Positions 1 to 64,000 of a stretch of DNA of 64,000 nucleotides are shown one piece after another. A program made the translations under genes and the position numbers. Numbering within the stretch: the first letter of the stretch is position 1; the number at the start of each line of letters is the position of its first letter. Origin of the DNA: Olsenella sp. An285 (GTDB lineage: Bacteria > Actinomycetota > Coriobacteriia > Coriobacteriales > Atopobiaceae); contig NZ_NFIZ01000011.1 of the NCBI RefSeq assembly GCF_002159625.1, positions 1-64,000 of the forward strand, given 5' to 3'. Below the pieces are notes generated by a model, which did not search any database, was not told the DNA's origin, and saw nothing but the letters and a program-made list of their open reading frames with translations.

Positions 1-2041
1 GTCCCAGCCCGCCCCCGCCACCGACGGCGACTCCGCCGGCCGCGGGCGCCGCGGCAAGAAGGGCCGTCGCGGCGGAGAGGGCGGCGAGGACCGCTACAGC
101 CGCATGGCGCGCGAGGCCGAGGCCTACAACAGGAGCCGTGTCCTCGAGGAGGCCCGCGTGGCCGTCGAGGAGGCGTCCCGCGAGTCCACCGGCCGCCGCA
201 AGCGCCGCAAGGAGCGTCGCCAGAAGCAGGCCGCCGAGGCCGCGATGGAGCAGCGCATCGAGGAGGCCATTGCCAACGACCAGGACCTCTCCCAGCTCGA
301 CACCGTCAAGGTGCCGCAGGGCTCCACGGTCCAGGAGCTGGCCGAGCTCCTCGGCGTGCCAGCCAACGACATCATCAAGCGCCTCTTCCTCCTGGGCACC
401 CCGCTCACGCTCACCGAGTCCATGTCCGACGAGCTCATCGAGCTCGTGGCCGACGACCTCGGGCGCGACGTCAAGGTCATGACCAAGGAGGAGGAGAACT
501 CCTTCACCTTCTACGACGACCCCAAGGACCTCAAGCCCCGTCCGCCGGTGGTCACCGTCATGGGTCACGTCGACCACGGCAAGACGTCGCTGCTCGACGC
601 CATCCGCCACACGGGCGTGGCCGAGGGCGAGGCCGGCGGCATCACCCAGGCCATCGGCGCCTCCCAGGTCCAGGTGGGCGACCGCACGATCACCTTCATC
701 GACACCCCGGGCCACGAGACCTTCACGGCCATGCGCGCCCGCGGCGCCAAGGTGACCGACATCGTCATCCTCATCGTCGCGGCCGACGACGGCGTCATGC
801 CGCAGACCATCGAGTCCATCAACCACGCCAAGGCCGCCGGCGTGCCCATCATCGTGGCCGTCAACAAGATCGACAAGCCAGGCGCCAACCCCGACAAGGT
901 GCGCCAGGAGCTCACCGAGTACGGCATCATCCCCGAGGAGTGGGGCGGGCAGAACATGTTCGTCAACATCTCCGCCAAGCAGAAGATCGGCATCGAGGAG
1001 CTCCTCGACACCGTCCTGCTCCAGGCGGACGTCCTCGAGCTCAAGGCCAACCCGGACACCTTTGCCTCCGGCAACGTCCTCGAGGCCAAGCTCGACCGCG
1101 GCCGCGGATCGGTTGCCACCGTGCTCGTGACGCGCGGCACCCTGAGGATCGGCGACGCCCTCGTGGCCGGCCTCTCCTACGGCCGCGTCCGCGCCATGCT
1201 CGACCCCAAGGGCAACTCCGTCACCGAGGCCGGACCCTCCGACGCCGTCGAGATCCTGGGCCTGCAGAGCGTGCCCATGGCAGGCGACGAGTTCCGCGTC
1301 TTCCAGGACGACCGCGACGCCCGCGACCTCGCGGACCAGCGCGCCCTCAAGGCCCGCATCGAGGAGCAGAACCGCGTCAAGCACGTCACGCTGGAGAACC
1401 TCTTCGACACCATGGCCGACGCCGACGTCAAGGAGCTCAACCTCATCATCAAGGCGGACGTCCAGGGCTCCATCGAGGCGCTCCAGGACTCCCTCGACAA
1501 GATGGACCAGTCCGAGGTTCGCATCAACACGATCCACTCCGCCGTCGGTGCCATCACCGAGACCGACGTCGTCCTCGCGGACGCCTCCAACGCCATCATC
1601 ATCGGCTTCGGCGTGCGCCCGGAGGCCAAGGCCCGTGCGGCCGCGGAGCGCGACGGCGTGGAGATCCGCACGTACAGCGTCATCTACAAGGCGATCGAGG
1701 AGATCGACGCCGCCCGCATCGGCATGCTCAAGCCCACCGAGATCGAGGTCCAGACCGGATCTGCCGAGGTCCGCGACACCTTCAAGGTGCCCAAGGTCGG
1801 CATCGCCGCGGGCTGCATGGTCCAGGAGGGCGAGATCTCCCGCGACGACCAGGTGCGCCTCGTGCGCGACGGCATCGTGGTCTACGACGGCAAGATCGCG
1901 TCCCTGCGCCGCTACAAGGATGACGTCAAGAGCGTCAAGGCCGGCTTCGAGTGCGGCATCGGCCTGGAGAACTTCCAGGACGTCAAGCCCGGCGACGTCA
2001 TCGAGGGCTACCGCATCGACGAGGTCGCTCGCACGGAGTAG
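1..2041 (+). CDS. infB: Translation initiation factor IF-2 (5' end outside window)
   Basis: IF-2 is the GTPase that places initiator fMet-tRNA on the 30S subunit and promotes 50S joining. The reading frame is open from the first codon in the window (base 2), so only the C-terminal 679 residues are seen. The first codons encode a Gly/Arg/Lys-rich linker typical of the long actinobacterial IF-2 N-terminus. A conserved IF2_N-like segment follows, then the G domain with P-loop GHVDHGKT (bases 563-586), DTPGH and NKID, and then the IF-2 C-domains. The internal ATG at 104 is not a believable start because coding signal continues upstream. rbfA starts 14 bases after the stop, the usual infB-rbfA arrangement. 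Family assignment is certain. Confidence 0.97.
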
Positions 2042-2054
2042 CGAAGGGGCGCAG

Positions 2055-2471
2055 ATGAAGCAGAACCAGTACTCGAGGAGGACCAACGAGCTCGCGCGCG
2101 TGAAGCTCGCAAACATCCTGCTCTTCGAGGTCTCCGACCCCGACCTCGCGCTCGTGACCATCACGGGCGTGGAGGTCTCGGTGGACAAGTCCTACCTCAG
2201 GGCCTACGTGAGCTGCGACGCCGACCGCTACGAGGAGGTCAGCGCCGCGCTCGCGCGGGCCAAGGGCCGCATCCGGTCGCTCCTGGGCCGAGCGCTCAAC
2301 TGGCGCGTCACCCCCGAGCTCGACTTTCGCATCGACACCACGACCGACGAGGCCGAGCGCATCGCCCGCGCCCTCGAGGTCGTGCCGCCCACGCTGGGCG
2401 TCGAGAAGGACGAGTTCGGCTACCCGGTGGAGTCCGAGGAGGACGAGCAGACGCCGGGGGACGAGGAGTAG
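2055..2471 (+). CDS. rbfA: Ribosome-binding factor A
   Basis: RbfA is a small KH-fold protein that binds the 30S subunit and helps mature the 5' end of 16S rRNA. The product is 138 residues, normal for the family. It has the conserved N-terminal helix (RTNELARVKLANILLFEVSDP), the strand VTITGVEVSVDKSYLRAYVS, and the PELDFRIDTTTDEAERI region. The C-terminal tail is strongly acidic (EEDEQTPGDEE). The start is the ATG 14 bases after the infB stop, preceded by GAAGGGG. It sits between infB and nrnA, as in many Gram-positive bacteria. The same frame is open upstream inside infB, but that part overlaps infB and has no RbfA similarity. Confidence 0.95.
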   Translation: MKQNQYSRRTNELARVKLANILLFEVSDPDLALVTITGVEVSVDKSYLRAYVSCDADRYEEVSAALARAKGRIRSLLGRALNWRVTPELDFRIDTTTDEAERIARALEVVPPTLGVEKDEFGYPVESEEDEQTPGDEE

Positions 2472-2479
2472 GGGGGCTC

Positions 2480-3547
2480 ATGTCGCTCAGGGCAGAGAAG
2501 CTCATGGCGCGGCAGCGGCCGAGCTTCGACGAGATCACGCGCCTGGTGGAGCGCGCCTCCACCATCGCCGTGTGCGCGCACACGTCCCCCGACGGGGACG
2601 CGCTGGGGTCCGAGCTCGCGCTGGTCGAGCTCATCGAGAGGACGTGGCCGGAGAAGCGGGTCTGCGCCCTGCTGGCGGACGACGACGTGGTGCCGAGGAT
2701 CTACGAGTTCCTCCCCGGGGCCGAGCGCCTCGTGCGCCCCTCTGACTACCAGGAGGACCCCGACCTCTTCTTCTGCGTCGACCTCTCCGCCCCGGACCGG
2801 CTCGCCGGTGCCCGTGCCGTGCTCGAGCGCTCCTCGAGCGTGGCCGTGATCGACCACCACCCCTCCGCCGAGCGGTTCTGGGACGCCGGCGTGGTGCGCA
2901 CGGAGGCCGCGGCCGCGGGCGTCATCGTGTCCGAGTACGCCCTCCACGTGGCGGGCGGGCTCACGCCCACGATGGCCCAGTGCCTGCTCTGCGCCCTCGT
3001 GACGGACACCGGACGCTTCCAGTACCAGAACGCCAACGGCGAGGCCTTCGAGGTGGCGAGCCTGCTCGTGGACTCCGGTGCCTCGCCCTCCGAGGTGGCG
3101 CTCCACGTCTACCAGAGCGACCGCGTGGCGTACCTGCACCTCTGCGCCACGGTGATGGGCCGCATCACCACGTTCGAGCAGGGCAAGATTGCCTACAGCT
3201 ACGCCACGGGCGCGGACTTCGAGGCCACGGGCGTTCCCGTGGCGGAGTGCGACGGCCTCGTTGACATCGTGCGCCGCGTGGACGGCTGCGAGGTGGCGCT
3301 CTTCCTCAAGGAGGTGCCGGGCGGCAAGGTGCGCGGAAACCTCCGTGCCAAGTCCGACCGCGACATCTCCGCCATCGCGCGCGAGATGGGCGGCGGCGGT
3401 CACCCCGCAGCGGCCGGCTTCACCGTTGAGGGCGACATCGACCAGGCCCTCTCCGCCGTCCTGCCCAAGCTCCGCGACCTCTACGCACCTGACAAAGGGA
3501 CAGTCCCTTTGTCATGTTATGTCGGCGACAAGCCGGCGGAGGGCTGA
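2480..3547 (+). CDS. nrnA: DHH/DHHA1 phosphoesterase, NrnA type (oligoribonuclease / pAp phosphatase)
   Basis: This family degrades short RNA oligonucleotides (nanoRNA) and dephosphorylates 3'-phosphoadenosine 5'-phosphate in the cytoplasm. The 355-residue product has the N-terminal metal motif DGDALGS (about residue 38), the DHH triad at 125-127 (IDHHPS), and a C-terminal DHHA1 domain with the GGGGHPAAAG loop (about 303-312). The order infB-rbfA-nrnA-truB-ribF is typical. The last 15 or so residues are odd: they are encoded by a perfect palindrome (3490-3514, giving DKGTVPLSC) and the sequence after it, and they look like a non-homologous tail. This suggests a repeat inserted at the original 3' end. 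The catalytic parts are intact. Confidence 0.93.
   Translation: MSLRAEKLMARQRPSFDEITRLVERASTIAVCAHTSPDGDALGSELALVELIERTWPEKRVCALLADDDVVPRIYEFLPGAERLVRPSDYQEDPDLFFCVDLSAPDRLAGARAVLERSSSVAVIDHHPSAERFWDAGVVRTEAAAAGVIVSEYALHVAGGLTPTMAQCLLCALVTDTGRFQYQNANGEAFEVASLLVDSGASPSEVALHVYQSDRVAYLHLCATVMGRITTFEQGKIAYSYATGADFEATGVPVAECDGLVDIVRRVDGCEVALFLKEVPGGKVRGNLRAKSDRDISAIAREMGGGGHPAAAGFTVEGDIDQALSAVLPKLRDLYAPDKGTVPLSCYVGDKPAEG
3490..3514. repeat. REP-like palindrome at the end of nrnA
   Basis: The arms TGACAAAGGGAC and GTCCCTTTGTCA are perfect inverted repeats around a single central A. The element lies inside the nrnA reading frame and supplies codons of its C-terminal tail. A second palindrome with the same central block, GGGAC-A-GTCCC, occurs at 32622-32652. 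Palindromes of this kind are often mobilised by REP-associated tyrosine transposases; no such gene is in this window, so mobility is inference. Confidence 0.75.
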
Positions 3548-3549
3548 CG

Positions 3550-5721
3550 TTGGCCCGCCGACCGAGCGCCTTCTCCGCGCTCATCGCCGTAGACAAGCCC
3601 GCTGGCATGACGAGCCACGACGTCGTCTCCCGCGTCCGTCGCGCGGTGGGGGAGCGGCGCGTGGGTCACGCCGGCACGCTCGACCCCGCTGCCACTGGCG
3701 TGCTCGTGGTGGGCATAGGCCAGGCGACCAAGCTCCTGGGCCTGCTCACCCTCGACCGCAAGGGCTACCGCGCCACGTTCCAGCTGGGTGCTGAGACCAC
3801 CACCGACGACGCCGAGGGCGAGGTCACCCGCACCGCCGAGGTGCCCGACGAGCTCCTCGACGGTCGCGCCCACCCCATCATCGCCGGCCTCGTGGGCTGG
3901 CACGACCAGGTGCCGCCCCAGTACTCCGCCGTCTCCGTTAACGGTCGCCGCGCGTATGACGCGGCCCGCGCGGGCGAGGAGGTGGAGCTCGCCGCCCGGA
4001 GGATCCGCATCTACGACGCCAGCTGCTGCGGCGTGGACCCGGAGGCGCGCACCTGGGAGCTCGACCTCGACGTCTCCAAGGGCACCTACGTGCGCAGCAT
4101 CGCGCGCGACCTGGGACGCGACCTCGGCTGCCTCGCGCATGTGAGCGAGCTCACCCGCACCTTTGCCGGGCCCGTCACGCTCGCGGACTGCGTGAGCCTC
4201 GCTGAACTCCAGGCCGGCGGCGCAGACCTCGTGCGCGAGCGCTGCCTCGACCCGGCAGCCGTGCTCGGGCTCGCCGCGCGCGAGCTTACGCTCGGCGAGA
4301 TCTCCGACGTCACCAACGGACGGCGCATCCCGCTTGGCACCGTCCGGCAGGGCGTGGTCTCCCGCGAGCCCGCGCAGGGCGAGCGCGTGGCCCTCACGCT
4401 GGGTGGGGGCCTTGCGGGCATCTGGCGCCGCGACGGTCGCCACCTCGTGTGCGAGACCAACTTCCCGCAGGCCATCGAGGGCGTGCGCGACGTGCCGCTT
4501 CCCGCGGAGCTCTCTCCGGAGCGCCCGCTCGCGCCGCGGGCGGCGGTGGCGCTCCTCCGTGACGCCCCCGGCTGCTGCGGCGGGCCGCGCTCCCTTGGGG
4601 GCGGTGACGTCAGCCTCCTCGGGGGCGAGGTCACGGGCTGGGTGTCCCTCCAGGAGCACCTTGCGCTCGAGCCCCCCGCGCCCGGGAACGACCCGCGTCT
4701 CATGCGGCGCTTCTCGGCCGGCAGCGACCGCTTCGTCTGCGCCATCGGCGCCTTCGACGGCCTGCACCGCGGACACCGCGCCCTCATCGCACGCGCCCGC
4801 GCGGAGGCGGACGCCCGGGGCGCCCATCTCATGGTCGTGACCTTCACGCCGGACCCCGCCCGCGTCCTGGGCGGGGAGGGGGCGCCGCGCGACCTCCTTC
4901 CCGCCGGCGAGCGCCCGGCCCTCATCCAGGCCAGCTGGGACGTGGACGCCGTGCTCGTGGTCGACTTCACGCCGCAGGTGGCGGCGCTTCCCTACGAGCG
5001 CTTCGTCCGCGAGGTCCTGGGCGCCTACTGCACCGTGGTCTCCCTCGTGGTGGGGGAGGACTTCTGCCTGGGGGCCGGCGGCGCCGGCACGGTCGCCGCC
5101 CTGCGCGCCCTGGGCGAGAAGGACGGCTTTGACGTCACCGGCGTGCCCCTCATGCGAGACGGCGGCGCACCGATAACCGCCACGCGCATCCGGGGGCTCC
5201 TTGCCAAGGGCAGGGTCGAGGAGGCCGCGAGCCTGCTCGGGCGCTGCCACCGCGTCTTCGGCGTGGTAGAGCACGGTCGCGGCGAGGGCACGGGCTTTGG
5301 CTTCCCCACGGCAAACGTGCGCGTGCTCGACGGGCTCGCCCTGCCCGCCGAGGGCGTCTACGCCGGGTTCGTCGACGTGGACATGGCGCCCGGCGAGTCC
5401 GAGCGACGCGCGTACCCCGCCGCGATCAACGTGGGCAAGCCCAGGTCCTTCTCGCCCGGCGAGGAGGGGGAGCAGTTCCTCGAGGCCACGCTCCTGGGCT
5501 TTGAGGGCGACCTCTACGGCCGGGGCGTCCGCGTGACCTTCGTGCGGTGGCTGCGCGCGCCGCGGCGCTTCGACTCCGTCGAGGAGCTCGAGCGCACGGT
5601 GCTCTCCAACGTCGACTGGGTGCGCCGGACCCTTGGCGAGAAGGGCGTCGTGCTGCAGCGCGTGCCGGACTTCTCGCTCTGCGAGCTCGTGGCGCGCTCG
5701 AGGGGGGAGGTGGCCTCGTGA
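3550..5721 (+). CDS. TruB-RibF fusion: tRNA pseudouridine-55 synthase joined to riboflavin kinase/FAD synthetase
   Basis: One open frame of 723 codons carries two enzymes that are usually separate neighbours. Residues 1 to about 300 are TruB, which makes pseudouridine 55 in tRNA: it has the catalytic Asp45 in GHAGTLDP and the motif KGTYVRSIARDLG. After a linker rich in Gly, Pro and Ala (about 310-385), RibF begins near Met385, with the nucleotidyltransferase motif GAFDGLHRGH at about 400-409. The riboflavin kinase domain, with GFPTAN at about 584-589, follows; RibF makes FMN and FAD. I prefer the TTG start at 3550 because GGAGGG lies 7 bases upstream; an ATG at 3514 would overlap nrnA within the palindrome. 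An independent RibF start at 4702 has no convincing ribosome site. No stop or frameshift separates the halves. Confidence 0.9.
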   Translation: MARRPSAFSALIAVDKPAGMTSHDVVSRVRRAVGERRVGHAGTLDPAATGVLVVGIGQATKLLGLLTLDRKGYRATFQLGAETTTDDAEGEVTRTAEVPDELLDGRAHPIIAGLVGWHDQVPPQYSAVSVNGRRAYDAARAGEEVELAARRIRIYDASCCGVDPEARTWELDLDVSKGTYVRSIARDLGRDLGCLAHVSELTRTFAGPVTLADCVSLAELQAGGADLVRERCLDPAAVLGLAARELTLGEISDVTNGRRIPLGTVRQGVVSREPAQGERVALTLGGGLAGIWRRDGRHLVCETNFPQAIEGVRDVPLPAELSPERPLAPRAAVALLRDAPGCCGGPRSLGGGDVSLLGGEVTGWVSLQEHLALEPPAPGNDPRLMRRFSAGSDRFVCAIGAFDGLHRGHRALIARARAEADARGAHLMVVTFTPDPARVLGGEGAPRDLLPAGERPALIQASWDVDAVLVVDFTPQVAALPYERFVREVLGAYCTVVSLVVGEDFCLGAGGAGTVAALRALGEKDGFDVTGVPLMRDGGAPITATRIRGLLAKGRVEEAASLLGRCHRVFGVVEHGRGEGTGFGFPTANVRVLDGLALPAEGVYAGFVDVDMAPGESERRAYPAAINVGKPRSFSPGEEGEQFLEATLLGFEGDLYGRGVRVTFVRWLRAPRRFDSVEELERTVLSNVDWVRRTLGEKGVVLQRVPDFSLCELVARSRGEVAS

Positions 5722-7637
5722 TCTCGGACGAGGACAAGGAGAAGGTCCGTCAGGCCACTGACTTCGTGCAGCTGGTGGCAGAGACCGTGGAGCTGCGGCA
5801 GCGCGGCCAGGACTTCTGGGGCTGCTGTCCCTTCCACGACGAGAAGACGCCCTCCTTCAAGGTGAACCCCTCCACCGGCCTCTGGCACTGCTTTGGCTGC
5901 GGGGACGGAGGCGACGTCTTCTCCTACGTGCAGCGCCGCGAGAACCTGGACTTCCCTGATGCCATCCGCTACCTCGCGGACCGCGCCGGCATCGAGCTCT
6001 CCGAGGAGAAGAGCGCCCGCCGCGGCCCCAGGAAGACCCGCCTCATGGAGGCGCTGGGGGAAGCGGAGGCGTTCTACCACACCATGCTCATGCGCGGCAA
6101 GGGCGAGGGGCCTGACGCCGCCCGGCTCTACCTCGCGGGCCGCGGCTTTGGCTCGGCGGTCTGCAGGCGCTGGGGCCTGGGCTACGCCCCCGGGCGCGGC
6201 TCCCTCGTGGCGCAGCTGCGCTCGAAGGGCTTCTCCACCGCGGAGATGCTCGCGGCCGACCTTGCCGTGGACCGCTCCGGCCGCCCCACGGACCGCTTCT
6301 ACGAGCGCGTGATGTTCCCCATCCACGACGAGATGGGGCGCACCATCGCCTTTGGCGGGCGCATTCTGGGGGCCAAGCGCGAGGGCGTGGCCAAGTACGT
6401 CAACACGCGCGACACGGCGGCCTTCAACAAGGGCAAGCACCTCTTTGCCTACGACCGCGCCAAGGAGTCGATGGCGGCCACGGGCGAGGCCATCGTCTGC
6501 GAGGGCTACACGGACGTCATCGCCATGCACGAGGCGGGCTACACCAACACGGTGGCCGCCCTGGGGACCGCCTTTCGCCTGGATCACGTGCGGCTCGTGG
6601 AGCGTCAGCGCGTGAGCCGCATCGTCTGCCTCTTCGACGGGGACGCCGCGGGCCAGCGCGCCGCCGAGCGGGCGATCCGCTACCTCGACAAGACCTCCGC
6701 GGCGCTGCTCTGCGTGGTGCTTCCGGGAGGTCAGGACCCGATGGAGTTCCTCGCCGACCACGGGGCCGCCGCCATGAGGCCCATCCTCGACGCCGCCCGC
6801 CCGCTCATGGACTTCGTCTTCGAGAAGCGCCTCGCCGGGCACGACCTCTCCGCGCCGGGACGCCGCGTCCGCGCCCTCGAGGACATGGCTCAGCTCCTCG
6901 CGCCCCTCAAGCACTCCGTCCTGCTGGACGAGTACGCGACGAGGCTCGCGGACACCCTGGGGATGGACGTGGAGGAGACCAAGCGCGCCATCCGCGAGGC
7001 GAAGGTCGTGGAGCTCGACGAGGAGCGCCCGCCCCGCCGGCAGGCCCAGCAGGCGCGCCCGTCCTTCTCGACATCCCCGGACGAGGGGGCCGCGCCCGAC
7101 GACTATGTCCCGGCCGAGGCGTACGGGGAGGCGCCCTCCGCCCCTGCCTCGGACGACCAGCCCCTCAGGGCGCTCTCCGCCGACGAGCGCACGCAGGTCG
7201 CCGCCGAGCGCGAGCTCCTCGCCGCCCTGGCCGAGAGGCCGGACGCCGTGAGGGCGTACGAGGACAGGATCGCCGGGATCTCGTGGTCCGACGCCCGGCA
7301 CGAGGCCATGGCGTGGGCCATGCTCTCCACGCCGGAGGGCTCGAGCCCGTCCGAGGTCGTTGCCGCGGCGAGCTCGGTCGTGCCCGAGGCGCCGCGCATC
7401 CTCTCCGGCGGCCGCGTCATGGGGGAGGGCGGGCTCTCGGAGTCGGAGCGCCTGGGCCTTGTCATGGACACGGTCGAGCTGTGCTCGTGCCGCAGGCGCG
7501 TGAGGCAGATCCGCGTTGCCCTGCGCGCGGCCGCGGCGGGCGACGGCGACTCCGAGCGGCTCTTCGAGGAGGCGACCTCGCTCCAGAAGCGGATCAACGA
7601 GCTCACGAGGAAGCTCTCCTCAACTTCATCTGCGTAA
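5718..7637 (+). CDS. dnaG: DNA primase
   Basis: DnaG makes the RNA primers for DNA replication together with the replicative helicase. The 639-residue product has the CHC2 zinc-binding domain near the N-terminus ([11 protein letters not shown], then [10 protein letters not shown]), and a TOPRIM catalytic domain with EGYTD at about 262-266 and the acidic motif DGDAAGQ at about 307. A variable C-terminal helicase-interaction region follows a Pro/Ala-rich linker near 440-480. The GTG start at 5718 overlaps the TGA of the truB-ribF gene by four bases (GTGA), and AGGGGGGAGG lies just upstream, so translation is probably coupled. The next gene is rpoD, giving the common dnaG-rpoD pair. Confidence 0.96.
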
Positions 7638-7654
7638 ACTGCGGAGATTCGGGT

Positions 7655-7660
7655 ACAATT
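7655..7660 (+). promoter_or_regulatory. Possible -10 box (TACAAT) before rpoD
   Basis: TACAAT lies in the short dnaG-rpoD gap, 30 bases before the rpoD start codon. No good -35 box is seen at 16-18 bases upstream, so this is a weak call. rpoD may also be read from the upstream operon, as no terminator separates it from dnaG. Confidence 0.35.
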
Positions 7661-7689
7661 TCGAACGTTCATGCGTCGATGGGAGATAC

Positions 7690-9054
7690 GTGGCTGCTAC
7701 CAAGAAGACCAAGGATGAGATCAAGCTCTCCGACGAGCTGACCAAGGTGGTCGCCGACCTGGTGAGCGGCGCCAAGGGCCGCTCGAGCGTCACCGAGGAC
7801 GACATCCAGGTCGCGATTCGCGACATTGACGTGGACTCCGACGAGCTCTCCGACCTCTATGACGCGCTGCGCGCCAAGGGCGTCGAGGTGAGCGGCGGGG
7901 AGTCTGCCAGCGTCGACTTCTCCGTCGACGAGGACGACGTCGCCGATGACGACTTCGATGACGACGACGTCGAGGGCGACGCCTACGACGACGATGAGGA
8001 CCAGTCCGAGAGCGCCGCCGAGGCCAAGGCCGTCAAGGAGGCCCTGCGCTCCGTGCCCAAGGCCAAGTCCTCCAAGCCCAAGCGCTCCAGCCGCGCCCGC
8101 GCGCGCCGCCAGGACACCTCCACCGTGATGCTCACGGGTGACCCCGTGCGCATGTACCTCAAGGAGATCGGCAAGGTGGACCTGCTCTCCGCCTCCGAGG
8201 AGGTCAACCTCGCCATGAAGATCGAGGCGGGCACGGACGCCACCGCCAAGCTCGAGGCGGCCGAGTCCGGCGAGCTCGAGCTCACCCGCGCCGAGCAGCG
8301 CCGCCTCATGCGCATCGAGCAGGTGGGCCTTGACGCCAAGCAGCAGCTCATCAGCGCGAACCTGCGCCTCGTGGTCTCCATCGCCAAGCGCTACGTGGGT
8401 CGCGGCATGCTCTTCCTCGACCTCATCCAGGAGGGCAACCTCGGCCTCATCCGCGCGGTCGAGAAGTTCGACTACACCAAGGGCTTCAAGTTCTCCACCT
8501 ACGCCACGTGGTGGATCCGCCAGGCCATCACCCGCGCCATCGCGGACCAGGCCCGCACCATCCGCATCCCGGTTCACATGGTCGAGACCATCAACAAGCT
8601 CATCCGCGTGCAGCGCCAGCTCCTGCAGGATCTCGGGCGCGACCCCACCCCCGAGGAGATCGGCGCCGAGATGGGCATGAGCCCGGACCGCGTGCGCGAG
8701 ATCCAGAAGATCAGCCAGGAGCCCGTCTCCCTGGAGACGCCCATCGGCGAGGAGGAGGACTCCCAGCTGGGCGACTTCATCGAGGACTCGAGCGCCGTGG
8801 CGCCGCCCGAGGCCGCTTCCGACTCCATGCTCCGCGAGCAGCTCGACCAGGTGCTCGACGGCCTGGCCGACCGCGAGCGCAAGGTCATCAAGTTCCGCTT
8901 TGGCCTCGAGGACGGGCACCCGCGCACCCTCGAGGAGGTCGGCCGCGAGTTTGGCGTGACCCGCGAGCGCATCCGTCAGATCGAGTCCAAGACCCTTGCC
9001 AAGCTGCGCCACCCGAGCCGCAGCGGCCGCCTCAAGGACTACATGGAGGACTAG
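7690..9054 (+). CDS. rpoD: Primary sigma factor of RNA polymerase (sigma-70, RpoD/SigA)
   Basis: This is the housekeeping sigma factor that directs RNA polymerase to -35/-10 promoters. The 454-residue product has a region 1.1-like N-terminus (about 1-75), an acidic stretch rich in Asp (about 80-110), a Lys/Arg-rich segment, region 1.2 ([17 protein letters not shown]), region 2 with the -10 recognition sequence [20 protein letters not shown], region 3, and region 4 with [11 protein letters not shown], the -35 recognition helix. The start is GTG with GGGAG five bases upstream; a Met further upstream lies inside dnaG and is rejected. A strong terminator follows at 9062-9088. Confidence 0.97.
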
Positions 9055-9061
9055 ACGATTT

Positions 9062-9088
9062 CGGCCCCGGCTCGTCCGGGGCCGTTTT
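9062..9088 (+). terminator. Intrinsic terminator after rpoD
   Basis: The stem CGGCCCCGG/CCGGGGCCG with a 5-base loop is followed by TTTT, starting 8 bases after the rpoD stop codon. Confidence 0.9.
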
Positions 9089-9131
9089 CGTGCGCGGACG
9101 TGCGGTCGCACCTGCGCCATGGCTGCGGGAG

Positions 9132-9313
9132 CCCGCCCGCACTTCTCGGCCCCTCTCGTCAGGTGCGGGGCGAACGGCACCTGGCGCCCGCACCTGCGAG
9201 CAAACACCGAGAACCCGCCCGCACTTCTCCGGCCCCTCTCACCAGGTGCGGGGCGGACGGCACCTGTTGCCCGCACCTGCGAACAAACCCGGAGAGCCCG
9301 ACCGCACCTGACA
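9132..9313. repeat. Tandem repeat, unit about 82-83 bp, 2.2 copies, each with an inverted repeat
   Basis: Copy 1 is 9132-9213, copy 2 is 9214-9296, and a third is broken off at about 9313. Each full copy has CAGGTGCGGG and, 17 bases later, CCCGCACCTG (9160-9169 with 9187-9196; 9243-9252 with 9270-9279), so each could form a 10-bp stem. Each also starts with CCGCCCGCACTTCTC (9133 and 9215), the reverse complement of a core motif found in other intergenic regions of the window. No protein-coding potential is seen. Further GTGCGG/CCGCAC words continue to about 9370. The 421-base gap between rpoD and the tRNA holds the terminator, this repeat and the tRNA promoter. Confidence 0.85.
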
Positions 9314-9418
9314 CGTCGGAAGCCCAAAACAGCCCGCACTCACGGCCTGCGACGGAAGTGCGGCCGCACCCGTGCCCCCGGCGCTCTGCCGCTCCACGGG
9401 CAATTTTCAAATTCTCGC

Positions 9419-9446
9419 TTGCATCTCTGCTCGGCATCTGTATACT
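9419..9446 (+). promoter_or_regulatory. Promoter of tRNA-Asn
   Basis: A -35 box TTGCAT (9419-9424) and a -10 box TATACT (9441-9446), preceded by TG, are separated by 16 bases. Transcription would start near 9453, about 23 bases before the mature tRNA. Confidence 0.7.
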
Positions 9447-9475
9447 CTTCTCTTGTGCAAACGCACCCCACCAAT

Positions 9476-9550
9476 TCCCCGGTGGCGCAGTGGTAGCGCA
9501 GCTGACTGTTAATCAGCGTGTCGTAGGTTCGAATCCTACCCGGGGAGCCA
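9476..9550 (+). tRNA. tRNA-Asn (anticodon GTT)
   Basis: A complete cloverleaf is visible: acceptor TCCCCGG pairs with CCGGGGA, the D arm contains AGTGGTA, the anticodon stem GCTGA/TCAGC encloses the loop CTGTTAA, and the T arm contains GGTTCGAATCC. The anticodon at positions 34-36 is GTT, reading AAC/AAT. The discriminator base is G and the 3' CCA is encoded (9548-9550). Confidence 0.97.
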
Positions 9551-9559
9551 GATTATCCG

Positions 9560-9583
9560 AGCCGCCTCCTAGGCGGCTTTTTT
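9560..9583 (+). terminator. Intrinsic terminator after tRNA-Asn
   Basis: The stem AGCCGCC/GGCGGCT with a 5-base loop is followed by six T residues, beginning ten bases after the tRNA CCA end. The tRNA is therefore probably a single-gene transcript. Confidence 0.9.
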
Positions 9584-9672
9584 ATGCCCGAGGCTGCGGT
9601 TTTTATGGCCATCATTTCGCTGTGCTAGGATTTCAAGGTCAGAGAAGGTCGCTCGCGTGCCCGGGAGGTACC

Positions 9673-10497
9673 TTGAGTCACATATCCGCGGCAACAGAGA
9701 AGGTCTCGCACGTTCCCGACAACGTGTCGAAGGACCGCTTCATCCTCCAGCAGCTCGTCTCCAAGGACTTCAAGCTCCGGTACCGGCGCTCCGTGCTGGG
9801 CGTCGTCTGGAGCGTTCTCAACCCGCTGCTCATGATGATCATCATGAGCTTCGTCTTCTCGTACTTCCTCAGGAGCGCGAGCGTCCAGAACTACCCGCTC
9901 TACCTCATCGTGGGCAACATCACGTTCAGCCTCATGAACGAGGCGACCTCCGGCGGCCTGGGCTCGATCATCGGCGCCGCGCCCCTGCTCAAGAAGGTCA
10001 AGGTCGACCGCTGGGTGTTCCCCGTCCAGAAGGTCCTCTCGGCCATGATGAACTTTGGCTTCTCGCTCATCGCGGTCGTCATCGTCATGCTGTTCTTCCG
10101 CGTCATGCCCACGTGGCACCTCGTCTGGATGATTCCGGCCCTGCTCCTGCTGATGGTCTTCTGCATAGGCGTCAGCCTGCTCATCGGCGCAGCGGCAGTC
10201 TTCTTCCGCGACATGGTCCACCTCTGGAGCGTCTTCATCACCGCCTGGACCTACCTCACGCCCATCTTCTGGGACCTCTCCCTGCTCACCAACGCGGGAG
10301 CGCCGCAGATCGTCATCTGGGTGGTCAAGGCCAACCCCATGTACAACTACCTCGACATGATGCGCTGCGCCATCGTGTACCAGGCCAACCCCGGCACCAC
10401 CGTGATCCTCCTCTCGGTGCTGTGGGCCGTCATCGCCCTTGCGCTGGGCGTCTGGGTCTTCCGCAAGACCGAGCACAAGTTCATCCTCTACGTCTAG
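9673..10497 (+). CDS. ABC-2 type polysaccharide/teichoic acid exporter, membrane subunit (Wzm/TagG-like)
   Basis: This is the membrane half of a two-gene exporter for a lipid-linked cell-surface glycopolymer. The 274-residue product has a cytoplasmic N-terminus with the family motif FKLRYRRSVLGVVWSVLNPL and about six membrane helices, for example MMIIMSFVFSYFL near the start and VILLSVLWAVIALALGVWVF near the end. The start is uncertain: TTG at 9673 follows GGGAGGT at a short distance, and no ATG is near. The polymer cannot be named from sequence. Its ATPase follows after 13 bases. No glycosyltransferase gene lies in the window, so the substrate pathway is elsewhere. Confidence 0.88.
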   Translation: MSHISAATEKVSHVPDNVSKDRFILQQLVSKDFKLRYRRSVLGVVWSVLNPLLMMIIMSFVFSYFLRSASVQNYPLYLIVGNITFSLMNEATSGGLGSIIGAAPLLKKVKVDRWVFPVQKVLSAMMNFGFSLIAVVIVMLFFRVMPTWHLVWMIPALLLLMVFCIGVSLLIGAAAVFFRDMVHLWSVFITAWTYLTPIFWDLSLLTNAGAPQIVIWVVKANPMYNYLDMMRCAIVYQANPGTTVILLSVLWAVIALALGVWVFRKTEHKFILYV

Positions 10498-10510
10498 AAC
10501 GGGAGTCCCG

Positions 10511-12265
10511 ATGGAAGACACCACCGCCTCCGAGTACGCCATCGAGGTCGACGACGTCTCGATGATCTTCAACATGGCGAGCGAGCAGCTCAACAACCTC
10601 AAGGAGTACTTCATCAAGATCATGAGGCACGAGCTGTTCTTCAAGGAGTTTCGCGCCCTCAACCATGTGAGCTTCAAGATCAAGCGCGGCGAGGTCGTGG
10701 GCCTGGTGGGCACCAACGGCTCCGGCAAGTCCACGATGCTCAAGTGCATCGCAGGCGTCCTCGAGCCCTCGGAGGGCGCCATCACCGTGCGCGGAAACAT
10801 CGCCCCGCTCATCGAGCTCGGCGCGGGCTTCGACCAGGAGCTCACGGCGCGCGAGAACATCTATCTCAACGGCGCCCTTCTCGGCTACTCCCGCGAGTTC
10901 ATCGACGATCACCTCCAGGACATCATCGACTTCGCCGAGCTCGAGGACTTCATGGACATGCCCCTCAAGAACTACTCCTCGGGCATGGTCGCGCGCATCG
11001 CCTTCGCCATCGCCACGGTCACCGAGCCGGACATCCTCATCGTCGACGAGACCCTCTCCGTGGGCGACGTCTTCTTCCAGCAGAAGTGCGAGGCCCGCAT
11101 CAGGAGCTTCATCGAGTCCGGCGACGTCACCGTGCTCTTTGTCTCTCACTCCATGGCCCAGGTCGCCCGCATCTGCGACCGCGCCATCTGGATCGAGAAG
11201 GGCGAGATGCGCATGGACGGCCCCTCCAAGGAGGTCGTGGCGGAGTACGCCGCGCAGTTCGACCCCGCGCCTTCCGCGTCGGCGGGGGAGAAGGCCGTCA
11301 TCGACCGGCTCATCGCCAACACCTCCTACTCGCTCCTCTCGGCTGACGACGAGACCGGCTTCGTCCCCGAGAAGGACGAGGAGGGCCGCGAGAACCGCTT
11401 CTACGTGGCCTACACGGGAGGTCCCGTGGCCGTGCCGGGCGCCCGCTACCAGGTCCAGAAGGGCAGCACCTACTTCTACGTGCCCCTGGACCCCTCCATG
11501 TACTCGGTCGTCTACCTCAAGAACGAGGAGGGCAAGGTCGTCCGGGAGGCCGTCGACGAGGGCACCTACACGATCGAGGTCGACCTCACCGAGGCCGCGC
11601 GCTCGCGCTACCGCCTCGTGGACACCTCCTACAGCTTCACCGTCAAGCGCTGCGGGCACTACGACGACGTCGCCTCCGCCGCCTGGTACTCGGAGGCGGT
11701 CGAGCGCGCCTACAACCTCTACTACCTCTCGGACAACCCCGAGAACCTCTTCCGTCCCTACGACCCGCTTCTCAGGTGCGAGGCCCTGGGGCTCCTCCGA
11801 CGCATGACCGCGGGGCTTCTGGACGAGGGCGCAGACGCCGAGGGCGGGGATGCCGCGGCCCCCACGGGCTACGCCGACGTCAAGGGTGACGAGCCCTACT
11901 TCGACGACTTCGCCTGGGCGCAGCGCCACGGCATCGTGGGCCCGGGCGGAGAGGGCGCGCTCTTCCGCCCGGAGGACCCCACCACGCGCGAGGAGTTCGC
12001 GGTCATGCTCTCGCGCCTCGCGCGCGCCAGGGGCACCTACGTCGCCCCCGCGCTCGACGCCCTGTCCAAGGTCACGGACGTGGGCACCATCTCCGAGTCC
12101 GCGCTGACCGACGTCGCCTGGGCCGTTGCCAACGGGGTCATGGGCAACGGCGGCACGGTCAAGGGCTCCGCCGCGCTCACCCGCGCGGAGGCGGCTGCGA
12201 TGGCGGTGAACTACCAGCCCGAGTCACCGGACGGCTGCAACAGGGTCACCAGGCCGCGCGGCTGA
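10511..12265 (+). CDS. ABC exporter ATPase (Wzt/TagH-like) with three C-terminal SLH repeats
   Basis: This is the ATPase partner of the preceding permease. Residues 1-250 are a standard nucleotide-binding domain: Walker A GTNGSGKST at 67-75, signature YSSGMVAR at 155-162, Walker B DILIVDE at 174-180, and the switch His in FVSHS. Instead of a usual Wzt carbohydrate-binding domain, residues 260-380 look like a beta-rich domain. Residues 384-570 then form three S-layer homology repeats, each starting near a DV motif (YDDVASAAWYSEAVERA, YADVKGDEPYFDDFAWA, VTDVGTISESALTDVAWA) and ending in a FRP.DP..R.E-like motif or remnant of it. SLH repeats normally bind cell-wall polymers outside the cell, so their place on a cytoplasmic ATPase is unusual. 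The start ATG follows GGGAG. Confidence 0.9.
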   Translation: MEDTTASEYAIEVDDVSMIFNMASEQLNNLKEYFIKIMRHELFFKEFRALNHVSFKIKRGEVVGLVGTNGSGKSTMLKCIAGVLEPSEGAITVRGNIAPLIELGAGFDQELTARENIYLNGALLGYSREFIDDHLQDIIDFAELEDFMDMPLKNYSSGMVARIAFAIATVTEPDILIVDETLSVGDVFFQQKCEARIRSFIESGDVTVLFVSHSMAQVARICDRAIWIEKGEMRMDGPSKEVVAEYAAQFDPAPSASAGEKAVIDRLIANTSYSLLSADDETGFVPEKDEEGRENRFYVAYTGGPVAVPGARYQVQKGSTYFYVPLDPSMYSVVYLKNEEGKVVREAVDEGTYTIEVDLTEAARSRYRLVDTSYSFTVKRCGHYDDVASAAWYSEAVERAYNLYYLSDNPENLFRPYDPLLRCEALGLLRRMTAGLLDEGADAEGGDAAAPTGYADVKGDEPYFDDFAWAQRHGIVGPGGEGALFRPEDPTTREEFAVMLSRLARARGTYVAPALDALSKVTDVGTISESALTDVAWAVANGVMGNGGTVKGSAALTRAEAAAMAVNYQPESPDGCNRVTRPRG

Positions 12266-12323
12266 CGCGCTCGCGGGCGCCGGGCCCCACGCCCCTCCCG
12301 ATGGTGTAGACTGGGGATGATTT

Positions 12324-12424
12324 TTAAGCCGGTGCGAGACGCCAGCAAGGTCAGGTCCCCAGGGGGCGCTTCTCATAGCCTTATCTCGACGTCCGTGCCG
12401 GCTCGCCGGCAGGACGTCTTTTTT
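12324..12424 (+). promoter_or_regulatory. PyrR-binding leader and attenuator of the pyr operon
   Basis: The pyrR leader has a segment resembling the PyrR-binding loop (12324-12354: TTAAGCCGGTGCGAGAC, then GCCAGCAAGG). It is followed by a strong intrinsic terminator just before the pyrR start: stem GACGTCC-TGCCGG / CCGGCA-GGACGTC (12388-12418, one bulged G) and six T residues (12419-12424). GCCGGTGC (12328-12335) could pair with GTGCCGGC (12395-12402), the left arm of the terminator, to form an antiterminator. By analogy with Bacillus PyrR, UMP-bound PyrR would stabilise the upstream loop and allow termination. A possible -10 box TAGACT is at 12307-12312 without a clear -35. The pairing scheme is inference. 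Confidence 0.75.
12388..12424 (+). terminator. Attenuator terminator upstream of pyrR
   Basis: A 13-bp interrupted stem with a CTCG loop and a six-T tail ends 14 bases before the pyrR ATG. It must be bypassed for the operon to be expressed. Confidence 0.88.
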
Positions 12425-12438
12425 GAGAAGGGAGTCCC

Positions 12439-13008
12439 ATGGACCAGCCTGTGCTCAAGGCCCAGATCATGGACGGCCAGGGCATGAGCCGCGCGCTCAC
12501 CCGCATCGCCCATGAGATCATCGAGAGGAACGAGGGCGCCTCCAAGATCGCGCTCGTGGGCATCGTGCGCCGCGGCGCCGCCATCGCCCCGCTCCTCGCG
12601 AATGAGATCGAGAAGATCGAGGGCGTCCGACCGCCCGTGGGCACGCTCGACGTGAGCTTCTACCGCGACGACGTCAGCCGCAAGATCGCGCCCGTCGAGT
12701 TTGGGACGGACATCCCCTTTGGCGTGGACGACCGCGACATCGTGCTCGTGGACGACGTCCTCTACACCGGTCGCACCATCCGCGCCGCGCTCGACGCCCT
12801 CATCGACCTCGGGCGCCCCAAGACGGTGCAGCTCGCCGTCATGATCGACCGCGGGCACCGCGAGCTCCCCATCCGAGCGGACTACGTGGGCAAGAACGTC
12901 CCCTCCTCGCACGAGGAGGACGTCCGCGTGACCATCGCCCCCTACGACGAGGTCAACGCGGTCGAGATCTGGACGAGGCCCACCGAGAAGAACGGAGGCG
13001 ACCGCTAA
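12439..13008 (+). CDS. pyrR: PyrR: pyr operon RNA-binding attenuator / uracil phosphoribosyltransferase
   Basis: PyrR binds pyr leader RNA when UMP is plentiful and has secondary uracil phosphoribosyltransferase activity. The 189-residue product is a type I phosphoribosyltransferase fold with the PRPP loop VLVDDVLYTGRTIRAALDAL near residues 104-123 and the family motif GIVRRGA near 42-48. It is slightly longer than the common 178-180 residues. The ATG has GAAGGGAG upstream. It is the first gene of the pyrimidine operon and lies directly after an attenuator of the type it would control; pyrB begins two bases after its stop. Confidence 0.95.
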   Translation: MDQPVLKAQIMDGQGMSRALTRIAHEIIERNEGASKIALVGIVRRGAAIAPLLANEIEKIEGVRPPVGTLDVSFYRDDVSRKIAPVEFGTDIPFGVDDRDIVLVDDVLYTGRTIRAALDALIDLGRPKTVQLAVMIDRGHRELPIRADYVGKNVPSSHEEDVRVTIAPYDEVNAVEIWTRPTEKNGGDR

Positions 13009-13009
13009 C

Positions 13010-13945
13010 ATGCTGTCAGTAAAGCACCTCATCGACACGACGAGCCTCACCGCGGACGACATCACGCAGATCCTCGACACCGCGCGCTCGTTCTCCGAGG
13101 TCAACAAGCGCGCCATCAAGAAGGTCCCCGCGCTTCGCGGCCGCACGATCGTGAACCTGTTCCTCGAGCCGTCCACGCGCACCAAGAGCTCCTTCGAGCT
13201 CGCCGAGAAGCGCCTCTCCGCGGACAGCCTCTCCATGGGCGGCGCCACGTCCTCCGTGGTCAAGGGCGAGAGCCTGGCCGACACCATCGAGACCATCGAC
13301 GCCATGAACGTGGACATGTTCATCTGCCGCGCCAAGCTCGCCGGCACGCCGCAGAAGATCGCCGAGCACACGGACGCCATCGTCATCAACGCGGGCGACG
13401 GCAAGCACCAGCACCCCACGCAGGCGATGCTCGACCTCTACACCATCCGCGAGAACTTCGGCCACCTCGACGGCCTCAAGGTCGCCATCGTGGGCGACCT
13501 CTCCCACAGCCGCGTCTGCGGCAGCCTCGTGCCCGCGCTCAAGACCATGGGCGCCGACGTCACGCTCGTGGGACCGCCCACGTTCCAGGTGGACGACCCC
13601 GACTACTACGGTGTCCCCCAGACGGCCGACCTCGATGCCGTCATCCCCGAGATGGACGTCGTCTACATGCTGCGCGTCCAGCTCGAGCGCATGGAGGGCG
13701 CGGCCATCCCGTCCCGCCGCGAGTACAACCGCCTCTGGGGCCTGGACATGGCCCGTGTGAACCGCATGAAGCCCGAGGCCATCATCTGCCACCCCGGCCC
13801 CATGAACCGCGGCATGGAGATCAACGCGGACGTCGCGGACTGCGCCCGCTCGCGCATCCTCGACCAGGTGAACGCGGGCGTGCTCACCCGCATGGCCGAG
13901 ATGTACCTGCTTCTGGGAGGAGAGAACAATGGCGTTTCTGCTTAG
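13010..13945 (+). CDS. pyrB: Aspartate carbamoyltransferase catalytic subunit
   Basis: PyrB makes N-carbamoyl-aspartate from carbamoyl phosphate and aspartate, the committed step of pyrimidine synthesis. The 311-residue product has the carbamoyl-phosphate motif EPSTRTKSSFE near residue 54, the HPTQ motif (KHQHPTQAMLDLYT) near 138, and the aspartate-binding region MLRVQLER. It is the normal length for the catalytic chain. No pyrI regulatory gene is present, as expected for Gram-positive bacteria. pyrR ends one base upstream, and the last 17 bases overlap pyrC, whose ribosome site (GGGAGGAG) lies inside pyrB. Confidence 0.96.
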   Translation: MLSVKHLIDTTSLTADDITQILDTARSFSEVNKRAIKKVPALRGRTIVNLFLEPSTRTKSSFELAEKRLSADSLSMGGATSSVVKGESLADTIETIDAMNVDMFICRAKLAGTPQKIAEHTDAIVINAGDGKHQHPTQAMLDLYTIRENFGHLDGLKVAIVGDLSHSRVCGSLVPALKTMGADVTLVGPPTFQVDDPDYYGVPQTADLDAVIPEMDVVYMLRVQLERMEGAAIPSRREYNRLWGLDMARVNRMKPEAIICHPGPMNRGMEINADVADCARSRILDQVNAGVLTRMAEMYLLLGGENNGVSA

Positions 13946-15242
13946 GGGGGCGCACGTCGTCGACCCGCAGGTGGGGCTCGACGACGTCCGCGACGTGCTC
14001 ATCGTGGACGACAAGATCGCGGCCGTGGGGGAGGGCCTCGAGGCCCCCGAGGGGGCGTGCGTCATCGACGCCGCCGGCAAGTACCTCGTGCCCGGCCTCG
14101 TTGACATGCACGTGCACTTCCGTGACCCGGGCTTCGAGTACAAGGAGACCATCGAGACCGGCGCCCGCGCCGCCACGCACGGCGGGTTCACGGACGTCGC
14201 CACCATGCCCAACACCGACCCGGTGACCGACAACGGCGCCGAGGTCCGCTATCAGATCGACCGCTCGCGCCACGCGGGCCTCTGCCACGTGCGCCCGATC
14301 GGCGCCCTCACGGTGGGCGAGAAGGGCCAGACGCTCGCGGAGATCGGCGACATGGTGATGGAGGGCGCGGTCGCCTTCTCCGACGACGGCCACGGCGTCC
14401 AGAGCGCCGGTATGATGCGCACCTGCATGGAGTACGTCTCCCAGTTCGACAAGGTCGTCTCCGCCCACTGCGAGGTCGAGTCCCTCACCACGCACGGCGT
14501 CATCAACGAGGGCCGCGCCTCCACGCGCCTGGGCATGTTCGGCTGGCCTGCGCTCGGCGAGGAGCTCGAGATCTACCGCGACATCGAGCTCTGCCGCATG
14601 ACCGGCTGCGCCCTGCACATCGCCCACATCTCCACCGAGAAGGGCCTCGAGCTCGTGCGCGCGGCAAAGGCCGAGGGCCTGCCCGTCACCTGCGAGGTCA
14701 CCCCGCACCACCTGTTCCTGTGCGAGGACGATATCACGGACGCCTACGACACCAACCTCAAGATGAACCCGCCGCTGCGCCGCGCCTCCGACGCCGCGGC
14801 CCTGCGCGAGGGCATCCTCGACGGCTCGATCGACTGCATCGTGACCGACCACGCCCCGCACGCCCCGCACGAGAAGGACTGCGAGTGGGAGATCGCCTTC
14901 TTCGGCATCGTGGGCCTCGAGACGTCGCTGCCGCTCATGCTCACCAACCTCGTCCTGCCGGGCAAGATGAGCTGGTCTCGCCTCGTCGAGGTCATGGCCG
15001 TCAACCCGCGCCGCTGCCTGCGCCTGCCGGAGATTCGCGTCGAGGCCGGCTCCACCGCAGACCTCACCCTCATCGACCCGGCCGCCGAGGTCACGGTCTC
15101 CGCGGACTGGCTCCAGAGCCGCTCCAAGAACTCCGCGTGGCTGGGCCAGACGCTCACCGGCTGCGCGAGCCACGTCTTCGTTGCCGGTCGCCACACGCTG
15201 ACCGACGGCGTGGTGACCCCCGTCAAGAGGGTCCTGCGATGA
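13929..15242 (+). CDS. pyrC: Dihydroorotase
   Basis: PyrC cyclises carbamoyl-aspartate to dihydroorotate. The 437-residue product is a class I (PyrC/AllB-type) zinc amidohydrolase: the metal motif DMHVHFRDPG near residue 60, the histidine motifs SAHCEVES and HIAHIST, and the catalytic DHAPH near residue 311. Actinobacterial dihydroorotases are of this size. The ATG at 13929 follows GGGAGGAG and overlaps the end of pyrB. The stop overlaps the pyrK start in ATGA. Confidence 0.95.
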   Translation: MAFLLRGAHVVDPQVGLDDVRDVLIVDDKIAAVGEGLEAPEGACVIDAAGKYLVPGLVDMHVHFRDPGFEYKETIETGARAATHGGFTDVATMPNTDPVTDNGAEVRYQIDRSRHAGLCHVRPIGALTVGEKGQTLAEIGDMVMEGAVAFSDDGHGVQSAGMMRTCMEYVSQFDKVVSAHCEVESLTTHGVINEGRASTRLGMFGWPALGEELEIYRDIELCRMTGCALHIAHISTEKGLELVRAAKAEGLPVTCEVTPHHLFLCEDDITDAYDTNLKMNPPLRRASDAAALREGILDGSIDCIVTDHAPHAPHEKDCEWEIAFFGIVGLETSLPLMLTNLVLPGKMSWSRLVEVMAVNPRRCLRLPEIRVEAGSTADLTLIDPAAEVTVSADWLQSRSKNSAWLGQTLTGCASHVFVAGRHTLTDGVVTPVKRVLR

Positions 15243-16030
15243 CCGCGGACAAGACCGGGCTCTGCGAGTTCACCGTCGTCTCCAACGAGGCCGTCGCCGA
15301 CGGCCTCATGAGAATCGTCCTCTCCGCGCCCGACGTGGCCTTCAGGATGCAGGCGGGACAGTTCCTCAACCTCGCGGTTCCCGGCGACGCGAGCCAGATC
15401 CTCAGGATCCCGCTGTCCTTCTCGCACGCCGACGCCAAGGCAGGGACGGTCGAGATCGTCTACGCCGTGGTGGGTGACGGCACGAGGAGGCTCTCCCGTA
15501 TGGCCCCCGGCGACGCCTCCACCGTCGTTGCCCCCTGTGGAAACCCCTGGCCCCTCGTCGAGGGTGCCCGGCGCGCCTGCGTGGTCGCCGGCGGCGTGGG
15601 CATCACGCCCGTCGTGGCCTGCGCCCGCATGCTCGCGGAGGCCGACGTTGCCTTCGACGCCGTCGTGGGCGCCCAGACCTCGTCTCGCCTCTGGGGCACG
15701 GACGTGCTCGAGGAGCTTGGGGCCGGGCGCGTGGCGGTGACCACGGACGACGGCTCCGCCGGTCGGGCCGGCTTCACCACGGACGCCCTGGCGGAGCTTC
15801 TAGCCGAGGGCGGCTACGACGTCGTGTACACCTGCGGGCCCGAGGTCATGATGGCCGGCGTCGCGCGCATCTGCCGCGAGGCCGGCGTCGCCTGCCGCGT
15901 CTCCATGGAGCGCATGATGTGCTGCGGCTTTGGTGCGTGCGGCACCTGCAACGTGGCCATGGCAGACGGCACCTACAAGTCCTGCTGCAAGGACGGCCCG
16001 GTCTTCGACGCCGAGGAGGTGGCGTGGTAA
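15239..16030 (+). CDS. pyrK: Dihydroorotate dehydrogenase electron-transfer subunit (iron-sulfur flavoprotein)
   Basis: PyrK carries FAD and a [2Fe-2S] cluster and passes electrons from PyrD to NAD+. The 263-residue product has a ferredoxin-reductase fold: an FAD-binding barrel with IPLSFS, a nucleotide-binding part with GGVGITPVV, and a C-terminal cluster motif with Cys in CCGFGACGTCNV and a further Cys in KSCCKDG. The start overlaps the pyrC stop by four bases (ATGA), and the stop overlaps the pyrD start by one base (TAATG). Together with pyrD this indicates the NAD-dependent class 1B enzyme, which suits an anaerobe that does not use quinone or oxygen for this step. Confidence 0.93.
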   Translation: MTADKTGLCEFTVVSNEAVADGLMRIVLSAPDVAFRMQAGQFLNLAVPGDASQILRIPLSFSHADAKAGTVEIVYAVVGDGTRRLSRMAPGDASTVVAPCGNPWPLVEGARRACVVAGGVGITPVVACARMLAEADVAFDAVVGAQTSSRLWGTDVLEELGAGRVAVTTDDGSAGRAGFTTDALAELLAEGGYDVVYTCGPEVMMAGVARICREAGVACRVSMERMMCCGFGACGTCNVAMADGTYKSCCKDGPVFDAEEVAW

Positions 16031-16959
16031 TGGGTCAGACGAACGTGAGCATGGCCGTCGACCTGGGCGGCGTGCGCATGCAGAACCCCGTGAACACGGC
16101 CTCCGGCACCTTCGCCTTTGGCTCGGTCTTCGAGGGCTTCTTCGACGTGGCGTGCCTGGGCGCGATCACGCTCAAGGGGTGCTCGGCCGAGCCCTGGCCC
16201 GGAAACCCCGCGCCGCGCATGTGCGAGGTGCCGAGCGGCATGATGAACACCGTGGGCCTCGCCAACCCGGGCGTGGCCGGCATGGTGGAGCAGTACGGCG
16301 AGTACCTCGCCGGGCTCGAGGGACGCGGATGCCGCGTCATCGTGCAGGCCGCCGGCCACTCCGTGGAGGAGTATGTCGCGGCAGTCGAGCTCATCGAGGA
16401 GCTCTGCCCCTGGGCGAGCGGCGTGGAGATGAACATCTCCTGCCCCAACATCGCCCGCGGCGGCGCCCTCGTGGGTGGCACGCCGGAGAGCGCGGCCGAG
16501 GTCGTGCGCGCGGTGCGCCCGCGCGTGCGCCGACCGCTCCTGGTGAAGATGGCCCCGGTGCGCGTGCCGGAGATCGCCCGCGCGTGCGAGGCCGAGGGCG
16601 CCGACGCCCTCTCGCTCATCAATACCATCAACGGCATGTCCATTGACGTCCGCACCCGCAGGAGCCGCCTCTCCAAGCCCACGGGCGGCGTGTCCGGCCC
16701 CGCCATCCACGCCATCGCCGTGCGCATGGTCTGGGAGGCCGCCCAGGCCGTCAAGATCCCGATCAACGGCATGGGCGGCATCGCCACCTGGCGCGACGCC
16801 GCCGAGATGATCCTCGCCGGCGCCACCTCGGTCACGGTGGGCACCGCCAACTTCTACGATCCCACCTGCGCGACCGACATCGTGGACGGCCTTGCCGCCT
16901 GGGCGGCCGAGCAGGGCGCATCCGACATCAACGAGCTGATTGGAGCCTTCGAATGCTGA
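16030..16959 (+). CDS. pyrD: Dihydroorotate dehydrogenase, NAD-dependent catalytic subunit (class 1B)
   Basis: PyrD oxidises dihydroorotate to orotate with FMN. The 309-residue product is a TIM barrel with NTASGTFAFG near the start, the catalytic loop NISCPNI with Cys as the active-site base (typical of class 1 enzymes), and C-terminal FMN phosphate-binding GMGGI and GTANF motifs. The ATG at 16030 shares its first base with the pyrK stop, and GAGGAGGTGG lies upstream. The last 7 bases overlap pyrF. Confidence 0.95.
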   Translation: MGQTNVSMAVDLGGVRMQNPVNTASGTFAFGSVFEGFFDVACLGAITLKGCSAEPWPGNPAPRMCEVPSGMMNTVGLANPGVAGMVEQYGEYLAGLEGRGCRVIVQAAGHSVEEYVAAVELIEELCPWASGVEMNISCPNIARGGALVGGTPESAAEVVRAVRPRVRRPLLVKMAPVRVPEIARACEAEGADALSLINTINGMSIDVRTRRSRLSKPTGGVSGPAIHAIAVRMVWEAAQAVKIPINGMGGIATWRDAAEMILAGATSVTVGTANFYDPTCATDIVDGLAAWAAEQGASDINELIGAFEC

Positions 16960-17675
16960 CGTACGAACAGGCAAGCGACAAGGTCATCATCGCGCTGGAC
17001 TGCTCAAAGGAGCGCGCGTTCGAGCTTGCGGACATGCTCGCCGGCAAGGCCACGTGGGTCAAGGTGGGCATGACGCTCTTCTACGCGGAGGGCCCCGCCA
17101 TCGTGGACGCCATGCGCGAGCGCGGGCTGCGCGTCTTTCTCGACCTCAAGGTCCACGACATCCCGTTCCAGGTGCAGGGCGCCGTTCGCGCCGCCTCGCT
17201 CACGGGCGCGGACATCCTCTCCATCCACGGCCTCGGCAGCTCCGCGATGATCGCCGCGGCGCGCAAGGGCGCCGAGGAGGCGGCTGAGCAGCGCGGCGGC
17301 GACCGCACGCGCCTCGTCGCCATCTCCGTGCTCACGAGCATGGACCAGGCGGCGCTCGCTGAGATCGGCGTGGAGTCGCCGATCGCCGAGGAGGTGGCGC
17401 GCCTCGCGAGCCTCAGCTACGGCTCCGGCGCCGACGGCATCGTCTGCTCCCCGCAGGAGGCCGCCGAGATGCGCGCGCTTCTCGGCCCGGACGCTCTGAT
17501 CGTCACGCCGGGCGTGCGCCCCGCGGGCGCCGAGGTGGGCGACCAGAAGCGCATCGCCACGCCGGCGGCTGCCATCGAGGCCGGTGCGTCCAAGCTGGTC
17601 ATCGGCCGTCCGATCACGGGCGCCGACGACCCCGTCGCCGCGTTCGACGCCATCTGCGCCGAGCTCATGGCCTAG
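16953..17675 (+). CDS. pyrF: Orotidine 5'-phosphate decarboxylase
   Basis: PyrF converts OMP to UMP, the last step of the pathway. The 240-residue product has the catalytic motif DLKVHDIPFQV (Asp-x-Lys-x-x-Asp) near residue 64, the phosphate-binding region TPGVRPAG, and the C-terminal IGRPIT motif, typical of the pyrF group 1 family. It is the last gene of the operon and overlaps pyrD by 7 bases. pyrE (orotate phosphoribosyltransferase) and carAB are not in the window, so OMP formation needs a gene elsewhere. A terminator follows at 17727. Confidence 0.95.
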   Translation: MLTYEQASDKVIIALDCSKERAFELADMLAGKATWVKVGMTLFYAEGPAIVDAMRERGLRVFLDLKVHDIPFQVQGAVRAASLTGADILSIHGLGSSAMIAAARKGAEEAAEQRGGDRTRLVAISVLTSMDQAALAEIGVESPIAEEVARLASLSYGSGADGIVCSPQEAAEMRALLGPDALIVTPGVRPAGAEVGDQKRIATPAAAIEAGASKLVIGRPITGADDPVAAFDAICAELMA

Positions 17676-17726
17676 GCGTCCTCTTGCGACCCGCGGGCCA
17701 TCCCGTTGGGGAAAGGTGCGTCAAAG

Positions 17727-17758
17727 CGACGCCTCCTACTATGGGGGCGTCGTTTTTT
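17727..17758 (+). terminator. Intrinsic terminator after pyrF
   Basis: The stem CGACGCC/GGCGTCG encloses a CTCC..GGG extension and is followed by six T residues, 51 bases after the pyrF stop. It closes the pyr operon. Confidence 0.9.
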
Positions 17759-17980
17759 CGCACGTCAGAGACGGTGTAGCTCCCAGGTGCGACACGGGCG
17801 CGGAATCTTGTGCGCGCGATGCCGCAGCTTCTCTACCTGCGCCGTTATGTGGAGGATTGCCTCTGAGCTGCACCTTTGGTGAAGAGGTATTGCAAAACAT
17901 GAGCTAAATGGGCAAACTAGGTTCTTGCGAAGCCGCTCTGACAGGCTCAGACGGCTCAAGAGATTGAATTGGAGGATCAC
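17759..17980 (+). promoter_or_regulatory. Leader region of mihF with a stem-loop near the ribosome site
   Basis: This gap should contain the mihF promoter. TTGCAA (17890-17895) with CAAACT 17 bases downstream is a weak candidate. Just before the ribosome site, AGCCGCTCTGA (17931-17941) pairs with TCAGACGGCT (17947-17956), a 10-bp stem with one bulge. It could be in the leader RNA and affect translation or stability. The ribosome site is TTGGAGG (17969-17975). Confidence 0.4.
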
Positions 17981-18289
17981 ATGGCTCTACCTCAGCTTAC
18001 CGACGAGCAGCGCAAGGCCGCCCTCGAGAAGGCCGCCCAGGCCCGCCACGAGCGTGCCGAGCTGCGCGAGAAGATCAAGAGCGGTAAGGTCACCCTCGAG
18101 GACGTCCTCGAGTCCGACGACCCCATCGCCAGCCGCATGAAGGTCTCCACCCTCATCGAGTCCCTTCCCGGCTACGGCAAGGCCAAGGCCGCCAAGATCA
18201 TGGACGAGCTGGGCATTTCCGCCACCCGTCGCGTCAAGGGCCTGGGCGCCCGTCAGCGCGAGCAGCTCGTCGAGGCCCTCTCCAAGTAA
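17981..18289 (+). CDS. mihF: Integration host factor, actinobacterial type (mIHF)
   Basis: mIHF is a small nucleoid protein of actinobacteria, unrelated to E. coli IHF, that binds DNA and supports phage integration and chromosome organisation. The 102-residue product has a basic helical N-terminus (TDEQRKAALEKAAQARHERAELR) followed by an S13-like helix-two-turn-helix region (LIESLPGYGKAKAAKIMDELGI, then RVKGLGARQREQL). The gene order mihF-gmk-rpoZ is the actinobacterial arrangement. The ATG at 17981 is chosen because TTGGAGG lies 5 bases before it. Confidence 0.92.
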   Translation: MALPQLTDEQRKAALEKAAQARHERAELREKIKSGKVTLEDVLESDDPIASRMKVSTLIESLPGYGKAKAAKIMDELGISATRRVKGLGARQREQLVEALSK

Positions 18290-18290
18290 G

Positions 18291-18890
18291 TTGACGAGAG
18301 AGGCACGGCTCTTCGTCGTATCGGGGCCGTCAGGCGTGGGCAAGGGCACGCTCGTCTCGCTTCTTCGCGAGCGGGTGCCCGGCCTTGGCCTGACGGTTTC
18401 TGCCACGACGAGGGAGCCCCGTCCTGGCGAGAAGGACGGAATCTCCTATTACTTCCTGGATGACGGGGAGTTCGACCGCAAGGTCGAGGCGGGGGAGTTC
18501 CTCGAGTGGGCATGGGTCCACGGCCATCGCTATGGGACGCTCAGGAGCGAGGCGGAGCGGCTGCTCGCGGACGGCTGCTCGGTCGTCCTGGAGATTGACG
18601 TCCAGGGCGGTCTCAACGTCCGCAAGGCCCATCCCGAGGCCGTGCTCGTCTTCATCGAGCCCCCCAGCGCCGAGGAGCTCGAGCGCAGGCTCCGCGGCCG
18701 CGGCACCGAGGACGAGGAGTCCGTGAGGCGCCGCCTTGCCAACGCGCGCACCGAGATGGGCTGCGCCGGCAGCTACGACGTGAGGATCGTCAACGACGAC
18801 CTCGAGCGCGCCGTGAGCGAGCTGGCACACGTCATTGACATGTACGAGACTACCGGAGGTCCCACCAAAGATGTCTGTCATCAAGCCTGA
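18291..18890 (+). CDS. gmk: Guanylate kinase
   Basis: Gmk phosphorylates GMP to GDP and is essential for GTP and ppGpp pools. The 199-residue product has the P-loop SGPSGVGKGT at about 11-20, the GMP-binding SATTREPRPGE segment, and IDVQGGLNV. The start is a TTG at 18291, one base after the mihF stop; the alternative would delete the P-loop strand, so this start is preferred even though it is rare. The 3' end overlaps rpoZ by 20 bases. Confidence 0.95.
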   Translation: MTREARLFVVSGPSGVGKGTLVSLLRERVPGLGLTVSATTREPRPGEKDGISYYFLDDGEFDRKVEAGEFLEWAWVHGHRYGTLRSEAERLLADGCSVVLEIDVQGGLNVRKAHPEAVLVFIEPPSAEELERRLRGRGTEDEESVRRRLANARTEMGCAGSYDVRIVNDDLERAVSELAHVIDMYETTGGPTKDVCHQA

Positions 18891-19155
18891 GATTGACGCC
18901 CTGCTCGACAAGACCGAGCAAAACCCGTTCCTGCTCTGCTCCATCGCGTCCAAGCGCGCCTGCGACATCAACAACATGGTGCGCGGCCAGCACCTGCGCG
19001 TCACGGCGATCCAGGACTTCGACGACATCACCACCGTCGCCTCCGGCAAGGACCCCGTCTCCATTGCCATGCAGGAGATCGAGGAGGACACCCTGGGCTT
19101 TGTCAAGGAGGACTTTGACAGGGACATCCGGGGCGCCAACACCATCGAGATCTAG
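18871..19155 (+). CDS. rpoZ: RNA polymerase omega subunit
   Basis: Omega helps assemble RNA polymerase by holding the beta-prime subunit. The 94-residue product contains the family signature: FLLCSIASKRACDINN near residues 19-34 and SIAMQEIEEDTL near 65. The ATG at 18871 has CCGGAGGT upstream and lies inside the end of gmk, the common gmk-rpoZ coupling. The next gene, thiI, starts 8 bases after the stop. Confidence 0.92.
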   Translation: MSVIKPEIDALLDKTEQNPFLLCSIASKRACDINNMVRGQHLRVTAIQDFDDITTVASGKDPVSIAMQEIEEDTLGFVKEDFDRDIRGANTIEI

Positions 19156-19163
19156 GCGGTTCG

Positions 19164-20411
19164 ATGACTGAGAGACTCTGCCTCGTCCACTACCATGAGA
19201 TAGGGCTCAAGGGAAAGAACCGCTCCACGTTCGAGAACCAGCTCGTCACCAACCTGCACCGCGCGCTGCGCGGCAGGGGCGTGGCGAGCATCTCGCGCAT
19301 ATCGGGGCACATTGCCGTCGAGGTCGAGGACAGGCGCGCCACCGAGGAGCTCGCCGCCGACATCAGGCGCGTTCCCGGCGTTGCTCGCGTGTCCCTCGCC
19401 TACAAGTGCGGTCTCGACGAGTCCGAGTACTGCGCCGCCGCCGTCCGGGCGCTTGGCGAGGCGGGGGAGTTCTCCACCTTCAAGGTCCACGCGCGGCGCT
19501 CCTCCACCAACTACGAGCGCCACAGCCTCGAGATGAACCAGATCGTGGGTGCGGCCCTCTGCGAGGCCTTCCCCCAGAAGAAGGTCGACGTGCACCACCC
19601 CGACGTCACTGTGATCGTCCACGTGGTGCAGGGCAACACCTTTGTCTACGCCGCCTCGGCACCTGGTGTGGGCGGCCTTCCCGTGGGCACCGCCGGCAAG
19701 GTGGTGACGCTGCTCTCGAGCGGCTTCGACTCTCCCGTCGCCACCTGGATGGTGGGGCGCAGGGGCGCCATCTGCGTGCCCGTGCACTTCTCGGGACGCC
19801 CCATGACCGCGGACACGAGCGAGTGGCTCTGTCAGGACGTCGTCGAGGCCCTCGCCCCCTCCGGCATCGTGGGGAGGCTCTACGTCGTTCCCTTTGGGGA
19901 GCGCCAGCGCGAGATCTCCCTCGCCGTGCCCCAGGGCCTGCGCATCATCATGTACCGCCGCGTCATGCTCCAGGTCTCCGAGCGCATCGCCCGGCTCGAG
20001 GGCGCCAAGGCGCTCGTCACCGGCGAGTCACTCGGCCAGGTGGCCTCCCAGACGCTGGAGAACATCGCCGCCGTCAACGAGGCCGTGGAGATGCCCGTGC
20101 TTCGTCCGCTCATCGGATCGGACAAGCAGGAGATCATCGCCCGCGCGCACGAGATCGGGACCTACGACATCTCCTGCCAGACCGCTCCGGACTGCTGCAC
20201 GCTCTTCATGCCGCGCCGCCCGGAGACGCACGCGCGCATGAAGGAGGTCCTCGAGGCCTGGGAGAGCTTCGACCACGAGGCGATGGTCGAGGACCTCGTG
20301 AAGAACGTCGAGTGGCGCGACTTTGCCCAGTGCCCCTCCTATCACGCGCCGAGAGGCGGCCTCCGGGAGCACCACACCGAGCTCTCCCCCTGGAGGGGCG
20401 GCGAGCGGTAG
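19164..20411 (+). CDS. thiI: tRNA 4-thiouridine sulfurtransferase ThiI
   Basis: ThiI adenylates and thiolates uridine 8 of tRNA and, in some bacteria, also supplies sulfur for thiamine. The 415-residue product has the N-terminal ferredoxin-like and THUMP domains (about 1-165), then the PP-loop ATPase motif SSGFDSPVA at about 184-192, and the C-terminal CxxCCTLFMPRRPETHA region. The C-terminal rhodanese domain of E. coli ThiI is absent, as in most Gram-positive homologues, so sulfur must come directly from a cysteine desulfurase. A terminator lies 54 bases after the stop. Confidence 0.93.
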   Translation: MTERLCLVHYHEIGLKGKNRSTFENQLVTNLHRALRGRGVASISRISGHIAVEVEDRRATEELAADIRRVPGVARVSLAYKCGLDESEYCAAAVRALGEAGEFSTFKVHARRSSTNYERHSLEMNQIVGAALCEAFPQKKVDVHHPDVTVIVHVVQGNTFVYAASAPGVGGLPVGTAGKVVTLLSSGFDSPVATWMVGRRGAICVPVHFSGRPMTADTSEWLCQDVVEALAPSGIVGRLYVVPFGERQREISLAVPQGLRIIMYRRVMLQVSERIARLEGAKALVTGESLGQVASQTLENIAAVNEAVEMPVLRPLIGSDKQEIIARAHEIGTYDISCQTAPDCCTLFMPRRPETHARMKEVLEAWESFDHEAMVEDLVKNVEWRDFAQCPSYHAPRGGLREHHTELSPWRGGER

Positions 20412-20465
20412 CGCCACGTCCGCCGGCGGCACTCGAACGGCACCACCGCAAACTTGTTTCTGATC

Positions 20466-20502
20466 GGCCGCGCCCGAGCTACCTCGGGCGCGGCCTCGTT
20501 TT
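20466..20502 (+). terminator. Intrinsic terminator after thiI
   Basis: A 13-bp perfect stem (GGCCGCGCCCGAG with its complement) around a CTAC loop is followed by TCGTTTT. The rest of the gap up to comEA holds only small palindromes, for example CCGCTCC/GGAGCGG at 20527-20542. Confidence 0.9.
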
Positions 20503-20607
20503 GCAAGCTCCGTGGAAGCTCCCGGTCCGCTCCGTGGAGCGGCATCCCGCAATTGCGCCCCGTGAACGCTTCTCGTCGCCCATGCTTTGGTAAGGGAGGC
20601 GATGCGG

Positions 20608-21351
20608 ATGGCACAGCAGGGAACGCGCCCGCGGCGCGGGCGGCTCGCGCAGAGGTTTGGCGTCATGGGGAGGGCCGGCGTCGCCGCCGCGGTGGTGGCC
20701 CTTCTCTCGCTCGGCGTCGTGGCCGTGACGGCCCGGGACGCGCTGGGCGGGGGCGTCGTGATAGAGCGTGCGGCGGGGGAGGCGGACGAGGCGGAGGCCC
20801 CCGAGCACGAGGTGCTGGGAGCGGACGGAGAAGAGGGGGGCGACGTTGCGGAGGAGGGTCAATCTGGGGACCCAGGCTCGGCGTCGAGCGACGTGGCCTC
20901 GCCCGTCCCGATCGTGGTACACGTTGACGGGGCGGTGGCGTCGCCCGGGGTCTACGAGCTCCCCGCCTCGTCGCGCGTCAACGACGCCGTCCTCGCTGCG
21001 GGAGGGCTTGCTTCCGGGGCGGACACGAGCGGCCTCAACCTCGCCGCGCCCCTTGCGGACGGCGACAAGGTCCACGTGCCCCTCGAGGGGGAGGCCGCGC
21101 CAGCGGCGGCGGGCGCTGGCTCTGCCGGAGGGGTGGCGGGGGACGACGGATCCGCCGGTCCCGTGAACATCAACGTGGCGGGCATCGAGGAGCTCGACCA
21201 GCTGCCGGGCGTGGGCGAGGCGACCGCCCGCGCCATAGTCGAGGACCGCGAGCGCAACGGCCCCTTCTCAACGACGGAGGACCTCATGAGGGTGTCCGGC
21301 ATCGGCGAGAAGAAGTTCGCCAAGCTGGAGGGGATGATCTGTGTCCGCTGA
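20608..21351 (+). CDS. comEA: Competence protein ComEA (DNA receptor, SLBB plus helix-hairpin-helix)
   Basis: ComEA is a membrane-anchored DNA-binding protein that receives transforming DNA outside the cytoplasmic membrane. The 247-residue product has a basic N-terminus, one membrane anchor (VAAAVVALLSLGVVAVTA, about 25-42), a low-complexity acidic spacer, an SLBB-like domain (VVHVDGAVASPGVYELP onward), and a C-terminal double helix-hairpin-helix (INVAGIEELDQLPGVGEATA and SGIGEKKFAKLEGM). Start 20608 is chosen because AGGGAGG lies 8 bases upstream; ATG 20602 is too close to it. The end overlaps comEC by 11 bases. Confidence 0.92.
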   Translation: MAQQGTRPRRGRLAQRFGVMGRAGVAAAVVALLSLGVVAVTARDALGGGVVIERAAGEADEAEAPEHEVLGADGEEGGDVAEEGQSGDPGSASSDVASPVPIVVHVDGAVASPGVYELPASSRVNDAVLAAGGLASGADTSGLNLAAPLADGDKVHVPLEGEAAPAAAGAGSAGGVAGDDGSAGPVNINVAGIEELDQLPGVGEATARAIVEDRERNGPFSTTEDLMRVSGIGEKKFAKLEGMICVR

Positions 21352-23683
21352 GGTCGAGCGCCCGCCCCGGCCCGCGCTGCCCGAGTCGCTCTGGGCGCTC
21401 GTAGCGGCGCTTGCCTGCGAGCGCGCGGTCCTGGGCTCAGGCCCCTCGGCGGACGACCTTGCGCGGGGCCTCGTCGCAGCAGCCGCGCTCGGCGCCGTGG
21501 CGTGCCTCGCCCTCCTCCGCTCGCGGCTCCGGGCGCTCGTTCCCGTGGTCGCCGTCGTCGCGGCGGCAGTCGTGGCGTCGGGAGCCTCTGCCGGGATGGA
21601 GCTCTCGCGACAGCGCTCGCTCGAGGCGGCGCTGGGGCAGAGCCCGGTGTCCTCGTGGTCGTTCGAGCTCTCGGGGGACATGAGCCAGGGCGCCTCGGGC
21701 TGGCGCGGGCGCGCCACGGCGACGACGGAGGGCCGTTCGCGGGGGACGGTATGGCTCGTCTCCGACGAACCGCTCGAATCCGGGTCTGTCGTTCGCTGCG
21801 TCGGACGCTACGAGCCCAACCCCGAGGGCGATTGGGGAGACTCCTCGCGTGCTCAGGGCGTCGCCGGAACCGTGCGCGTGGTCCGCGTCCTCTCGGCGCG
21901 CCCGCCCGAGGGCGCGCTCGGGGTGGTCCAGGGCGTCAGGTCCGCGGTCATGGAGACGTTCGACGCCTCGTCCTCGGACGCCCGCGCGCTTCTCGCCGGA
22001 AGCGTCTGCGGGTCCGTGGCGGCCATCTCCGAGCGCGGGCTCGACGATCGCTTCGCCGCCTGCGGCGTGTCCCACCTCGTTGCGGTCTCCGGCGGGCACC
22101 TCGTGCTCGTCTCAGCCTTCATGGGTGCCGCGCTGGCGGGCTCGCGGCTGGGGCACCTTGCCCGCGCGGTCGTTCTTCTCGGCGTCACGGCGCTCTTCGT
22201 CGCGTTCTGCGGGGCTCCCGTCTCCGCCGTGCGCTCGTGGGCCATGTCGCTCGTGGCGTCCGCCTCCGGGCCGCTGGGCCGCAGGGCGCACCCGCTCTCA
22301 TCTGCCTGCGCCGTGGCCCTTGCGATGGCGCTTGCCGAGCCCGGCGTCACGGGGCAGCTCGGCTTCATGCTCTCCGTCATGTGCGTGTGCGGCATCTGCG
22401 GCCTCGGGGCGTACGCGCGGTATGCGGTGAGGGTCCTTGGTCCCGACGTTCGCATGCCCCGGCGGCTTCCCGGGCCCGCTCGTCGCGCGCTCTCCTCGCT
22501 TGTGAGCGACGCGCGCGAGGCCCTTGCGCTCACGCTCGTCTCCCAGGCGGTGACGCTTCCCCTCACCTGCTCGTCCTTCTCGACGCTCTCCCTGGTGGCG
22601 CCGCTTGCCAACGTCCTTCTCGGCACGCTCTTCTCGGCATTTCTCGCGTCGGGGCTCGTGGCGGCCTGTCTCTTCTGGGCGCCCGCCCTGCAGGTCGTCC
22701 CGCTTGCCGCGTGTGACGTCCTGGGCGGCGCCTTCGTGGCTGTTGTGGAGGGGCTCTCGCGCGTGCCGCTCGCCTCCGTCCCCGTCTCGGTCGAGGAGGG
22801 TCCCGCGATGCTGGCCCTGGCTGCCGTACTCGCGCTGCTTCTGGTGTGGTGGCCGCGGGTGAGCAGGCGCGCCGTCCTCGCCTCGGGGGCGCTCGCCGTC
22901 GCGTGCGGCGTCGCGTGGGTGGCGCGCTGGTCTCTCCTGGCACCAGCGCGGGTCTGCGTGCTCGACGTGGGACAGGGCGATGCCATCCTCGTGACGGACG
23001 GCGCCTCCTCCGTTCTCGTTGACACGGGGCCCGGGGATGCCGTCGTGAGCGCTCTTGCCAGGAACAACGTGTTCCTCCTCGACGCGGTCGTGCTCACGCA
23101 CCTCCACGCGGACCACGCCGGGGGCCTTGAGGACGTCCGGGGGGCGGTGGCGGTGGGGCGCGTCATCGTGCCGGAGGGGACGGACGCATCCTCCCTCGGG
23201 GACGGGGTGGAGGTCGAGGAGGTGCGCTACGGAGACGTGCTGCGCGTGGGGCGCTTCTCGCTCAGGGCGGTGTCGCCCGTTGAGCCCGCGGGCGGGGAGG
23301 GCAACGAGGGATCGCTCGAGCTCGCGCTCGACTTCGACGACGGCGCGCGCACGCTCACGGGCCTTCTGGCGGCCGACGCCGAGCGCGACGAGACGGGTGC
23401 GGCGGTGGAGCGCGGCGACGTGGGCGACGTCGACTTCCTCAAGGTGGGCCACCACGGCTCGGCGGCCTCGCTGGACGAGGGGATAGCGGAGGCGCTGGCG
23501 CCCGAGGTCTCCGTGGCGAGCGCGGGGAAGGGCAACGGCTACGGGCACCCCACGCCCGAGTGCGTGGAGGTGCTCGAGGGGACGGGGTCGCTCTTTCTCT
23601 GCACGATCGACGCAGGTGACGTGACGGTCGAACCCGGGACGGAGGGTCCCGTGGTGAGCCGCCAGAAGGGAGGGGAGCCATGA
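21341..23683 (+). CDS. comEC: ComEC/Rec2 DNA-uptake channel
   Basis: ComEC forms the channel that moves single-stranded DNA across the membrane in natural transformation. The 780-residue product has N-terminal membrane helices, an OB-like external region, the central Competence domain (GVSHLVAVSGGHLVLVSAFMG and following helices), more membrane helices to about 530, and a C-terminal metallo-beta-lactamase-like domain (VLDVGQGDAI, LTHLHADHAGG, VGHHGS). The GTG start lies inside comEA. Both genes look intact. Other competence genes (comG, dprA) are not in the window, so transformability cannot be judged here. Confidence 0.93.
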   Translation: MSAEVERPPRPALPESLWALVAALACERAVLGSGPSADDLARGLVAAAALGAVACLALLRSRLRALVPVVAVVAAAVVASGASAGMELSRQRSLEAALGQSPVSSWSFELSGDMSQGASGWRGRATATTEGRSRGTVWLVSDEPLESGSVVRCVGRYEPNPEGDWGDSSRAQGVAGTVRVVRVLSARPPEGALGVVQGVRSAVMETFDASSSDARALLAGSVCGSVAAISERGLDDRFAACGVSHLVAVSGGHLVLVSAFMGAALAGSRLGHLARAVVLLGVTALFVAFCGAPVSAVRSWAMSLVASASGPLGRRAHPLSSACAVALAMALAEPGVTGQLGFMLSVMCVCGICGLGAYARYAVRVLGPDVRMPRRLPGPARRALSSLVSDAREALALTLVSQAVTLPLTCSSFSTLSLVAPLANVLLGTLFSAFLASGLVAACLFWAPALQVVPLAACDVLGGAFVAVVEGLSRVPLASVPVSVEEGPAMLALAAVLALLLVWWPRVSRRAVLASGALAVACGVAWVARWSLLAPARVCVLDVGQGDAILVTDGASSVLVDTGPGDAVVSALARNNVFLLDAVVLTHLHADHAGGLEDVRGAVAVGRVIVPEGTDASSLGDGVEVEEVRYGDVLRVGRFSLRAVSPVEPAGGEGNEGSLELALDFDDGARTLTGLLAADAERDETGAAVERGDVGDVDFLKVGHHGSAASLDEGIAEALAPEVSVASAGKGNGYGHPTPECVEVLEGTGSLFLCTIDAGDVTVEPGTEGPVVSRQKGGEP

Positions 23684-23693
23684 GCGGCGCATC

Positions 23694-23722
23694 TGCTACA
23701 CTGGGGGCCATGATTATGGCCC
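23694..23722 (+). promoter_or_regulatory. Extended -10 promoter and operator of the toxin-antitoxin operon
   Basis: TGCTACACT (23694-23702) is an extended -10 promoter that lies just past the comEC stop; there is no good -35. Immediately downstream, GGGCCAT (23705-23711) and ATGGCCC (23716-23722) form a perfect inverted repeat over the expected transcription start. It is a plausible autoregulatory operator for the antitoxin-toxin complex. Confidence 0.65.
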
Positions 23723-23736
23723 AAAGGGGGTGTGAT

Positions 23737-24006
23737 ATGCCAAGGTGCGTGCCCATCAAGGGAATCAAGAACACGACCGAGTTCGCGCGCATCGTCGAGG
23801 AGTCGCCCGAGCCCGTCATCGTGACGCGCAACGGGCAGGAGGTCTTCGCCGCCATGTCCATCGAGCTGCTCGACTCGCTTCGCATGGAGCGCGCCCGCGC
23901 CGAGCTCTACCGGCTCATCGAGGAGGCGGAGCAGGCCTCGCGTGAGGGCAGGGTCGTCGACGCCCGCGAGTCCAACAGAAGGACGCGTGAGCGCTATGGC
24001 CTATGA
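23737..24006 (+). CDS. Antitoxin of Phd/YefM type
   Basis: The 89-residue product resembles Phd/YefM antitoxins: an N-terminal DNA-binding part (IKGIKNTTEFARIVEESPEPVIVTRNGQEVFAAMS) followed by a charged helical C-terminus (LRMERARAELYRLIEEAEQASREGR) that would wrap around the toxin. The ATG at 23737 follows AAAGGGGGT; an earlier in-frame start would lie within the promoter and comEC, so it is rejected. The stop overlaps the toxin start by 11 bases. An inverted-repeat operator lies just upstream. The pair sits between two housekeeping genes, comEC and holA. Assignment rests on family similarity and gene pairing. Confidence 0.82.
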   Translation: MPRCVPIKGIKNTTEFARIVEESPEPVIVTRNGQEVFAAMSIELLDSLRMERARAELYRLIEEAEQASREGRVVDARESNRRTRERYGL

Positions 24007-24301
24007 CGTCACCTACACCGAGCCTGCCGAGCTCGACAAGGAGCGGATAGTCGCCTATCTTGTGCTCGAGAAGCAGAGTCGCCAGGCAGCGGAGCGCTTT
24101 CTCGCCGACGTCGACCACGTGGTCGAGAACCTCGCGAACATGCCCAAGACGTACTCTGCGGTTACGGACGGGCGCGCCGCCGAGGCTGGCTACCGCAAGG
24201 CGGGCTTCTCGTCCTACGTGGCGCTCTACCGGGTCCTCGACAAGACGGTCGAGATAGACCGCATCTTTCACGCCAAGCAGGACTACGCGCGGCTGCTCTA
24301 G
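23996..24301 (+). CDS. Toxin of RelE/ParE family
   Basis: The 101-residue product has the RelE/ParE fold signature: an N-terminal helical part (ELDKERIVAYLVLEKQSRQAAERFLADVD), a central ENLANMPKTY segment, and a C-terminal strand run (GFSSYVALYRVLDKTVEIDRIFHAKQDY). RelE enzymes cut ribosome-bound mRNA while ParE enzymes poison gyrase. The pattern of GYRKAGF.SYVALYRV favours ParE/YoeB-like, but the target cannot be set from sequence. The start ATG lies within the antitoxin gene, typical of coupled toxin-antitoxin pairs. Confidence 0.8.
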   Translation: MAYDVTYTEPAELDKERIVAYLVLEKQSRQAAERFLADVDHVVENLANMPKTYSAVTDGRAAEAGYRKAGFSSYVALYRVLDKTVEIDRIFHAKQDYARLL

Positions 24302-24319
24302 CCGCAGGAGGGATCTCAC

Positions 24320-25282
24320 ATGGCAGAAAAGCCCGCGCTGCTGCCGGCCTATCTCATCGTGGGCCCGGACGAGCTCAAGCGCAAGCAGGCCGTGGCGCGC
24401 CTCAGGGCGCGCGTGGAGGGGCCCTTCTCGGCCTTCAACCTGGAGGAGCTCGTGGCAGGGGGGGACCTCGAGCCTGTGGCGGTGCTCGCCTCGCTCAACA
24501 CCCTGCCCATGGGCGGGGACCGCAGGGTCGTGGTGATAGAGAACGCCGAGAAGCTCCCCAAGGCTGTCTCCGAGGCGATCGTCGACTACCTCAAGGACCC
24601 AAACCAGAGCTGCACGCTCGCCCTGGTGGCGACGACCCTGGCCAAGACCACCCGGCTCTACAAGGCCGTGGCCAAGGTGGGGCAGAGAAGCGTCGTCGAG
24701 TGTGCGGCCAAGAAGGGCCGTGACCTGCCTCCCTACGTCCAGAAGCTCGCCTCGGCACACGGGGTGGGCATGGCGCCGGACGCTGCGCGCGAGCTCGTGG
24801 CGCGCGTGGGCGACTCCACCACCATGCTTGACACCCAGGTGGCCACGCTCGCCGCGCTCCTTGGCGGCTCGGGTACCATTACGCTGCCCTTTGTGGAGAA
24901 GAACGTGGTCCGAGTGGCGGAGGTCAAGCCCTGGGAGTTCCTCGACCGCCTCTCAGAGCGCGACGCCCACCGGGCGCTCGCGCTCTACCGCCTGCTCGAC
25001 GGCTCCGCGCTGGGGCTCCTCTCGCTAGTCACCGGTCGTCTGCGCGAGCTCGTGTGCGCCCGCGCGCTCTACGGCCGCGGGCAGGCCCAGAACCTCGCGA
25101 CCGAGCTCAAGAAGCAGGAATGGCAGGTCAGAAACTACGTCCGATGGGCCCGGGCGTTCTCCGACGGAGAGCTCGAGCGCCTTCTGGGGGAGTGCGCCCG
25201 CACGGAGCGGGCCCTCAAGAGCGGGGCGGACGCAGACACGGAGATGGTGCGCCTCTTTGCCCTCGTGTGCGGTGCCGCGTAG
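24320..25282 (+). CDS. holA: DNA polymerase III delta subunit
   Basis: The delta subunit opens the sliding clamp during clamp loading. The 320-residue product has the N-terminal AAA+-like fold without a P-loop (YLIVGPDELKRKQAVARLRARV; then GGDRRVVVIENAEKLPK), a helical lid region, and a C-terminal collar domain (YRLLDGSALGLLSLVTGRLRELVCARALYGRG). It starts with ATG after CAGGAGGG. comEA-comEC-holA-rpsT is a common Gram-positive order; here the toxin-antitoxin pair is inserted between comEC and holA. Confidence 0.92.
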   Translation: MAEKPALLPAYLIVGPDELKRKQAVARLRARVEGPFSAFNLEELVAGGDLEPVAVLASLNTLPMGGDRRVVVIENAEKLPKAVSEAIVDYLKDPNQSCTLALVATTLAKTTRLYKAVAKVGQRSVVECAAKKGRDLPPYVQKLASAHGVGMAPDAARELVARVGDSTTMLDTQVATLAALLGGSGTITLPFVEKNVVRVAEVKPWEFLDRLSERDAHRALALYRLLDGSALGLLSLVTGRLRELVCARALYGRGQAQNLATELKKQEWQVRNYVRWARAFSDGELERLLGECARTERALKSGADADTEMVRLFALVCGAA

Positions 25283-25560
25283 CGCCGACCGTGTCCTTCT
25301 CGCCCCCGCGTGCGACAGCTGTCTTCGCAAAATGGGTGTTTGGAAAAGAGCGCATGAGGTCGCGCTCATGCATGAGGCCGCACTCATGAGTGCGGCCGTT
25401 ATGACGCGTTACGTCATTTGAGTGCGGTGACGCTCCCGGGACTAGCTCACAGGTGCCCGTCGCAGGTGCGGTCCGGGTCGCACCTGCGAAGGGGTTCCGG
25501 GGGCGCGGGGGCGCTCTCTGGCTCTGGCGAGAAGTGCGGCCTCGCCTGACGCTGACGCCA
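25283..25560. repeat. Intergenic palindrome cluster between holA and rpsT
   Basis: No gene is visible. The region holds several perfect inverted repeats: a 22-base palindrome at 25376-25397 (half-site GGCCGCACTCA); ATGACG/CGTCAT (25401-25406 with 25412-25417); and CGCAGGTGCG/CGCACCTGCG (25461-25470 with 25479-25488). At 25528-25543 is CGAGAAGTGCGGCCTC, a variant of the core motif seen in other gaps. CTTCTCG near 25296 is a second copy of its first half. The words GTGCGG and CAGGTGCG are shared with the tandem repeat at 9132. Confidence 0.75.
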
Positions 25561-25599
25561 AACAAAGAGCGGACCCGGGCAGCACCCCGGGTCCGCTCT
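25561..25599 (-). terminator. Intrinsic terminator after rpsT
   Basis: On the minus strand, a 14-bp perfect stem (25566-25579 with 25586-25599) ends in a T-rich tail (complement of AACAAA). It lies 26 bases past the rpsT stop. Confidence 0.9.
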
Positions 25600-25624
25600 C
25601 ACGTGCTATGACGAAAAAGAGAAG

Positions 25625-25888
25625 CTACTTGATAGTGTTCACGAGCTTCTGGATGCCGCTCTTGCGCTGAGCGGCCTGGTTCTTGTGGATGATGCCCTTG
25701 GAGGCGGCCTTGTCCATCAGGCGGCTGGCCTTGTTGGCGAGCTCCTGGGCGCCCTCGGCGTCCTTGGCCTCGACGGCGGCGCGAACCTTCTTGACGGCGG
25801 TCTTGAGCTCGGAGCGGACCGCGCGGTTGCGCTGACGCGCCTTCTCAGCGGTGATGATGCGCTTCTTCTGAGACTTGATGTTAGCCAC
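25625..25888 (-). CDS. rpsT: 30S ribosomal protein S20
   Basis: S20 binds 16S rRNA early in 30S assembly. The 87-residue product is a typical basic S20: ANIKSQKKRIITAEKARQRN at the start, SRLMDKAASKGIIHKNQAA near the end. The start codon is GTG, with GAAAGGA upstream on the minus strand; initiation at a non-ATG codon is common for S20 and may weaken translation. It is alone on its strand and diverges from lepA. A strong terminator follows. Confidence 0.95.
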   Translation of the reverse strand: MANIKSQKKRIITAEKARQRNRAVRSELKTAVKKVRAAVEAKDAEGAQELANKASRLMDKAASKGIIHKNQAAQRKSGIQKLVNTIK

Positions 25889-25997
25889 GTGCAGTTCCTT
25901 TCGGTTCCCAATCTATGTGAGGCCTCTGTGCTGAGACACGGCGAGGTCAACCCGACGAATATAGCATATCGAGCGCGAGTTCGCTATCATTCACCAC
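25889..25997. promoter_or_regulatory. Divergent promoter region rpsT / lepA
   Basis: The 109 bases between the divergent starts are less GC-rich than the surroundings. On the + strand, TATCAT (25982-25987) would be a -10 too close to the lepA ATG to allow a leader, so it may be part of a leaderless or upstream promoter. On the minus strand TATATT with TTGACC nearby is seen, but spacing is poor. Promoters are expected here; exact boxes are uncertain. Confidence 0.35.
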
Positions 25998-27809
25998 ATG
26001 GCTACCAACGATACCTCACATATCCGCAACTTCTCGATCGTTGCGCACATCGACCACGGCAAGTCGACCATCTCGGACCGCATTCTCGAGCTCACCCACA
26101 CGGTGGAGGAGCGCGACATGGAGGCCCAGCTGCTCGACACGATGGACATCGAGCGAGAGCGCGGCATCACCATCAAGTCCAACGCCGTCCGCGTGACCTA
26201 TGACGCGGACGACGGCGAGACCTACCAGTTCAACCTCATCGACACGCCGGGGCACGTGGACTTCACCTACGAGGTCTCCCGCAGCCTCGCCGCGTGCGAG
26301 GGCGCGGTCCTGGTGGTTGACGCCACGCAGGGCGTGGAGGCCCAGACGGTCTCCAACGCGAGCCTCGCGATGAACGCGAACCTCGACATCGTGCCGGCGA
26401 TCAACAAGATCGACCTCCCGAGCGCGCACCCGGACGAGGTCAAGATGGAGATCGAGGAGGACCTGGCCATCCCCGCCGACGACGCCGTGTGCGTGTCCGG
26501 CAAGACGGGCGAGGGCATCCACGACCTCCTCGAGGCCATCGTCCTTCTCGTCTCCCCGCCCTCCGGGGACCGCGAGGCTCCGCTCAAGGCGCTCATCCTG
26601 GACTCCTACTTCGACGAGTACCGCGGCGTCGTGGCCACGGTGCGCGTCTTCGACGGGCGCATCCGCAAGGGCGACCAGCTCACGATGATGCAGTCCGGCG
26701 TGGACTTCCTCGTTGACGGCGTGGGCGTGCGCCGCCCGGCCGAGACCCCCATGGCGGAGCTCGGCGTGGGCGAGGTCGGCTACGTGGTCACGGGCCTCAA
26801 GGACCCCGCCGCCGTGCGCGTGGGCGACACGCTCACGTACCGCGACCGCCCCTGCGCCGAGGCGCTGCCCGGCTACCGCGAGGCCAAGCCCATGGTCTAC
26901 ACCGGCATCTTCCCGGTGGACAACAAGGACTACGAGAACCTGCGCGACGCGCTGGAGAAGCTGCGCGTGAACGACCCGTCGCTCACCTGGAGCCCGGAGA
27001 CCTCCGTGGCCCTGGGCTTCGGGTTCCGCGTGGGCTTTCTCGGGCTCCTGCACATGGAGGTCGTGAAGGAGCGCCTGGAGCGCGAGTTCTCGCTCTCGCT
27101 CATAGCCACCTCGCCCTCGGTCGACTACCACGTCTACAAGACCGACGGGGAGATGCTCGAGGTGAGAAGCCCGCAGGACCTCCCGGACGTCACGCGCATA
27201 GACCACATCGAGGAGCCCTTCCTCAAGGCAAAGGTCATCGTGCCGCCCGAGTACACGGGCGCCGTGATGCAGCTCGCCATCGAGCACCGCGGCATCACGC
27301 AGGACATGATCTACCTCACCGAGAAGTCCGTGGAGATGCACTTCGACATTCCCCTGGCGGAGCTCATCCTTGACTTCTTCGACCAGCTCAAGAGCCGCAC
27401 CAAGGGCTACGCGAGCCTGGACTACGAGTTCTCCGACTACCGCACGAGCGACCTCGTGAAGCTCGACATCCTGCTCTCAGGCGACGAGGTGGACGCGCTC
27501 AGCTTCATCGTGCACCGGGACAAGGCGTATGCCCTCGCCCGCGGCCTCTGCGACAAGCTCAAGGAGATCATCCCGCGCCAGCAGTTCGAGGTACCCATCC
27601 AGGGCGCCATCGGAAACAAGATCATCTCGCGCTCCACGGTCAAGGCCGTGCGCAAGGACGTGCTGGCCAAGTGCTACGGCGGAGACATCTCGCGCAAGCG
27701 CAAGCTCCTCGAGAAGCAGAAGGAGGGCAAGAAGCGCATGAAGCAGATCGGCTCCGTGGAGGTGCCGCAGGAGGCGTTCCTCGCCGTCCTCAAGGTGGAC
27801 GACCAGTGA
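25998..27809 (+). CDS. lepA: Elongation factor 4 (LepA), back-translocase GTPase
   Basis: LepA/EF4 is a ribosome-associated GTPase linked to initiation, ribosome assembly and stress. The 603-residue product has the P-loop AHIDHGKST near residue 16, switch [10 protein letters not shown], the NKIDLPSA motif, EF-G-like domains II, III and V, and the unique C-terminal domain ending with [28 protein letters not shown]. No mutations are seen in GTPase motifs. The stop overlaps the start of dusB by four bases (GTGA). Confidence 0.96.
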
Positions 27810-28798
27810 CGGCCTCCGAGGTCCTCTCCGAGCTTGCCCCCGCCGCCGCGCTCTCGCCCGACCTGCCCGCCTGGGATCGCGAGCTCTCCGGCAAGCTCCT
27901 CATGGCGCCGATGGCAGGCGTCTCCGACGCGGCGTATCGCCTCATGGCGCGCTCGGGGGGCGCGGCGCTGGCCTACTCCGAGATGGTCTCCTGCGCCGGC
28001 CTCCACTACGGCGAGAAGAGCTGGGAGCTCGTGGACCCGGACCCGGCGGAGCCGGAGATCGCCGTGCAGCTCTTTGGCTCCAAGCCGGAGCTCTTCCGAG
28101 AGTCCGCGGAGCGCGTGGCGGCCCGCCTGGGAGATCGCCTGGCGCTTCTCGACATCAACATGGCCTGTCCCGTGCCCAAGGTCACGCGCAAGGGCGAGGG
28201 CTCGGCGCTGCTGGAGGACCCCGGGCTCGCGGCAGGGATCGTGCGCGCGTGCCGGGAGGGCGCTCCCGGCGTTCCCGTGACGGTGAAGATTCGTCGGGGC
28301 CGCTACATGGGACAGGAGGTCGCGCCGGAGTTCGCGCGCGCGATGGAGGCCGCGGGCGCCGCGGCGGTGGCGGTGCACGGCCGCTTTGCCACGCAGATGT
28401 ACCACGGCGAGGCGGACTGGGGGGCCGTTGCGCGCGTCGTCGACGCGGTGGACATCCCGGTCATAGCCTCTGGGGACGTCCTCTCGCACGACGCGGCGAG
28501 GCGCGCTCTCTCCGAGACCGGTGCGGCTGCCGTGATGGTGGCGCGCGGCACGTACGGCAACCCGTGGGTGTTCTCGGGTCACGTCCCGACGCCGGTCGAG
28601 AAGATCGCGGCGTTCGAGTGCCACGTGCGCCTGCTCGAGGCCACGGGCGCCCATCTCAAGCGCGCCCGCAGTCTCGCTGGCTGGTACTTCAAGGGCATGC
28701 CCGACGCCGCAAGGTGGAGGAACGCGGCCATGAGCTGCGTGACGGCCGAGGAGTTCCTCGCGGTCGCGGCGGAGGTTCGCGCGGCGCTGGGGTCGTGA
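27806..28798 (+). CDS. dusB: tRNA-dihydrouridine synthase (Dus family, DusB-like)
   Basis: Dus enzymes reduce uridine to dihydrouridine in the tRNA D-loop with FMN and NADPH. The 330-residue product is a TIM barrel with [20 protein letters not shown] near the start, the [19 protein letters not shown] active-site loop containing the catalytic Cys, [22 protein letters not shown] and the FMN phosphate loop [11 protein letters not shown]. The GTG start overlaps the lepA stop. Assignment to Dus is firm; the subfamily (DusB) is by general similarity. Confidence 0.9.
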
Positions 28799-28840
28799 GC
28801 TCCGAGTGCGCGTCCTTCTCGACTGGGGTGTCGGTTTTGG

Positions 28841-28980
28841 AGGGTGTGTACACCGCCCCTTGAGGGTATGCGCACTTTCACGACTTGATTGGCTTGCGTT
28901 CCCGCTGGTAGAAGTGCTAACGAGAAGAGCGGGCAGCTTGGAAACGTGTACATACCCTGAGGGGGCGGTGTACATACCCT
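28841..28980. repeat. Intergenic inverted-repeat element (35-base arms)
   Basis: The left arm 28841-28875 and right arm 28946-28980 are inverted copies with about five mismatches; their main words are GTGTACATACCC and GAGGGTATG. The 70-base spacer contains the core CGAGAAGAGCGGGCAG at 28921-28936. The same words and core recur at 41903-42044. The gap between dusB and hemW (228 bases) holds this element and no gene. Confidence 0.85.
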
Positions 28981-29026
28981 CTTGGGGACCGACGCACGGG
29001 AGCGTCGCCCACGAGAGGAGATGTCT

Positions 29027-30205
29027 ATGATCTCCGCGCTCTACCTGCACATACCGTTTTGTCACGCCAAGTGCGCGTACTGCGACTTCGACTCGCGGCC
29101 CCTGTGCGGCGAGGCGCTCGAGAAGGCGGCCTCGCGCTATCTCGAGGGCCTGCTTGCTCGGATTGACGCCTTCGGCGAGGCTGGTGCGCTCTCCGAGGTC
29201 CGCACGGCCTACGTGGGTGGGGGCACGCCCACGGTGCTGGGCCCCGGCCTGCCCGAGCTCGTTCGCCGCGTTCGCAGCTGGTGCGCGCCGGACGAGCTCA
29301 CGTGCGAGGCCAACCCGGAGTCCTTCGACGAATCCATGGCCGCGGCGCTTGCCGAGGCAGGAGCCACGCGCGTCTCGCTCGGCGTTCAGACGCTCGACCC
29401 CGCGGAGCTCCGCGCCATCGGGCGCATCCATACGGCGGAGCAGGCCCTGGCCGCGGTTGCGCGGGCCAGGGCGGCGGGTCTCTCCGTCTCCTGCGACCTC
29501 ATGTGCGGGCTTCCCGGACAGTCACGGGAGAGCTGGCGGCGCACGCTGTCCCGCATCGTGGCGACGTCACCGGACCACGCCTCCGTGTACCCCCTCACGC
29601 TGGAGGAGGGGGCGCCGCTCGCGCACCGCGCCGAGACTGACCCCTCGCTCGAGCCGGACGCCGACCTCCAGGCCTGGTGCATGGAGGAGGCACGTCGCGT
29701 TCTGGGGGCGGCCGGCTACCATCCCTACGAGGTCGCGAGCTACGCGCTGCCCGGACGCGAGTGCGCCCACAACATTGCCTACTGGACGGGCGCGAGCTAC
29801 CTCGGCCTCGGCCGTTCGGCCGCGGGAATGCTCGGTGCAGGGGAGTGGGACGCGCTGGCGGCGCTCCTCGGCGGCGAGCCCGCGGGGGAGGGCACGGGGC
29901 GCGTGCGCTACGTGCAGCGGGACGACGTCGGGATGGCATTCGACGTAGAGCGCCTCACCGCGCGCGAGGCCGTAGCGGAAGACCTCATGCTGGGCATGCG
30001 CATGACGCGTGGGGTTGGTCCCGAGCTCCTGTCCCGGGCGCGGAGCGTGGCGGGCGAGAAGAGCGTGGACTCCGCCGTGTCGACCGCGCTGTCACGGGGA
30101 CTGGCCGCGTGGGACGCGGGCGGCAGGCTCGTTCCCACCGAGCGGGGCTGGCTCCTTGGAAACGAGCTCTACGGCCTCATGTGGGACCTCGCCGCGGACG
30201 ACTAG
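29027..30205 (+). CDS. hemW: Radical SAM heme chaperone HemW (HemN-like)
   Basis: HemW binds heme and a radical-SAM iron-sulfur cluster and is thought to deliver heme to respiratory enzymes; it was once annotated as an oxygen-independent coproporphyrinogen oxidase. The 392-residue product has the cluster motif Cys12-x3-Cys16-x2-Cys19 within LHIPFCHAKCAYCDF, GGGTPTVL, and the C-terminal HemN_C-like region. It lacks the extra N-terminal segment of true HemN. lepA-(dusB)-hemW is a usual neighbourhood. ATG 29027 is chosen over ATG 29021 because AGGAG then lies 6 bases upstream. Confidence 0.9.
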   Translation: MISALYLHIPFCHAKCAYCDFDSRPLCGEALEKAASRYLEGLLARIDAFGEAGALSEVRTAYVGGGTPTVLGPGLPELVRRVRSWCAPDELTCEANPESFDESMAAALAEAGATRVSLGVQTLDPAELRAIGRIHTAEQALAAVARARAAGLSVSCDLMCGLPGQSRESWRRTLSRIVATSPDHASVYPLTLEEGAPLAHRAETDPSLEPDADLQAWCMEEARRVLGAAGYHPYEVASYALPGRECAHNIAYWTGASYLGLGRSAAGMLGAGEWDALAALLGGEPAGEGTGRVRYVQRDDVGMAFDVERLTAREAVAEDLMLGMRMTRGVGPELLSRARSVAGEKSVDSAVSTALSRGLAAWDAGGRLVPTERGWLLGNELYGLMWDLAADD

Positions 30206-30540
30206 CCGCCCGCGCTTCTCGTCCTGGTGGATCGAGTGCGGGCCGGAGCGCACTCGATGCTCGCACTTGGCGGCATATGCCGAGAAGGACCGCGCACTCA
30301 ATGCATCCCGGACTCGAAACCGCCCGCACTTGATGCTCGCACTCACGAGTGCAGGCGAGAAGCGCCCCGGGTCCCGTGCTCAGAAGCGCATTTGTGTACG
30401 GGCCACGTCTGCCGCACCCAGAGACCCCGTCCACAGCTCGTCCACCTGCGAGCTTGAGGGCTACTTGAGGGTTCTTGACGACAACATTAAACCTCAGCAT
30501 AAAGGTTCTTCTCGCCACAGGGCGAGAAGAACGGGCGTCC
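30206..30540. repeat. Intergenic palindrome cluster between hemW and the flavoprotein gene
   Basis: Directly after the hemW stop, 30206-30221 is the reverse complement of CGAGAAGCGCGGGCGG, an exact form of the intergenic core. ATCGAGTGCG (30231-30240) pairs with CGCACTCGAT (30249-30258). More CGAGAAGG and GCACTC/GAGTGC words follow up to about 30370. At 30505-30532 GTTCTTCTCGCC and GGCGAGAAGAAC form a perfect 12-bp hairpin with an ACAG loop, running into another core copy (30523-30538, CGAGAAGAACGGGCGT). No gene is seen in the 412-base gap. Confidence 0.8.
30476..30503 (+). promoter_or_regulatory. Probable promoter of the flavoprotein gene
   Basis: TTGACG (30476-30481) and CATAAA (30498-30503) are separated by 16 bases. 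Transcription would start near 30510, inside the 12-bp hairpin at 30505-30532, giving a leader of about 108 bases. The local sequence is less GC-rich than the surroundings, which fits a promoter. Confidence 0.5.
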
Positions 30541-30617
30541 CGCCGAGCCGCTGCCTGCCGAGCTGCTTGCGGGGCCTATGCTGTTATGCATCGCAACGAC
30601 CGAGGAGGGGACGCCCC

Positions 30618-32627
30618 ATGGCATTCACCAAGCTGCTCGAGCCGATCAAGGTCGGCAACCTCACGCTCAAGAACCGCGTCATGTTCCCGCCGCTCACCAC
30701 CGGCTACGAGGAGCGCGACGGCTCCATCGGCGCGCGAAGCCTCGCGTTCTACGAGCGCCTGGCCAAGGGCGGCGTCTCCTACATCGTCATCGGCGACGTG
30801 GCGCCCGTGAACACCGCGAGCCCCACGCCCAAGCTCTGCGACGACTCCCAGATCCCGAGCTTCGCGGCCCTCGCCGACGCCGTCCACGCTCACGGCGCCA
30901 AGCTCGCCCTGCAGCTCTTCCATCCCGAGTACGACGTTCCCGGCGTGGGCAGGCTCATCATGGCCTCTCGCATGGCGGCGATGGAGGGGCAGAAGGCCCA
31001 GGCCGCAGGCGACATGGAGACCTTCGCCGCCAAGATGGCCGAGTCCAAGGAGATCGCCAACCAGGCCTACGCCAAGCTCCACCACGACATGCAGCACTTC
31101 GTCTCCGAGGCCACCGTCGAGCAGCTCGGTGAGATCAGGGAGGCCATCGCGGCCTGCGCCGCCCGGGCGGAGAGGGCCGGCGTCGACGCCATCGAGGTGC
31201 ACGGTGACCGCCTGGTGGGGTCTCTCTGCTCCACGGCGCTCAACCACCGCACGGACGAGTACGGCGGCTCCTTCGAGAACCGCGTGCGCTACGCCCTCGA
31301 GGTCGTGGCGGCGATCAAGGAGGCGGCGCCGGGCCTCATGGTGGAGTACAAGCTCCCCGTCATCATGACCAACCCGGACGGTTCCAAGCGCGGCAAGGGT
31401 GGCCTCGAGCCCGACGAGGCCTGCGAGCTCGCCGTCCTTCTCGCCCAGGCGGGAGTGGACATGATCCAGGTGGCCCAGGCCAACCACACGGGCAACATGG
31501 GCGACACCATCCCGCCCATGGGGACGATGCCCTACAACTGGACGCTCCCGGTGGCGGCACGCGTGAAGTCCCTCGTGGACGTCCCCGTTGCCACCGTCGG
31601 CCGCGTGGTCACGCCCGAGGCCGGCGAGAAGATCCTCGAGGAGGGCCAGGCGGACGTCATCGGCTACGGTCGCTCGCTGCTCGCGGATCCCGACATCGCC
31701 CTCAAGGCGGCATCCGGCGAGCCCGTGCGCCTGTGCCTCAACTGCAACAAGGGCTGCGTCGACGCCATCCAGGGCAGGCGCTACATCTCCTGCGTGCTCA
31801 ACGCAGAGAACGGCGACGAGGCCACGACCTCCATCCGCCCCGGAGAGGGCGAGAAGCGCGTGGCCGTGGTGGGCGGCGGCATCGCCGGCTGCGAGGCCGC
31901 GCGCGTGGCGGCCAAGCGCGGCTACGACGTCACGCTCTTCGAGCGCGCCGAGCGCCTGGGCGGCCAGATCGAGCTCGCCGCCGCGCCGCCGCGCAAGGCC
32001 GAGATCATGCGCGCCGTCGAGTACTACGAGCGCGTCCTGCCGGCCCTGGGCGTCGACGTGCGCCTGGGCCACGAGGCCACAGCCACCGACCTCGCCGGCT
32101 TCGATGCAGTCATCGCGGCGGTGGGCGCCGAGAACGTCACGCTGCCGGTGCCCGGCGCCGACGGCCCCAACGTGGTCTCCGCGTGGGACGTGCTCGCCGG
32201 CAAGGTCGCGCCCGAGGGGCGCGTGGCCGTCATCGGCGGCGGCCTCGTGGGCACCGAGACCGCGGAGTACCTGCTCGCCCGCGGCTGCGACGTCACCATA
32301 GTGGAGATGCTCGACACGATCGCGGCGGGGGAGTCCGGGACCATCCTGCCCACGATCATGGCCGAGTTCGCCGAGAAGGGCGTGGAGCAGCTGGTGAACA
32401 CGCGCGTGACCGCGATCACGGGGGCGGGCGTGGAGGCCGAGCGCGACGGCGAGGCCGTGAGCGTGCCGTGCGACTGCGTGGTCATGGCCGTGGGCTCGCG
32501 CGCCGTGCCCTTCGACGCGAGCGCCCTCGACGTGCCCGTGACGCTGGTGGGCGACTGCTCCGGCGAGCGCACCGCCGACATCGCGAGCGCCATCCGCACC
32601 GCCTACGCCGCCGCCAACAGTCTGTAA
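30618..32627 (+). CDS. Old Yellow Enzyme-type FMN / iron-sulfur / FAD oxidoreductase (enoate or 2,4-dienoyl-CoA reductase-like)
   Basis: This 669-residue protein has the three-part layout of 2,4-dienoyl-CoA reductase (FadH), BaiCD and related anaerobe enzymes: an N-terminal FMN TIM barrel (1-360; start KLLEPIKVGNLTLKNRVMFPPL), a [4Fe-4S] motif with Cys373, 376, 380 and 392, and C-terminal FAD and NAD(P) domains with VVGGGIAGCEAA and VIGGGLVGTETAEYLL. In the barrel, the loop that usually reads HG-x2-GYL-x4-L is EVHGDRLVGS here (about 192-201), so it is two residues shorter and lacks the usual catalytic Tyr. The substrate is unknown. The stop codon TAA lies within a palindrome. Confidence 0.85.
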   Translation: MAFTKLLEPIKVGNLTLKNRVMFPPLTTGYEERDGSIGARSLAFYERLAKGGVSYIVIGDVAPVNTASPTPKLCDDSQIPSFAALADAVHAHGAKLALQLFHPEYDVPGVGRLIMASRMAAMEGQKAQAAGDMETFAAKMAESKEIANQAYAKLHHDMQHFVSEATVEQLGEIREAIAACAARAERAGVDAIEVHGDRLVGSLCSTALNHRTDEYGGSFENRVRYALEVVAAIKEAAPGLMVEYKLPVIMTNPDGSKRGKGGLEPDEACELAVLLAQAGVDMIQVAQANHTGNMGDTIPPMGTMPYNWTLPVAARVKSLVDVPVATVGRVVTPEAGEKILEEGQADVIGYGRSLLADPDIALKAASGEPVRLCLNCNKGCVDAIQGRRYISCVLNAENGDEATTSIRPGEGEKRVAVVGGGIAGCEAARVAAKRGYDVTLFERAERLGGQIELAAAPPRKAEIMRAVEYYERVLPALGVDVRLGHEATATDLAGFDAVIAAVGAENVTLPVPGADGPNVVSAWDVLAGKVAPEGRVAVIGGGLVGTETAEYLLARGCDVTIVEMLDTIAAGESGTILPTIMAEFAEKGVEQLVNTRVTAITGAGVEAERDGEAVSVPCDCVVMAVGSRAVPFDASALDVPVTLVGDCSGERTADIASAIRTAYAAANSL

Positions 32628-32652
32628 ATTGGGGACAGTCCCCAATTTACAG
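32622..32652. repeat. REP-like palindrome that supplies the flavoprotein stop codon
   Basis: The arms CTGTAAATTGGGGAC and GTCCCCAATTTACAG are perfect 15-base inverted repeats around a central A. The TAA stop at 32625-32627 lies within the left arm. The centre GGGGAC-A-GTCCCC matches the element at 3490-3514. The AT-rich arms differ from the surrounding GC-rich sequence. Confidence 0.8.
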
Positions 32653-32653
32653 A

Positions 32654-32690
32654 GGGGCCCGGTCGCACGCCGCGGCCGGGCCCCGTTCTT
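32654..32690 (+). terminator. Intrinsic terminator after the flavoprotein gene
   Basis: GGGGCCCGG (32654-32662) pairs with CCGGGCCCC (32676-32684), followed by GTTCTT. It begins one base past the palindrome. Confidence 0.75.
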
Positions 32691-32759
32691 CCCGCCCCTT
32701 GCGCGCGATGGGCAAATGATGCATGCTAGCAGCAGAAACGCCGTTGAGAGGGGATCGTC

Positions 32760-33230
32760 ATGCCGGGCAAGCGCACGGACGTCATCAGCTGGGACGAGTT
32801 CTTCATGAAGGCCGCCGTCGCCGCGAGCCTGCGCAGCAAGGACCCCAACACGCAGGTCGGCGCCTGCATCGCGGACACCAACCACCGCATCCTCTCCGTG
32901 GGCTACAACGGCACGCCCCACGGCCTCAACGACGACGAGTTCCCCTGGGGAGTCGCGGACGACCCGCTCTACGACAAGCACAACTACGTCATTCACGCCG
33001 AGGCCAACGCCATCCTCAACTACCGCGGCACCCTCAAGGACATGACGGGCGCCACGGCCTACGTCACGCTCTTCCCGTGCCACGAGTGCGCCAAGACGCT
33101 CGTGCAGGCGGGCATCGGCGAGGTGGTCTACCTCGATGACAAGTATGACGGCACCGAGGACAACCGCATCTCCAAGAACATCCTCGACCGCTGCGGGGTC
33201 TCCTACCGCCAGATGACGCTCGAGGACTAG
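32760..33230 (+). CDS. Deoxycytidylate deaminase (ComEB/dCMP deaminase family)
   Basis: This enzyme turns dCMP into dUMP, the precursor of dTMP. The 156-residue product has the zinc motifs of cytidine/deoxycytidylate deaminases: His79-Ala80-Glu81 (HAEANAIL) and Cys107-His-Glu-Cys110 (PCHEC), with the dCMP-specific GYNGTPHG loop near 48-55. The start ATG follows GAGAGGGGATC. It is monocistronic in appearance, between the flavoprotein and the DnaJ genes. In Firmicutes the homologue is ComEB, but its role here is probably only nucleotide supply. Confidence 0.92.
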   Translation: MPGKRTDVISWDEFFMKAAVAASLRSKDPNTQVGACIADTNHRILSVGYNGTPHGLNDDEFPWGVADDPLYDKHNYVIHAEANAILNYRGTLKDMTGATAYVTLFPCHECAKTLVQAGIGEVVYLDDKYDGTEDNRISKNILDRCGVSYRQMTLED

Positions 33231-33316
33231 CCGCTGCGCACGCGCTGGCGGCCGCCCCGCTCGCGCACCGACTGCGCTGATACCGTGGCGTTTCCCCAAA
33301 GCCCCTGAATGGCGGG

Positions 33317-33322
33317 TATACT
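33317..33322 (+). promoter_or_regulatory. Possible -10 box before the membrane DnaJ gene
   Basis: TATACT (33317-33322) lies 42 bases before the start. No consensus -35 and no CIRCE or HAIR heat-shock operator is seen. Confidence 0.4.
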
Positions 33323-33363
33323 CTCCCCATCTGTGACGTATCGCCAGCAGGGAGACATGCCAC

Positions 33364-34470
33364 ATGGCATCAATGAACGAGAAGGACTACTACGCCATCC
33401 TGGGCGTCGAGAAGGACGCCTCCACCGAGGACATACGCAAGGCGTTCCAGACGAAGGCAAGGAAGCTCCATCCGGACGTCAACAAGGAGCCGGACGCGGA
33501 GGAGCGTTTCAAGGAGGTCTCGGAGGCATACGCCGTCCTCTCCGACCCCGACAAGCGCAAGCGCTACGACGCCATGAGGTCCGGCAGCCCCTTTGCCGGC
33601 GGCGGCTACGGCTCGCCCGCGGGTGGCGGATACGGCGACCCCTTCGGCGGCAGCCCGTTTGGCTGGGGGCCCTTCGGCGGGGGCTTCGGCGGCGCCGCGC
33701 AGCGCCGCAAGTCGCGCGCCTACAATCCGCGCGCCGGCGCGGACGTGGTCTACGAGCTCGCCCTCGACGCCGAGACGGCGGCCGCGGGGGCGCGCCGCGG
33801 CGTGACCTACCAGCGCTACGCCGCCTGCGAGGCGTGCCACGGCTCGGGCTCCGTGGTCTCCGACCACCCCGAGACCTGCCCCACCTGCGGCGGCGCCGGC
33901 CACATCACCGTGGACACCGGCCTCTTTGGCGTGATGATGATGACGTGCCCGGAGTGCGAGGGCACGGGCAAGGTCGTCGCGGACCCGTGCCGCTCCTGCG
34001 GGGGCTCGGGTCGCACGCTCACGGCGAGCGAGGTCGTCGTCGACGTCCCCGCGGGCAGCCACGACGGCGACGTGGTGCGCGTGCCCGGCATGGGCAATGC
34101 CGGAACCAACGGGTCCTCCACGGGGGACTTCGTCTGCCGCGTCTGCGTGCCCGAGGAGCGCCTCACGCGCTCCCAGGTGAGCGGCTTCAACTCGATAGGC
34201 TTCGCGCTGCCGTTTCTCGTGCTGGGCCTTCTCACCGGGACGCTCGCCTCGCTCGCCCTCATCGTGATCGTCCCCGCGGTCATAGGCGTCTACCTCGTTG
34301 TCCGCGATGGCGTGAAGGTCAAGGCCCGCTGGTGGAGGAACGCCGGCGTGGCGGTTGCCAACGGCGCCTCCAACGGCTTCATGATCGCGCTCGTCTTCGC
34401 CCTCATGTTCTCGTGCACCTCCGGCCTAGGGCGCGGAGGGTTCATGGGCAGGGGGTACTACTACGGCTAG
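33364..34470 (+). CDS. DnaJ-like co-chaperone with zinc fingers and C-terminal membrane helices
   Basis: This is a 368-residue DnaJ relative. It has an N-terminal J domain with HPD near residue 36 (KLHPDVNK), a Gly/Phe-rich region (about 75-120), and four CxxCxGxG zinc repeats at about 155-162, 172-179, 195-202 and 209-216. The substrate-binding region after them is short (to about 265). The C-terminus then has hydrophobic stretches at about 275-296, 298-316 and 335-352 that look like membrane helices, and it ends [12 protein letters not shown]. The second C-terminal domain and dimerisation segment of DnaJ are missing. It probably recruits DnaK to the membrane. ATG at 33364 has AGGGAG 9 bases upstream. 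A canonical dnaJ lies downstream. Confidence 0.85.
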
Positions 34471-34534
34471 CCCCGCCGCCCGGGCCGCCGTGCCCGGGCA
34501 GACGGCTTTCAGAAAAGTGCTAGTTTTGTTCTCT

Positions 34535-34558
34535 GGCGGGGCTCGGCCCCGCCTTCCT
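34535..34558 (+). terminator. Possible weak terminator between the two DnaJ genes
   Basis: GGCGGGGC (34535-34542) pairs with GCCCCGCC (34546-34553), with a short pyrimidine tail. Another stem, GCCCGGG/CCCGGGC, is just upstream. T runs are poor, so termination may be partial. A TATAAG box at 34563-34568 could start the dnaJ transcript. Confidence 0.45.
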
Positions 34559-34627
34559 AGGGTATAAGGCACATGGCCCCGGCGCCCTCCGCGCACGGGG
34601 CCCCTGGCACGCACGAGTCTCTGGAGT

Positions 34628-35893
34628 ATGCACGTGGAACCGAAGAAGGACTACTACGAGGTGCTCGAGGTACCTCGTGACGCAGACGCGAAGACCATCA
34701 AGCGCGCGTTTCTCAAGAAGGCGCGCACGCTGCACCCGGACGTCAACAAGGCCCCGGACGCGGAGGAGCGCTTCAAGGAGGTCAACGAGGCCTACGCCGT
34801 CCTCTCGGACGACCAGAAGCGCGCCAACTACGACCGCTACGGCGACCCCAACGGCCCCATGGGCTTTGGCTCGGACTACGTCGACGTGTCCGACATCTTT
34901 GGCGGGAGCGGCTTCGGCTTCGGGGACATCTTCGACTCCTTCTTCGGCGGTGGGTCCCGGGGCGCGGGCGGAGCCGCGGCGCGCACGCGCGGCCGCGACA
35001 TGGGAATCCGCCTCACCATCACCCTCGAGGAGGCCGCGGCCGGCTGCAAGAAGACCGTCGCCTACACGCGCCTCGCCCCGTGCGAGGACTGCGGCGGCAC
35101 CGGCGCCGCCGAGGGCGGCCACATGCACACCTGCGAGCGCTGTCACGGGACCGGGCGCGTGGTGGAGGTGCAGCGCACCATCTTCGGCCAGATGCAGACC
35201 CAGACCACCTGCCCCGCCTGCCACGGCCAGGGTCAGGTCATAGACCACCCCTGCGAGACCTGCGAGGGCCAGGGCCGCGCCCCCTCGCGCGAGAAGGTCG
35301 AGGTCCAGGTGCCCGCGGGCGTCCACTCGGGCCAGACCATCACCGTCGACGGCAAGGGCGAGGCCGGCGTGCGCGGCGACGCCTCCGGAAACCTCGTCGT
35401 GAGCGTGGAGGTCGCCGAGTCCGAGCGCTTCGAGCGGCGCGGGGACGACCTCTACTGCACCGTGCAGGTGGACTCCCTCCAGGCCATTCTCGGCACGTCC
35501 GTCACCATCGACGGCATCATGGAGGGCGAGCGCGTGACCGTGGAGGTCCCGGCCGGCTGCCAGTTTGGCCAGCAGGTCGTGGTGGAGCGCAAGGGCATGC
35601 CGCGCATGGGCATGATCGCGCGCGGCAACCTCGTGGCGGTGGTCCAGGTGGTGACCCCGCGCGACCTCACCAAGAAGCAGCTGCTGGACGTGGCGGCCAT
35701 CGTGGCCGAGCGCTCCCTCGACGATACCGGCGCCGCTGACGAGAAGGGCGCGAGGGCCGATAAGAACGCCGGCAGGCGCGCCGACAGGGCCGCCGAGCCC
35801 GAGGGCTTCTCCGCGGCGGCGGAGAACGCGGCCGAGCACTTTGCCAAGGAGCGCTGGCACGCGCCCAAGAACCCGTTCAGGAGCCGCAAGTGA
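34628..35893 (+). CDS. dnaJ: Chaperone protein DnaJ
   Basis: DnaJ stimulates the ATPase of DnaK and delivers unfolded proteins to it. The 421-residue product is a full-length type I DnaJ: J domain with HPDVNK, a Gly/Phe-rich region with [18 protein letters not shown], four zinc repeats ([32 protein letters not shown]), two C-terminal peptide-binding domains, and a charged tail (about 375-421) longer than usual. The start ATG lies 158 bases after the membrane DnaJ gene. grpE, dnaK and hrcA are not in the window. The stop overlaps the mtaB start by four bases (GTGA). Confidence 0.94.
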
Positions 35894-37173
35894 CGTCGTC
35901 CGGGGCGCCCGCCGTCGCCCTCGTCAACCTGGGCTGCCGCGTCAACCGCGTGGAGCTCGACCTCATGGCCTCCGAGCTCGAGCGCGCCGGCGCGCGCATC
36001 GCGCCAGAGGGTGAGGCGGACGTCGTGGTGGTGAACACCTGCGCCGTCACCGGCGAGGCCGAGGCCAAGGCCAGGAAGGCCGTGCGCCGCGCGGCGTCGC
36101 GCCAGGGAAGGCCGCTCGTGGTGGCGACGGGCTGCGTGGCGAGCCTCTTTGCGGACGAGCTCGAGGCGCTGGCGACCAACGTCGTGGTGGAGCGCGACAA
36201 GTCGCTCGTCGCCGGTCGTGTGATCGAGCACCTGGGCCTCGACTGCGCCCCCGAGCCCGACGCTGCCGGCGCCTGTGCCCAGACCCCCACGCCCACCGGC
36301 CGCACCCGCCCCGGCATCAAGGTCCAGGACGGCTGCGACAACCGCTGCACGTACTGCATCGTGTGGAAGGCGCGCGGGAAAGCGCGCTCCGTCGCCCCCG
36401 CCGAGGTCCTCCGCTCCGTGCGGGAGGCCCAGGCCCGCGGCGCGCGCGAGGTCGTGCTCACGGGCATCAACCTGGGCTGCTACCGCGCCGAGAGCGAGGG
36501 CGGGCGCGAGATGGGCCTGCCCGGTCTCCTTGACTACCTGCTTGAGCGCACGGACGTGGAGCGCATCCGGCTCTCGTCCATCGAGCCTCCCGACGCTACG
36601 CCCGAGCTCTGCGCCGTCATGGCGCGCGCTGGCGAGCGCGTGGCGCCCTTCCTGCACGTGTGCCTTCAGTCCGGCTGCGACGAGACCCTGCGCCGCATGG
36701 CGCGCGTCTACCGCACGGACCTCTTCCGCCGCGTGGTGGAGACCGCGCGCGAGGCGGTGCCCGGGCTCGCCCTGGGGACCGACCTCATCGTGGGCTTCCC
36801 CGGCGAGACGGACGAGGAGTTCGAGGCGTCGCTCGCGTTCTGCCGCGAGATGCGCTTTGCCAAGACGCACGTCTTCCGCTACTCGCGCCGGCCCGGGACG
36901 CCCGCCGCCGCCATGCCCGGACAGGTCGACCCGCGCGTTATGGCCGAGCGCAGCCGCCGCGCCCGCGAGCTCGCGGACGAGATGCGCCTCTCCGAGGCCC
37001 GAGGCCTCGTGGGCGCCCGGGACCTCGTGCTGGTGCAGTATCCGGGGCGCGGCGTCTCGGGCGGCCTCTTCGACGTGCTCGTGGACCCGGCGCTGCCGCT
37101 CGACTCGCTCGTGCGGGTGCGTCTTGCCTCCGTGCGCGACGATGCCACCCTCGTGGGCGAGGCGCTCGCGTAG
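35890..37173 (+). CDS. mtaB: tRNA t6A37 methylthiotransferase MtaB
   Basis: MtaB adds a methylthio group to N6-threonylcarbamoyl-adenosine 37 of ANN-decoding tRNAs. The 427-residue product has the UPF0004 domain ([29 protein letters not shown]) with three cluster cysteines, the radical-SAM motif CDNRCTYC (CxxxCxxC), and a C-terminal TRAM-like domain. It is distinguished from MiaB and RimO (both also in this window) by NLGCRVN and the overall pattern. It overlaps dnaJ by four bases. The dnaJ-(rsmE)-mtaB-phoH order is usual in Gram-positive bacteria; rsmE is absent here. Confidence 0.9.
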
Positions 37174-37286
37174 CGCGGCTCTTCTCGCCATGCGGGTTCG
37201 GGGCGCCGCGCCCACGCAAGCGCGCCCGGCCCGCGCGCATGCGTTTCGGGTATCATCGGGGTAGACGCACCCGTCCCAGGAGGAGC

Positions 37287-38285
37287 ATGGAGCCCACGCA
37301 GGTCAGACTCACCATCCCGGACTCGGTCGACCCCACGGCCCTCATGGGCCCGGCCGACTCCGTCCTGCGCCGCGTCGAGGCGAGCTTCGACGCCATGATC
37401 TCGGTCCGCGGCAACCAGGTGACGCTCTCCGGCCCGGTGGCGGTGGTGGACCAGCTGACCTCGGTCTTCTCCCGTCTCATCCGCCTGGTGGAGGCGGGCG
37501 AGGCACCCACCCCGGACGACGTGGACCTCGTGATCGACCAGGTTCGCCACGGGGCGGAGCGCGTGGACCTCTCGGGTGACGACATCCTGCTCACGTATCG
37601 CGGGCGCGCCATCCGCCCCAAGACGGCCGGGCAGAAGCGCTACGTGCAGTCCATCCGCTCCAACACCATCACCTTCGGCATCGGCCCCGCCGGCACCGGC
37701 AAGACCTACCTCGCCATGGCCATGGCCGTGGCCGCGCTCAAGCGCCGCGAGGTGGGCCGCATCGTGCTCACCCGCCCCGTGGTTGAGGCGGGGGAGTCCC
37801 TGGGCTACCTCCCCGGCACGCTGGAGGAGAAGCTCGACCCGTATGTGCGCCCGCTCTACGACGCGCTCTTCGACATGACCGACATCGGCAAGGGCAACGC
37901 CCTCATCGAGGACGGCGTTATCGAGATCGCGCCCCTCGCCTTCATGCGCGGGCGCACCTTCAACAACGCGTTCGTCATCCTGGACGAGGCGCAGAACACC
38001 ACGCCCGAGCAGATGAAGATGTTCCTCACGCGCCTGGGCTTCTCGTCAAAGTTCGTGGTAACGGGCGACGCCTCGCAGCGCGACGTCACCGGCGTCGGCG
38101 GCCTCGAGTCCGCCCGCCGCGTGCTCGAGGGCATCGACGACGTCTCCTTCGTCGACCTGGACAGGAACGACATCGTCCGCCACACGCTTGTGGCGCGCAT
38201 CGTGGACGCCTATGCCGCGGACGCCGCCGCGCGCGGGGGCGACGGGGAAGGCCGCCAGAAGAAGGAGGCAGGCCATGAGCGATGA
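37287..38285 (+). CDS. phoH: PhoH-like ATPase
   Basis: PhoH-family proteins are P-loop ATPases, probably RNA-related, commonly next to ybeY. The 332-residue product has a Walker A motif GPAGTGKTYLA near residue 132 and a Walker B motif FVILDEAQNTTPEQ near 231, followed by GDASQRDVTG. An N-terminal KH-like segment (about 1-75) precedes them. The start ATG has CAGGAGGAG. A -10-like TATCAT is at 37251-37256, without a clear -35. The stop overlaps ybeY by 11 bases. Confidence 0.92.
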   Translation: MEPTQVRLTIPDSVDPTALMGPADSVLRRVEASFDAMISVRGNQVTLSGPVAVVDQLTSVFSRLIRLVEAGEAPTPDDVDLVIDQVRHGAERVDLSGDDILLTYRGRAIRPKTAGQKRYVQSIRSNTITFGIGPAGTGKTYLAMAMAVAALKRREVGRIVLTRPVVEAGESLGYLPGTLEEKLDPYVRPLYDALFDMTDIGKGNALIEDGVIEIAPLAFMRGRTFNNAFVILDEAQNTTPEQMKMFLTRLGFSSKFVVTGDASQRDVTGVGGLESARRVLEGIDDVSFVDLDRNDIVRHTLVARIVDAYAADAAARGGDGEGRQKKEAGHER

Positions 38286-38802
38286 TCGGCCCATGTCCAA
38301 CGACTACGACCTCTCGGCCGAGGGCGGCATCGTCGCCCCCATCTCCGAGGAGGAGCTCTTCTCCGACTGCGACGTGGTCCTCGAGCACGAGGGCGTGACG
38401 CGTCCGTGCATGGTCTCCGTCTCCCTGGTGGGCGAGGGGCGCATGCGCGAGATCAACCTCGAGTGGCGCGGCGTCGACCGCGCGACGGACGTGATCAGCC
38501 TCGAGTGCGAGCGCCCGGACGACCCCTCGCTCGCGCCGGGCGAGCCCTGCGAGCTCGGCGACATCGTGCTCGCTCCCTCCTACATCGCACGCCAGTCGGC
38601 TTCCTTCGGCACCACCGAGGCAGACGAGTTCCGCCTGCTGCTCGTGCACGGCCTGCTCCACCTCCTGGGCCACGACCACCTGGACGAGGCCGAGGCCGAG
38701 GCCATGGAGGCCCGCGAGGAGGAGCTCCTCGCGCTCCTGCCGTGCGACGAGCCCATCACGCACGTGACCCTCACGCGGCACAGGGAGGGGGTCGACGAGT
38801 GA
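38275..38802 (+). CDS. ybeY: Endoribonuclease YbeY (16S rRNA maturation)
   Basis: YbeY is a metal-dependent RNase involved in 16S 3'-end processing and ribosome quality control. The 175-residue product has the signature HGLLHLLGHDHLD (HxxxHxxGxDH), preceded by the strand region RATDVISLE. Its N-terminus carries a short extension. The start ATG is 6 bases after AAGGAGG and lies inside phoH. The stop overlaps dgkA (GTGA). Confidence 0.94.
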   Translation: MSDDRPMSNDYDLSAEGGIVAPISEEELFSDCDVVLEHEGVTRPCMVSVSLVGEGRMREINLEWRGVDRATDVISLECERPDDPSLAPGEPCELGDIVLAPSYIARQSASFGTTEADEFRLLLVHGLLHLLGHDHLDEAEAEAMEAREEELLALLPCDEPITHVTLTRHREGVDE

Positions 38803-39173
38803 TCCCCGGGTCAAAGAGCGACCACCCCGGCTTTCGCAAGAGCTTTCTCTTTGCGATCCAGGGCTTCCGCACCGCCGTCACGACCGAGCGCAACATCAAG
38901 GTCATGCTGGCGGTGGGGGCCCTCGCGGTCGCGGCGGGCGTCGTCGTGGGGCTCGACCCCCTGAGCTGGGCCGTCGTCCTTCTCTGCTGTGCCGTGGTCA
39001 TCATGGCCGAGCTCTTCAACACCGCCGTCGAGACGGTCGTTGACCTCGTCTCCCCCGAGTTCCACCCGCTCGCCGGGCGCGCCAAGGACATCGCAGCCGC
39101 CGCGGTGTGGTTCCTCTCGGCCGTCGTGGCCGTGGTGGGGCTCATCGTCTTTGCCAACGCCATCCTCAACTAG
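38799..39173 (+). CDS. dgkA: Undecaprenol / diacylglycerol kinase, small membrane type
   Basis: This family of three-helix membrane kinases phosphorylates undecaprenol (Gram-positive) or diacylglycerol. The 124-residue product has an N-terminal amphipathic helix (FRKSFLFAIQGFRTAVTTERNIKVM), two membrane helices, the catalytic ELFNTAVETVVDLV motif, the KDIAAAAV segment, and a last membrane helix. Undecaprenol kinase is more likely by phylogeny. The GTG start overlaps the ybeY stop. era follows after 26 bases. Confidence 0.9.
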   Translation: MIPGSKSDHPGFRKSFLFAIQGFRTAVTTERNIKVMLAVGALAVAAGVVVGLDPLSWAVVLLCCAVVIMAELFNTAVETVVDLVSPEFHPLAGRAKDIAAAAVWFLSAVVAVVGLIVFANAILN

Positions 39174-39199
39174 CCGGGGCGCCGCCCCAGGGAGGTCCC

Positions 39200-40159
39200 A
39201 TGCCCAACAAGAACGCTGCCGATAAGAACCGTGCCGACAAGAACGTGGGCGCAGAGAGGGACGAGCCGTTCCGGAGCGGCTTCGTTGCCCTGGTGGGCCG
39301 CCCCAACGCCGGCAAGTCCACGCTGCTCAACGCCTGCATGGGCGAGAAGGTCGCCATCACGAGCCCCGTGGCGCAGACCACGCGCCGCCGCATGCGCGCC
39401 GTCATCAACACGCCCACGAGCCAGCTCGTGATCATCGACACCCCGGGCCTGCACAAGCCCAAGGACGCCCTGGGCTCCGAGCTCAACAAGGCCGCGCTCG
39501 CCGAGCTGGCCGACGCCGACGTCGTGGCCTTCCTCGTGGACGCCACCAAGCCCGTCGGGCGCGGGGACGAGTGGGTGGCGCGCCACGTGGACTCGGCGGA
39601 CGCGGACTACAAGCTGCTCGTGCTCACCAAGGCCGACATCGCCGGCCCGGAGCAGGTGGCGTCGCAGCTCGAGGCCGCCCGCGCCCTCTGCCGCTTTGAC
39701 GACGAGCTCGTGGTCTCCGCCACGGAGGACTTCAACGTGGACGCCTTCGTGCGCCTGGTATCCGAGCACCTCCCCGAGGGCCCGCGGTGGTTCCCCGAGG
39801 GCATGGACGTGGACGCCACGCCCGAGGACCTCGTGGCCGAGTTCGTGCGCGAGAAGCTCTTCCTGCACCTTCGCCAGGAGCTCCCGCACTCGGTGGGCGT
39901 CCTCTGCGACGAGATCGACTACGCCGACGACGGCCATGCCTCGATCGCGGCCACGATTCTCGTTGAGCGCGGCGGCCAGAAGGGCATCGTGCTGGGGCGC
40001 GGCGGCCAGATGATCAAGCGCGTGGGCATCGAGGCCAGGTGCGACATCGAGCGCCTCCTCGGCTGCAAGGTCTACCTCGACCTCACGGTGCGCGTGGCGC
40101 CGCAGTGGCGCCGCGACGAGCGCGAGATCCGCCGTCTGGGCTACGGCCTCGAGGAGTAG
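39200..40159 (+). CDS. era: GTPase Era
   Basis: Era binds 16S rRNA near its 3' end and supports 30S maturation. The 319-residue product has the P-loop GRPNAGKST near 34-42, DTPGLHKPKDALG, the TKAD motif, and a C-terminal KH domain with ERGGQKGIVLGRGGQMIKRVG. A short charged N-terminus (KNAADKNRADKNVGAERDE) precedes the G domain and is not typical. GGGAGG lies before the ATG. ybeY-dgkA-era-recO is a conserved cluster. Confidence 0.95.
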   Translation: MPNKNAADKNRADKNVGAERDEPFRSGFVALVGRPNAGKSTLLNACMGEKVAITSPVAQTTRRRMRAVINTPTSQLVIIDTPGLHKPKDALGSELNKAALAELADADVVAFLVDATKPVGRGDEWVARHVDSADADYKLLVLTKADIAGPEQVASQLEAARALCRFDDELVVSATEDFNVDAFVRLVSEHLPEGPRWFPEGMDVDATPEDLVAEFVREKLFLHLRQELPHSVGVLCDEIDYADDGHASIAATILVERGGQKGIVLGRGGQMIKRVGIEARCDIERLLGCKVYLDLTVRVAPQWRRDEREIRRLGYGLEE

Positions 40160-40161
40160 CC

Positions 40162-40917
40162 GTGGCCGGCGGGAGGCGCACGTATCGCACGCGGGCGATC
40201 GTCCTCGACCGCACCAAGCTGGGCGAGACCGACCTCATCCTCACATTGCTCGCCGCCGATGGGCGCCAGCTGCGCGCCGTGGCCAAGGGTGCGCGCAAGC
40301 CCGGGGGGCGCCTTGCCGCGCGCGTCGAGCTCTTCTCCGAGACGGACTTCCTCCTGGCAAAGGGCCGCTCGCTCGACGTGGTGTCCGAGGCCTCCCTCGT
40401 GGAGCCTCACGCCGCGCTGCGCGGAGACTTCGAGCGCGTGGCGGCAGCGAGCGCCGTGGCCGAGGTCGCGCGCCTCACCTGCTACGAGGACGCGCCCGAC
40501 GGCTACCTGGCGCCCATCTGCTCGCGGGCGCTCGCCGCCTGCGAGGAGGCCGCTGACCGCGCGCACCTCGACCTCGTGGCCGCGGCCTTTGCCTGGAAGG
40601 TCCTGGCTCATGGCGGGTGGCGGCCGGAGCTCGAGGCGTGCTGCGCCTGCGGGGACGCGGACGTGACGTTCTTCTCGCCCCTGGCGGGCGGCATGCTGTG
40701 CGAGAGCTGCGCCCACGAGGTGGCGGGAGCCGAGCGCGTCTCCGCGAGCGGGCTCTCGTGGCTGAGGGCGCTCCTGGCGCTCACGTTCGACGAGCTCCTC
40801 GCCGCGCCGGTGGACGCCGAGACGGCAGTGTGGCTGCTCGGTCGCTCCCACACCTGGGCGGCCACTCACCTCGACGCCCGTCTGCGCGCCATGGAGTTCT
40901 ACCTCGGCGCGCTGTGA
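40162..40917 (+). CDS. recO: DNA repair protein RecO
   Basis: RecO promotes annealing and RecA loading in the RecFOR pathway. The 251-residue product has the N-terminal OB-fold (TRAIVLDRTKLGETDLILTLL; GARKPGGRLAARVELFS), and a C-terminal domain with a zinc-binding pattern CCACGDAD and LCESC. The GTG start follows the era stop by two bases, with GAGGAG upstream. The following 240 bases hold an inverted-repeat element and the next start. Confidence 0.92.
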   Translation: MAGGRRTYRTRAIVLDRTKLGETDLILTLLAADGRQLRAVAKGARKPGGRLAARVELFSETDFLLAKGRSLDVVSEASLVEPHAALRGDFERVAAASAVAEVARLTCYEDAPDGYLAPICSRALAACEEAADRAHLDLVAAAFAWKVLAHGGWRPELEACCACGDADVTFFSPLAGGMLCESCAHEVAGAERVSASGLSWLRALLALTFDELLAAPVDAETAVWLLGRSHTWAATHLDARLRAMEFYLGAL

Positions 40918-40937
40918 CGCCGGCGCCCTTCCGCGGT

Positions 40938-41076
40938 GAACTTTGACTTTTCTGTACACTGCGGGCCGCTCCCACCGGCTGAGAAGAGCTTGTGTCCCGA
41001 TGACCTGCGCAAACGTGAGTCCTTCTTGACGACGGCGCGCCGAGCGCCGTCCCAGTGTACAGAAAACTCGGAGTTC
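40938..41076. repeat. Intergenic inverted-repeat element after recO
   Basis: The left arm 40938-40961 and right arm 41053-41076 are 24-base inverted copies with three mismatches; the inner 14 bases are exact (TTTTCTGTACACTG and CAGTGTACAGAAAA). The 91-base spacer has GAGAAGAGC at 40981-40989 and a nested GGCGCGCC palindrome. It is AT-richer than its surroundings. No U-run is present, so it is not a typical terminator. Confidence 0.8.
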
Positions 41077-41157
41077 CCTCCGCCCGGGCGCCCCGCCGCG
41101 CGGAGTTGCGGCATAATGGGCGGCCGTGCCCTGCCGCCCGCGAGAGGGGAGTGCCCC

Positions 41158-41877
41158 ATGCCAGACAAGCCGCTGATCGGCTGCGTGCCGCTCGTCGACT
41201 ACGCGCGCGAGAGCCTGTGGATGCTGCCGGGCTACTTCGACGCCGTGACGGAGGCCGGAGGCGTGCCCGTGATGCTGCCGCTCACGAGCGACCCCGCCGC
41301 GATCTCGCAGCTCGTCGGCACGCTCGACGGGCTCGTCGTGACCGGTGGCCAGGACGTCGACCCTGCCGCATACGACGTTGACGACCCAGCCGCCGCGGCC
41401 CTTTGCGGCGAGCTCTGCCGCGAGCGCGACGCCATGGAGGCGCTGCTCGTCCCGGCGGCACTTGAGCGCGACCTGCCGCTCCTCGGCATCTGCCGCGGCC
41501 TGCAGGCGCTCAACGTCGTCCTGGGCGGCACGCTCTGGCAGGACCTCCCCAGGCAGCTGGCCTCGGAGGTCGAGCACCACGGGAAGGCGCCCTACGAGAA
41601 CCCCGTCCACGAGGTCGACGTGCTCCCGGGAACGCCGCTCGCCGCCTGCGTGGGCGCCGGCGCGCTGCCCGTCAACAGCTTCCACCACCAGGCCCTGCGC
41701 GACGTGGCGCCCGGCCTCGAGGTCATGGCGACGGCACCGGACGGCGTGGTCGAGGCCGTGTGGCGCCCGGCATCGCGCTTCTGCTGGGCGGTCCAGTGGC
41801 ACCCCGAGTTCTCGCACGCCGTCGACGAGCCCAGTCGAAAGATCTTCTCGGCCCTCGTGGACGCGGCGCGGGGCTAG
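41158..41877 (+). CDS. Class-I glutamine amidotransferase-like gamma-glutamyl hydrolase (peptidase C26, PuuD-like)
   Basis: Members of this family cleave gamma-glutamyl bonds, for example of gamma-glutamyl-GABA. The 239-residue product has the nucleophile elbow GICRGLQALNV with Cys112 and the catalytic His215 and Glu217 in QWHPEF. The family's GGQDVDP and EHHGKAPYENPVHEV segments are also present. The ATG follows GAGAGGGGAGTG. No other polyamine genes are nearby, so the substrate is not known; it may act on folate polyglutamate, gamma-glutamyl peptides or cell-wall peptides. It is flanked by two intergenic inverted-repeat elements. Confidence 0.85.
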   Translation: MPDKPLIGCVPLVDYARESLWMLPGYFDAVTEAGGVPVMLPLTSDPAAISQLVGTLDGLVVTGGQDVDPAAYDVDDPAAAALCGELCRERDAMEALLVPAALERDLPLLGICRGLQALNVVLGGTLWQDLPRQLASEVEHHGKAPYENPVHEVDVLPGTPLAACVGAGALPVNSFHHQALRDVAPGLEVMATAPDGVVEAVWRPASRFCWAVQWHPEFSHAVDEPSRKIFSALVDAARG

Positions 41878-41902
41878 GGGAGTGCCGCCGCACCCGTCCC
41901 CT

Positions 41903-42044
41903 GAGGGTATGCACAGTGCGCATACCGGGTATGTACAGATTCCCAATCCGCCCGTTCTTCTCGGCAGCGCTCTGACCTGCCTGTTTGCAAGAAGCGACGT
42001 GTGGGGTGGTGTACATACCCTAACGAGGTGGTGCGCATACCCTC
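41903..42044. repeat. Intergenic inverted-repeat element before rpsO (same family as 28841-28980)
   Basis: GAGGGTATGC (41903-41912) and GGGTATGTACA (41927-41937) are mirrored by TGTACATACCC (42010-42020) and GCATACCCTC (42035-42044). GTGCGCATACC occurs on both sides. The spacer holds 41948-41963, the reverse complement of CGAGAAGAACGGGCGG, followed by sequence resembling the 28921 element. The 344-base gap also holds the rpsO promoter and leader. Confidence 0.85.
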
Positions 42045-42121
42045 GCAAGGGACCCGCGCGGGACGTCGCGCCCGCGCCATCTCGTGGATTTTCTGCCGAG
42101 AAGGACCGGCGCTGCCGCATG

Positions 42122-42130
42122 TGCTACACT
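42122..42130 (+). promoter_or_regulatory. Extended -10 promoter of rpsO-pnp
   Basis: TGCTACACT (42122-42130) is an extended -10 box and identical to that of the toxin-antitoxin operon. No -35 is seen. The leader to rpsO would be about 85 bases. Confidence 0.5.
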
Positions 42131-42221
42131 ACCGCAGGTCAGTACCCCGTACCTGGAGGCCCGCCAACTGCCTGACGGCCATCCCAGTTCGGGGCGAATC
42201 TATGTGAAAGGTGGTTTTGAC

Positions 42222-42500
42222 ATGGCAGTCACCAAGGAGCGCAAGGCCGAGCTCATCGCCCAGTACGGCAAGGACGAGAAGGACTCCGGCTCCGCCGCCG
42301 TTCAGGTTGCCCTCCTCACCGAGAGGATCCGCGGCCTGACCGAGCACATGAAGTCCCACCAGAAGGACTTCCACACCCGCCGCGGCCTGCTCATGCTCGT
42401 CGGCAAGCGTCGTCGCCTGCTCTCCTACATCAAGGGCAACGACATCGAGGCCTACCGTACCCTCATCAAGAGCCTCGGCATCCGCGACAACATCCAGTAA
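42222..42500 (+). CDS. rpsO: 30S ribosomal protein S15
   Basis: S15 binds the central domain of 16S rRNA and nucleates the platform. The 92-residue product has the family pattern: [20 protein letters not shown] near 26-45, [20 protein letters not shown] near 54-73, and [12 protein letters not shown] at the end. The ATG follows AAAGGTGG. The rpsO-pnp pair is conserved in bacteria. A terminator lies between them, and rpsO in many species represses its own translation; nothing here proves that. Confidence 0.96.
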
Positions 42501-42513
42501 GCGGTTCTTCGGA

Positions 42514-42541
42514 GGGGGCGCCCGCGGGTGCCCCCTTCTTT
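42514..42541 (+). terminator. Terminator between rpsO and pnp
   Basis: GGGGGCGCCC (42514-42523) pairs with GGGTGCCCCC (42526-42535; one G-T pair), followed by TTCTTT. Read-through or RNase processing would be needed if pnp is transcribed from the rpsO promoter. Confidence 0.8.
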
Positions 42542-42635
42542 GGTATGTGCCCGCGGGACGCGGGCGGCGGCGCGGGAGGCCCGGCCGCCAAGACGGCCCG
42601 CCTGCAACGGGGCAGGCGGAGATAAGGGAAAAGAC

Positions 42636-44888
<2,253 letters not shown>

Positions 44889-45257
44889 GGCGTAGCCCCA
44901 TACTCTGACGCAGCTTGGGCCGCTTCCGGAACGCCGGGGGCGGCCCTTGACAGTTTGCTCAGGTCAAACTGTCAAGGGCCAGCCCCGCCGGGCGCCGAAT
45001 AAGAGCTTCTGCCAACAATCCGCCCGATTCGGGCCGGAGAAGTGGCAGAAGCTCTTTCTCGTTGTGACGGCACGTTGCGCCCGCGTCGTCCTTCTCGCCC
45101 GCACAATTCCTGCGTCGCTCGCGGCGCCGCGTGAAACCATCGTGGAGCGCGTTTTCCGCGGCGCCCTCTCGGGTAGAATGAACCGGTATGCGAATTGACG
45201 CGGCGCAGGCCGCTCACATAGAGAGACGTTCATCTGCACGAAAGGAACCACCAAGGA
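44889..45257. repeat. Gap between pnp and rnj with three nested inverted repeats
   Basis: No gene is seen. (1) A stem at 44917-44946 (GGGCCGC..CCGG / CCGG..GCGGCCC) probably ends the pnp transcript. (2) 44942-44957 and 44965-44980 are perfect 16-base inverted repeats (inner word TTGACAGTTTG) with a CTCAGGT loop. (3) AAGAGCTTCTGCCA (45001-45014) and TGGCAGAAGCTCTT (45043-45056) are perfect 14-base inverted repeats; their 28-base spacer has GGAGAAG and the reverse complement of GGGCGGATTG, a piece also present in the 41903 element. A -10-like TAGAAT for rnj is at 45174-45179. Confidence 0.75.
44917..44948 (+). terminator. Probable terminator stem after pnp
   Basis: The stem GGGCCGC/GCGGCCC with an inner CCGG/CCGG pair is followed by only TT. 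It overlaps the left arm of another inverted repeat. Confidence 0.5.
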
Positions 45258-46922
45258 ATGCCGAAGAAGGACACAGCCCTCAAGATCATCCCGCTCGGAG
45301 GCCTGGACGGTATCGGCAAGAACATGACGTGCTTCGAGTACGGCCAGGACATGGTCCTGGTTGACGCCGGCCTCATGTTCCCCGACGAGTCCCAGCCTGG
45401 CATCGACCTCATCCTCCCGGACTACACCTACGTCCTGGAGAACGAGGACAAGCTCCGCGGCGTCATCATCACCCACGGCCACGAGGACCACACGGGCGCC
45501 CTGCCGTACCTGCTGGCCGACCTCACCCGCAAGGTGCCCATCTACTCGAGCAAGCTCACGCTCGGCATCATCCAGGGCAAGCTCGCCGAGCACAACATCA
45601 AGAGCCCCAAGTTCCGCGAGGTGGAGGACGGCTCCACCATCACGCTGGGCGCCTTCAACATCACGTTCTTCTCGATGACGCACTCCATTCCGGCGGCCTT
45701 TGGCGTCTTCATGTCCACGCCCGCCGGCACGGTCATGCACACCGGCGACTTCAAGTTCGACCAGACGCCCATCGACGGGCGCCGACCCAACTTCCAGGCC
45801 ATCAACAAGTTCGGCGCCTCGGGCGTTGACCTGCTGCTCTCGGACTCCACCAACGCCACGCGCCCGGGCTTCACGCCCTCCGAGGCAGCCGTGGGCCGCG
45901 ACCTGCGCCACGTCATCAAGAACGCGCCCGGCCGCGTCTTCGTGGCGGCGTTCTCGAGCCACATCCACCGCCTCCAGCAGATCTGCGACGCCTCCGTGGC
46001 GGTTGGCCGCAAGGTGGTGGTCACGGGCCGCTCCATGCTCACCAACACCAAGGTCGCGCGCGAGCTGGGCTACCTCAACATAGACGAGGAGAACATCATC
46101 GACGCCTACGACGTCGACCGCATCCCGGACGAGAAGATCGTGGTCCTGTGCACCGGCTCCCAGGGAGAGCCGCTCTCGGCCCTGGCGCGCATGGCGACAG
46201 GAGAGCACAAGTCACTCTCCATCCACGAGACGGACACCGTGATCATCTCGGCCACGCCCATCCCAGGCAACGAGAAGAGCGTCCAGTCCATCATCAACTC
46301 GCTCTCCAAGATCGGGTGCGAGATCTACGACAAGTCCAAGGGCCTCGTGCACGTCTCCGGCCACGCCAGCCAGGAGGAGCTCAAGCTCATGCTCGCCATG
46401 GCCAAGCCGCGCGCCTTCATGCCCGTCCACGGCGAGGCGCAGCACCTGCGCGCCCACGCCGAGCTGGGCGTCCAGATGGGCGTGCCGGCGAGCCGCGTCT
46501 TCGTGCTCGACAACGGCGACTCGCTCGAGATGGTGCACCACAAGGTGCGCCGCGGCCGCGCCGTCGAGTCCGGCGTGGTCTACGTGGACGGCGGCACCGT
46601 CACCGAGGCCAACCCCATGGTTCTGCGCGACCGCCAGAAGCTCGGCGCGGACGGCGTCGTCACGTGCACGGTGGTCATCCCCAAGCGCGGCCGCTCCGCC
46701 GCCGCGGTGGAGGTCTCCGCGCGCGGCCTCTCCTCGTCCACCGACGAGCTCCTCGCCGAGGAGGCGCACGCGGTCGTGCGCGCGCAGGTGGACAAGGTCC
46801 TGGGCTCCGGTGACGCCACCATCGACGCCCTGAGGCGCGGGGTGAGGAACTCCCTCTCCAACCTGCTCTGGAACAAGACGCACACGCGGCCGATGATCAT
46901 CCCGGTCGTGATGGAGGTCTGA
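45258..46922 (+). CDS. rnj: Ribonuclease J
   Basis: RNase J has 5'-3' exonuclease and endonuclease activity and works in mRNA decay and rRNA processing. The 554-residue product has the metallo-beta-lactamase motif HGHEDHTGALPYL near residue 74, LSDSTNATRPG, the beta-CASP domain motifs with GSQGEP and VHVSGHASQEEL, and the C-terminal domain. The RNase J signature PVHGEAQHLRAHAELG is present. The genome also has RNase Y, so both enzymes coexist. The stop overlaps ftsK by one base (TGATG). Confidence 0.95.
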   Translation: MPKKDTALKIIPLGGLDGIGKNMTCFEYGQDMVLVDAGLMFPDESQPGIDLILPDYTYVLENEDKLRGVIITHGHEDHTGALPYLLADLTRKVPIYSSKLTLGIIQGKLAEHNIKSPKFREVEDGSTITLGAFNITFFSMTHSIPAAFGVFMSTPAGTVMHTGDFKFDQTPIDGRRPNFQAINKFGASGVDLLLSDSTNATRPGFTPSEAAVGRDLRHVIKNAPGRVFVAAFSSHIHRLQQICDASVAVGRKVVVTGRSMLTNTKVARELGYLNIDEENIIDAYDVDRIPDEKIVVLCTGSQGEPLSALARMATGEHKSLSIHETDTVIISATPIPGNEKSVQSIINSLSKIGCEIYDKSKGLVHVSGHASQEELKLMLAMAKPRAFMPVHGEAQHLRAHAELGVQMGVPASRVFVLDNGDSLEMVHHKVRRGRAVESGVVYVDGGTVTEANPMVLRDRQKLGADGVVTCTVVIPKRGRSAAAVEVSARGLSSSTDELLAEEAHAVVRAQVDKVLGSGDATIDALRRGVRNSLSNLLWNKTHTRPMIIPVVMEV

Positions 46923-49483
46923 TGCCCGCCAATCGCAGCAAAAACGCAGCATCCCGCGGCAGGCAGTCAGGAAAGTCCAAGGGCGGCGCTCAGGCCAGGA
47001 GGCAGGCGCCCGCCCGCGGCGGCGCCGTCGCCATGAGCTCCACGCAGACGGACATCCTGGGCGTGGTCCTCGCCGTGGTGGCGGTGGCCATGCTCGTGGC
47101 CATCGTGGTCCCGTCCTCCGCCGTGGTGACGAGCGCCCTGCACGACTTCCTGGCGCTCTCCTTCGGCGCGGCCGCGCTCCTCGTGCCCGTGGCCCTCTTC
47201 CTCTTTGCCCTGACCTTCTTCATGGGGGAGGAGGGGCCCGTCTCCGGTCGTGTTGCCGTGGGCCTCTCGCTCATCGTGCTCTCCGTGATGGCCATGCTCT
47301 CGCTCAACCTTCCGGCCGTCTCCGCGGACCCCGCGGTGGTCTTCGACCCCGCCGTGGCTGAGGTCTCGGGCGGCTACGTGGGCGGCGGCGTGGCCTGGTG
47401 CCTGCTCGAGCTGGTGGGACAGGTCGTGGGCAACGTGGTGCTCGTGGGCGTTATCGTGGCGGGTGTCGTCGTCTGCGGCTTCTCCATCTCCGACGCCGTG
47501 GCGCGCGCCCGCGAGGGCATCGCCGGCATAGCCGAGGAGCGCCACGCCCGCGCGGAGGAGCGCCGCAGCCAGGCCATCATCGACGCCGCGGGGGACGAGG
47601 ACCTCGTCGCAGGCGCGCCCGCCTCGCTCTTCGACGAGACGGGCGAGGGCGCCACCACCTTCATCGGCGACCGCAGGACCACCGTCCTCAAGCGGGGGAG
47701 GGGCCGCGCCGCCGAGCCCGCGCCCGTCGTCCCCGAGGCCGAGCCCCAGGCGCCCGCCGGCGCGCTCTTTGCCTCCGACCTCGAGGAGGGGCCCGTCGAG
47801 GACCATGCCCCGGAACCCGCCTCCCAAAAGGGCGACGTCCCCACCTTCCTCATGCCCGGGCGCAAGGGCCGCAAGGGCTCCGCCGCCCAGAGGAAGGCCG
47901 ATAAGGACCAGAGGGGCGCCGCCGGGAAGACCCAGAGGCTCGAGAAGAACAAGAAGGCGCCCTCGCGCGCCTCCGAGCCCCCGGCCATCACGCGTCCCGG
48001 CGACGCCGACGAGTCCTACCAGCTGCCGCCCCTCTCCATCCTGCGGAAGAACGACTCCTTCGACGGCACCTACGCCAACGACGCCGAGCTCTCCGCCACG
48101 GCCGCCAAGCTCCAGGGCACGCTCGAGGAGTTCGGCCTCTCCTCCCGCGTGGAGGGCTGGATCGCCGGTCCCTCGGTCACCACGTTCAAGATCTCCATGG
48201 GCGAGGGCGAGCGCGTGAACAAGATCGTGAACCTCGAGGACGACATCGCCCTCTCGCTCGCCGCCAAGTCCGTGCGCATCTTCGCGCCCATCCCCGGGAC
48301 CTCGCTCGTGGGCATCGAGACCCCCAACGAGAAGCCCCAGCCGGTCTTTCTCTCGGACGTGCTGCCCTATGCCAAGGGCGGCCCGCTCGACTGCGCCTTT
48401 GGCCGCGACTCCGAGGGCAACCCCATCGTCGTCGACCTCGCGGGCCTGCCTCACCTGCTCGTTGCCGGCACCACGGGCTCCGGCAAGTCCGTCCTCCTCA
48501 ACGCCATCATCATGTCCATGCTCATGCGCGCCACGCCCGAGCAGGTGCGCCTCATCATGGTCGACCCCAAGCGCGTGGAGTTCACGGGCTACGCGGGGCT
48601 GCCGCACCTCTACGTCCCGGTGGTCACCGAGCCTCGCCAGGCGGCGAGCGCCCTGCAGTGGGGCGTGACCGAGATGGAGCGACGCCTCAAGGTGTTCGAG
48701 CACTACAAGGTGCGCGACATCAAGACCTTCAACGGCAACGTCGACGGCGGCAAGTACGAGGAGATGGAGAACCCTCCCAAGCACATGCCGTACTTCGTCA
48801 TCGTGATCGACGAGCTCGCGGATCTCATGATGGTGGCCGGCAAGGACGTCGAGTCCTCGATCGTGCGCATCGCCCAGCTGGGCCGTGCCGCCGGCATCCA
48901 CCTCATCGTGGCCACGCAGCGCCCGTCGGCCGACGTCGTCACCGGCCTCATCCGCGCCAACATCGACAACCGCGTGGCGCTCTCCGTCGACAACTCCATC
49001 AACTCCCGCATCATCCTCGACCAGAAGGGCGCCGAGCAGCTCCTGGGCAGGGGAGACATGCTCGTCAAGCTCCGCGGCAAGAAGCCGCGCCGCGCGCAGG
49101 GCTGCTGGGTCTCGGACGAGGAGATCGAGCAGACCGTCAAGTTCGTGCGCGAGCAGGTCACGGCCGACTACCACGAGGACATCCTCACCGCCGTGGTTCC
49201 CAACGCCCCCGGTGCCCCCGGGGACCCGGGTGCCGCCAAGGACGACGACCCCCTCGTGTGGGAGGCCGCCCGCATCGTGGTGGAGTCTCAGCTGGGCTCC
49301 ACCTCTAGCCTCCAGCGCGCACTCTCCGTGGGCTACGCGCGTGCGGGCAGGATCATGGACATGCTCGAGGCCAAGGGCGTGGTGGGGCCCGCCAACGGGT
49401 CGAAGCCGCGCGAGGTCCTTCTCGACAAGGAAGGCCTCGAGGAGCTCAAGGTGGCAGACGCCGCCTACAGGGAGGTCGAGTAG
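46922..49483 (+). CDS. ftsK: DNA translocase FtsK/SpoIIIE
   Basis: FtsK pumps chromosomal DNA through the division septum. The 853-residue product has a charged N-terminus, about four membrane helices (about 45-195), a long low-complexity linker, the RecA-like motor with Walker A GTTGSGKS at 516-523 and IIVIDELADLMM-like Walker B (VIVIDELADLMMVAG), and the DNA-reading gamma winged-helix domain at the C-terminus (SQLGSTSSLQRALSVGYARAGRIMDMLEAKGVVGP). The ATG shares a base with the rnj stop. The next gene is RodZ-like, a usual neighbour. Confidence 0.95.
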   Translation: MPANRSKNAASRGRQSGKSKGGAQARRQAPARGGAVAMSSTQTDILGVVLAVVAVAMLVAIVVPSSAVVTSALHDFLALSFGAAALLVPVALFLFALTFFMGEEGPVSGRVAVGLSLIVLSVMAMLSLNLPAVSADPAVVFDPAVAEVSGGYVGGGVAWCLLELVGQVVGNVVLVGVIVAGVVVCGFSISDAVARAREGIAGIAEERHARAEERRSQAIIDAAGDEDLVAGAPASLFDETGEGATTFIGDRRTTVLKRGRGRAAEPAPVVPEAEPQAPAGALFASDLEEGPVEDHAPEPASQKGDVPTFLMPGRKGRKGSAAQRKADKDQRGAAGKTQRLEKNKKAPSRASEPPAITRPGDADESYQLPPLSILRKNDSFDGTYANDAELSATAAKLQGTLEEFGLSSRVEGWIAGPSVTTFKISMGEGERVNKIVNLEDDIALSLAAKSVRIFAPIPGTSLVGIETPNEKPQPVFLSDVLPYAKGGPLDCAFGRDSEGNPIVVDLAGLPHLLVAGTTGSGKSVLLNAIIMSMLMRATPEQVRLIMVDPKRVEFTGYAGLPHLYVPVVTEPRQAASALQWGVTEMERRLKVFEHYKVRDIKTFNGNVDGGKYEEMENPPKHMPYFVIVIDELADLMMVAGKDVESSIVRIAQLGRAAGIHLIVATQRPSADVVTGLIRANIDNRVALSVDNSINSRIILDQKGAEQLLGRGDMLVKLRGKKPRRAQGCWVSDEEIEQTVKFVREQVTADYHEDILTAVVPNAPGAPGDPGAAKDDDPLVWEAARIVVESQLGSTSSLQRALSVGYARAGRIMDMLEAKGVVGPANGSKPREVLLDKEGLEELKVADAAYREVE

Positions 49484-49484
49484 C

Positions 49485-51086
49485 ATGACGCGTCCGCGTT
49501 TCAGCGAGGCCCTTCTCGAGCGCCGCCGCGAGCTGGGGCTCTCCATCGGCCAGGCCTCCCGCATCCTCAAGCTGCGCGAGGACGTCCTGGTTGCCTTTGA
49601 GGAGGGCGACTACGAGCACATGCCCCAGAGCGGCTACGCCCAGGGCATGCTCTCCAGCTACGCCCGCTACCTCGGACTCAACGCCCGCGAGATCGTCGAC
49701 CTCTTTCAGGAGGAGCTCTACGAGCACAGGCACGGCACCTCGTCGCACGAGCTGCGCCGCCGCACGCGCCAGACCCAGGCGGGGCGGGGCGTCTCCGGCT
49801 ACGACCTCGTGAACGAGGCCGGCTCGCGCCCCAAGGCGTACGTGGAGTACCGCCCGCTCCTGCCCAGCTCGGGCGGACCCGCGGGCGACATGGGCTACTT
49901 CGCCACCACCTCGCCCGCCCGCTCCACCTCATCGGTGCCCCTGGGCGGCGCCGCGCCCATCGTCCCCGCGTCGCGCGGGTCCTACTCGTCCCAGGGCGCT
50001 CGCCCCTTCGACGCCGCGCCGCAGGGGCGTCACCCGTACAACCAGGCGCCCGCCCGCGAGCGCGCGCAGGGGAGCACCGCCCGCAGGAGGGCGGCGGGCT
50101 CGCGCAGGAGGTCGGGCGCCCGTGCGCCCGAGGACGTCGTCGAGCGCTCGCGCTACCGCAGGGACGACGTGAGCACGCGCCGCGTGCGGCCGAGCGAGTA
50201 CACGGACGACATGCGACTCGACGATCGCGCGAACCCCTACGCGCCCGCCTCCACCATCTCCGGCCGACGCTCCTCCAGGAACATCGCCAGCATCGAGCGG
50301 CCCAACGTCCGCAGGAGGGGCTCCTCGGGCCCGCGCCGCGGCACGTCCGGCAGGGGGTCCCGGCGCCCGCCCGCCAGGGGCGGCGTCATGGGCGTGGTCG
50401 AGGAGTTCTTCTCCAGCCCCAGAAGGGCGCTCTTTGCCATCATCGTGCTCTGCGCCGCCGCGCTCACGGCAATCGTGGTGCTCTCCGTCGGGTCCTGCGT
50501 GAGCGGTCGCGCCCAGGGCGGCAGGAACGAGGGCCAGACCGTTGCCGTGAACAGCGCCACGCAGGACGGGTCGGGCACCGGCTCCTCCGCCGATGACGCG
50601 GGGGCGGACGATGCCGATTCCCCTGAGGGCGAAGCTTCGGACAGCGAGGAGGAGCCCCAGCCCACGGAGGACGCAGAGGCCGACGCCTCGGGCGACGCCG
50701 AGAGCCCCGAGGAGGGGGAGGAGGGCTCCGCCGCGAAGGAGCCCAAGGAGACCATAGTCGAGGTCTCCGTGGCAAACGGCGGCTACTCCTGGGTCGAGGT
50801 CCTCTGCGACGGCGTGAGCGAGGTCGCGGAGGGCGTGACGGGGCCCTGGTCCCAGACGTACAACGTGCACGACTCCATCACCGTGCAGGTGGCCGACACC
50901 AGCGTGGTCACCGTGACGGAGAACGGCGAGCCCGCCGACTTCACCTCGCACGCCGGCGGCGTCGCGAGCGTCACCATCAAGGGGACCCCGCTCCCCGAGC
51001 CCGCGGAGGGCGAGGCAGCGGACGGTGCGGACGGCCAGTCCGCCGGCGACGCCTCCTCCGCCGAGACCGACCAGACCTACTACTAG
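49485..51086 (+). CDS. RodZ-like helix-turn-helix membrane protein
   Basis: The 533-residue product has an N-terminal HTH_25 domain (FSEALLERRRELGLSIGQASRILKLREDVLVAFEEGDY, about 6-45) as in RodZ and related proteins that link the cytoskeleton to the wall machinery. A basic, low-complexity linker (about 85-305, rich in Arg, Ser, Gly, Pro) leads to one membrane helix (about 316-338). Outside are a very acidic spacer (about 350-425) and a C-terminal beta domain (VSVANGGYSWVEVLCDG, then VTVTENGEPADF) similar to DUF4115. It is longer than usual because of the two disordered segments. It follows ftsK by one base. The name RodZ is by domain layout; mreB is not in the window. Confidence 0.82.
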   Translation: MTRPRFSEALLERRRELGLSIGQASRILKLREDVLVAFEEGDYEHMPQSGYAQGMLSSYARYLGLNAREIVDLFQEELYEHRHGTSSHELRRRTRQTQAGRGVSGYDLVNEAGSRPKAYVEYRPLLPSSGGPAGDMGYFATTSPARSTSSVPLGGAAPIVPASRGSYSSQGARPFDAAPQGRHPYNQAPARERAQGSTARRRAAGSRRRSGARAPEDVVERSRYRRDDVSTRRVRPSEYTDDMRLDDRANPYAPASTISGRRSSRNIASIERPNVRRRGSSGPRRGTSGRGSRRPPARGGVMGVVEEFFSSPRRALFAIIVLCAAALTAIVVLSVGSCVSGRAQGGRNEGQTVAVNSATQDGSGTGSSADDAGADDADSPEGEASDSEEEPQPTEDAEADASGDAESPEEGEEGSAAKEPKETIVEVSVANGGYSWVEVLCDGVSEVAEGVTGPWSQTYNVHDSITVQVADTSVVTVTENGEPADFTSHAGGVASVTIKGTPLPEPAEGEAADGADGQSAGDASSAETDQTYY

Positions 51087-51124
51087 CCCCCAGGGACCAG
51101 CCCCCGGGCGAGAGAGGAGCCGCA

Positions 51125-51622
51125 ATGGCAAAGGAATCTAGCTTCGACGTCGTGTCCGTCGTGGACATGCAGGAGGTCGACAACGCCTATCAGCAGGCCG
51201 CGCGCGAGCTCACGCAGCGCTACGACCTCAAGGGCACGGGCGCCACGCTCGAGCTCTCCAAGAAGGACGGAAGCTTCAAGATCGAGGCCCCGTCCGACTT
51301 CGTTGCCAGCCAGGTGCGCGACGTCCTGGGCTCCAAGCTCACGCGCCGCGGGATCGACCTCTCTGCCGTGCGCTGGGCCGACCCCCAGCCCGCGGCGGGC
51401 ATGACCGTTCGCCAGGCCGGCACCATCGTGCAGGGCATCGACGCCGACACCGCCAAGAAGATCGCCAAGGACATCCGCGACCTCAAGCTCAAGTGCAAGC
51501 CCACGGTCGAGGGCGACAAGCTCCGCGTGAGCTCCGCCTCCAAGGACGTCCTCCAGTCCGTCATCTCTGCCCTCAAGGAGCGCGACTATGGCCAGCCCCT
51601 GCAGTTCGTCAACTACCGCTAG
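51125..51622 (+). CDS. yajQ: YajQ family nucleotide-binding protein (UPF0234)
   Basis: YajQ proteins are small two-domain proteins that bind nucleotides; a Xanthomonas member binds cyclic di-GMP. The 165-residue product has the family pattern SSFDVVSVVDMQEVDNA at the N-terminus, RYDLKGT, and KLKCKPTVEGDKLRVSS. The ATG follows GAGAGGAG. The rimO start overlaps its last 35 bases. No cyclic di-GMP enzymes are in the window, so the ligand is uncertain. Confidence 0.9.
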   Translation: MAKESSFDVVSVVDMQEVDNAYQQAARELTQRYDLKGTGATLELSKKDGSFKIEAPSDFVASQVRDVLGSKLTRRGIDLSAVRWADPQPAAGMTVRQAGTIVQGIDADTAKKIAKDIRDLKLKCKPTVEGDKLRVSSASKDVLQSVISALKERDYGQPLQFVNYR

Positions 51623-52955
51623 TTCCGCGCCGGGCGTCCTCTTCGTCACGCTCGGATGCGCCAAGAACGAGGTCGACACCGACCGAATGCGCGCCCTCGC
51701 CCTGCGTGCCGGCTTCGTGGAGGCGGCAGACGCCTCCGAGGCCGACGTCGCGGTGGTGAACACGTGCTCCTTCCTCGCGTCCGCGACCGAGGAGTCCGTT
51801 GAGGCCACCCTCCAGCTCGCCGAGGAGCGCGAGGGCGGCGTGCGGGAGCTTCCCATCGTCATGTGCGGGTGCGTTCCCTCCCGCTACGGCGAGGAGGCCC
51901 TCCGGGCGGAGCTCCCCGAGGTGGCCGCCTTCGTCCGCGCCGAGGACGAGGACGGCATCGTGGACGTGCTCGCGGGCGTGCTCGGGCTCCCCGCGGCACC
52001 GGGCTCGCCGCTCGCGGCGGGCACCCTGAGGACCGTGGAGGGCGCGAGCGCCTTCGTCAAGATCTCCGAGGGGTGCGACCGCTTCTGCACCTTCTGCGCC
52101 ATCCCCTACATCCGCGGCCGCTACCACTCTCGCCCCGCCACGGAGATCGTTGCCGAGGTTGCCGACCTCATGGACGGCGGCGTGCGCGAGGTCGTGCTCA
52201 TTGGACAGGACACCGGCGTGTGGGGCTCCGACCTCGGCGAGGGCGAGACCCTGGCCTCGCTCCTCAGGCGCGTTGCCGAGGCCGTGCGGCCCTTCGGCGG
52301 CTGGGTCCGCGTGCTCTACCTCCAGCCCGAGGGCATGACCGACGAGCTCATCGCCACGATCCGCGACGTCCCCGAGGTCCTGCCGTACATCGACATCCCC
52401 ATCCAGCACTGCTCCGCGCGCGTGCTCAGGGCCATGGGTCGCTCGGGCTCGCCCCAGGAGCTGGCGGAGCTCTTCGACCGCCTGCGCGCCGAGATCCCGG
52501 GCATGGTGCTGCGCACCACCGGCATGGCGGGCTTCCCCGGCGAGACTGACGAGGAGGCCGACGAGCTCTACGACTTCATCGCCGACCAGGAGTTCGACTA
52601 CTGCTCCGTCTTCGCCTACTCCCAGGAGGACGGCACCGCCGCCGCCCGCATGGAGGACCAGGTGGACGAGGCCGTCAAGCTCGAGCGCACGCAGCGGCTC
52701 GTTGACCTCACCGAGCAGCTGGGCTTTGCCGCCACGGCGTCCCACGTGGGCGAGCGCGTCCGCGTGATCGTGGACGGCGTAGAGGAGGGGGAGGACGGGC
52801 CCGAGCTCATCGGCCATGCCTGGTTCCAGGCCCCGGACTCCGACGGTGCGGTGCACATCGCCTGCGGCGAGGCCGCGGTGGGCGACATCGTGACCGTGGA
52901 CCTCGTGGACTCGTTCTGCTACGAGATGGTCGGCGAGATCGTGGAGGGTGAGTGA
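51588..52955 (+). CDS. rimO: Ribosomal protein S12 methylthiotransferase RimO
   Basis: RimO methylthiolates Asp88 of ribosomal protein S12. The 455-residue product has the UPF0004 domain (VTLGCAKNEVDTDRM; VNTCSFLASATEES; MCGCVPSRY), the radical-SAM motif CDRFCTFCAIP with CxxxCxxC, and a C-terminal TRAM domain. GCAKNEVD and IRGRYHSRP mark RimO rather than MiaB or MtaB. The ATG at 51588 follows AAGGAG by 7 bases and lies inside yajQ. The next gene overlaps or abuts the stop. Confidence 0.94.
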   Translation: MASPCSSSTTASSAPGVLFVTLGCAKNEVDTDRMRALALRAGFVEAADASEADVAVVNTCSFLASATEESVEATLQLAEEREGGVRELPIVMCGCVPSRYGEEALRAELPEVAAFVRAEDEDGIVDVLAGVLGLPAAPGSPLAAGTLRTVEGASAFVKISEGCDRFCTFCAIPYIRGRYHSRPATEIVAEVADLMDGGVREVVLIGQDTGVWGSDLGEGETLASLLRRVAEAVRPFGGWVRVLYLQPEGMTDELIATIRDVPEVLPYIDIPIQHCSARVLRAMGRSGSPQELAELFDRLRAEIPGMVLRTTGMAGFPGETDEEADELYDFIADQEFDYCSVFAYSQEDGTAAARMEDQVDEAVKLERTQRLVDLTEQLGFAATASHVGERVRVIVDGVEEGEDGPELIGHAWFQAPDSDGAVHIACGEAAVGDIVTVDLVDSFCYEMVGEIVEGE

Positions 52956-52956
52956 G

Positions 52957-53553
52957 TTGGCTGGCGAGAAGGACGTCTGGACCCCGGCAAACATCGTGAC
53001 GTGCGTGAGGATCGCGTTCATCCCGGTCTTCATGGTCGTGGCCACGGAGGCCGGCGTGTACGCCAATCCGCCTCTCGCCGTCGTCGCGTTCGTCATCTAC
53101 GTCACGCTCTCGCTCACGGACAAGGTCGACGGCTACCTCGCGCGCTCCCGGAACGAGATCACTGACTTCGGCAAGTTTCTCGACCCCATCGCGGACAAGC
53201 TCCTGGTCTTCTCCGCTCTTCTGCTCCTCATGGCAGACGGCTTCGTCTCCGTCTGGGTTGTCTTCGTCATCCTCGTGCGCGAGTTCCTCGTGAGCGCCCT
53301 GCGCATGGTCGCCGCCTCGAGCGGCGAGGTCATCGCCGCAGACACGCTCGGCAAGGCCAAGACCGCCGTCACCATGGTCTCGCTCTGCGGGTACTACCTC
53401 TCGTTCGCGGTCGCGGCGCTCGGCATCAACGACTTCGGGGCGCTCTCGTTCGTGTCCTGGGCACTCATGGTGGCTGCCGTGGTGCTCACCGTGGTCTCGG
53501 GCGCCCAGTACTTCTGGAACGCCCGCCACGTCGTGTTTGGCAGGGGGGAGTGA
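52957..53553 (+). CDS. pgsA: CDP-diacylglycerol-glycerol-3-phosphate 3-phosphatidyltransferase
   Basis: PgsA makes phosphatidylglycerophosphate, the precursor of phosphatidylglycerol. The 198-residue membrane protein has the CDP-alcohol transferase signature DG-x2-AR-x8-G-x3-D-x3-D (in DKVDGYLARSRNEITDF then GKFLDPIADK) near 48-70 and several membrane helices. The start is uncertain: TTG 52957 has GGAGG 9 bases upstream, while GTG 52948 overlaps rimO and has no room for a ribosome site. rimO-pgsA-pncC(cinA)-recA is a conserved Gram-positive order. Confidence 0.92.
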   Translation: MAGEKDVWTPANIVTCVRIAFIPVFMVVATEAGVYANPPLAVVAFVIYVTLSLTDKVDGYLARSRNEITDFGKFLDPIADKLLVFSALLLLMADGFVSVWVVFVILVREFLVSALRMVAASSGEVIAADTLGKAKTAVTMVSLCGYYLSFAVAALGINDFGALSFVSWALMVAAVVLTVVSGAQYFWNARHVVFGRGE

Positions 53554-53558
53554 GCGCG

Positions 53559-54074
53559 ATGGCGGTCACGTGGGACGCCTGCGTGAGGCAGGCCGCCAGG
53601 GCGCTCGACGCCGCGCGCTCGGCGGACGTCACGCTGGGCTGCGCCGAGAGCTGCACGGGCGGCCTCGTCTCCGGAAGCCTCACCGCGGTGCCCGGCTCCT
53701 CGGACGTCGTCCGCGGTGGGGTGGTGAGCTATGCCGTCCCCGTGAAGCACGAGGTCCTGGGCGTGCCCTCCCGGGTGCTCGACGACCCCTCCCTGGGGGC
53801 GGTCTCGCGCGAGTGCGCCGAGGCCATGGCGCGGGGCGCCCGCGAGGCGCTCGGCTGCGACGTCGCGGTCTCCGTGACCGGCATCGCTGGCCCCGGCGGC
53901 GAGGAGCCGGGAAAGCCCGTGGGCACCGTGTGGTTCGGACTCTCCACGGCCGCGGGCACGCGCGCGGTCCTCTGCACCTTCTCGGGCGACAGGTCCGAGG
54001 TGAGGCTCCAGGCGGTGCTGGAGGCACTCGCCCTTCTCTGTGAGGGGTCCGTGGAGGCCCCCGGCGTCGCGTAG
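53559..54074 (+). CDS. pncC: Nicotinamide-nucleotide amidase (CinA C-terminal domain)
   Basis: PncC converts NMN to nicotinate mononucleotide, recycling NAD breakdown products. The 171-residue product is the stand-alone CinA C-terminal domain: CAESCTGGLVSGSLTAVPGSSDV near the start, GGVVSYAVPVKHEVLGVP, and SVTGIAGPGG. The N-terminal molybdopterin-binding-like domain of full CinA is absent. ATG 53559 is chosen because GGGGGGAG is about 7-9 bases upstream; GTG 53550 is too close to it. The gene lies before recA, as in cinA-recA operons. Confidence 0.92.
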   Translation: MAVTWDACVRQAARALDAARSADVTLGCAESCTGGLVSGSLTAVPGSSDVVRGGVVSYAVPVKHEVLGVPSRVLDDPSLGAVSRECAEAMARGAREALGCDVAVSVTGIAGPGGEEPGKPVGTVWFGLSTAAGTRAVLCTFSGDRSEVRLQAVLEALALLCEGSVEAPGVA

Positions 54075-54225
54075 ATCGCCTCAGCTGCGTCGATGTTCGG
54101 TTCCCAGGGGGCCGACCTTCTCGTTTCCCCCTAACGCCTGCCTGCGGGCATGACTCCGGGGAGCTTCTTGGGAGCGCGGCGAGAGACCGGCGTCCGCGCG
54201 GCCTGCTAGTCTCTCCCCAAGCTTG

Positions 54226-54253
54226 TTGACTTTGGAACGGATGTTCGTATACC
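54226..54253 (+). promoter_or_regulatory. recA promoter with LexA box
   Basis: TTGACT (54226-54231) and TATACC (54248-54253) are 16 bases apart. Between them, GAACGGATGTTC (54235-54246) fits the Gram-positive SOS box (GAAC-N4-GTTC), so LexA would block RNA polymerase. The lexA gene lies at the end of the window. The gap before it (54075-54225) also contains CTTCTCG at 54118-54124 and no gene. Confidence 0.88.
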
Positions 54254-54285
54254 ATGTCTGCAGCAAACGAGCCGAGGGAGTGAGC

Positions 54286-55368
54286 ATGGCCAAGAGCAAG
54301 GGCATCACCAAGGAGATACATCCCCGCACCACGGGCGAGGAGCGAGACAAGGTCCTCAAGTCCACCACGGACGAGATCGAGAAGCGCTTTGGCAAGGGGT
54401 CCATCATGAGGTTCGGGGACGGAGGTCCCAGCCTCGAGGTGGAGGCCATCCCCACCGGCTCCATCGCGCTCGACGCCGCGCTCGGCATCGGCGGCGTGCC
54501 CCGCGGCAGGATCGTGGAGATCTACGGTCCCGAGTCCTCGGGCAAGACCACGCTCTCTCTCGAGATCCTTGCCGAGGCGCAGGCCATGGGCGGCGTCGTC
54601 GCGTTCATCGACGCCGAGCACGCCCTCGACCCCGGCTACGCCGCGCGCATCGGCGTGGACATAGACGAGGTGCTCATCTCCCAGCCGGACTTCGGCGAGC
54701 AGGCGCTCGAGATATGCGACATGCTGGTGAGATCGGGCGCCATCGACGTCGTGGTCGTGGATTCGGTGGCCGCGCTCACCCCGCGCGCAGAGATCGAGGG
54801 CGAGATCGGAGACTCCACCGTCGGCCTGCAGGCGCGCCTCATGAGCCAGGCGCTGCGCAAGCTCGCCGGCTCCCTCGCCAAGTCAAACACCACCTGCATC
54901 TTCATCAACCAGCTTCGCGAGAAGATCGGCGTCATGTTCGGCAACCCCGAGACCACGCCCGGCGGCCGCGCCCTCAAGTTCTTCTCCTCCGTGCGCATGG
55001 ACATCCGCCGCGTGGACTCCATCAAGGTCAACAACGAGGTCGTGGGCAACCGCGTCCGCGTCAAGGTGGTCAAGAACAAGGTGGCGCCGCCCTTCAAGCA
55101 GGCCGAGTTCGACATCATGTACGGCCAGGGCATCTCCAAGGAGGGCTCGATCCTGGACATGGCGGTCGACCACGACATCGTGACCAAGTCGGGTGCCTGG
55201 TTCACGTACGAGACGGAGAGGCTCGGCCAGGGCCGCGAGGCCGCCAAGGAGTTCCTCGCCTCCAACCCCGACCTCATGGACGAGATCGACCACAAGGTTC
55301 GCGTCGCGTGCGGCCTCGAGCTCGGGGACGAGCGCGTGGGCGAGGTCGTCGACCTCGTGGAGGAGTAG
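54286..55368 (+). CDS. recA: Recombinase RecA
   Basis: RecA carries out strand exchange and triggers LexA self-cleavage. The 360-residue product has Walker A GPESSGKT near 81-88, the MAW region, Walker [11 protein letters not shown], and loop L2 with [18 protein letters not shown]. It begins with [10 protein letters not shown], an N-terminus a little longer than E. coli's. The ATG has GAGGGAG upstream. The stop shares a base with the recX start. A LexA-controlled promoter lies directly upstream. Confidence 0.97.
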
Positions 55369-56024
55369 TGGGCACCCTCGCGCTCCCTCGCGTTGAGGTG
55401 TCCCTCCCGGAGCGCGGGCGCGCGGGGTCGCGGCGCCCTGCCGAGGTGCGCTCCCTCACCGAGGGGGGCGGCGAGGAGCGGGTCGAGGTGCCCGTCGAGG
55501 TGGGTCGCAGGCTCGTCTCTTCGCTCGGCGGAGACTCCGTCCCGTGCTCTCCCGAGCGCCTGCGCCAGCTTCTGGACGACGCCCTGGAGACCTGCGCCCG
55601 CGGTAGGGTTGAGACCCTCGTGGGCAGGAGGGACTACTGCGCGCGCGAGCTCTCAGAGAGGCTCCTCTCCCTCGGCTATCCCGCCCGCGTCGTGGACGAG
55701 CGGGTCGAGCGGGCCGTGGGCGCCGGAGTCGTCGATGATGCCCGCTATGCGCGCTCCTTCGTCCGCTCCAAGGTCGCGGCCGGGTGGGGGCGCGCCCGCA
55801 TCGAGCGCGAGCTCGAGCGCAGGGGCGTCTCGCGCGAGGTCGCCTCGCTTGCCGCGGACGAGGAGATGGCAGAGACGGACGAGTGCGAGCGCGCCCTCTC
55901 GCTCGCCTCCCGCAGGCCCCTCACGGGGAGGAACGACGTCCAGAGGATCGCTCGCTTCCTCTGCGGGCGCGGGTTCCCCCCGGCCGTCGCCTTTGACGCC
56001 GCGCGGGAGGTCGTCGGGTCGTGA
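55368..56024 (+). CDS. recX: RecX regulatory protein
   Basis: RecX binds RecA filaments and limits their activity. The 218-residue product has the RecX three-helix repeats: RDYCARELSERLLSLGY then VVDERVERAVGAGVVDDARYARSFVRSKV, and RARIERELERRGVSREVAS. An N-terminal extension (about 1-70) with no clear repeat precedes them. The GTG start overlaps the recA stop by one base, with GGAGGAG just upstream. Assignment rests on the repeats and the recA-recX order. Confidence 0.9.
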   Translation: MGTLALPRVEVSLPERGRAGSRRPAEVRSLTEGGGEERVEVPVEVGRRLVSSLGGDSVPCSPERLRQLLDDALETCARGRVETLVGRRDYCARELSERLLSLGYPARVVDERVERAVGAGVVDDARYARSFVRSKVAAGWGRARIERELERRGVSREVASLAADEEMAETDECERALSLASRRPLTGRNDVQRIARFLCGRGFPPAVAFDAAREVVGS

Positions 56025-56048
56025 CCCCGTGGATACGCCCGGGCGCAT

Positions 56049-56077
56049 TTGACATAACCTAACACCCAACTTACGAT
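56049..56077 (+). promoter_or_regulatory. Strong promoter of the rny cluster
   Basis: A perfect -35 TTGACA (56049-56054) and TACGAT -10 (56072-56077) are 17 bases apart. The 5' leader is then about 180 bases and contains stems, for example GGCACGTT/AACGTGTGCC near 56158-56178 and CCGCGGC/GCCGCGG near 56207-56222. A leader of this kind may allow regulation of rny, perhaps by RNase Y itself; that is inference. Confidence 0.8.
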
Positions 56078-56266
56078 TGAATGGCTATTGGAGCGCGCTC
56101 TCTCGCTGGACTGCCAGCTGCTTTGATATCTTGCACGTCACAAGCTAGCCTCCGCTCAGGCACGTTCTCAACGTGTGCCGGGACCGCACCTCCGATGGCG
56201 GGTTCCGCGGCCGAGCCGCGGTCTCCAGAACCACTACGAAGAAATCGCGTCATCTGAGGAGCACAC

Positions 56267-57817
56267 ATGGAAATCGTATTCGCGCTGATAGGGCTCGTGG
56301 TCGGGGCGGGCGTCGCCTACTTCCTGCTCTCCGGCCAGAGCAACTCCAAGGTCAAGGCGGCTGAGGCCCAGCTCGACTCCGCCCGTACCGAGTCCGAGCG
56401 CATCCGCTCTGAGGCCGCGCGCCAGGCGGAGAACGCAAAGAAGGAGGCCGTCCTCGAGGCCAAGGAGGAGATCCTCGCGCTCAAGCAGACCTCCGAGGCA
56501 GAGGAGAAGAAGCGCAAGCAGGACCTCCAGAACCTCGAGAACCGCATCATGCAGCGCGAGGAGTCCCTCGATCACAGGAACGACGCCCTCGACCGCCGCG
56601 AGCACCAGCTCTCCAGCCTCCAGGGTCAGCTCGACCGCAGGAAGAACGACCTCGACGAGATGGAGGCCAAGAAGACCGCCGAGCTTGAGCGCATCGCCGG
56701 GCTCTCCTCGGACGAGGCTCACGACGAGCTCATCGCACGCGTTCGCGCCGAGTCCGTGCGCGACGAGGCGCAGATCCTGCGCGAGTCCGAGCAGCGCGTC
56801 CGTGCCCAGGCGGACAAGACCGCCCGCGAGATCGTCTCCACGGCCATCCAGCGCTGCGCCGCGGACCAGGCGGGCGAGATCACGGTCACCTCGGTCCACA
56901 TTCCCTCCGACGACCTCAAGGGCCGCATCATCGGTCGCGAGGGCCGCAACATCCGCACCTTCGAGCAGGTCTCCGGCGTCTCCCTGGTCATCGACGACAC
57001 GCCCGAGACCGTCGTCCTCTCGAGCTTCGACCCCGTCCGCCGCGAGACCGCCCGCGTCGCGCTCGAGAACCTCATCGCGGACGGCCGCATCCACCCGGCC
57101 CGCATCGAGGAGCTCTACAAGAAGGCCGAGACCCTCGTTGCCGAGCGCGTGCGCGAGGCCGGCGAGCAGGCCGCCTTCGACGCCGGCATCCACGACCTGC
57201 ACCCCGAGCTCGTGAAGACGCTCGGCGCGCTGCGCTACCGCACCTCCTTCGGACAGAACGTCCTCTCGCACTCCGTCCAGGTCTCCGCGCTCTGCGGCAT
57301 CATGGCCTCCGAGCTCGGCCTCGACGAGGCGCCCGCCAAGCGCGCAGGCCTGCTCCACGACCTCGGCAAGGCCATCGACCACGAGGTCGAGGGCCCGCAC
57401 GCCGTCATCGGCGCCGACCTCGCGCGTCGCTACGGGGAGCGCCCCGAGATCGTTCACGCCATCGAGGCGCACCACGCCGACGTCGACCCCGACACCGTCC
57501 TCGACGTTCTCGTGCAGGCCGCCGACGCCATCTCCGCCGCCCGTCCCGGCGCCCGCAGGGAGTCCGCGGAAAGCTACATCAAGAGGCTCGAGAAGCTCGA
57601 GGAGATCTCCAACGCCCACGACGGCGTCGAGCGCACCTATGCCATGCAGGCGGGCCGCGAGCTCCACGTCATGGTCGAGCCCGAGAAGATCTCTGACGCC
57701 CAGGCGACCGTCCTCGCCCACGACATCGCCAAGCAGATCGAGGACGAGATGGAGTATCCCGGCCAGGTCCGCGTGGTTGTCATCCGCGAGTCCCGCGCCG
57801 TGGACGTGGCCAAGTAA
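56267..57817 (+). CDS. rny: Ribonuclease Y
   Basis: RNase Y is a membrane-bound endoribonuclease that starts decay of many mRNAs. The 516-residue product has an N-terminal membrane helix (VFALIGLVVGAGVAYFLL), a long coiled coil (about 28-145), a KH domain with IIGREGRNIR near 222, and an HD domain with His364-Asp365 in LLHDLGKAID. The ATG follows TGAGGAG. All features of the family are complete. It heads the rny-GHKL-spoVS-miaB-miaA-hflX cluster and coexists with RNase J. Confidence 0.96.
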   Translation: MEIVFALIGLVVGAGVAYFLLSGQSNSKVKAAEAQLDSARTESERIRSEAARQAENAKKEAVLEAKEEILALKQTSEAEEKKRKQDLQNLENRIMQREESLDHRNDALDRREHQLSSLQGQLDRRKNDLDEMEAKKTAELERIAGLSSDEAHDELIARVRAESVRDEAQILRESEQRVRAQADKTAREIVSTAIQRCAADQAGEITVTSVHIPSDDLKGRIIGREGRNIRTFEQVSGVSLVIDDTPETVVLSSFDPVRRETARVALENLIADGRIHPARIEELYKKAETLVAERVREAGEQAAFDAGIHDLHPELVKTLGALRYRTSFGQNVLSHSVQVSALCGIMASELGLDEAPAKRAGLLHDLGKAIDHEVEGPHAVIGADLARRYGERPEIVHAIEAHHADVDPDTVLDVLVQAADAISAARPGARRESAESYIKRLEKLEEISNAHDGVERTYAMQAGRELHVMVEPEKISDAQATVLAHDIAKQIEDEMEYPGQVRVVVIRESRAVDVAK

Positions 57818-57826
57818 GCGGGGCAG

Positions 57827-58912
57827 ATGGGCTCCGACGGCGCACAGGGGCTTGCCGGCTTCGTCTCGCTCATGGGAGGCGACCGGTCCCTCAGGGTTGA
57901 GGAGAGCCTCGGCGAGGGCTTCGTTCGCCTCAGGGTGGCCGAGGCCGAGCGCCGTCAGGCGAAGCATGACGTCCGCTGCGTCGAGGACGCCGTGATCGAG
58001 ATGCTCCGCAACTCGCGCGACGCCGGGGCCACCCACGTCTACGTCGCCACCTCCCGCGAGGGGGACCTGCGCACCACCGTCGTTCTCGACGATGGCTCGG
58101 GCGTTCCGGATGATATGCGCGAGCGCGTCTTCGAGGCGCGCGTGACCTCCAAGCTCGAGAGCTTCCACATGGACCGCTGGGGCGTTCACGGGCGCGGCAT
58201 GGCGCTCTACTCCATCAGGGAGAACGCCGTATCCGCCGAGGTCGTCTCCTCCGGGAGGGGCCTCGGCGCCTCCATACGGGTGGTGACGGACGCGAGGAGC
58301 CTCCCCGAGCGGGCCGACCAGTCGAGCTGGCCCGTCCTGGGGCGCGATGACGACGGCTCCCAGGCGTGCGTACGGGGTCCGCACAACATCGTCAGGACCT
58401 GCTGCGAGTTCGCGCTCGAGGAGCGCGGTCGCTGCGAGGTCTACCTTGGGTCCCCGGCTGAGATCGCCGCCACCGCGCGTGCTCGCGTCGCTCCCTCCGT
58501 GGGCCCCGCCGAGCTCGTCTTCATGGACGGCCTCTCGGGCCTTCCCGTCCTCGAGCGGCTCTCCGCTGCCGCGGACGCCGCCGAGCTCTGTGTGGTCGCC
58601 GCCTCCCTCGGGCTCGACATGTCCGAGCGGACGGCGCACCGCATCGTCTCGGGTCAGGTCCGTCCCGTGCCGAGCGTCCTCTCGCGTCTCACGAGCGCTG
58701 GTGACGCGCCCGGTCGCCGCGAGGTCGACCTCATGAGGGACAGGCGCAGCCTCAGGGTCTCCCGGGAGGACGTCGAGGAGTTCTCGCGCGTCATGGAGCG
58801 CGACTTCGCCCTTCTCGGCGAGAGGTACTACCTCGACCTTGCCTCCGAGCCCCGCGTGAGCGTGGGGAGAGGGAGGATCACCGTCACCTTCGACCTCTTG
58901 GACGGCGACTAG
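57827..58912 (+). CDS. GHKL-type ATPase of unknown function
   Basis: The 361-residue product has the Bergerat ATP-binding fold of the Hsp90/MutL/histidine-kinase group: N box EDAVIEMLRNSRDAGATHVYV (about 53-73), G1 box DDGSGVPDDM (about 90-99), and G2 lid GVHGRGMALYSI. ENSLDAGA-like spacing resembles MutL and Hsp90 more than sensor kinases. There is no His-kinase dimerisation domain and no MutL endonuclease signature in the C-terminal half (about 190-361), which contains a Ser/Arg/Leu-rich helical segment I do not recognise. It follows rny by 9 bases and is followed by spoVS. Function unknown; involvement in RNA or envelope control is inference. Confidence 0.8.
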   Translation: MGSDGAQGLAGFVSLMGGDRSLRVEESLGEGFVRLRVAEAERRQAKHDVRCVEDAVIEMLRNSRDAGATHVYVATSREGDLRTTVVLDDGSGVPDDMRERVFEARVTSKLESFHMDRWGVHGRGMALYSIRENAVSAEVVSSGRGLGASIRVVTDARSLPERADQSSWPVLGRDDDGSQACVRGPHNIVRTCCEFALEERGRCEVYLGSPAEIAATARARVAPSVGPAELVFMDGLSGLPVLERLSAAADAAELCVVAASLGLDMSERTAHRIVSGQVRPVPSVLSRLTSAGDAPGRREVDLMRDRRSLRVSREDVEEFSRVMERDFALLGERYYLDLASEPRVSVGRGRITVTFDLLDGD

Positions 58913-58928
58913 GCCCGCCGGTAAGAGC

Positions 58929-58957
58929 TTCACTATCTGACCCGTTACCAGTAGAAT
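58929..58957 (+). promoter_or_regulatory. Promoter of spoVS
   Basis: TTCACT (58929-58934) and TAGAAT (58952-58957) are 17 bases apart. The 112-base gap after the ATPase gene then has a leader of about 60 bases and the ribosome site GGCAGGAG. spoVS-miaB may thus be expressed separately from rny. Confidence 0.6.
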
Positions 58958-59024
58958 CTTCGAGCAGACGAACGTATCAGAGTCGCAGCAGACCGTAACA
59001 GCACCACGGCAGGAGTCACGCAAC

Positions 59025-59336
59025 ATGGAATACCTAAAGGTCTCGAGCAAGTCTTCGCCCGCGTCCGTCGCGGGGGCCATCGCCGGCCTCGTGAAGGACG
59101 GCGTGCCGGTGAACATGCAGTGCGTGGGCGCTGGCGCCGTGAACCAGGCCATCAAGGCCATCGCCATCGCTCGCGGCTTTCTCATCCCCACGGGCGTGGA
59201 CATCTCCTGCGCCCCCACGTTCTCCGACATCGAGATCTCCGGCGAGAGCCGAACCGCCATCAGGATCGCCGTCTACGTCCACAGGATCTCCGGGCCCTCG
59301 GCTGCCTCGACCGACTCTCCGGAGGTGGTCGCGTGA
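59025..59336 (+). CDS. spoVS: SpoVS family protein (Alba-like fold)
   Basis: SpoVS was named for a sporulation role in Bacillus but occurs widely in non-sporulating bacteria; its fold resembles the nucleic-acid-binding Alba proteins. The 103-residue product has the conserved core KVSSKSSPASVAGAIAGLV, MQCVGAGAVNQAIKAIAIARGF, and a short variable tail (SGPSAASTDSPEVVA). The ATG follows GGCAGGAG. The stop overlaps miaB by four bases (GTGA). rny-spoVS-miaB is a known arrangement in several phyla. Confidence 0.92.
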   Translation: MEYLKVSSKSSPASVAGAIAGLVKDGVPVNMQCVGAGAVNQAIKAIAIARGFLIPTGVDISCAPTFSDIEISGESRTAIRIAVYVHRISGPSAASTDSPEVVA

Positions 59337-60703
59337 CCACGGGCGGAGCCTCCCTCGCCGGCAGGACCTACTGGGTCAAGACCTTCGGCTGCCAGATGAA
59401 CCTCCATGATGCCGAGCGCGTGGCGGGCCTCCTCGAGTCCTGCGGCTGCATCTGCGTCCCCACCGCCGAGGAGGCGGACATCGTCGTCTTCATGACGTGC
59501 TGCGTCCGCGACAACGCCGACCAGCGCCTCTACGGACAGGCCTCCGCCATGGTGAGCGCCCCGACGCCCCCCTCGGGCCGTCGCGTGGTCTGCATCGGCG
59601 GCTGCATCGCGCAGCGCGACGGGGAGCGCGTCCGCGGGAACATCCCCTGCGCCGACGTCGTCTTTGGAACGAGCGCCCTCGCGAGCCTGCCCGGCCTCAT
59701 CGAGGAGGCGCTCGCCTCCGACGGACGGCCCGTGGAGGTGGACACCGTCGAGGAGGGGAGGCCCTTCTCCACCGACCTCCCGAGCCACCGCGCCCAGCCC
59801 TTCCACGCCTGGGTGCCCATCATGACCGGGTGCGACAACTTCTGCACCTACTGCATCGTCCCGCACGTGCGCGGCCGCGAGCGCAGCCGCACCATGGAGA
59901 GCATCGTCTCCGAGGTCGAGGCGCTCGTCGCAGACGGCGTGCGCGAGGTCACGCTGCTCGGCCAGAACGTCAACTCCTACGGGCGCAACATCTACGGCTC
60001 GCCCCGCTTCGCCGAGCTCCTCCGAAGGGTGGGGGAGACCGGGGTCGAGCGCATCCGCTTCACCTCCTCCAACCCCAAGGACCTCTCCGACGAGGTCATC
60101 TCGGCCATGGCGGAGGTCCCGGCCGTCATGCCGCACCTCCACCTCGCCGTCCAGAGCGGCTCCACGCGCGTTCTGCGGGCGATGAACAGGCGCTACACGC
60201 GCGAGCAGTACCTCGACCTCGTGGGGCGCCTGCGCGCGGCCATCCCCGGCCTCGCCCTCTCCACGGACATCATCGTCGGCTTCCCGGGGGAGACCGAGGA
60301 GGACTTCGAGGAGACGCGCTCCCTCGTCCGCGAGGCCGCCTTCTCGTCCGCCTTCACCTTCATCTACTCCCCGCGCCCCGGGACGCCGGCGGCGGAGATG
60401 CCCGACGACACCCCCCATGAGGTCATCCAGGGGCGCTTCGACCGGCTCGCCGAGCTCGTGGCACAGCAGGCGCACGACGCCAACCAGGCGGACCTCGGAA
60501 CCGTCTCCCGCGTGCTCGTCGAGGGCGCCTCAAAGCGGGACGACTCGGTCCTCGTTGGCCACAGCGAGAAGAACCAGACGGTCCACTTCGCCCTTCCCGA
60601 GGGGCGCTCGCCCGAGGAGTACGTCGGGAAGGTCGTCGACGTGCTCGTGGACGAGGCGCGCACGTGGTACCTGCGCGGGGCCGTGACGGGCGAGCCCAGA
60701 TGA
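59333..60703 (+). CDS. miaB: tRNA-2-methylthio-N6-dimethylallyladenosine synthase MiaB
   Basis: MiaB methylthiolates i6A37 in tRNAs reading UNN codons. The 456-residue product has UPF0004 (KTFGCQMNLHDAERVAG; CCVRDNADQRLYG; GGCIAQRDG) with its three cluster cysteines, radical-SAM CDNFCTYCIVPHVRGRERSR, and a C-terminal TRAM domain. The GTG start overlaps spoVS, with GGAGGTGG upstream. The stop overlaps the miaA start (ATGA), so the two enzymes acting on the same base are made together. Confidence 0.95.
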   Translation: MTTGGASLAGRTYWVKTFGCQMNLHDAERVAGLLESCGCICVPTAEEADIVVFMTCCVRDNADQRLYGQASAMVSAPTPPSGRRVVCIGGCIAQRDGERVRGNIPCADVVFGTSALASLPGLIEEALASDGRPVEVDTVEEGRPFSTDLPSHRAQPFHAWVPIMTGCDNFCTYCIVPHVRGRERSRTMESIVSEVEALVADGVREVTLLGQNVNSYGRNIYGSPRFAELLRRVGETGVERIRFTSSNPKDLSDEVISAMAEVPAVMPHLHLAVQSGSTRVLRAMNRRYTREQYLDLVGRLRAAIPGLALSTDIIVGFPGETEEDFEETRSLVREAAFSSAFTFIYSPRPGTPAAEMPDDTPHEVIQGRFDRLAELVAQQAHDANQADLGTVSRVLVEGASKRDDSVLVGHSEKNQTVHFALPEGRSPEEYVGKVVDVLVDEARTWYLRGAVTGEPR

Positions 60704-61638
60704 GCCTCGGTCGCGTCGTCTGCGTCGTAGGGCCAACGGCCTCCGGCAAGAGCGCCGTGGCCGACCTCCTTGCGCGTGCCCTGGGGACCTCCGTCGTCTC
60801 CGTCGACGCGATGCAGGTCTATCGCGGCATGGACATCGGCACCGCCAAGACCCCGCCCGCCGAGCGCCTCGCCCCGCTCCTCATGGTGGACGTGGCGGAC
60901 CCGCTCGAGGACTACTCCGTCAGGCTCTTCCAGAGAGACGCCCGCGCCTGCGTCGACGCCCTTCTCGCCGAGGACCGCGTCCCCATCCTCTGCGGGGGAA
61001 CGGGGCTCTACCTCGACGCCGTCATCGACGAGATGAGCTTTCCCGCCGGCGAGAAGGGCGGCGCGTCCAGGCGCGCCTACGAGGCGCTCCTGGGCGAGCG
61101 CGGCCCCGCGGCGCTCCACGCGCTCCTTTCCGAGCGAGACCCCGAGAGCGCGGCGATCATTCACCCCAACAACTCCCGCCGGGTGGTGAGGGCGCTCGAG
61201 ATGCTCGACGAGGGGGAGTCCTACGCCCGGAAGCACCGCGGCCTCAGGGCCCACGTCCCCCACTATGACGCCGTCATCTGGGGGCTCACCATGGATAGGG
61301 GGCGCCTCTATGAGAGGATTGACGCCCGCGTGGACGCCATGGTCGCCTCAGGGCTCGTGGACGAGGTGCGGCAGCTTGCTGAGCGGGGCCTCACGACGGA
61401 GCTCACCGCCGGGCAGGCTATTGGCTACAAGGAGGTCCTGCAGGCGCTCGCCGGCGAGTGCACCCTCGAGGAGGCCATCGAGACCATCAAGCTCCGCTCG
61501 AGGCGCTACGCCAAGCGTCAGCTCTCCTGGCTCAGGCGCGACGGCAGGGTCCGCTGGCTCGACCTCGACGAGCTCGGTGTGGAGGGCGCCGTCGACACCG
61601 TTCTCGAGGGGCTGGGGGTTCGCCGTGGGTCGCTTTAA
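60700..61638 (+). CDS. miaA: tRNA dimethylallyltransferase MiaA
   Basis: MiaA adds a dimethylallyl group to N6 of A37, the step before MiaB. The 312-residue product has the P-loop GPTASGKSAVADLLA near 10-24, SVDAMQVYRGMDIGTAK, and AIGYKEV near 252. The ATG overlaps the miaB stop by four bases. The last 14 bases overlap hflX. Confidence 0.95.
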   Translation: MSLGRVVCVVGPTASGKSAVADLLARALGTSVVSVDAMQVYRGMDIGTAKTPPAERLAPLLMVDVADPLEDYSVRLFQRDARACVDALLAEDRVPILCGGTGLYLDAVIDEMSFPAGEKGGASRRAYEALLGERGPAALHALLSERDPESAAIIHPNNSRRVVRALEMLDEGESYARKHRGLRAHVPHYDAVIWGLTMDRGRLYERIDARVDAMVASGLVDEVRQLAERGLTTELTAGQAIGYKEVLQALAGECTLEEAIETIKLRSRRYAKRQLSWLRRDGRVRWLDLDELGVEGAVDTVLEGLGVRRGSL

Positions 61639-63004
61639 GCCGCACTCCACCGCGCCCGTGCCCGAGCGCGCCATCCTCGTGGGCGTGGACCTCGGGAACT
61701 CCGAGTGGTCCTGCGAGGAGTCCCTCGCCGAGCTCGCGCGCCTCGCCGAGACCGACGGCGCCGAGGTGGTCCTCACCATGACGCAGAGGCTCGACGCCCC
61801 CGTGCCCAAGACCTTCATCGGCAAGGGCAAGGTGGAGGAGCTCTGCTCCTATGTCCGCAGCCTCAACGCCGACGTCGTCATCTTTGACGACGAGCTCAGT
61901 CCCTCCCAGCAGGCGAACCTCGAGAGGATCGTTGGCGAGCCGGTGAAGATCATCGACCGCACGGCGCTCATCCTCGACATCTTTGGCGTGCACGCCAAGA
62001 CCCACGAGGGTCGTCTTCAGGTCCAGCTCGCGCAGCTCCAGTACGTCCTCCCGCGCCTGCGCGGCATGTGGAGCCACCTCGTTGGCGAGCAGACCAGGGG
62101 TGGCATCGGCAGCCGCTTCGGCCAGGGCGAGAGCCAGCTCGAGGTGGACCGTCGCCTCATCCGCTCGCGCATCTCCACGCTGAGAAGGGAGCTCGAGCGG
62201 CTGGAGAGGCGACGCGGGGTGCAGAGCAAGGCGCGCTGGGACTCCGGGGTGTACCGCGTTGCCCTCGTGGGCTACACCAACGCCGGCAAGTCGACGCTGC
62301 TCAACCGCCTCACCGGCTCTGACGTCTACGTGCGAGACGAGCTGTTCGCCACGCTCGACCCCACCACGCGCGCGCTCGACCTCGACGAGGGAAGGAAGAT
62401 CACCGTCACCGACACGGTGGGCTTCATCCAGAAGCTCCCCACCATGCTCGTGGAGTCGTTCAAGTCCACGCTCGCGGAGGTGCGCGCCGCCGACCTCGTC
62501 CTTCTGGTGGTGGACGCCTCGGACCCGCATCGCGAGCTTCAGATCGACGCCGTTCGATCCGTCCTGGCAGAGATCGGGGCGGACTCCATCCGCAGCGTGA
62601 CCGTCCTCAACAAGTGTGACGCTCTGAGCCCGGAGGAGCTCCGCCAGTCGCTCGTCGCGCACCCGGACGCCCAGGCGGTCTCCGCCCTTGAGGGTACGGG
62701 CATGAGGGGGCTCCTCTACCGCATAGCCCAGGAGGCAGCGGCGGGAAGCGTCACCATGACCGTGCTCGTGCCCTACGAGAAGGGCCTCCTCATGAAGATG
62801 GTTCACGAGCGCTGTCAGGTCATTCGCGAGAGCTACGTGCAGGGCGGCCTCCTCGCCACCGTGAAGGCGGACGAGCGCATGGCGCGCACCCTGGCACCCT
62901 ATGCGGCCTCAGAGGACGACGCCGGCGACGAGGGCGCTCACGGCCAGGAGGGCCGGCTGGTGGAGGACGTAGACCGCGAGGGCGTGGCGCCCGACGAGGG
63001 CTAG
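61625..63004 (+). CDS. hflX: Ribosome-associated GTPase HflX
   Basis: HflX splits stalled or stress-inactivated ribosomes. The 459-residue product has the N-terminal HflX domain (FIGKGKVEELCSYV; LSPSQQANLERIVG), a helical linker with RRRGVQSKARW, and the G domain with GYTNAGKSTLLNRLTG near 212-227, DTVGFIQKLP and LNKCD. The C-terminus is about 30 residues longer than usual and acidic (DDAGDEGAHGQEGRLVEDVD); those bases also encode the end of the convergent gene on the other strand, which may explain the tail. The GTG start overlaps miaA. miaA-hflX is a classic pair. Confidence 0.93.
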   Translation: MGRFKPHSTAPVPERAILVGVDLGNSEWSCEESLAELARLAETDGAEVVLTMTQRLDAPVPKTFIGKGKVEELCSYVRSLNADVVIFDDELSPSQQANLERIVGEPVKIIDRTALILDIFGVHAKTHEGRLQVQLAQLQYVLPRLRGMWSHLVGEQTRGGIGSRFGQGESQLEVDRRLIRSRISTLRRELERLERRRGVQSKARWDSGVYRVALVGYTNAGKSTLLNRLTGSDVYVRDELFATLDPTTRALDLDEGRKITVTDTVGFIQKLPTMLVESFKSTLAEVRAADLVLLVVDASDPHRELQIDAVRSVLAEIGADSIRSVTVLNKCDALSPEELRQSLVAHPDAQAVSALEGTGMRGLLYRIAQEAAAGSVTMTVLVPYEKGLLMKMVHERCQVIRESYVQGGLLATVKADERMARTLAPYAASEDDAGDEGAHGQEGRLVEDVDREGVAPDEG

Positions 63005-63706
63005 CGGCTCGAAGCGGGCCTCCCGCGCCCAGGCGGGGTACCCGTCCCCCGCCCATGCGGTGCCCATCGCGGCCCCGGCGAGGTAGAGCATGAGGTAGGG
63101 GAGGAGCGGGTAGTAGTCGCCCGAGGCGAAGCCGCCGCCTGGCAGGCCGAGCCAGGAGAGGAGCCCCGAGTCGTAGAGCGCTCGCGGGATCTCCGCGCGA
63201 AGGCCCGCGATTCCCACGTGTCCATCTGGCAGACCGAGGAGAAGGACGAACGCGGCTGCGAGAACGAGCGCGGCGACGCGCCCTCGTGGAAGGGCGTGTG
63301 CCCGCGAGAGCGCCCAGGCAACAAGCGTGCAGGCCGCCATGCAGTAGATGATTCCGAAGGAGATGGGGACGTCCACGGCTGCCACGGTCGTAACGACCCA
63401 TATGGCGAGCGCAACGCCGCCGTACTGTACGGCGCGCCGAAGGTTCGACCTCGAGAGCGGGCACATGCAGCCGGCGACGAAGAGAAAGGTCCAGGATATC
63501 GAGCAGCGCCACACGTCCTGGAGGGGCGGCTCGAACCACGGCAGCGGCACCCCGGCTATGAATTTGAGGTCATAGCACAGGTGGAAGAGCACCATCGAGA
63601 CGACGGCCGCGCCCCTCACGATGTCGAAGATCCCAATGCGCCCCGAAGGGACGGTCACGGGCTTGGCGCCGCTCTCGGCCCGATGGGGGCTCCCGGTGTC
63701 CGACAT
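62909..63706 (-). CDS. Membrane acyltransferase-like protein (heparan-alpha-glucosaminide N-acetyltransferase/DUF1624 family)
   Basis: The 265-residue product is an integral membrane protein with about six to seven helices. It starts with the family pattern RIGIFDIVRGAAVVSMVLFHLCYDLKFI, where the DxxRG and His residues are the conserved positions, followed by WTFLFVAGCMCPLSRSNLRR. The family is believed to transfer acyl groups across the membrane, often to a surface sugar; the substrate here is unknown. The ATG lies two bases after the lexA stop, so both are one minus-strand transcript. Its last 96 bases overlap hflX on the other strand. Confidence 0.82.
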   Translation of the reverse strand: MSDTGSPHRAESGAKPVTVPSGRIGIFDIVRGAAVVSMVLFHLCYDLKFIAGVPLPWFEPPLQDVWRCSISWTFLFVAGCMCPLSRSNLRRAVQYGGVALAIWVVTTVAAVDVPISFGIIYCMAACTLVAWALSRAHALPRGRVAALVLAAAFVLLLGLPDGHVGIAGLRAEIPRALYDSGLLSWLGLPGGGFASGDYYPLLPYLMLYLAGAAMGTAWAGDGYPAWAREARFEPLALVGRHALAVYVLHQPALLAVSALVAGVVL

Positions 63707-63708
63707 GC

Positions 63709-64000
63709 CTAGGAGATGGAGCGGACGAGCGCCGTGACCCTACCCAGGATGACGGGGTTCTCGACGTAGATGGGCTCCATCGAGTCGTTCTCCGGCTGGA
63801 GGCGCACGCGGTCGCGCTCGCGATAGAACGTCTTGACCGTGGCGGAGTCATCGATGAGGGCGACAACGATCTCCCCGTTGTGCGCGTCGTGCTGTTCCTT
63901 CACGACGATGTAGTCGCCGTCGAAGATTCCGGCGTTAACCATGGACTGCCCGCGCACCCGCAGGATGAACGAGCTCGAGTCCCCGACAATCGAGGTGGGC
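63709..64000 (-). CDS. lexA: SOS repressor LexA (5' part outside window)
   Basis: LexA represses the SOS genes and is inactivated by RecA-stimulated self-cleavage. The visible C-terminal 96 codons contain the catalytic Ser in RGQSMVNAGI and the catalytic Lys in SATVKTFYRE, followed by the conserved end VILGRVTALVRSI. The frame is open to the window edge, so the DNA-binding domain and cleavage site lie beyond it. A matching operator is present upstream of recA. The next gene on its strand, the acyltransferase-like protein, follows after two bases. Confidence 0.93.
   Translation of the reverse strand, partial: PTSIVGDSSSFILRVRGQSMVNAGIFDGDYIVVKEQHDAHNGEIVVALIDDSATVKTFYRERDRVRLQPENDSMEPIYVENPVILGRVTALVRSIS

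Follow-up and report, generated by a model that had tools for sequence, protein, structure and literature searches.

S-layer homology (SLH) modules are used by surface proteins outside the cell to grip the wall. As described by Blackler and colleagues (PMC6081394), the ligand groove beside repeat n works with Gly29 of repeat n, Trp13 of repeat n+1, and Arg43 of repeat n+2, and SLH trimers are reported there to bind pyruvylated ManNAc when it is terminal but not when it is internal. CsaB is described as working on the lipid-linked precursor, and the same source states that polymerization and export of pyruvylated secondary wall polymers, including the order of the two, are open (PMC6030368). 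The closest described exporters are two ABC transporters. In the Wzm-Wzt O-antigen exporter of Aquifex aeolicus, the ATPase carries an extra C-terminal domain on the cytoplasmic side, a jelly roll whose target is a methylated cap and which, by recognizing the modified nonreducing end, certifies the chain for export (PMC9445017). In the TagGH teichoic acid exporter of Bacillus subtilis, the ATPase bears an SH3b-like module, but TagH spans the membrane, so that this module sits outside (PMC11466899). The locus presented here shares with Wzm-Wzt the ATPase family, the permease, and the placement of an extra domain C-terminal to the ATPase, and with TagGH the presence of a polymer-binding type of module on the ATPase. 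It differs from the former in that the extra region consists of an Ig-like domain and an SLH trimer, and from the latter in that the protein has no membrane-spanning helix. A literature search found nothing on a fusion of an exporter ATPase with SLH repeats.

The window, i.e., the whole stretch of DNA analyzed (64,000 nucleotides from Olsenella sp. An285), carries the gene at 10511-12265 on the forward strand as a single open reading frame running from ATG to TGA and encoding 584 amino acids. On the same strand, a tRNA-Asn gene (9476..9550) serves as a landmark 5′ of the exporter genes and is followed by a Wzm/TagG-type permease gene (9703..10497; ABC2_membrane, 66.5 bits; start codon provisional), whose stop codon lies 13 bases before the ATPase gene. 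The gene after the ATPase, in tailed and tail-less loci, is pyrR (12439..13008, +; named by eye from its sequence). Within the window, the exporter lies outside any polymer locus.

The ATPase domain (residues 10 to 250; 10538..11260, +) contains the Pfam ABC_tran match (84.6 bits; residues 50 to 182) and, by eye, the Walker A motif GTNGSGKST at residues 67 to 75. Its nearest solved relatives are WzmWzt (PDB entry 7k2t; Z 29.3, with 42% identity over 240 residues) and TagH/TarH, to whose structures it is 38 to 40% identical, and it scores under the curated equivalog cutoffs for both (219.9 of 538 bits for TagH and 199.9 of 400 bits for Wzt). The top NCBIfam match of the permease is a galactan export permease, likewise with a score under its cutoff. 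With the family domain and an adjoining permease gene, the protein belongs with the Wzt/TagH-type exporter ATPases. The Wzt C-terminal family gave no Pfam match in the 584-residue protein up to an E value of 1. The Wzt carbohydrate-binding domain is also missing from the listed fold matches of the tail, an absence that does not exclude a jelly roll. Judged by hydropathy only, the protein lacks a membrane helix that would, as in TagH, place a domain outside. With slightly better than even confidence, a grade given jointly to the mechanism set out below, the product can be read as an ABC exporter ATPase, part of a pump that would carry a lipid-linked wall glycopolymer.

Beyond a nine-residue linker (residues 251 to 259; 11261..11287, +; pLDDT under 50), the tail comprises an Ig-like beta domain (about residues 262 to 380; 11294..11650, +) and three SLH repeats, which together score 62.6 bits in Pfam over three stretches. 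Each repeat exceeds the Pfam SLH cutoff of 20.8 bits alone: repeat 1 (residues 384 to 424; 11660..11782, +) with 23.9 bits, repeat 2 (residues 454 to 497; 11870..12001, +) with 29.6 bits, and repeat 3 (residues 522 to 562; 12074..12196, +) with 23.3 bits. When the tail was modeled alone (pLDDT 88.6, pTM 0.82), the best 14 Foldseek matches listed were all SLH trimers, including 3pyw with an E value of 1.3e-8, and so were the best 13 matches listed by VIA-align, in which 3pyw gave a Z score of 19.1 and an rmsd of 3.0 over 176 residues. By repeats and fold alike, the tail is an SLH trimer. The first-pass annotation had described three SLH repeats (about residues 384 to 440, 453 to 507, and 520 to 570) fused to a Wzt/TagH-type ATPase and had proposed a structure prediction for residues 260 to 584; profile matches, nearest structures, and the modeled fold all agree with it. 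The Ig-like domain is common to the tail and to stand-alone SLH surface proteins, and its top non-SLH fold match has a Z score of 5.1. Where the tail lies with respect to the ATPase was not read from the full-length model because the pTM of that model is 0.54. No hydrophobic stretch occurs 3′ of the ATPase, the top 19-residue Kyte-Doolittle mean being 0.82 versus 2.78 in the permease control, and no signal-like start was seen inside the protein before the SLH repeats. With neither a membrane helix nor a signal ahead of it, the tail should be cytoplasmic.

The same in-frame fusion occurs in six further genomes (L021, L022, L023, L024, L025, and L071), with identities to the window protein of about 70 to 84% for the first five (84, 71, 71, 70, and 70%, respectively). 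In all seven genomes the order is permease, ATPase, tail, pyrR. Among 16 tail-less Atopobiaceae loci, which include some genomes counted twice via two collections, pyrR lies 172 to 237 bases past the ATPase stop in 10 and 6.2 kb off in one, and it was not seen in the stretch around the ATPase in the remaining 5. Because tailed and tail-less loci share the pyrR site, their comparison indicates that the ATPase gene gained about 1 kb in situ at its 3′ end. Frameshift, misassembly, and a separate gene are ruled out by the seven in-frame genomes, the shared synteny, and the lack of a hydrophobic stretch or internal signal; the original reading of one gene, and not of a separate secreted one, thus stands. 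A decayed tail remnant behind the tail-less locus L026, for which a long match was initially seen, was considered and rejected, as the tail itself has no match there.

To place the fusion within Coriobacteriia, 396 genomes of the class were sampled, of which 261 contain an orthologue at an E value of 1e-60 or better, and tails were read from the loci. SLH tails occur on orthologues in at least 15 genomes and fall into four types, which we named A, B, C, and E. Type A, with the Ig-like domain and three SLH repeats, comprises the window and the six genomes above; type B, with SLH repeats and no Ig-like domain, comprises L039, L042, and L043; type C comprises L044 and L106; and type E comprises L157, L161, and L162. 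Pfam confirmed SLH in the window, L071, L039, L043, L044, L106, and L161. Thus, the survey that had been suggested alongside the original observation finds the fusion recurring, in at least two lineages.

In a rapidly built tree covering 110 ATPase domains, type A forms one group (95, starred) within the tail-less Atopobiaceae, and the rows carrying CWB2 tails, a second anchor module discussed below, form another (98, starred). On this tree SLH tails require five changes, some of which may be losses, and starred branches force three of the five. By the AU test on the ATPase tree, a single origin of all SLH tails was rejected (P = 0.0033), and the tree therefore indicates that the SLH tail was gained at least two separate times; types A, B, and C as one clade (P = 0.133) and types A and B as one clade (P = 0.087) were not rejected. 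The tail sequences of types A, C, and E point to more than two gains. Compared with stand-alone SLH proteins, taken as a chance sample and not systematically, type A tails score 228 to 258 bits versus at most 75 bits with other tail types, type C tails 147 to 148 bits versus at most 48, and type E tails 107 to 119 bits versus at most 72; for type B tails, stand-alone proteins and other tails score alike. A separate arrangement was seen in L047, L115, L119, L132, and similar orthologues from the family of the window, which instead carry an N-terminal extension of about 110 to 150 residues with a weak resemblance, under the cutoff, to PKD or Y_Y_Y.

The groove residues of the type A tails were compared with those of six stand-alone relatives, with columns assigned via alignment to Sap. 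In the window tail, only groove 3 has the full set of Gly29, Trp13, and Arg43, provided by G545 in repeat 3 (12143..12145, +; set across a one-residue gap in the alignment to Sap), W392 in repeat 1 (11684..11686, +), and R493 in repeat 2 (11987..11989, +). Groove 3 is complete in 7/7 type A tails and 6/6 stand-alone relatives, and its three residues are identical throughout. Groove 1 is complete in none of the seven tails versus all six relatives (with Tyr accepted for Trp13), and groove 2 in none of the seven versus five of the six. Gly29 of repeat 1 is replaced by Asp or Glu in every type A tail, Arg43 of repeat 1 is missing in two, and two tails lack part of the first helix of repeat 2; these losses in repeats 1 and 2 leave groove 3 untouched. 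In type B, groove 2 is kept in two of three tails (by eye). The tail thus resembles the SLH surface proteins Sap and SpaA in its trimer fold (Z 16.6 to 19.1) and in one full groove, and differs from them in being joined to an ATPase, apparently not secreted, and degenerate in two grooves in type A. A signal-like N terminus is visible in four of the six stand-alone relatives; of the others, L065 is cut by its contig and the frame of L061 opens inside the domain.

Between the window and L021, dN/dS (NG86) is 0.40 in the tail versus 0.155 in the ATPase, and across 21 pairs the ranges are 0.40 to 0.92 versus 0.12 to 0.28. In a neutral simulation of a single lineage, a stop-free frame survived in 75 of 1,000 runs at 76% identity and in 9 of 1,000 at 55%. 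Judged from these comparisons, the tail is under loose constraint and yet not free.

We lean, with a little more confidence than doubt, toward the tail acting as a cytoplasmic lectin for a pyruvylated wall-polymer end, working by analogy like the cap-binding domain of Wzt. The tail would derive from a copy of part of a secreted SLH surface protein but would itself stay in the cytoplasm, where groove 3 (W392, R493, and G545) would hold the pyruvylated nonreducing end of the finished polymer. It would thereby bring capped chains to the pump, as the Wzt C-terminal domain does for capped O antigen, and gate their export, with pyruvylation in this organism presumably taking place in the cytoplasm. 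One working groove instead of three may give a weak, releasable grip rather than a permanent anchor. Since Wzt reads a cap, SLH trimers bind a terminal sugar, and CsaB works on the precursor, an SLH trimer on a cytoplasmic ATPase fits the cap check that would be expected. If the tail does bind the capped end, capping precedes export, the ABC transporter does the exporting, and a single lectin fold would recognize a single glycan end both inside and outside the membrane. The three residues of groove 3 make this proposal testable. Weighing against it are the fast divergence of the tail, the place of the exporter outside a polymer locus in the window, and several results given below: the SLH-rich rows that lack an SLH tail, the nonsignificant relatedness-aware comparison, the pyruvyltransferase scores under the CsaB cutoff and their distance from the exporter in type A and B genomes, and the pattern of the CWB2 tails.

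Genomic company bears on the proposed ligand. SLH domains were found in 46 of the 396 genomes, with five or more matches in 33 (here called SLH-rich); the per-genome counts of this survey are lower bounds, and the genome of the window has 48 matches. Among 93 tree rows with a known genome, an SLH tail is present in 14/31 SLH-rich rows versus 0/62 SLH-poor rows (Fisher P = 1.8e-8, relatedness ignored). A relatedness-aware comparison, which yields two to five independent pairs, is not significant (median sign-test P = 0.5). The other 17 of the 31 SLH-rich rows lack an SLH tail, and export there therefore works without one.

As a marker for pyruvylation enzymes, the family PF04230 was set aside as too broad (present in 152 of the 396 genomes), and the CsaB profile TIGR03609 was chosen instead. 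No pyruvyltransferase found in the genomes examined reaches the CsaB equivalog cutoff of 213.1 bits, and enzymes matching at 45 bits or more, a cut picked after the scores were known, are called CsaB-like here. In the genome of the window, the CsaB profile scores 61.9 bits in one search and 57.5 bits in another, and PF04230 is passed with 77.4 bits. CsaB-like pyruvyltransferases occur in 29/33 SLH-rich genomes and 6/71 of the others examined, and in 12 of 14 SLH-tailed genomes, the exceptions being G310 (21.8 bits) and G342 (no match). These enzymes track SLH anchoring as such, not the tail.

With tailed and tail-less orthologues taken together, 11 of 56 genomes have a TIGR03609 match at most 20 kb from the exporter, versus 1.6 expected (P = 4e-7), and for 8 genomes the distance is at most 10 kb, versus 0.8 expected; for these counts, coordinates were entered by hand, and 4 of the 11 neighbors are weak matches of 18 to 30 bits. 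The nine type A and B genomes examined have no TIGR03609 match within that 20-kb distance. Type C differs: a pyruvyltransferase gene stands divergent from the permease, ATPase, and SLH unit in both genomes of this type and is followed by glycosyltransferase genes. One of the two, G185, also contains in this stretch a GH25-SLH gene whose product, at 39 to 40% identity, is the SLH protein nearest to the tail there among those compared. On another contig of the window's genome (L200:5565-10340), a predicted 1,592-residue protein with the order GT2-pyruvyltransferase-GT1-GT1, for which we assigned the start codon ourselves, is encoded between GH25-SLH and SLH-CotH genes. Two 732-residue proteins (L203:7170-9368 and L204:6049-8247) were also seen in which a CsaB-like pyruvyltransferase forms the C-terminal half and the N-terminal part has no Pfam match; by eye, their genes adjoin GT2-like genes.

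A second anchor module, CWB2, occurs on related exporters. In family f2 (the family of G219, with loci such as L111, L152 to L160, and L170 to L199; 138 genomes, of which 84 have an orthologue match at an E value of 1e-80), 44 of the 84 orthologues align over nearly their full length to a CWB2-tailed ATPase and are taken to carry a CWB2-type tail. All six CWB2 tails tested in Pfam exceed the cutoff of 24.9 (25.4 to 73.8 bits), one of them barely, at 25.4. Like CWB2 proteins such as Cwp6, these tails match CWB2, and one compared with Cwp6 gave a weak match (E = 0.038). Unlike Cwp6, they are, as predicted, cytoplasmic, sit on an exporter ATPase, and do not track CWB2 surface proteins. Of the 41 genomes with CWB2 tails in the class sample, 38 have at most two CWB2 matches and the other three have 4, 6, and 10; in the nine family f2 genomes with at least 14 CWB2 matches and an orthologue, the alignment to the CWB2-tailed query covers the ATPase only. 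CWB2 was therefore rejected as a second case of the same module inside and outside. That the exporter reads what surface proteins bind may hold for SLH; it is not a general rule, because the occurrence of CWB2 tails does not follow that of CWB2 surface proteins. Next to one CWB2-tailed ATPase, a 783-residue open reading frame (L210:7033-9384) lies directly 3′, overlaps a PF04230 match, and has, by eye, ferredoxin-like cysteine motifs at its start.

The first-pass annotation had further suggested that the repeats might recognize, at the cytoplasmic face, the same wall polymer that SLH proteins bind outside. This link is upheld in part: SLH tails are confined to SLH-rich genomes, subject to the relatedness result, and most of those genomes have CsaB-like enzymes, but the CWB2 pattern and the tail-less SLH-rich rows speak against the wider idea. 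Of the two roles that the annotation offered, substrate selection or chain-length control, nothing observed here points to the second. More broadly, and tentatively, at somewhat less than even confidence, the wall-polymer ABC exporters of Coriobacteriia may, more than once, have taken up surface-anchor modules (SLH and, separately, CWB2) for recognition in the cytoplasm. The polymer of SLH-tailed exporters would then be completed and pyruvyl capped inside before being exported in full, and its end would be recognized by one lectin fold on either side of the membrane, with monovalent binding inside and multivalent binding outside.

Among other explanations, the one that fares best gives the tail a scaffolding or regulatory role, in which it would dimerize the ATPases or dock the enzymes that make the polymer, without binding a pyruvylated sugar. 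The rapid divergence of type A tails and their two lost grooves agree with this, as do the CWB2 tails present without CWB2 surface proteins and the type C tails, which by eye lack Trp13 (His, Gly, or similar in its place), like the SLH proteins near them. We nevertheless consider it unlikely, given that groove 3 kept identical residues in fused and stand-alone proteins while the other grooves decayed and that SLH tails are confined to SLH-rich genomes. The tail might instead bind the polymer in midchain, or its lipid-linked precursor, and serve for holding or feedback rather than for checking the cap. The alvei case, in which pyruvate need not be terminal (PMC6030368), would allow for this, whereas the SpaA SLH trimer is reported to have failed to bind an internal repeat in solution (PMC6081394), and we regard such binding as quite improbable. 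Slightly less credible still is a functionless tail, tolerated as a by-product of recombination with surface-protein genes: donors abound in SLH-rich genomes such as that of the window, and the tail is weakly constrained, but the frame is intact in seven diverged genomes, groove 3 is conserved, and the same gene gained such tails at least twice. Separate production or cleavage of the C-terminal part, followed by its secretion as a surface protein, is highly implausible, even with stand-alone SLH proteins, several of them with a signal-like N terminus, as its nearest relatives, since no hydrophobic stretch or signal separates ATPase and repeats and the tail directly follows the ATPase in 7/7 genomes.

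Two other features of the window were seen away from the exporter. At 3514-5721, a single open reading frame is a truB-ribF fusion, in which TruB comes first and RibF, with FAD synthetase and riboflavin kinase, second, and at 23680-24301 lies a pair of genes for a Phd/YefM antitoxin and a ParE toxin.
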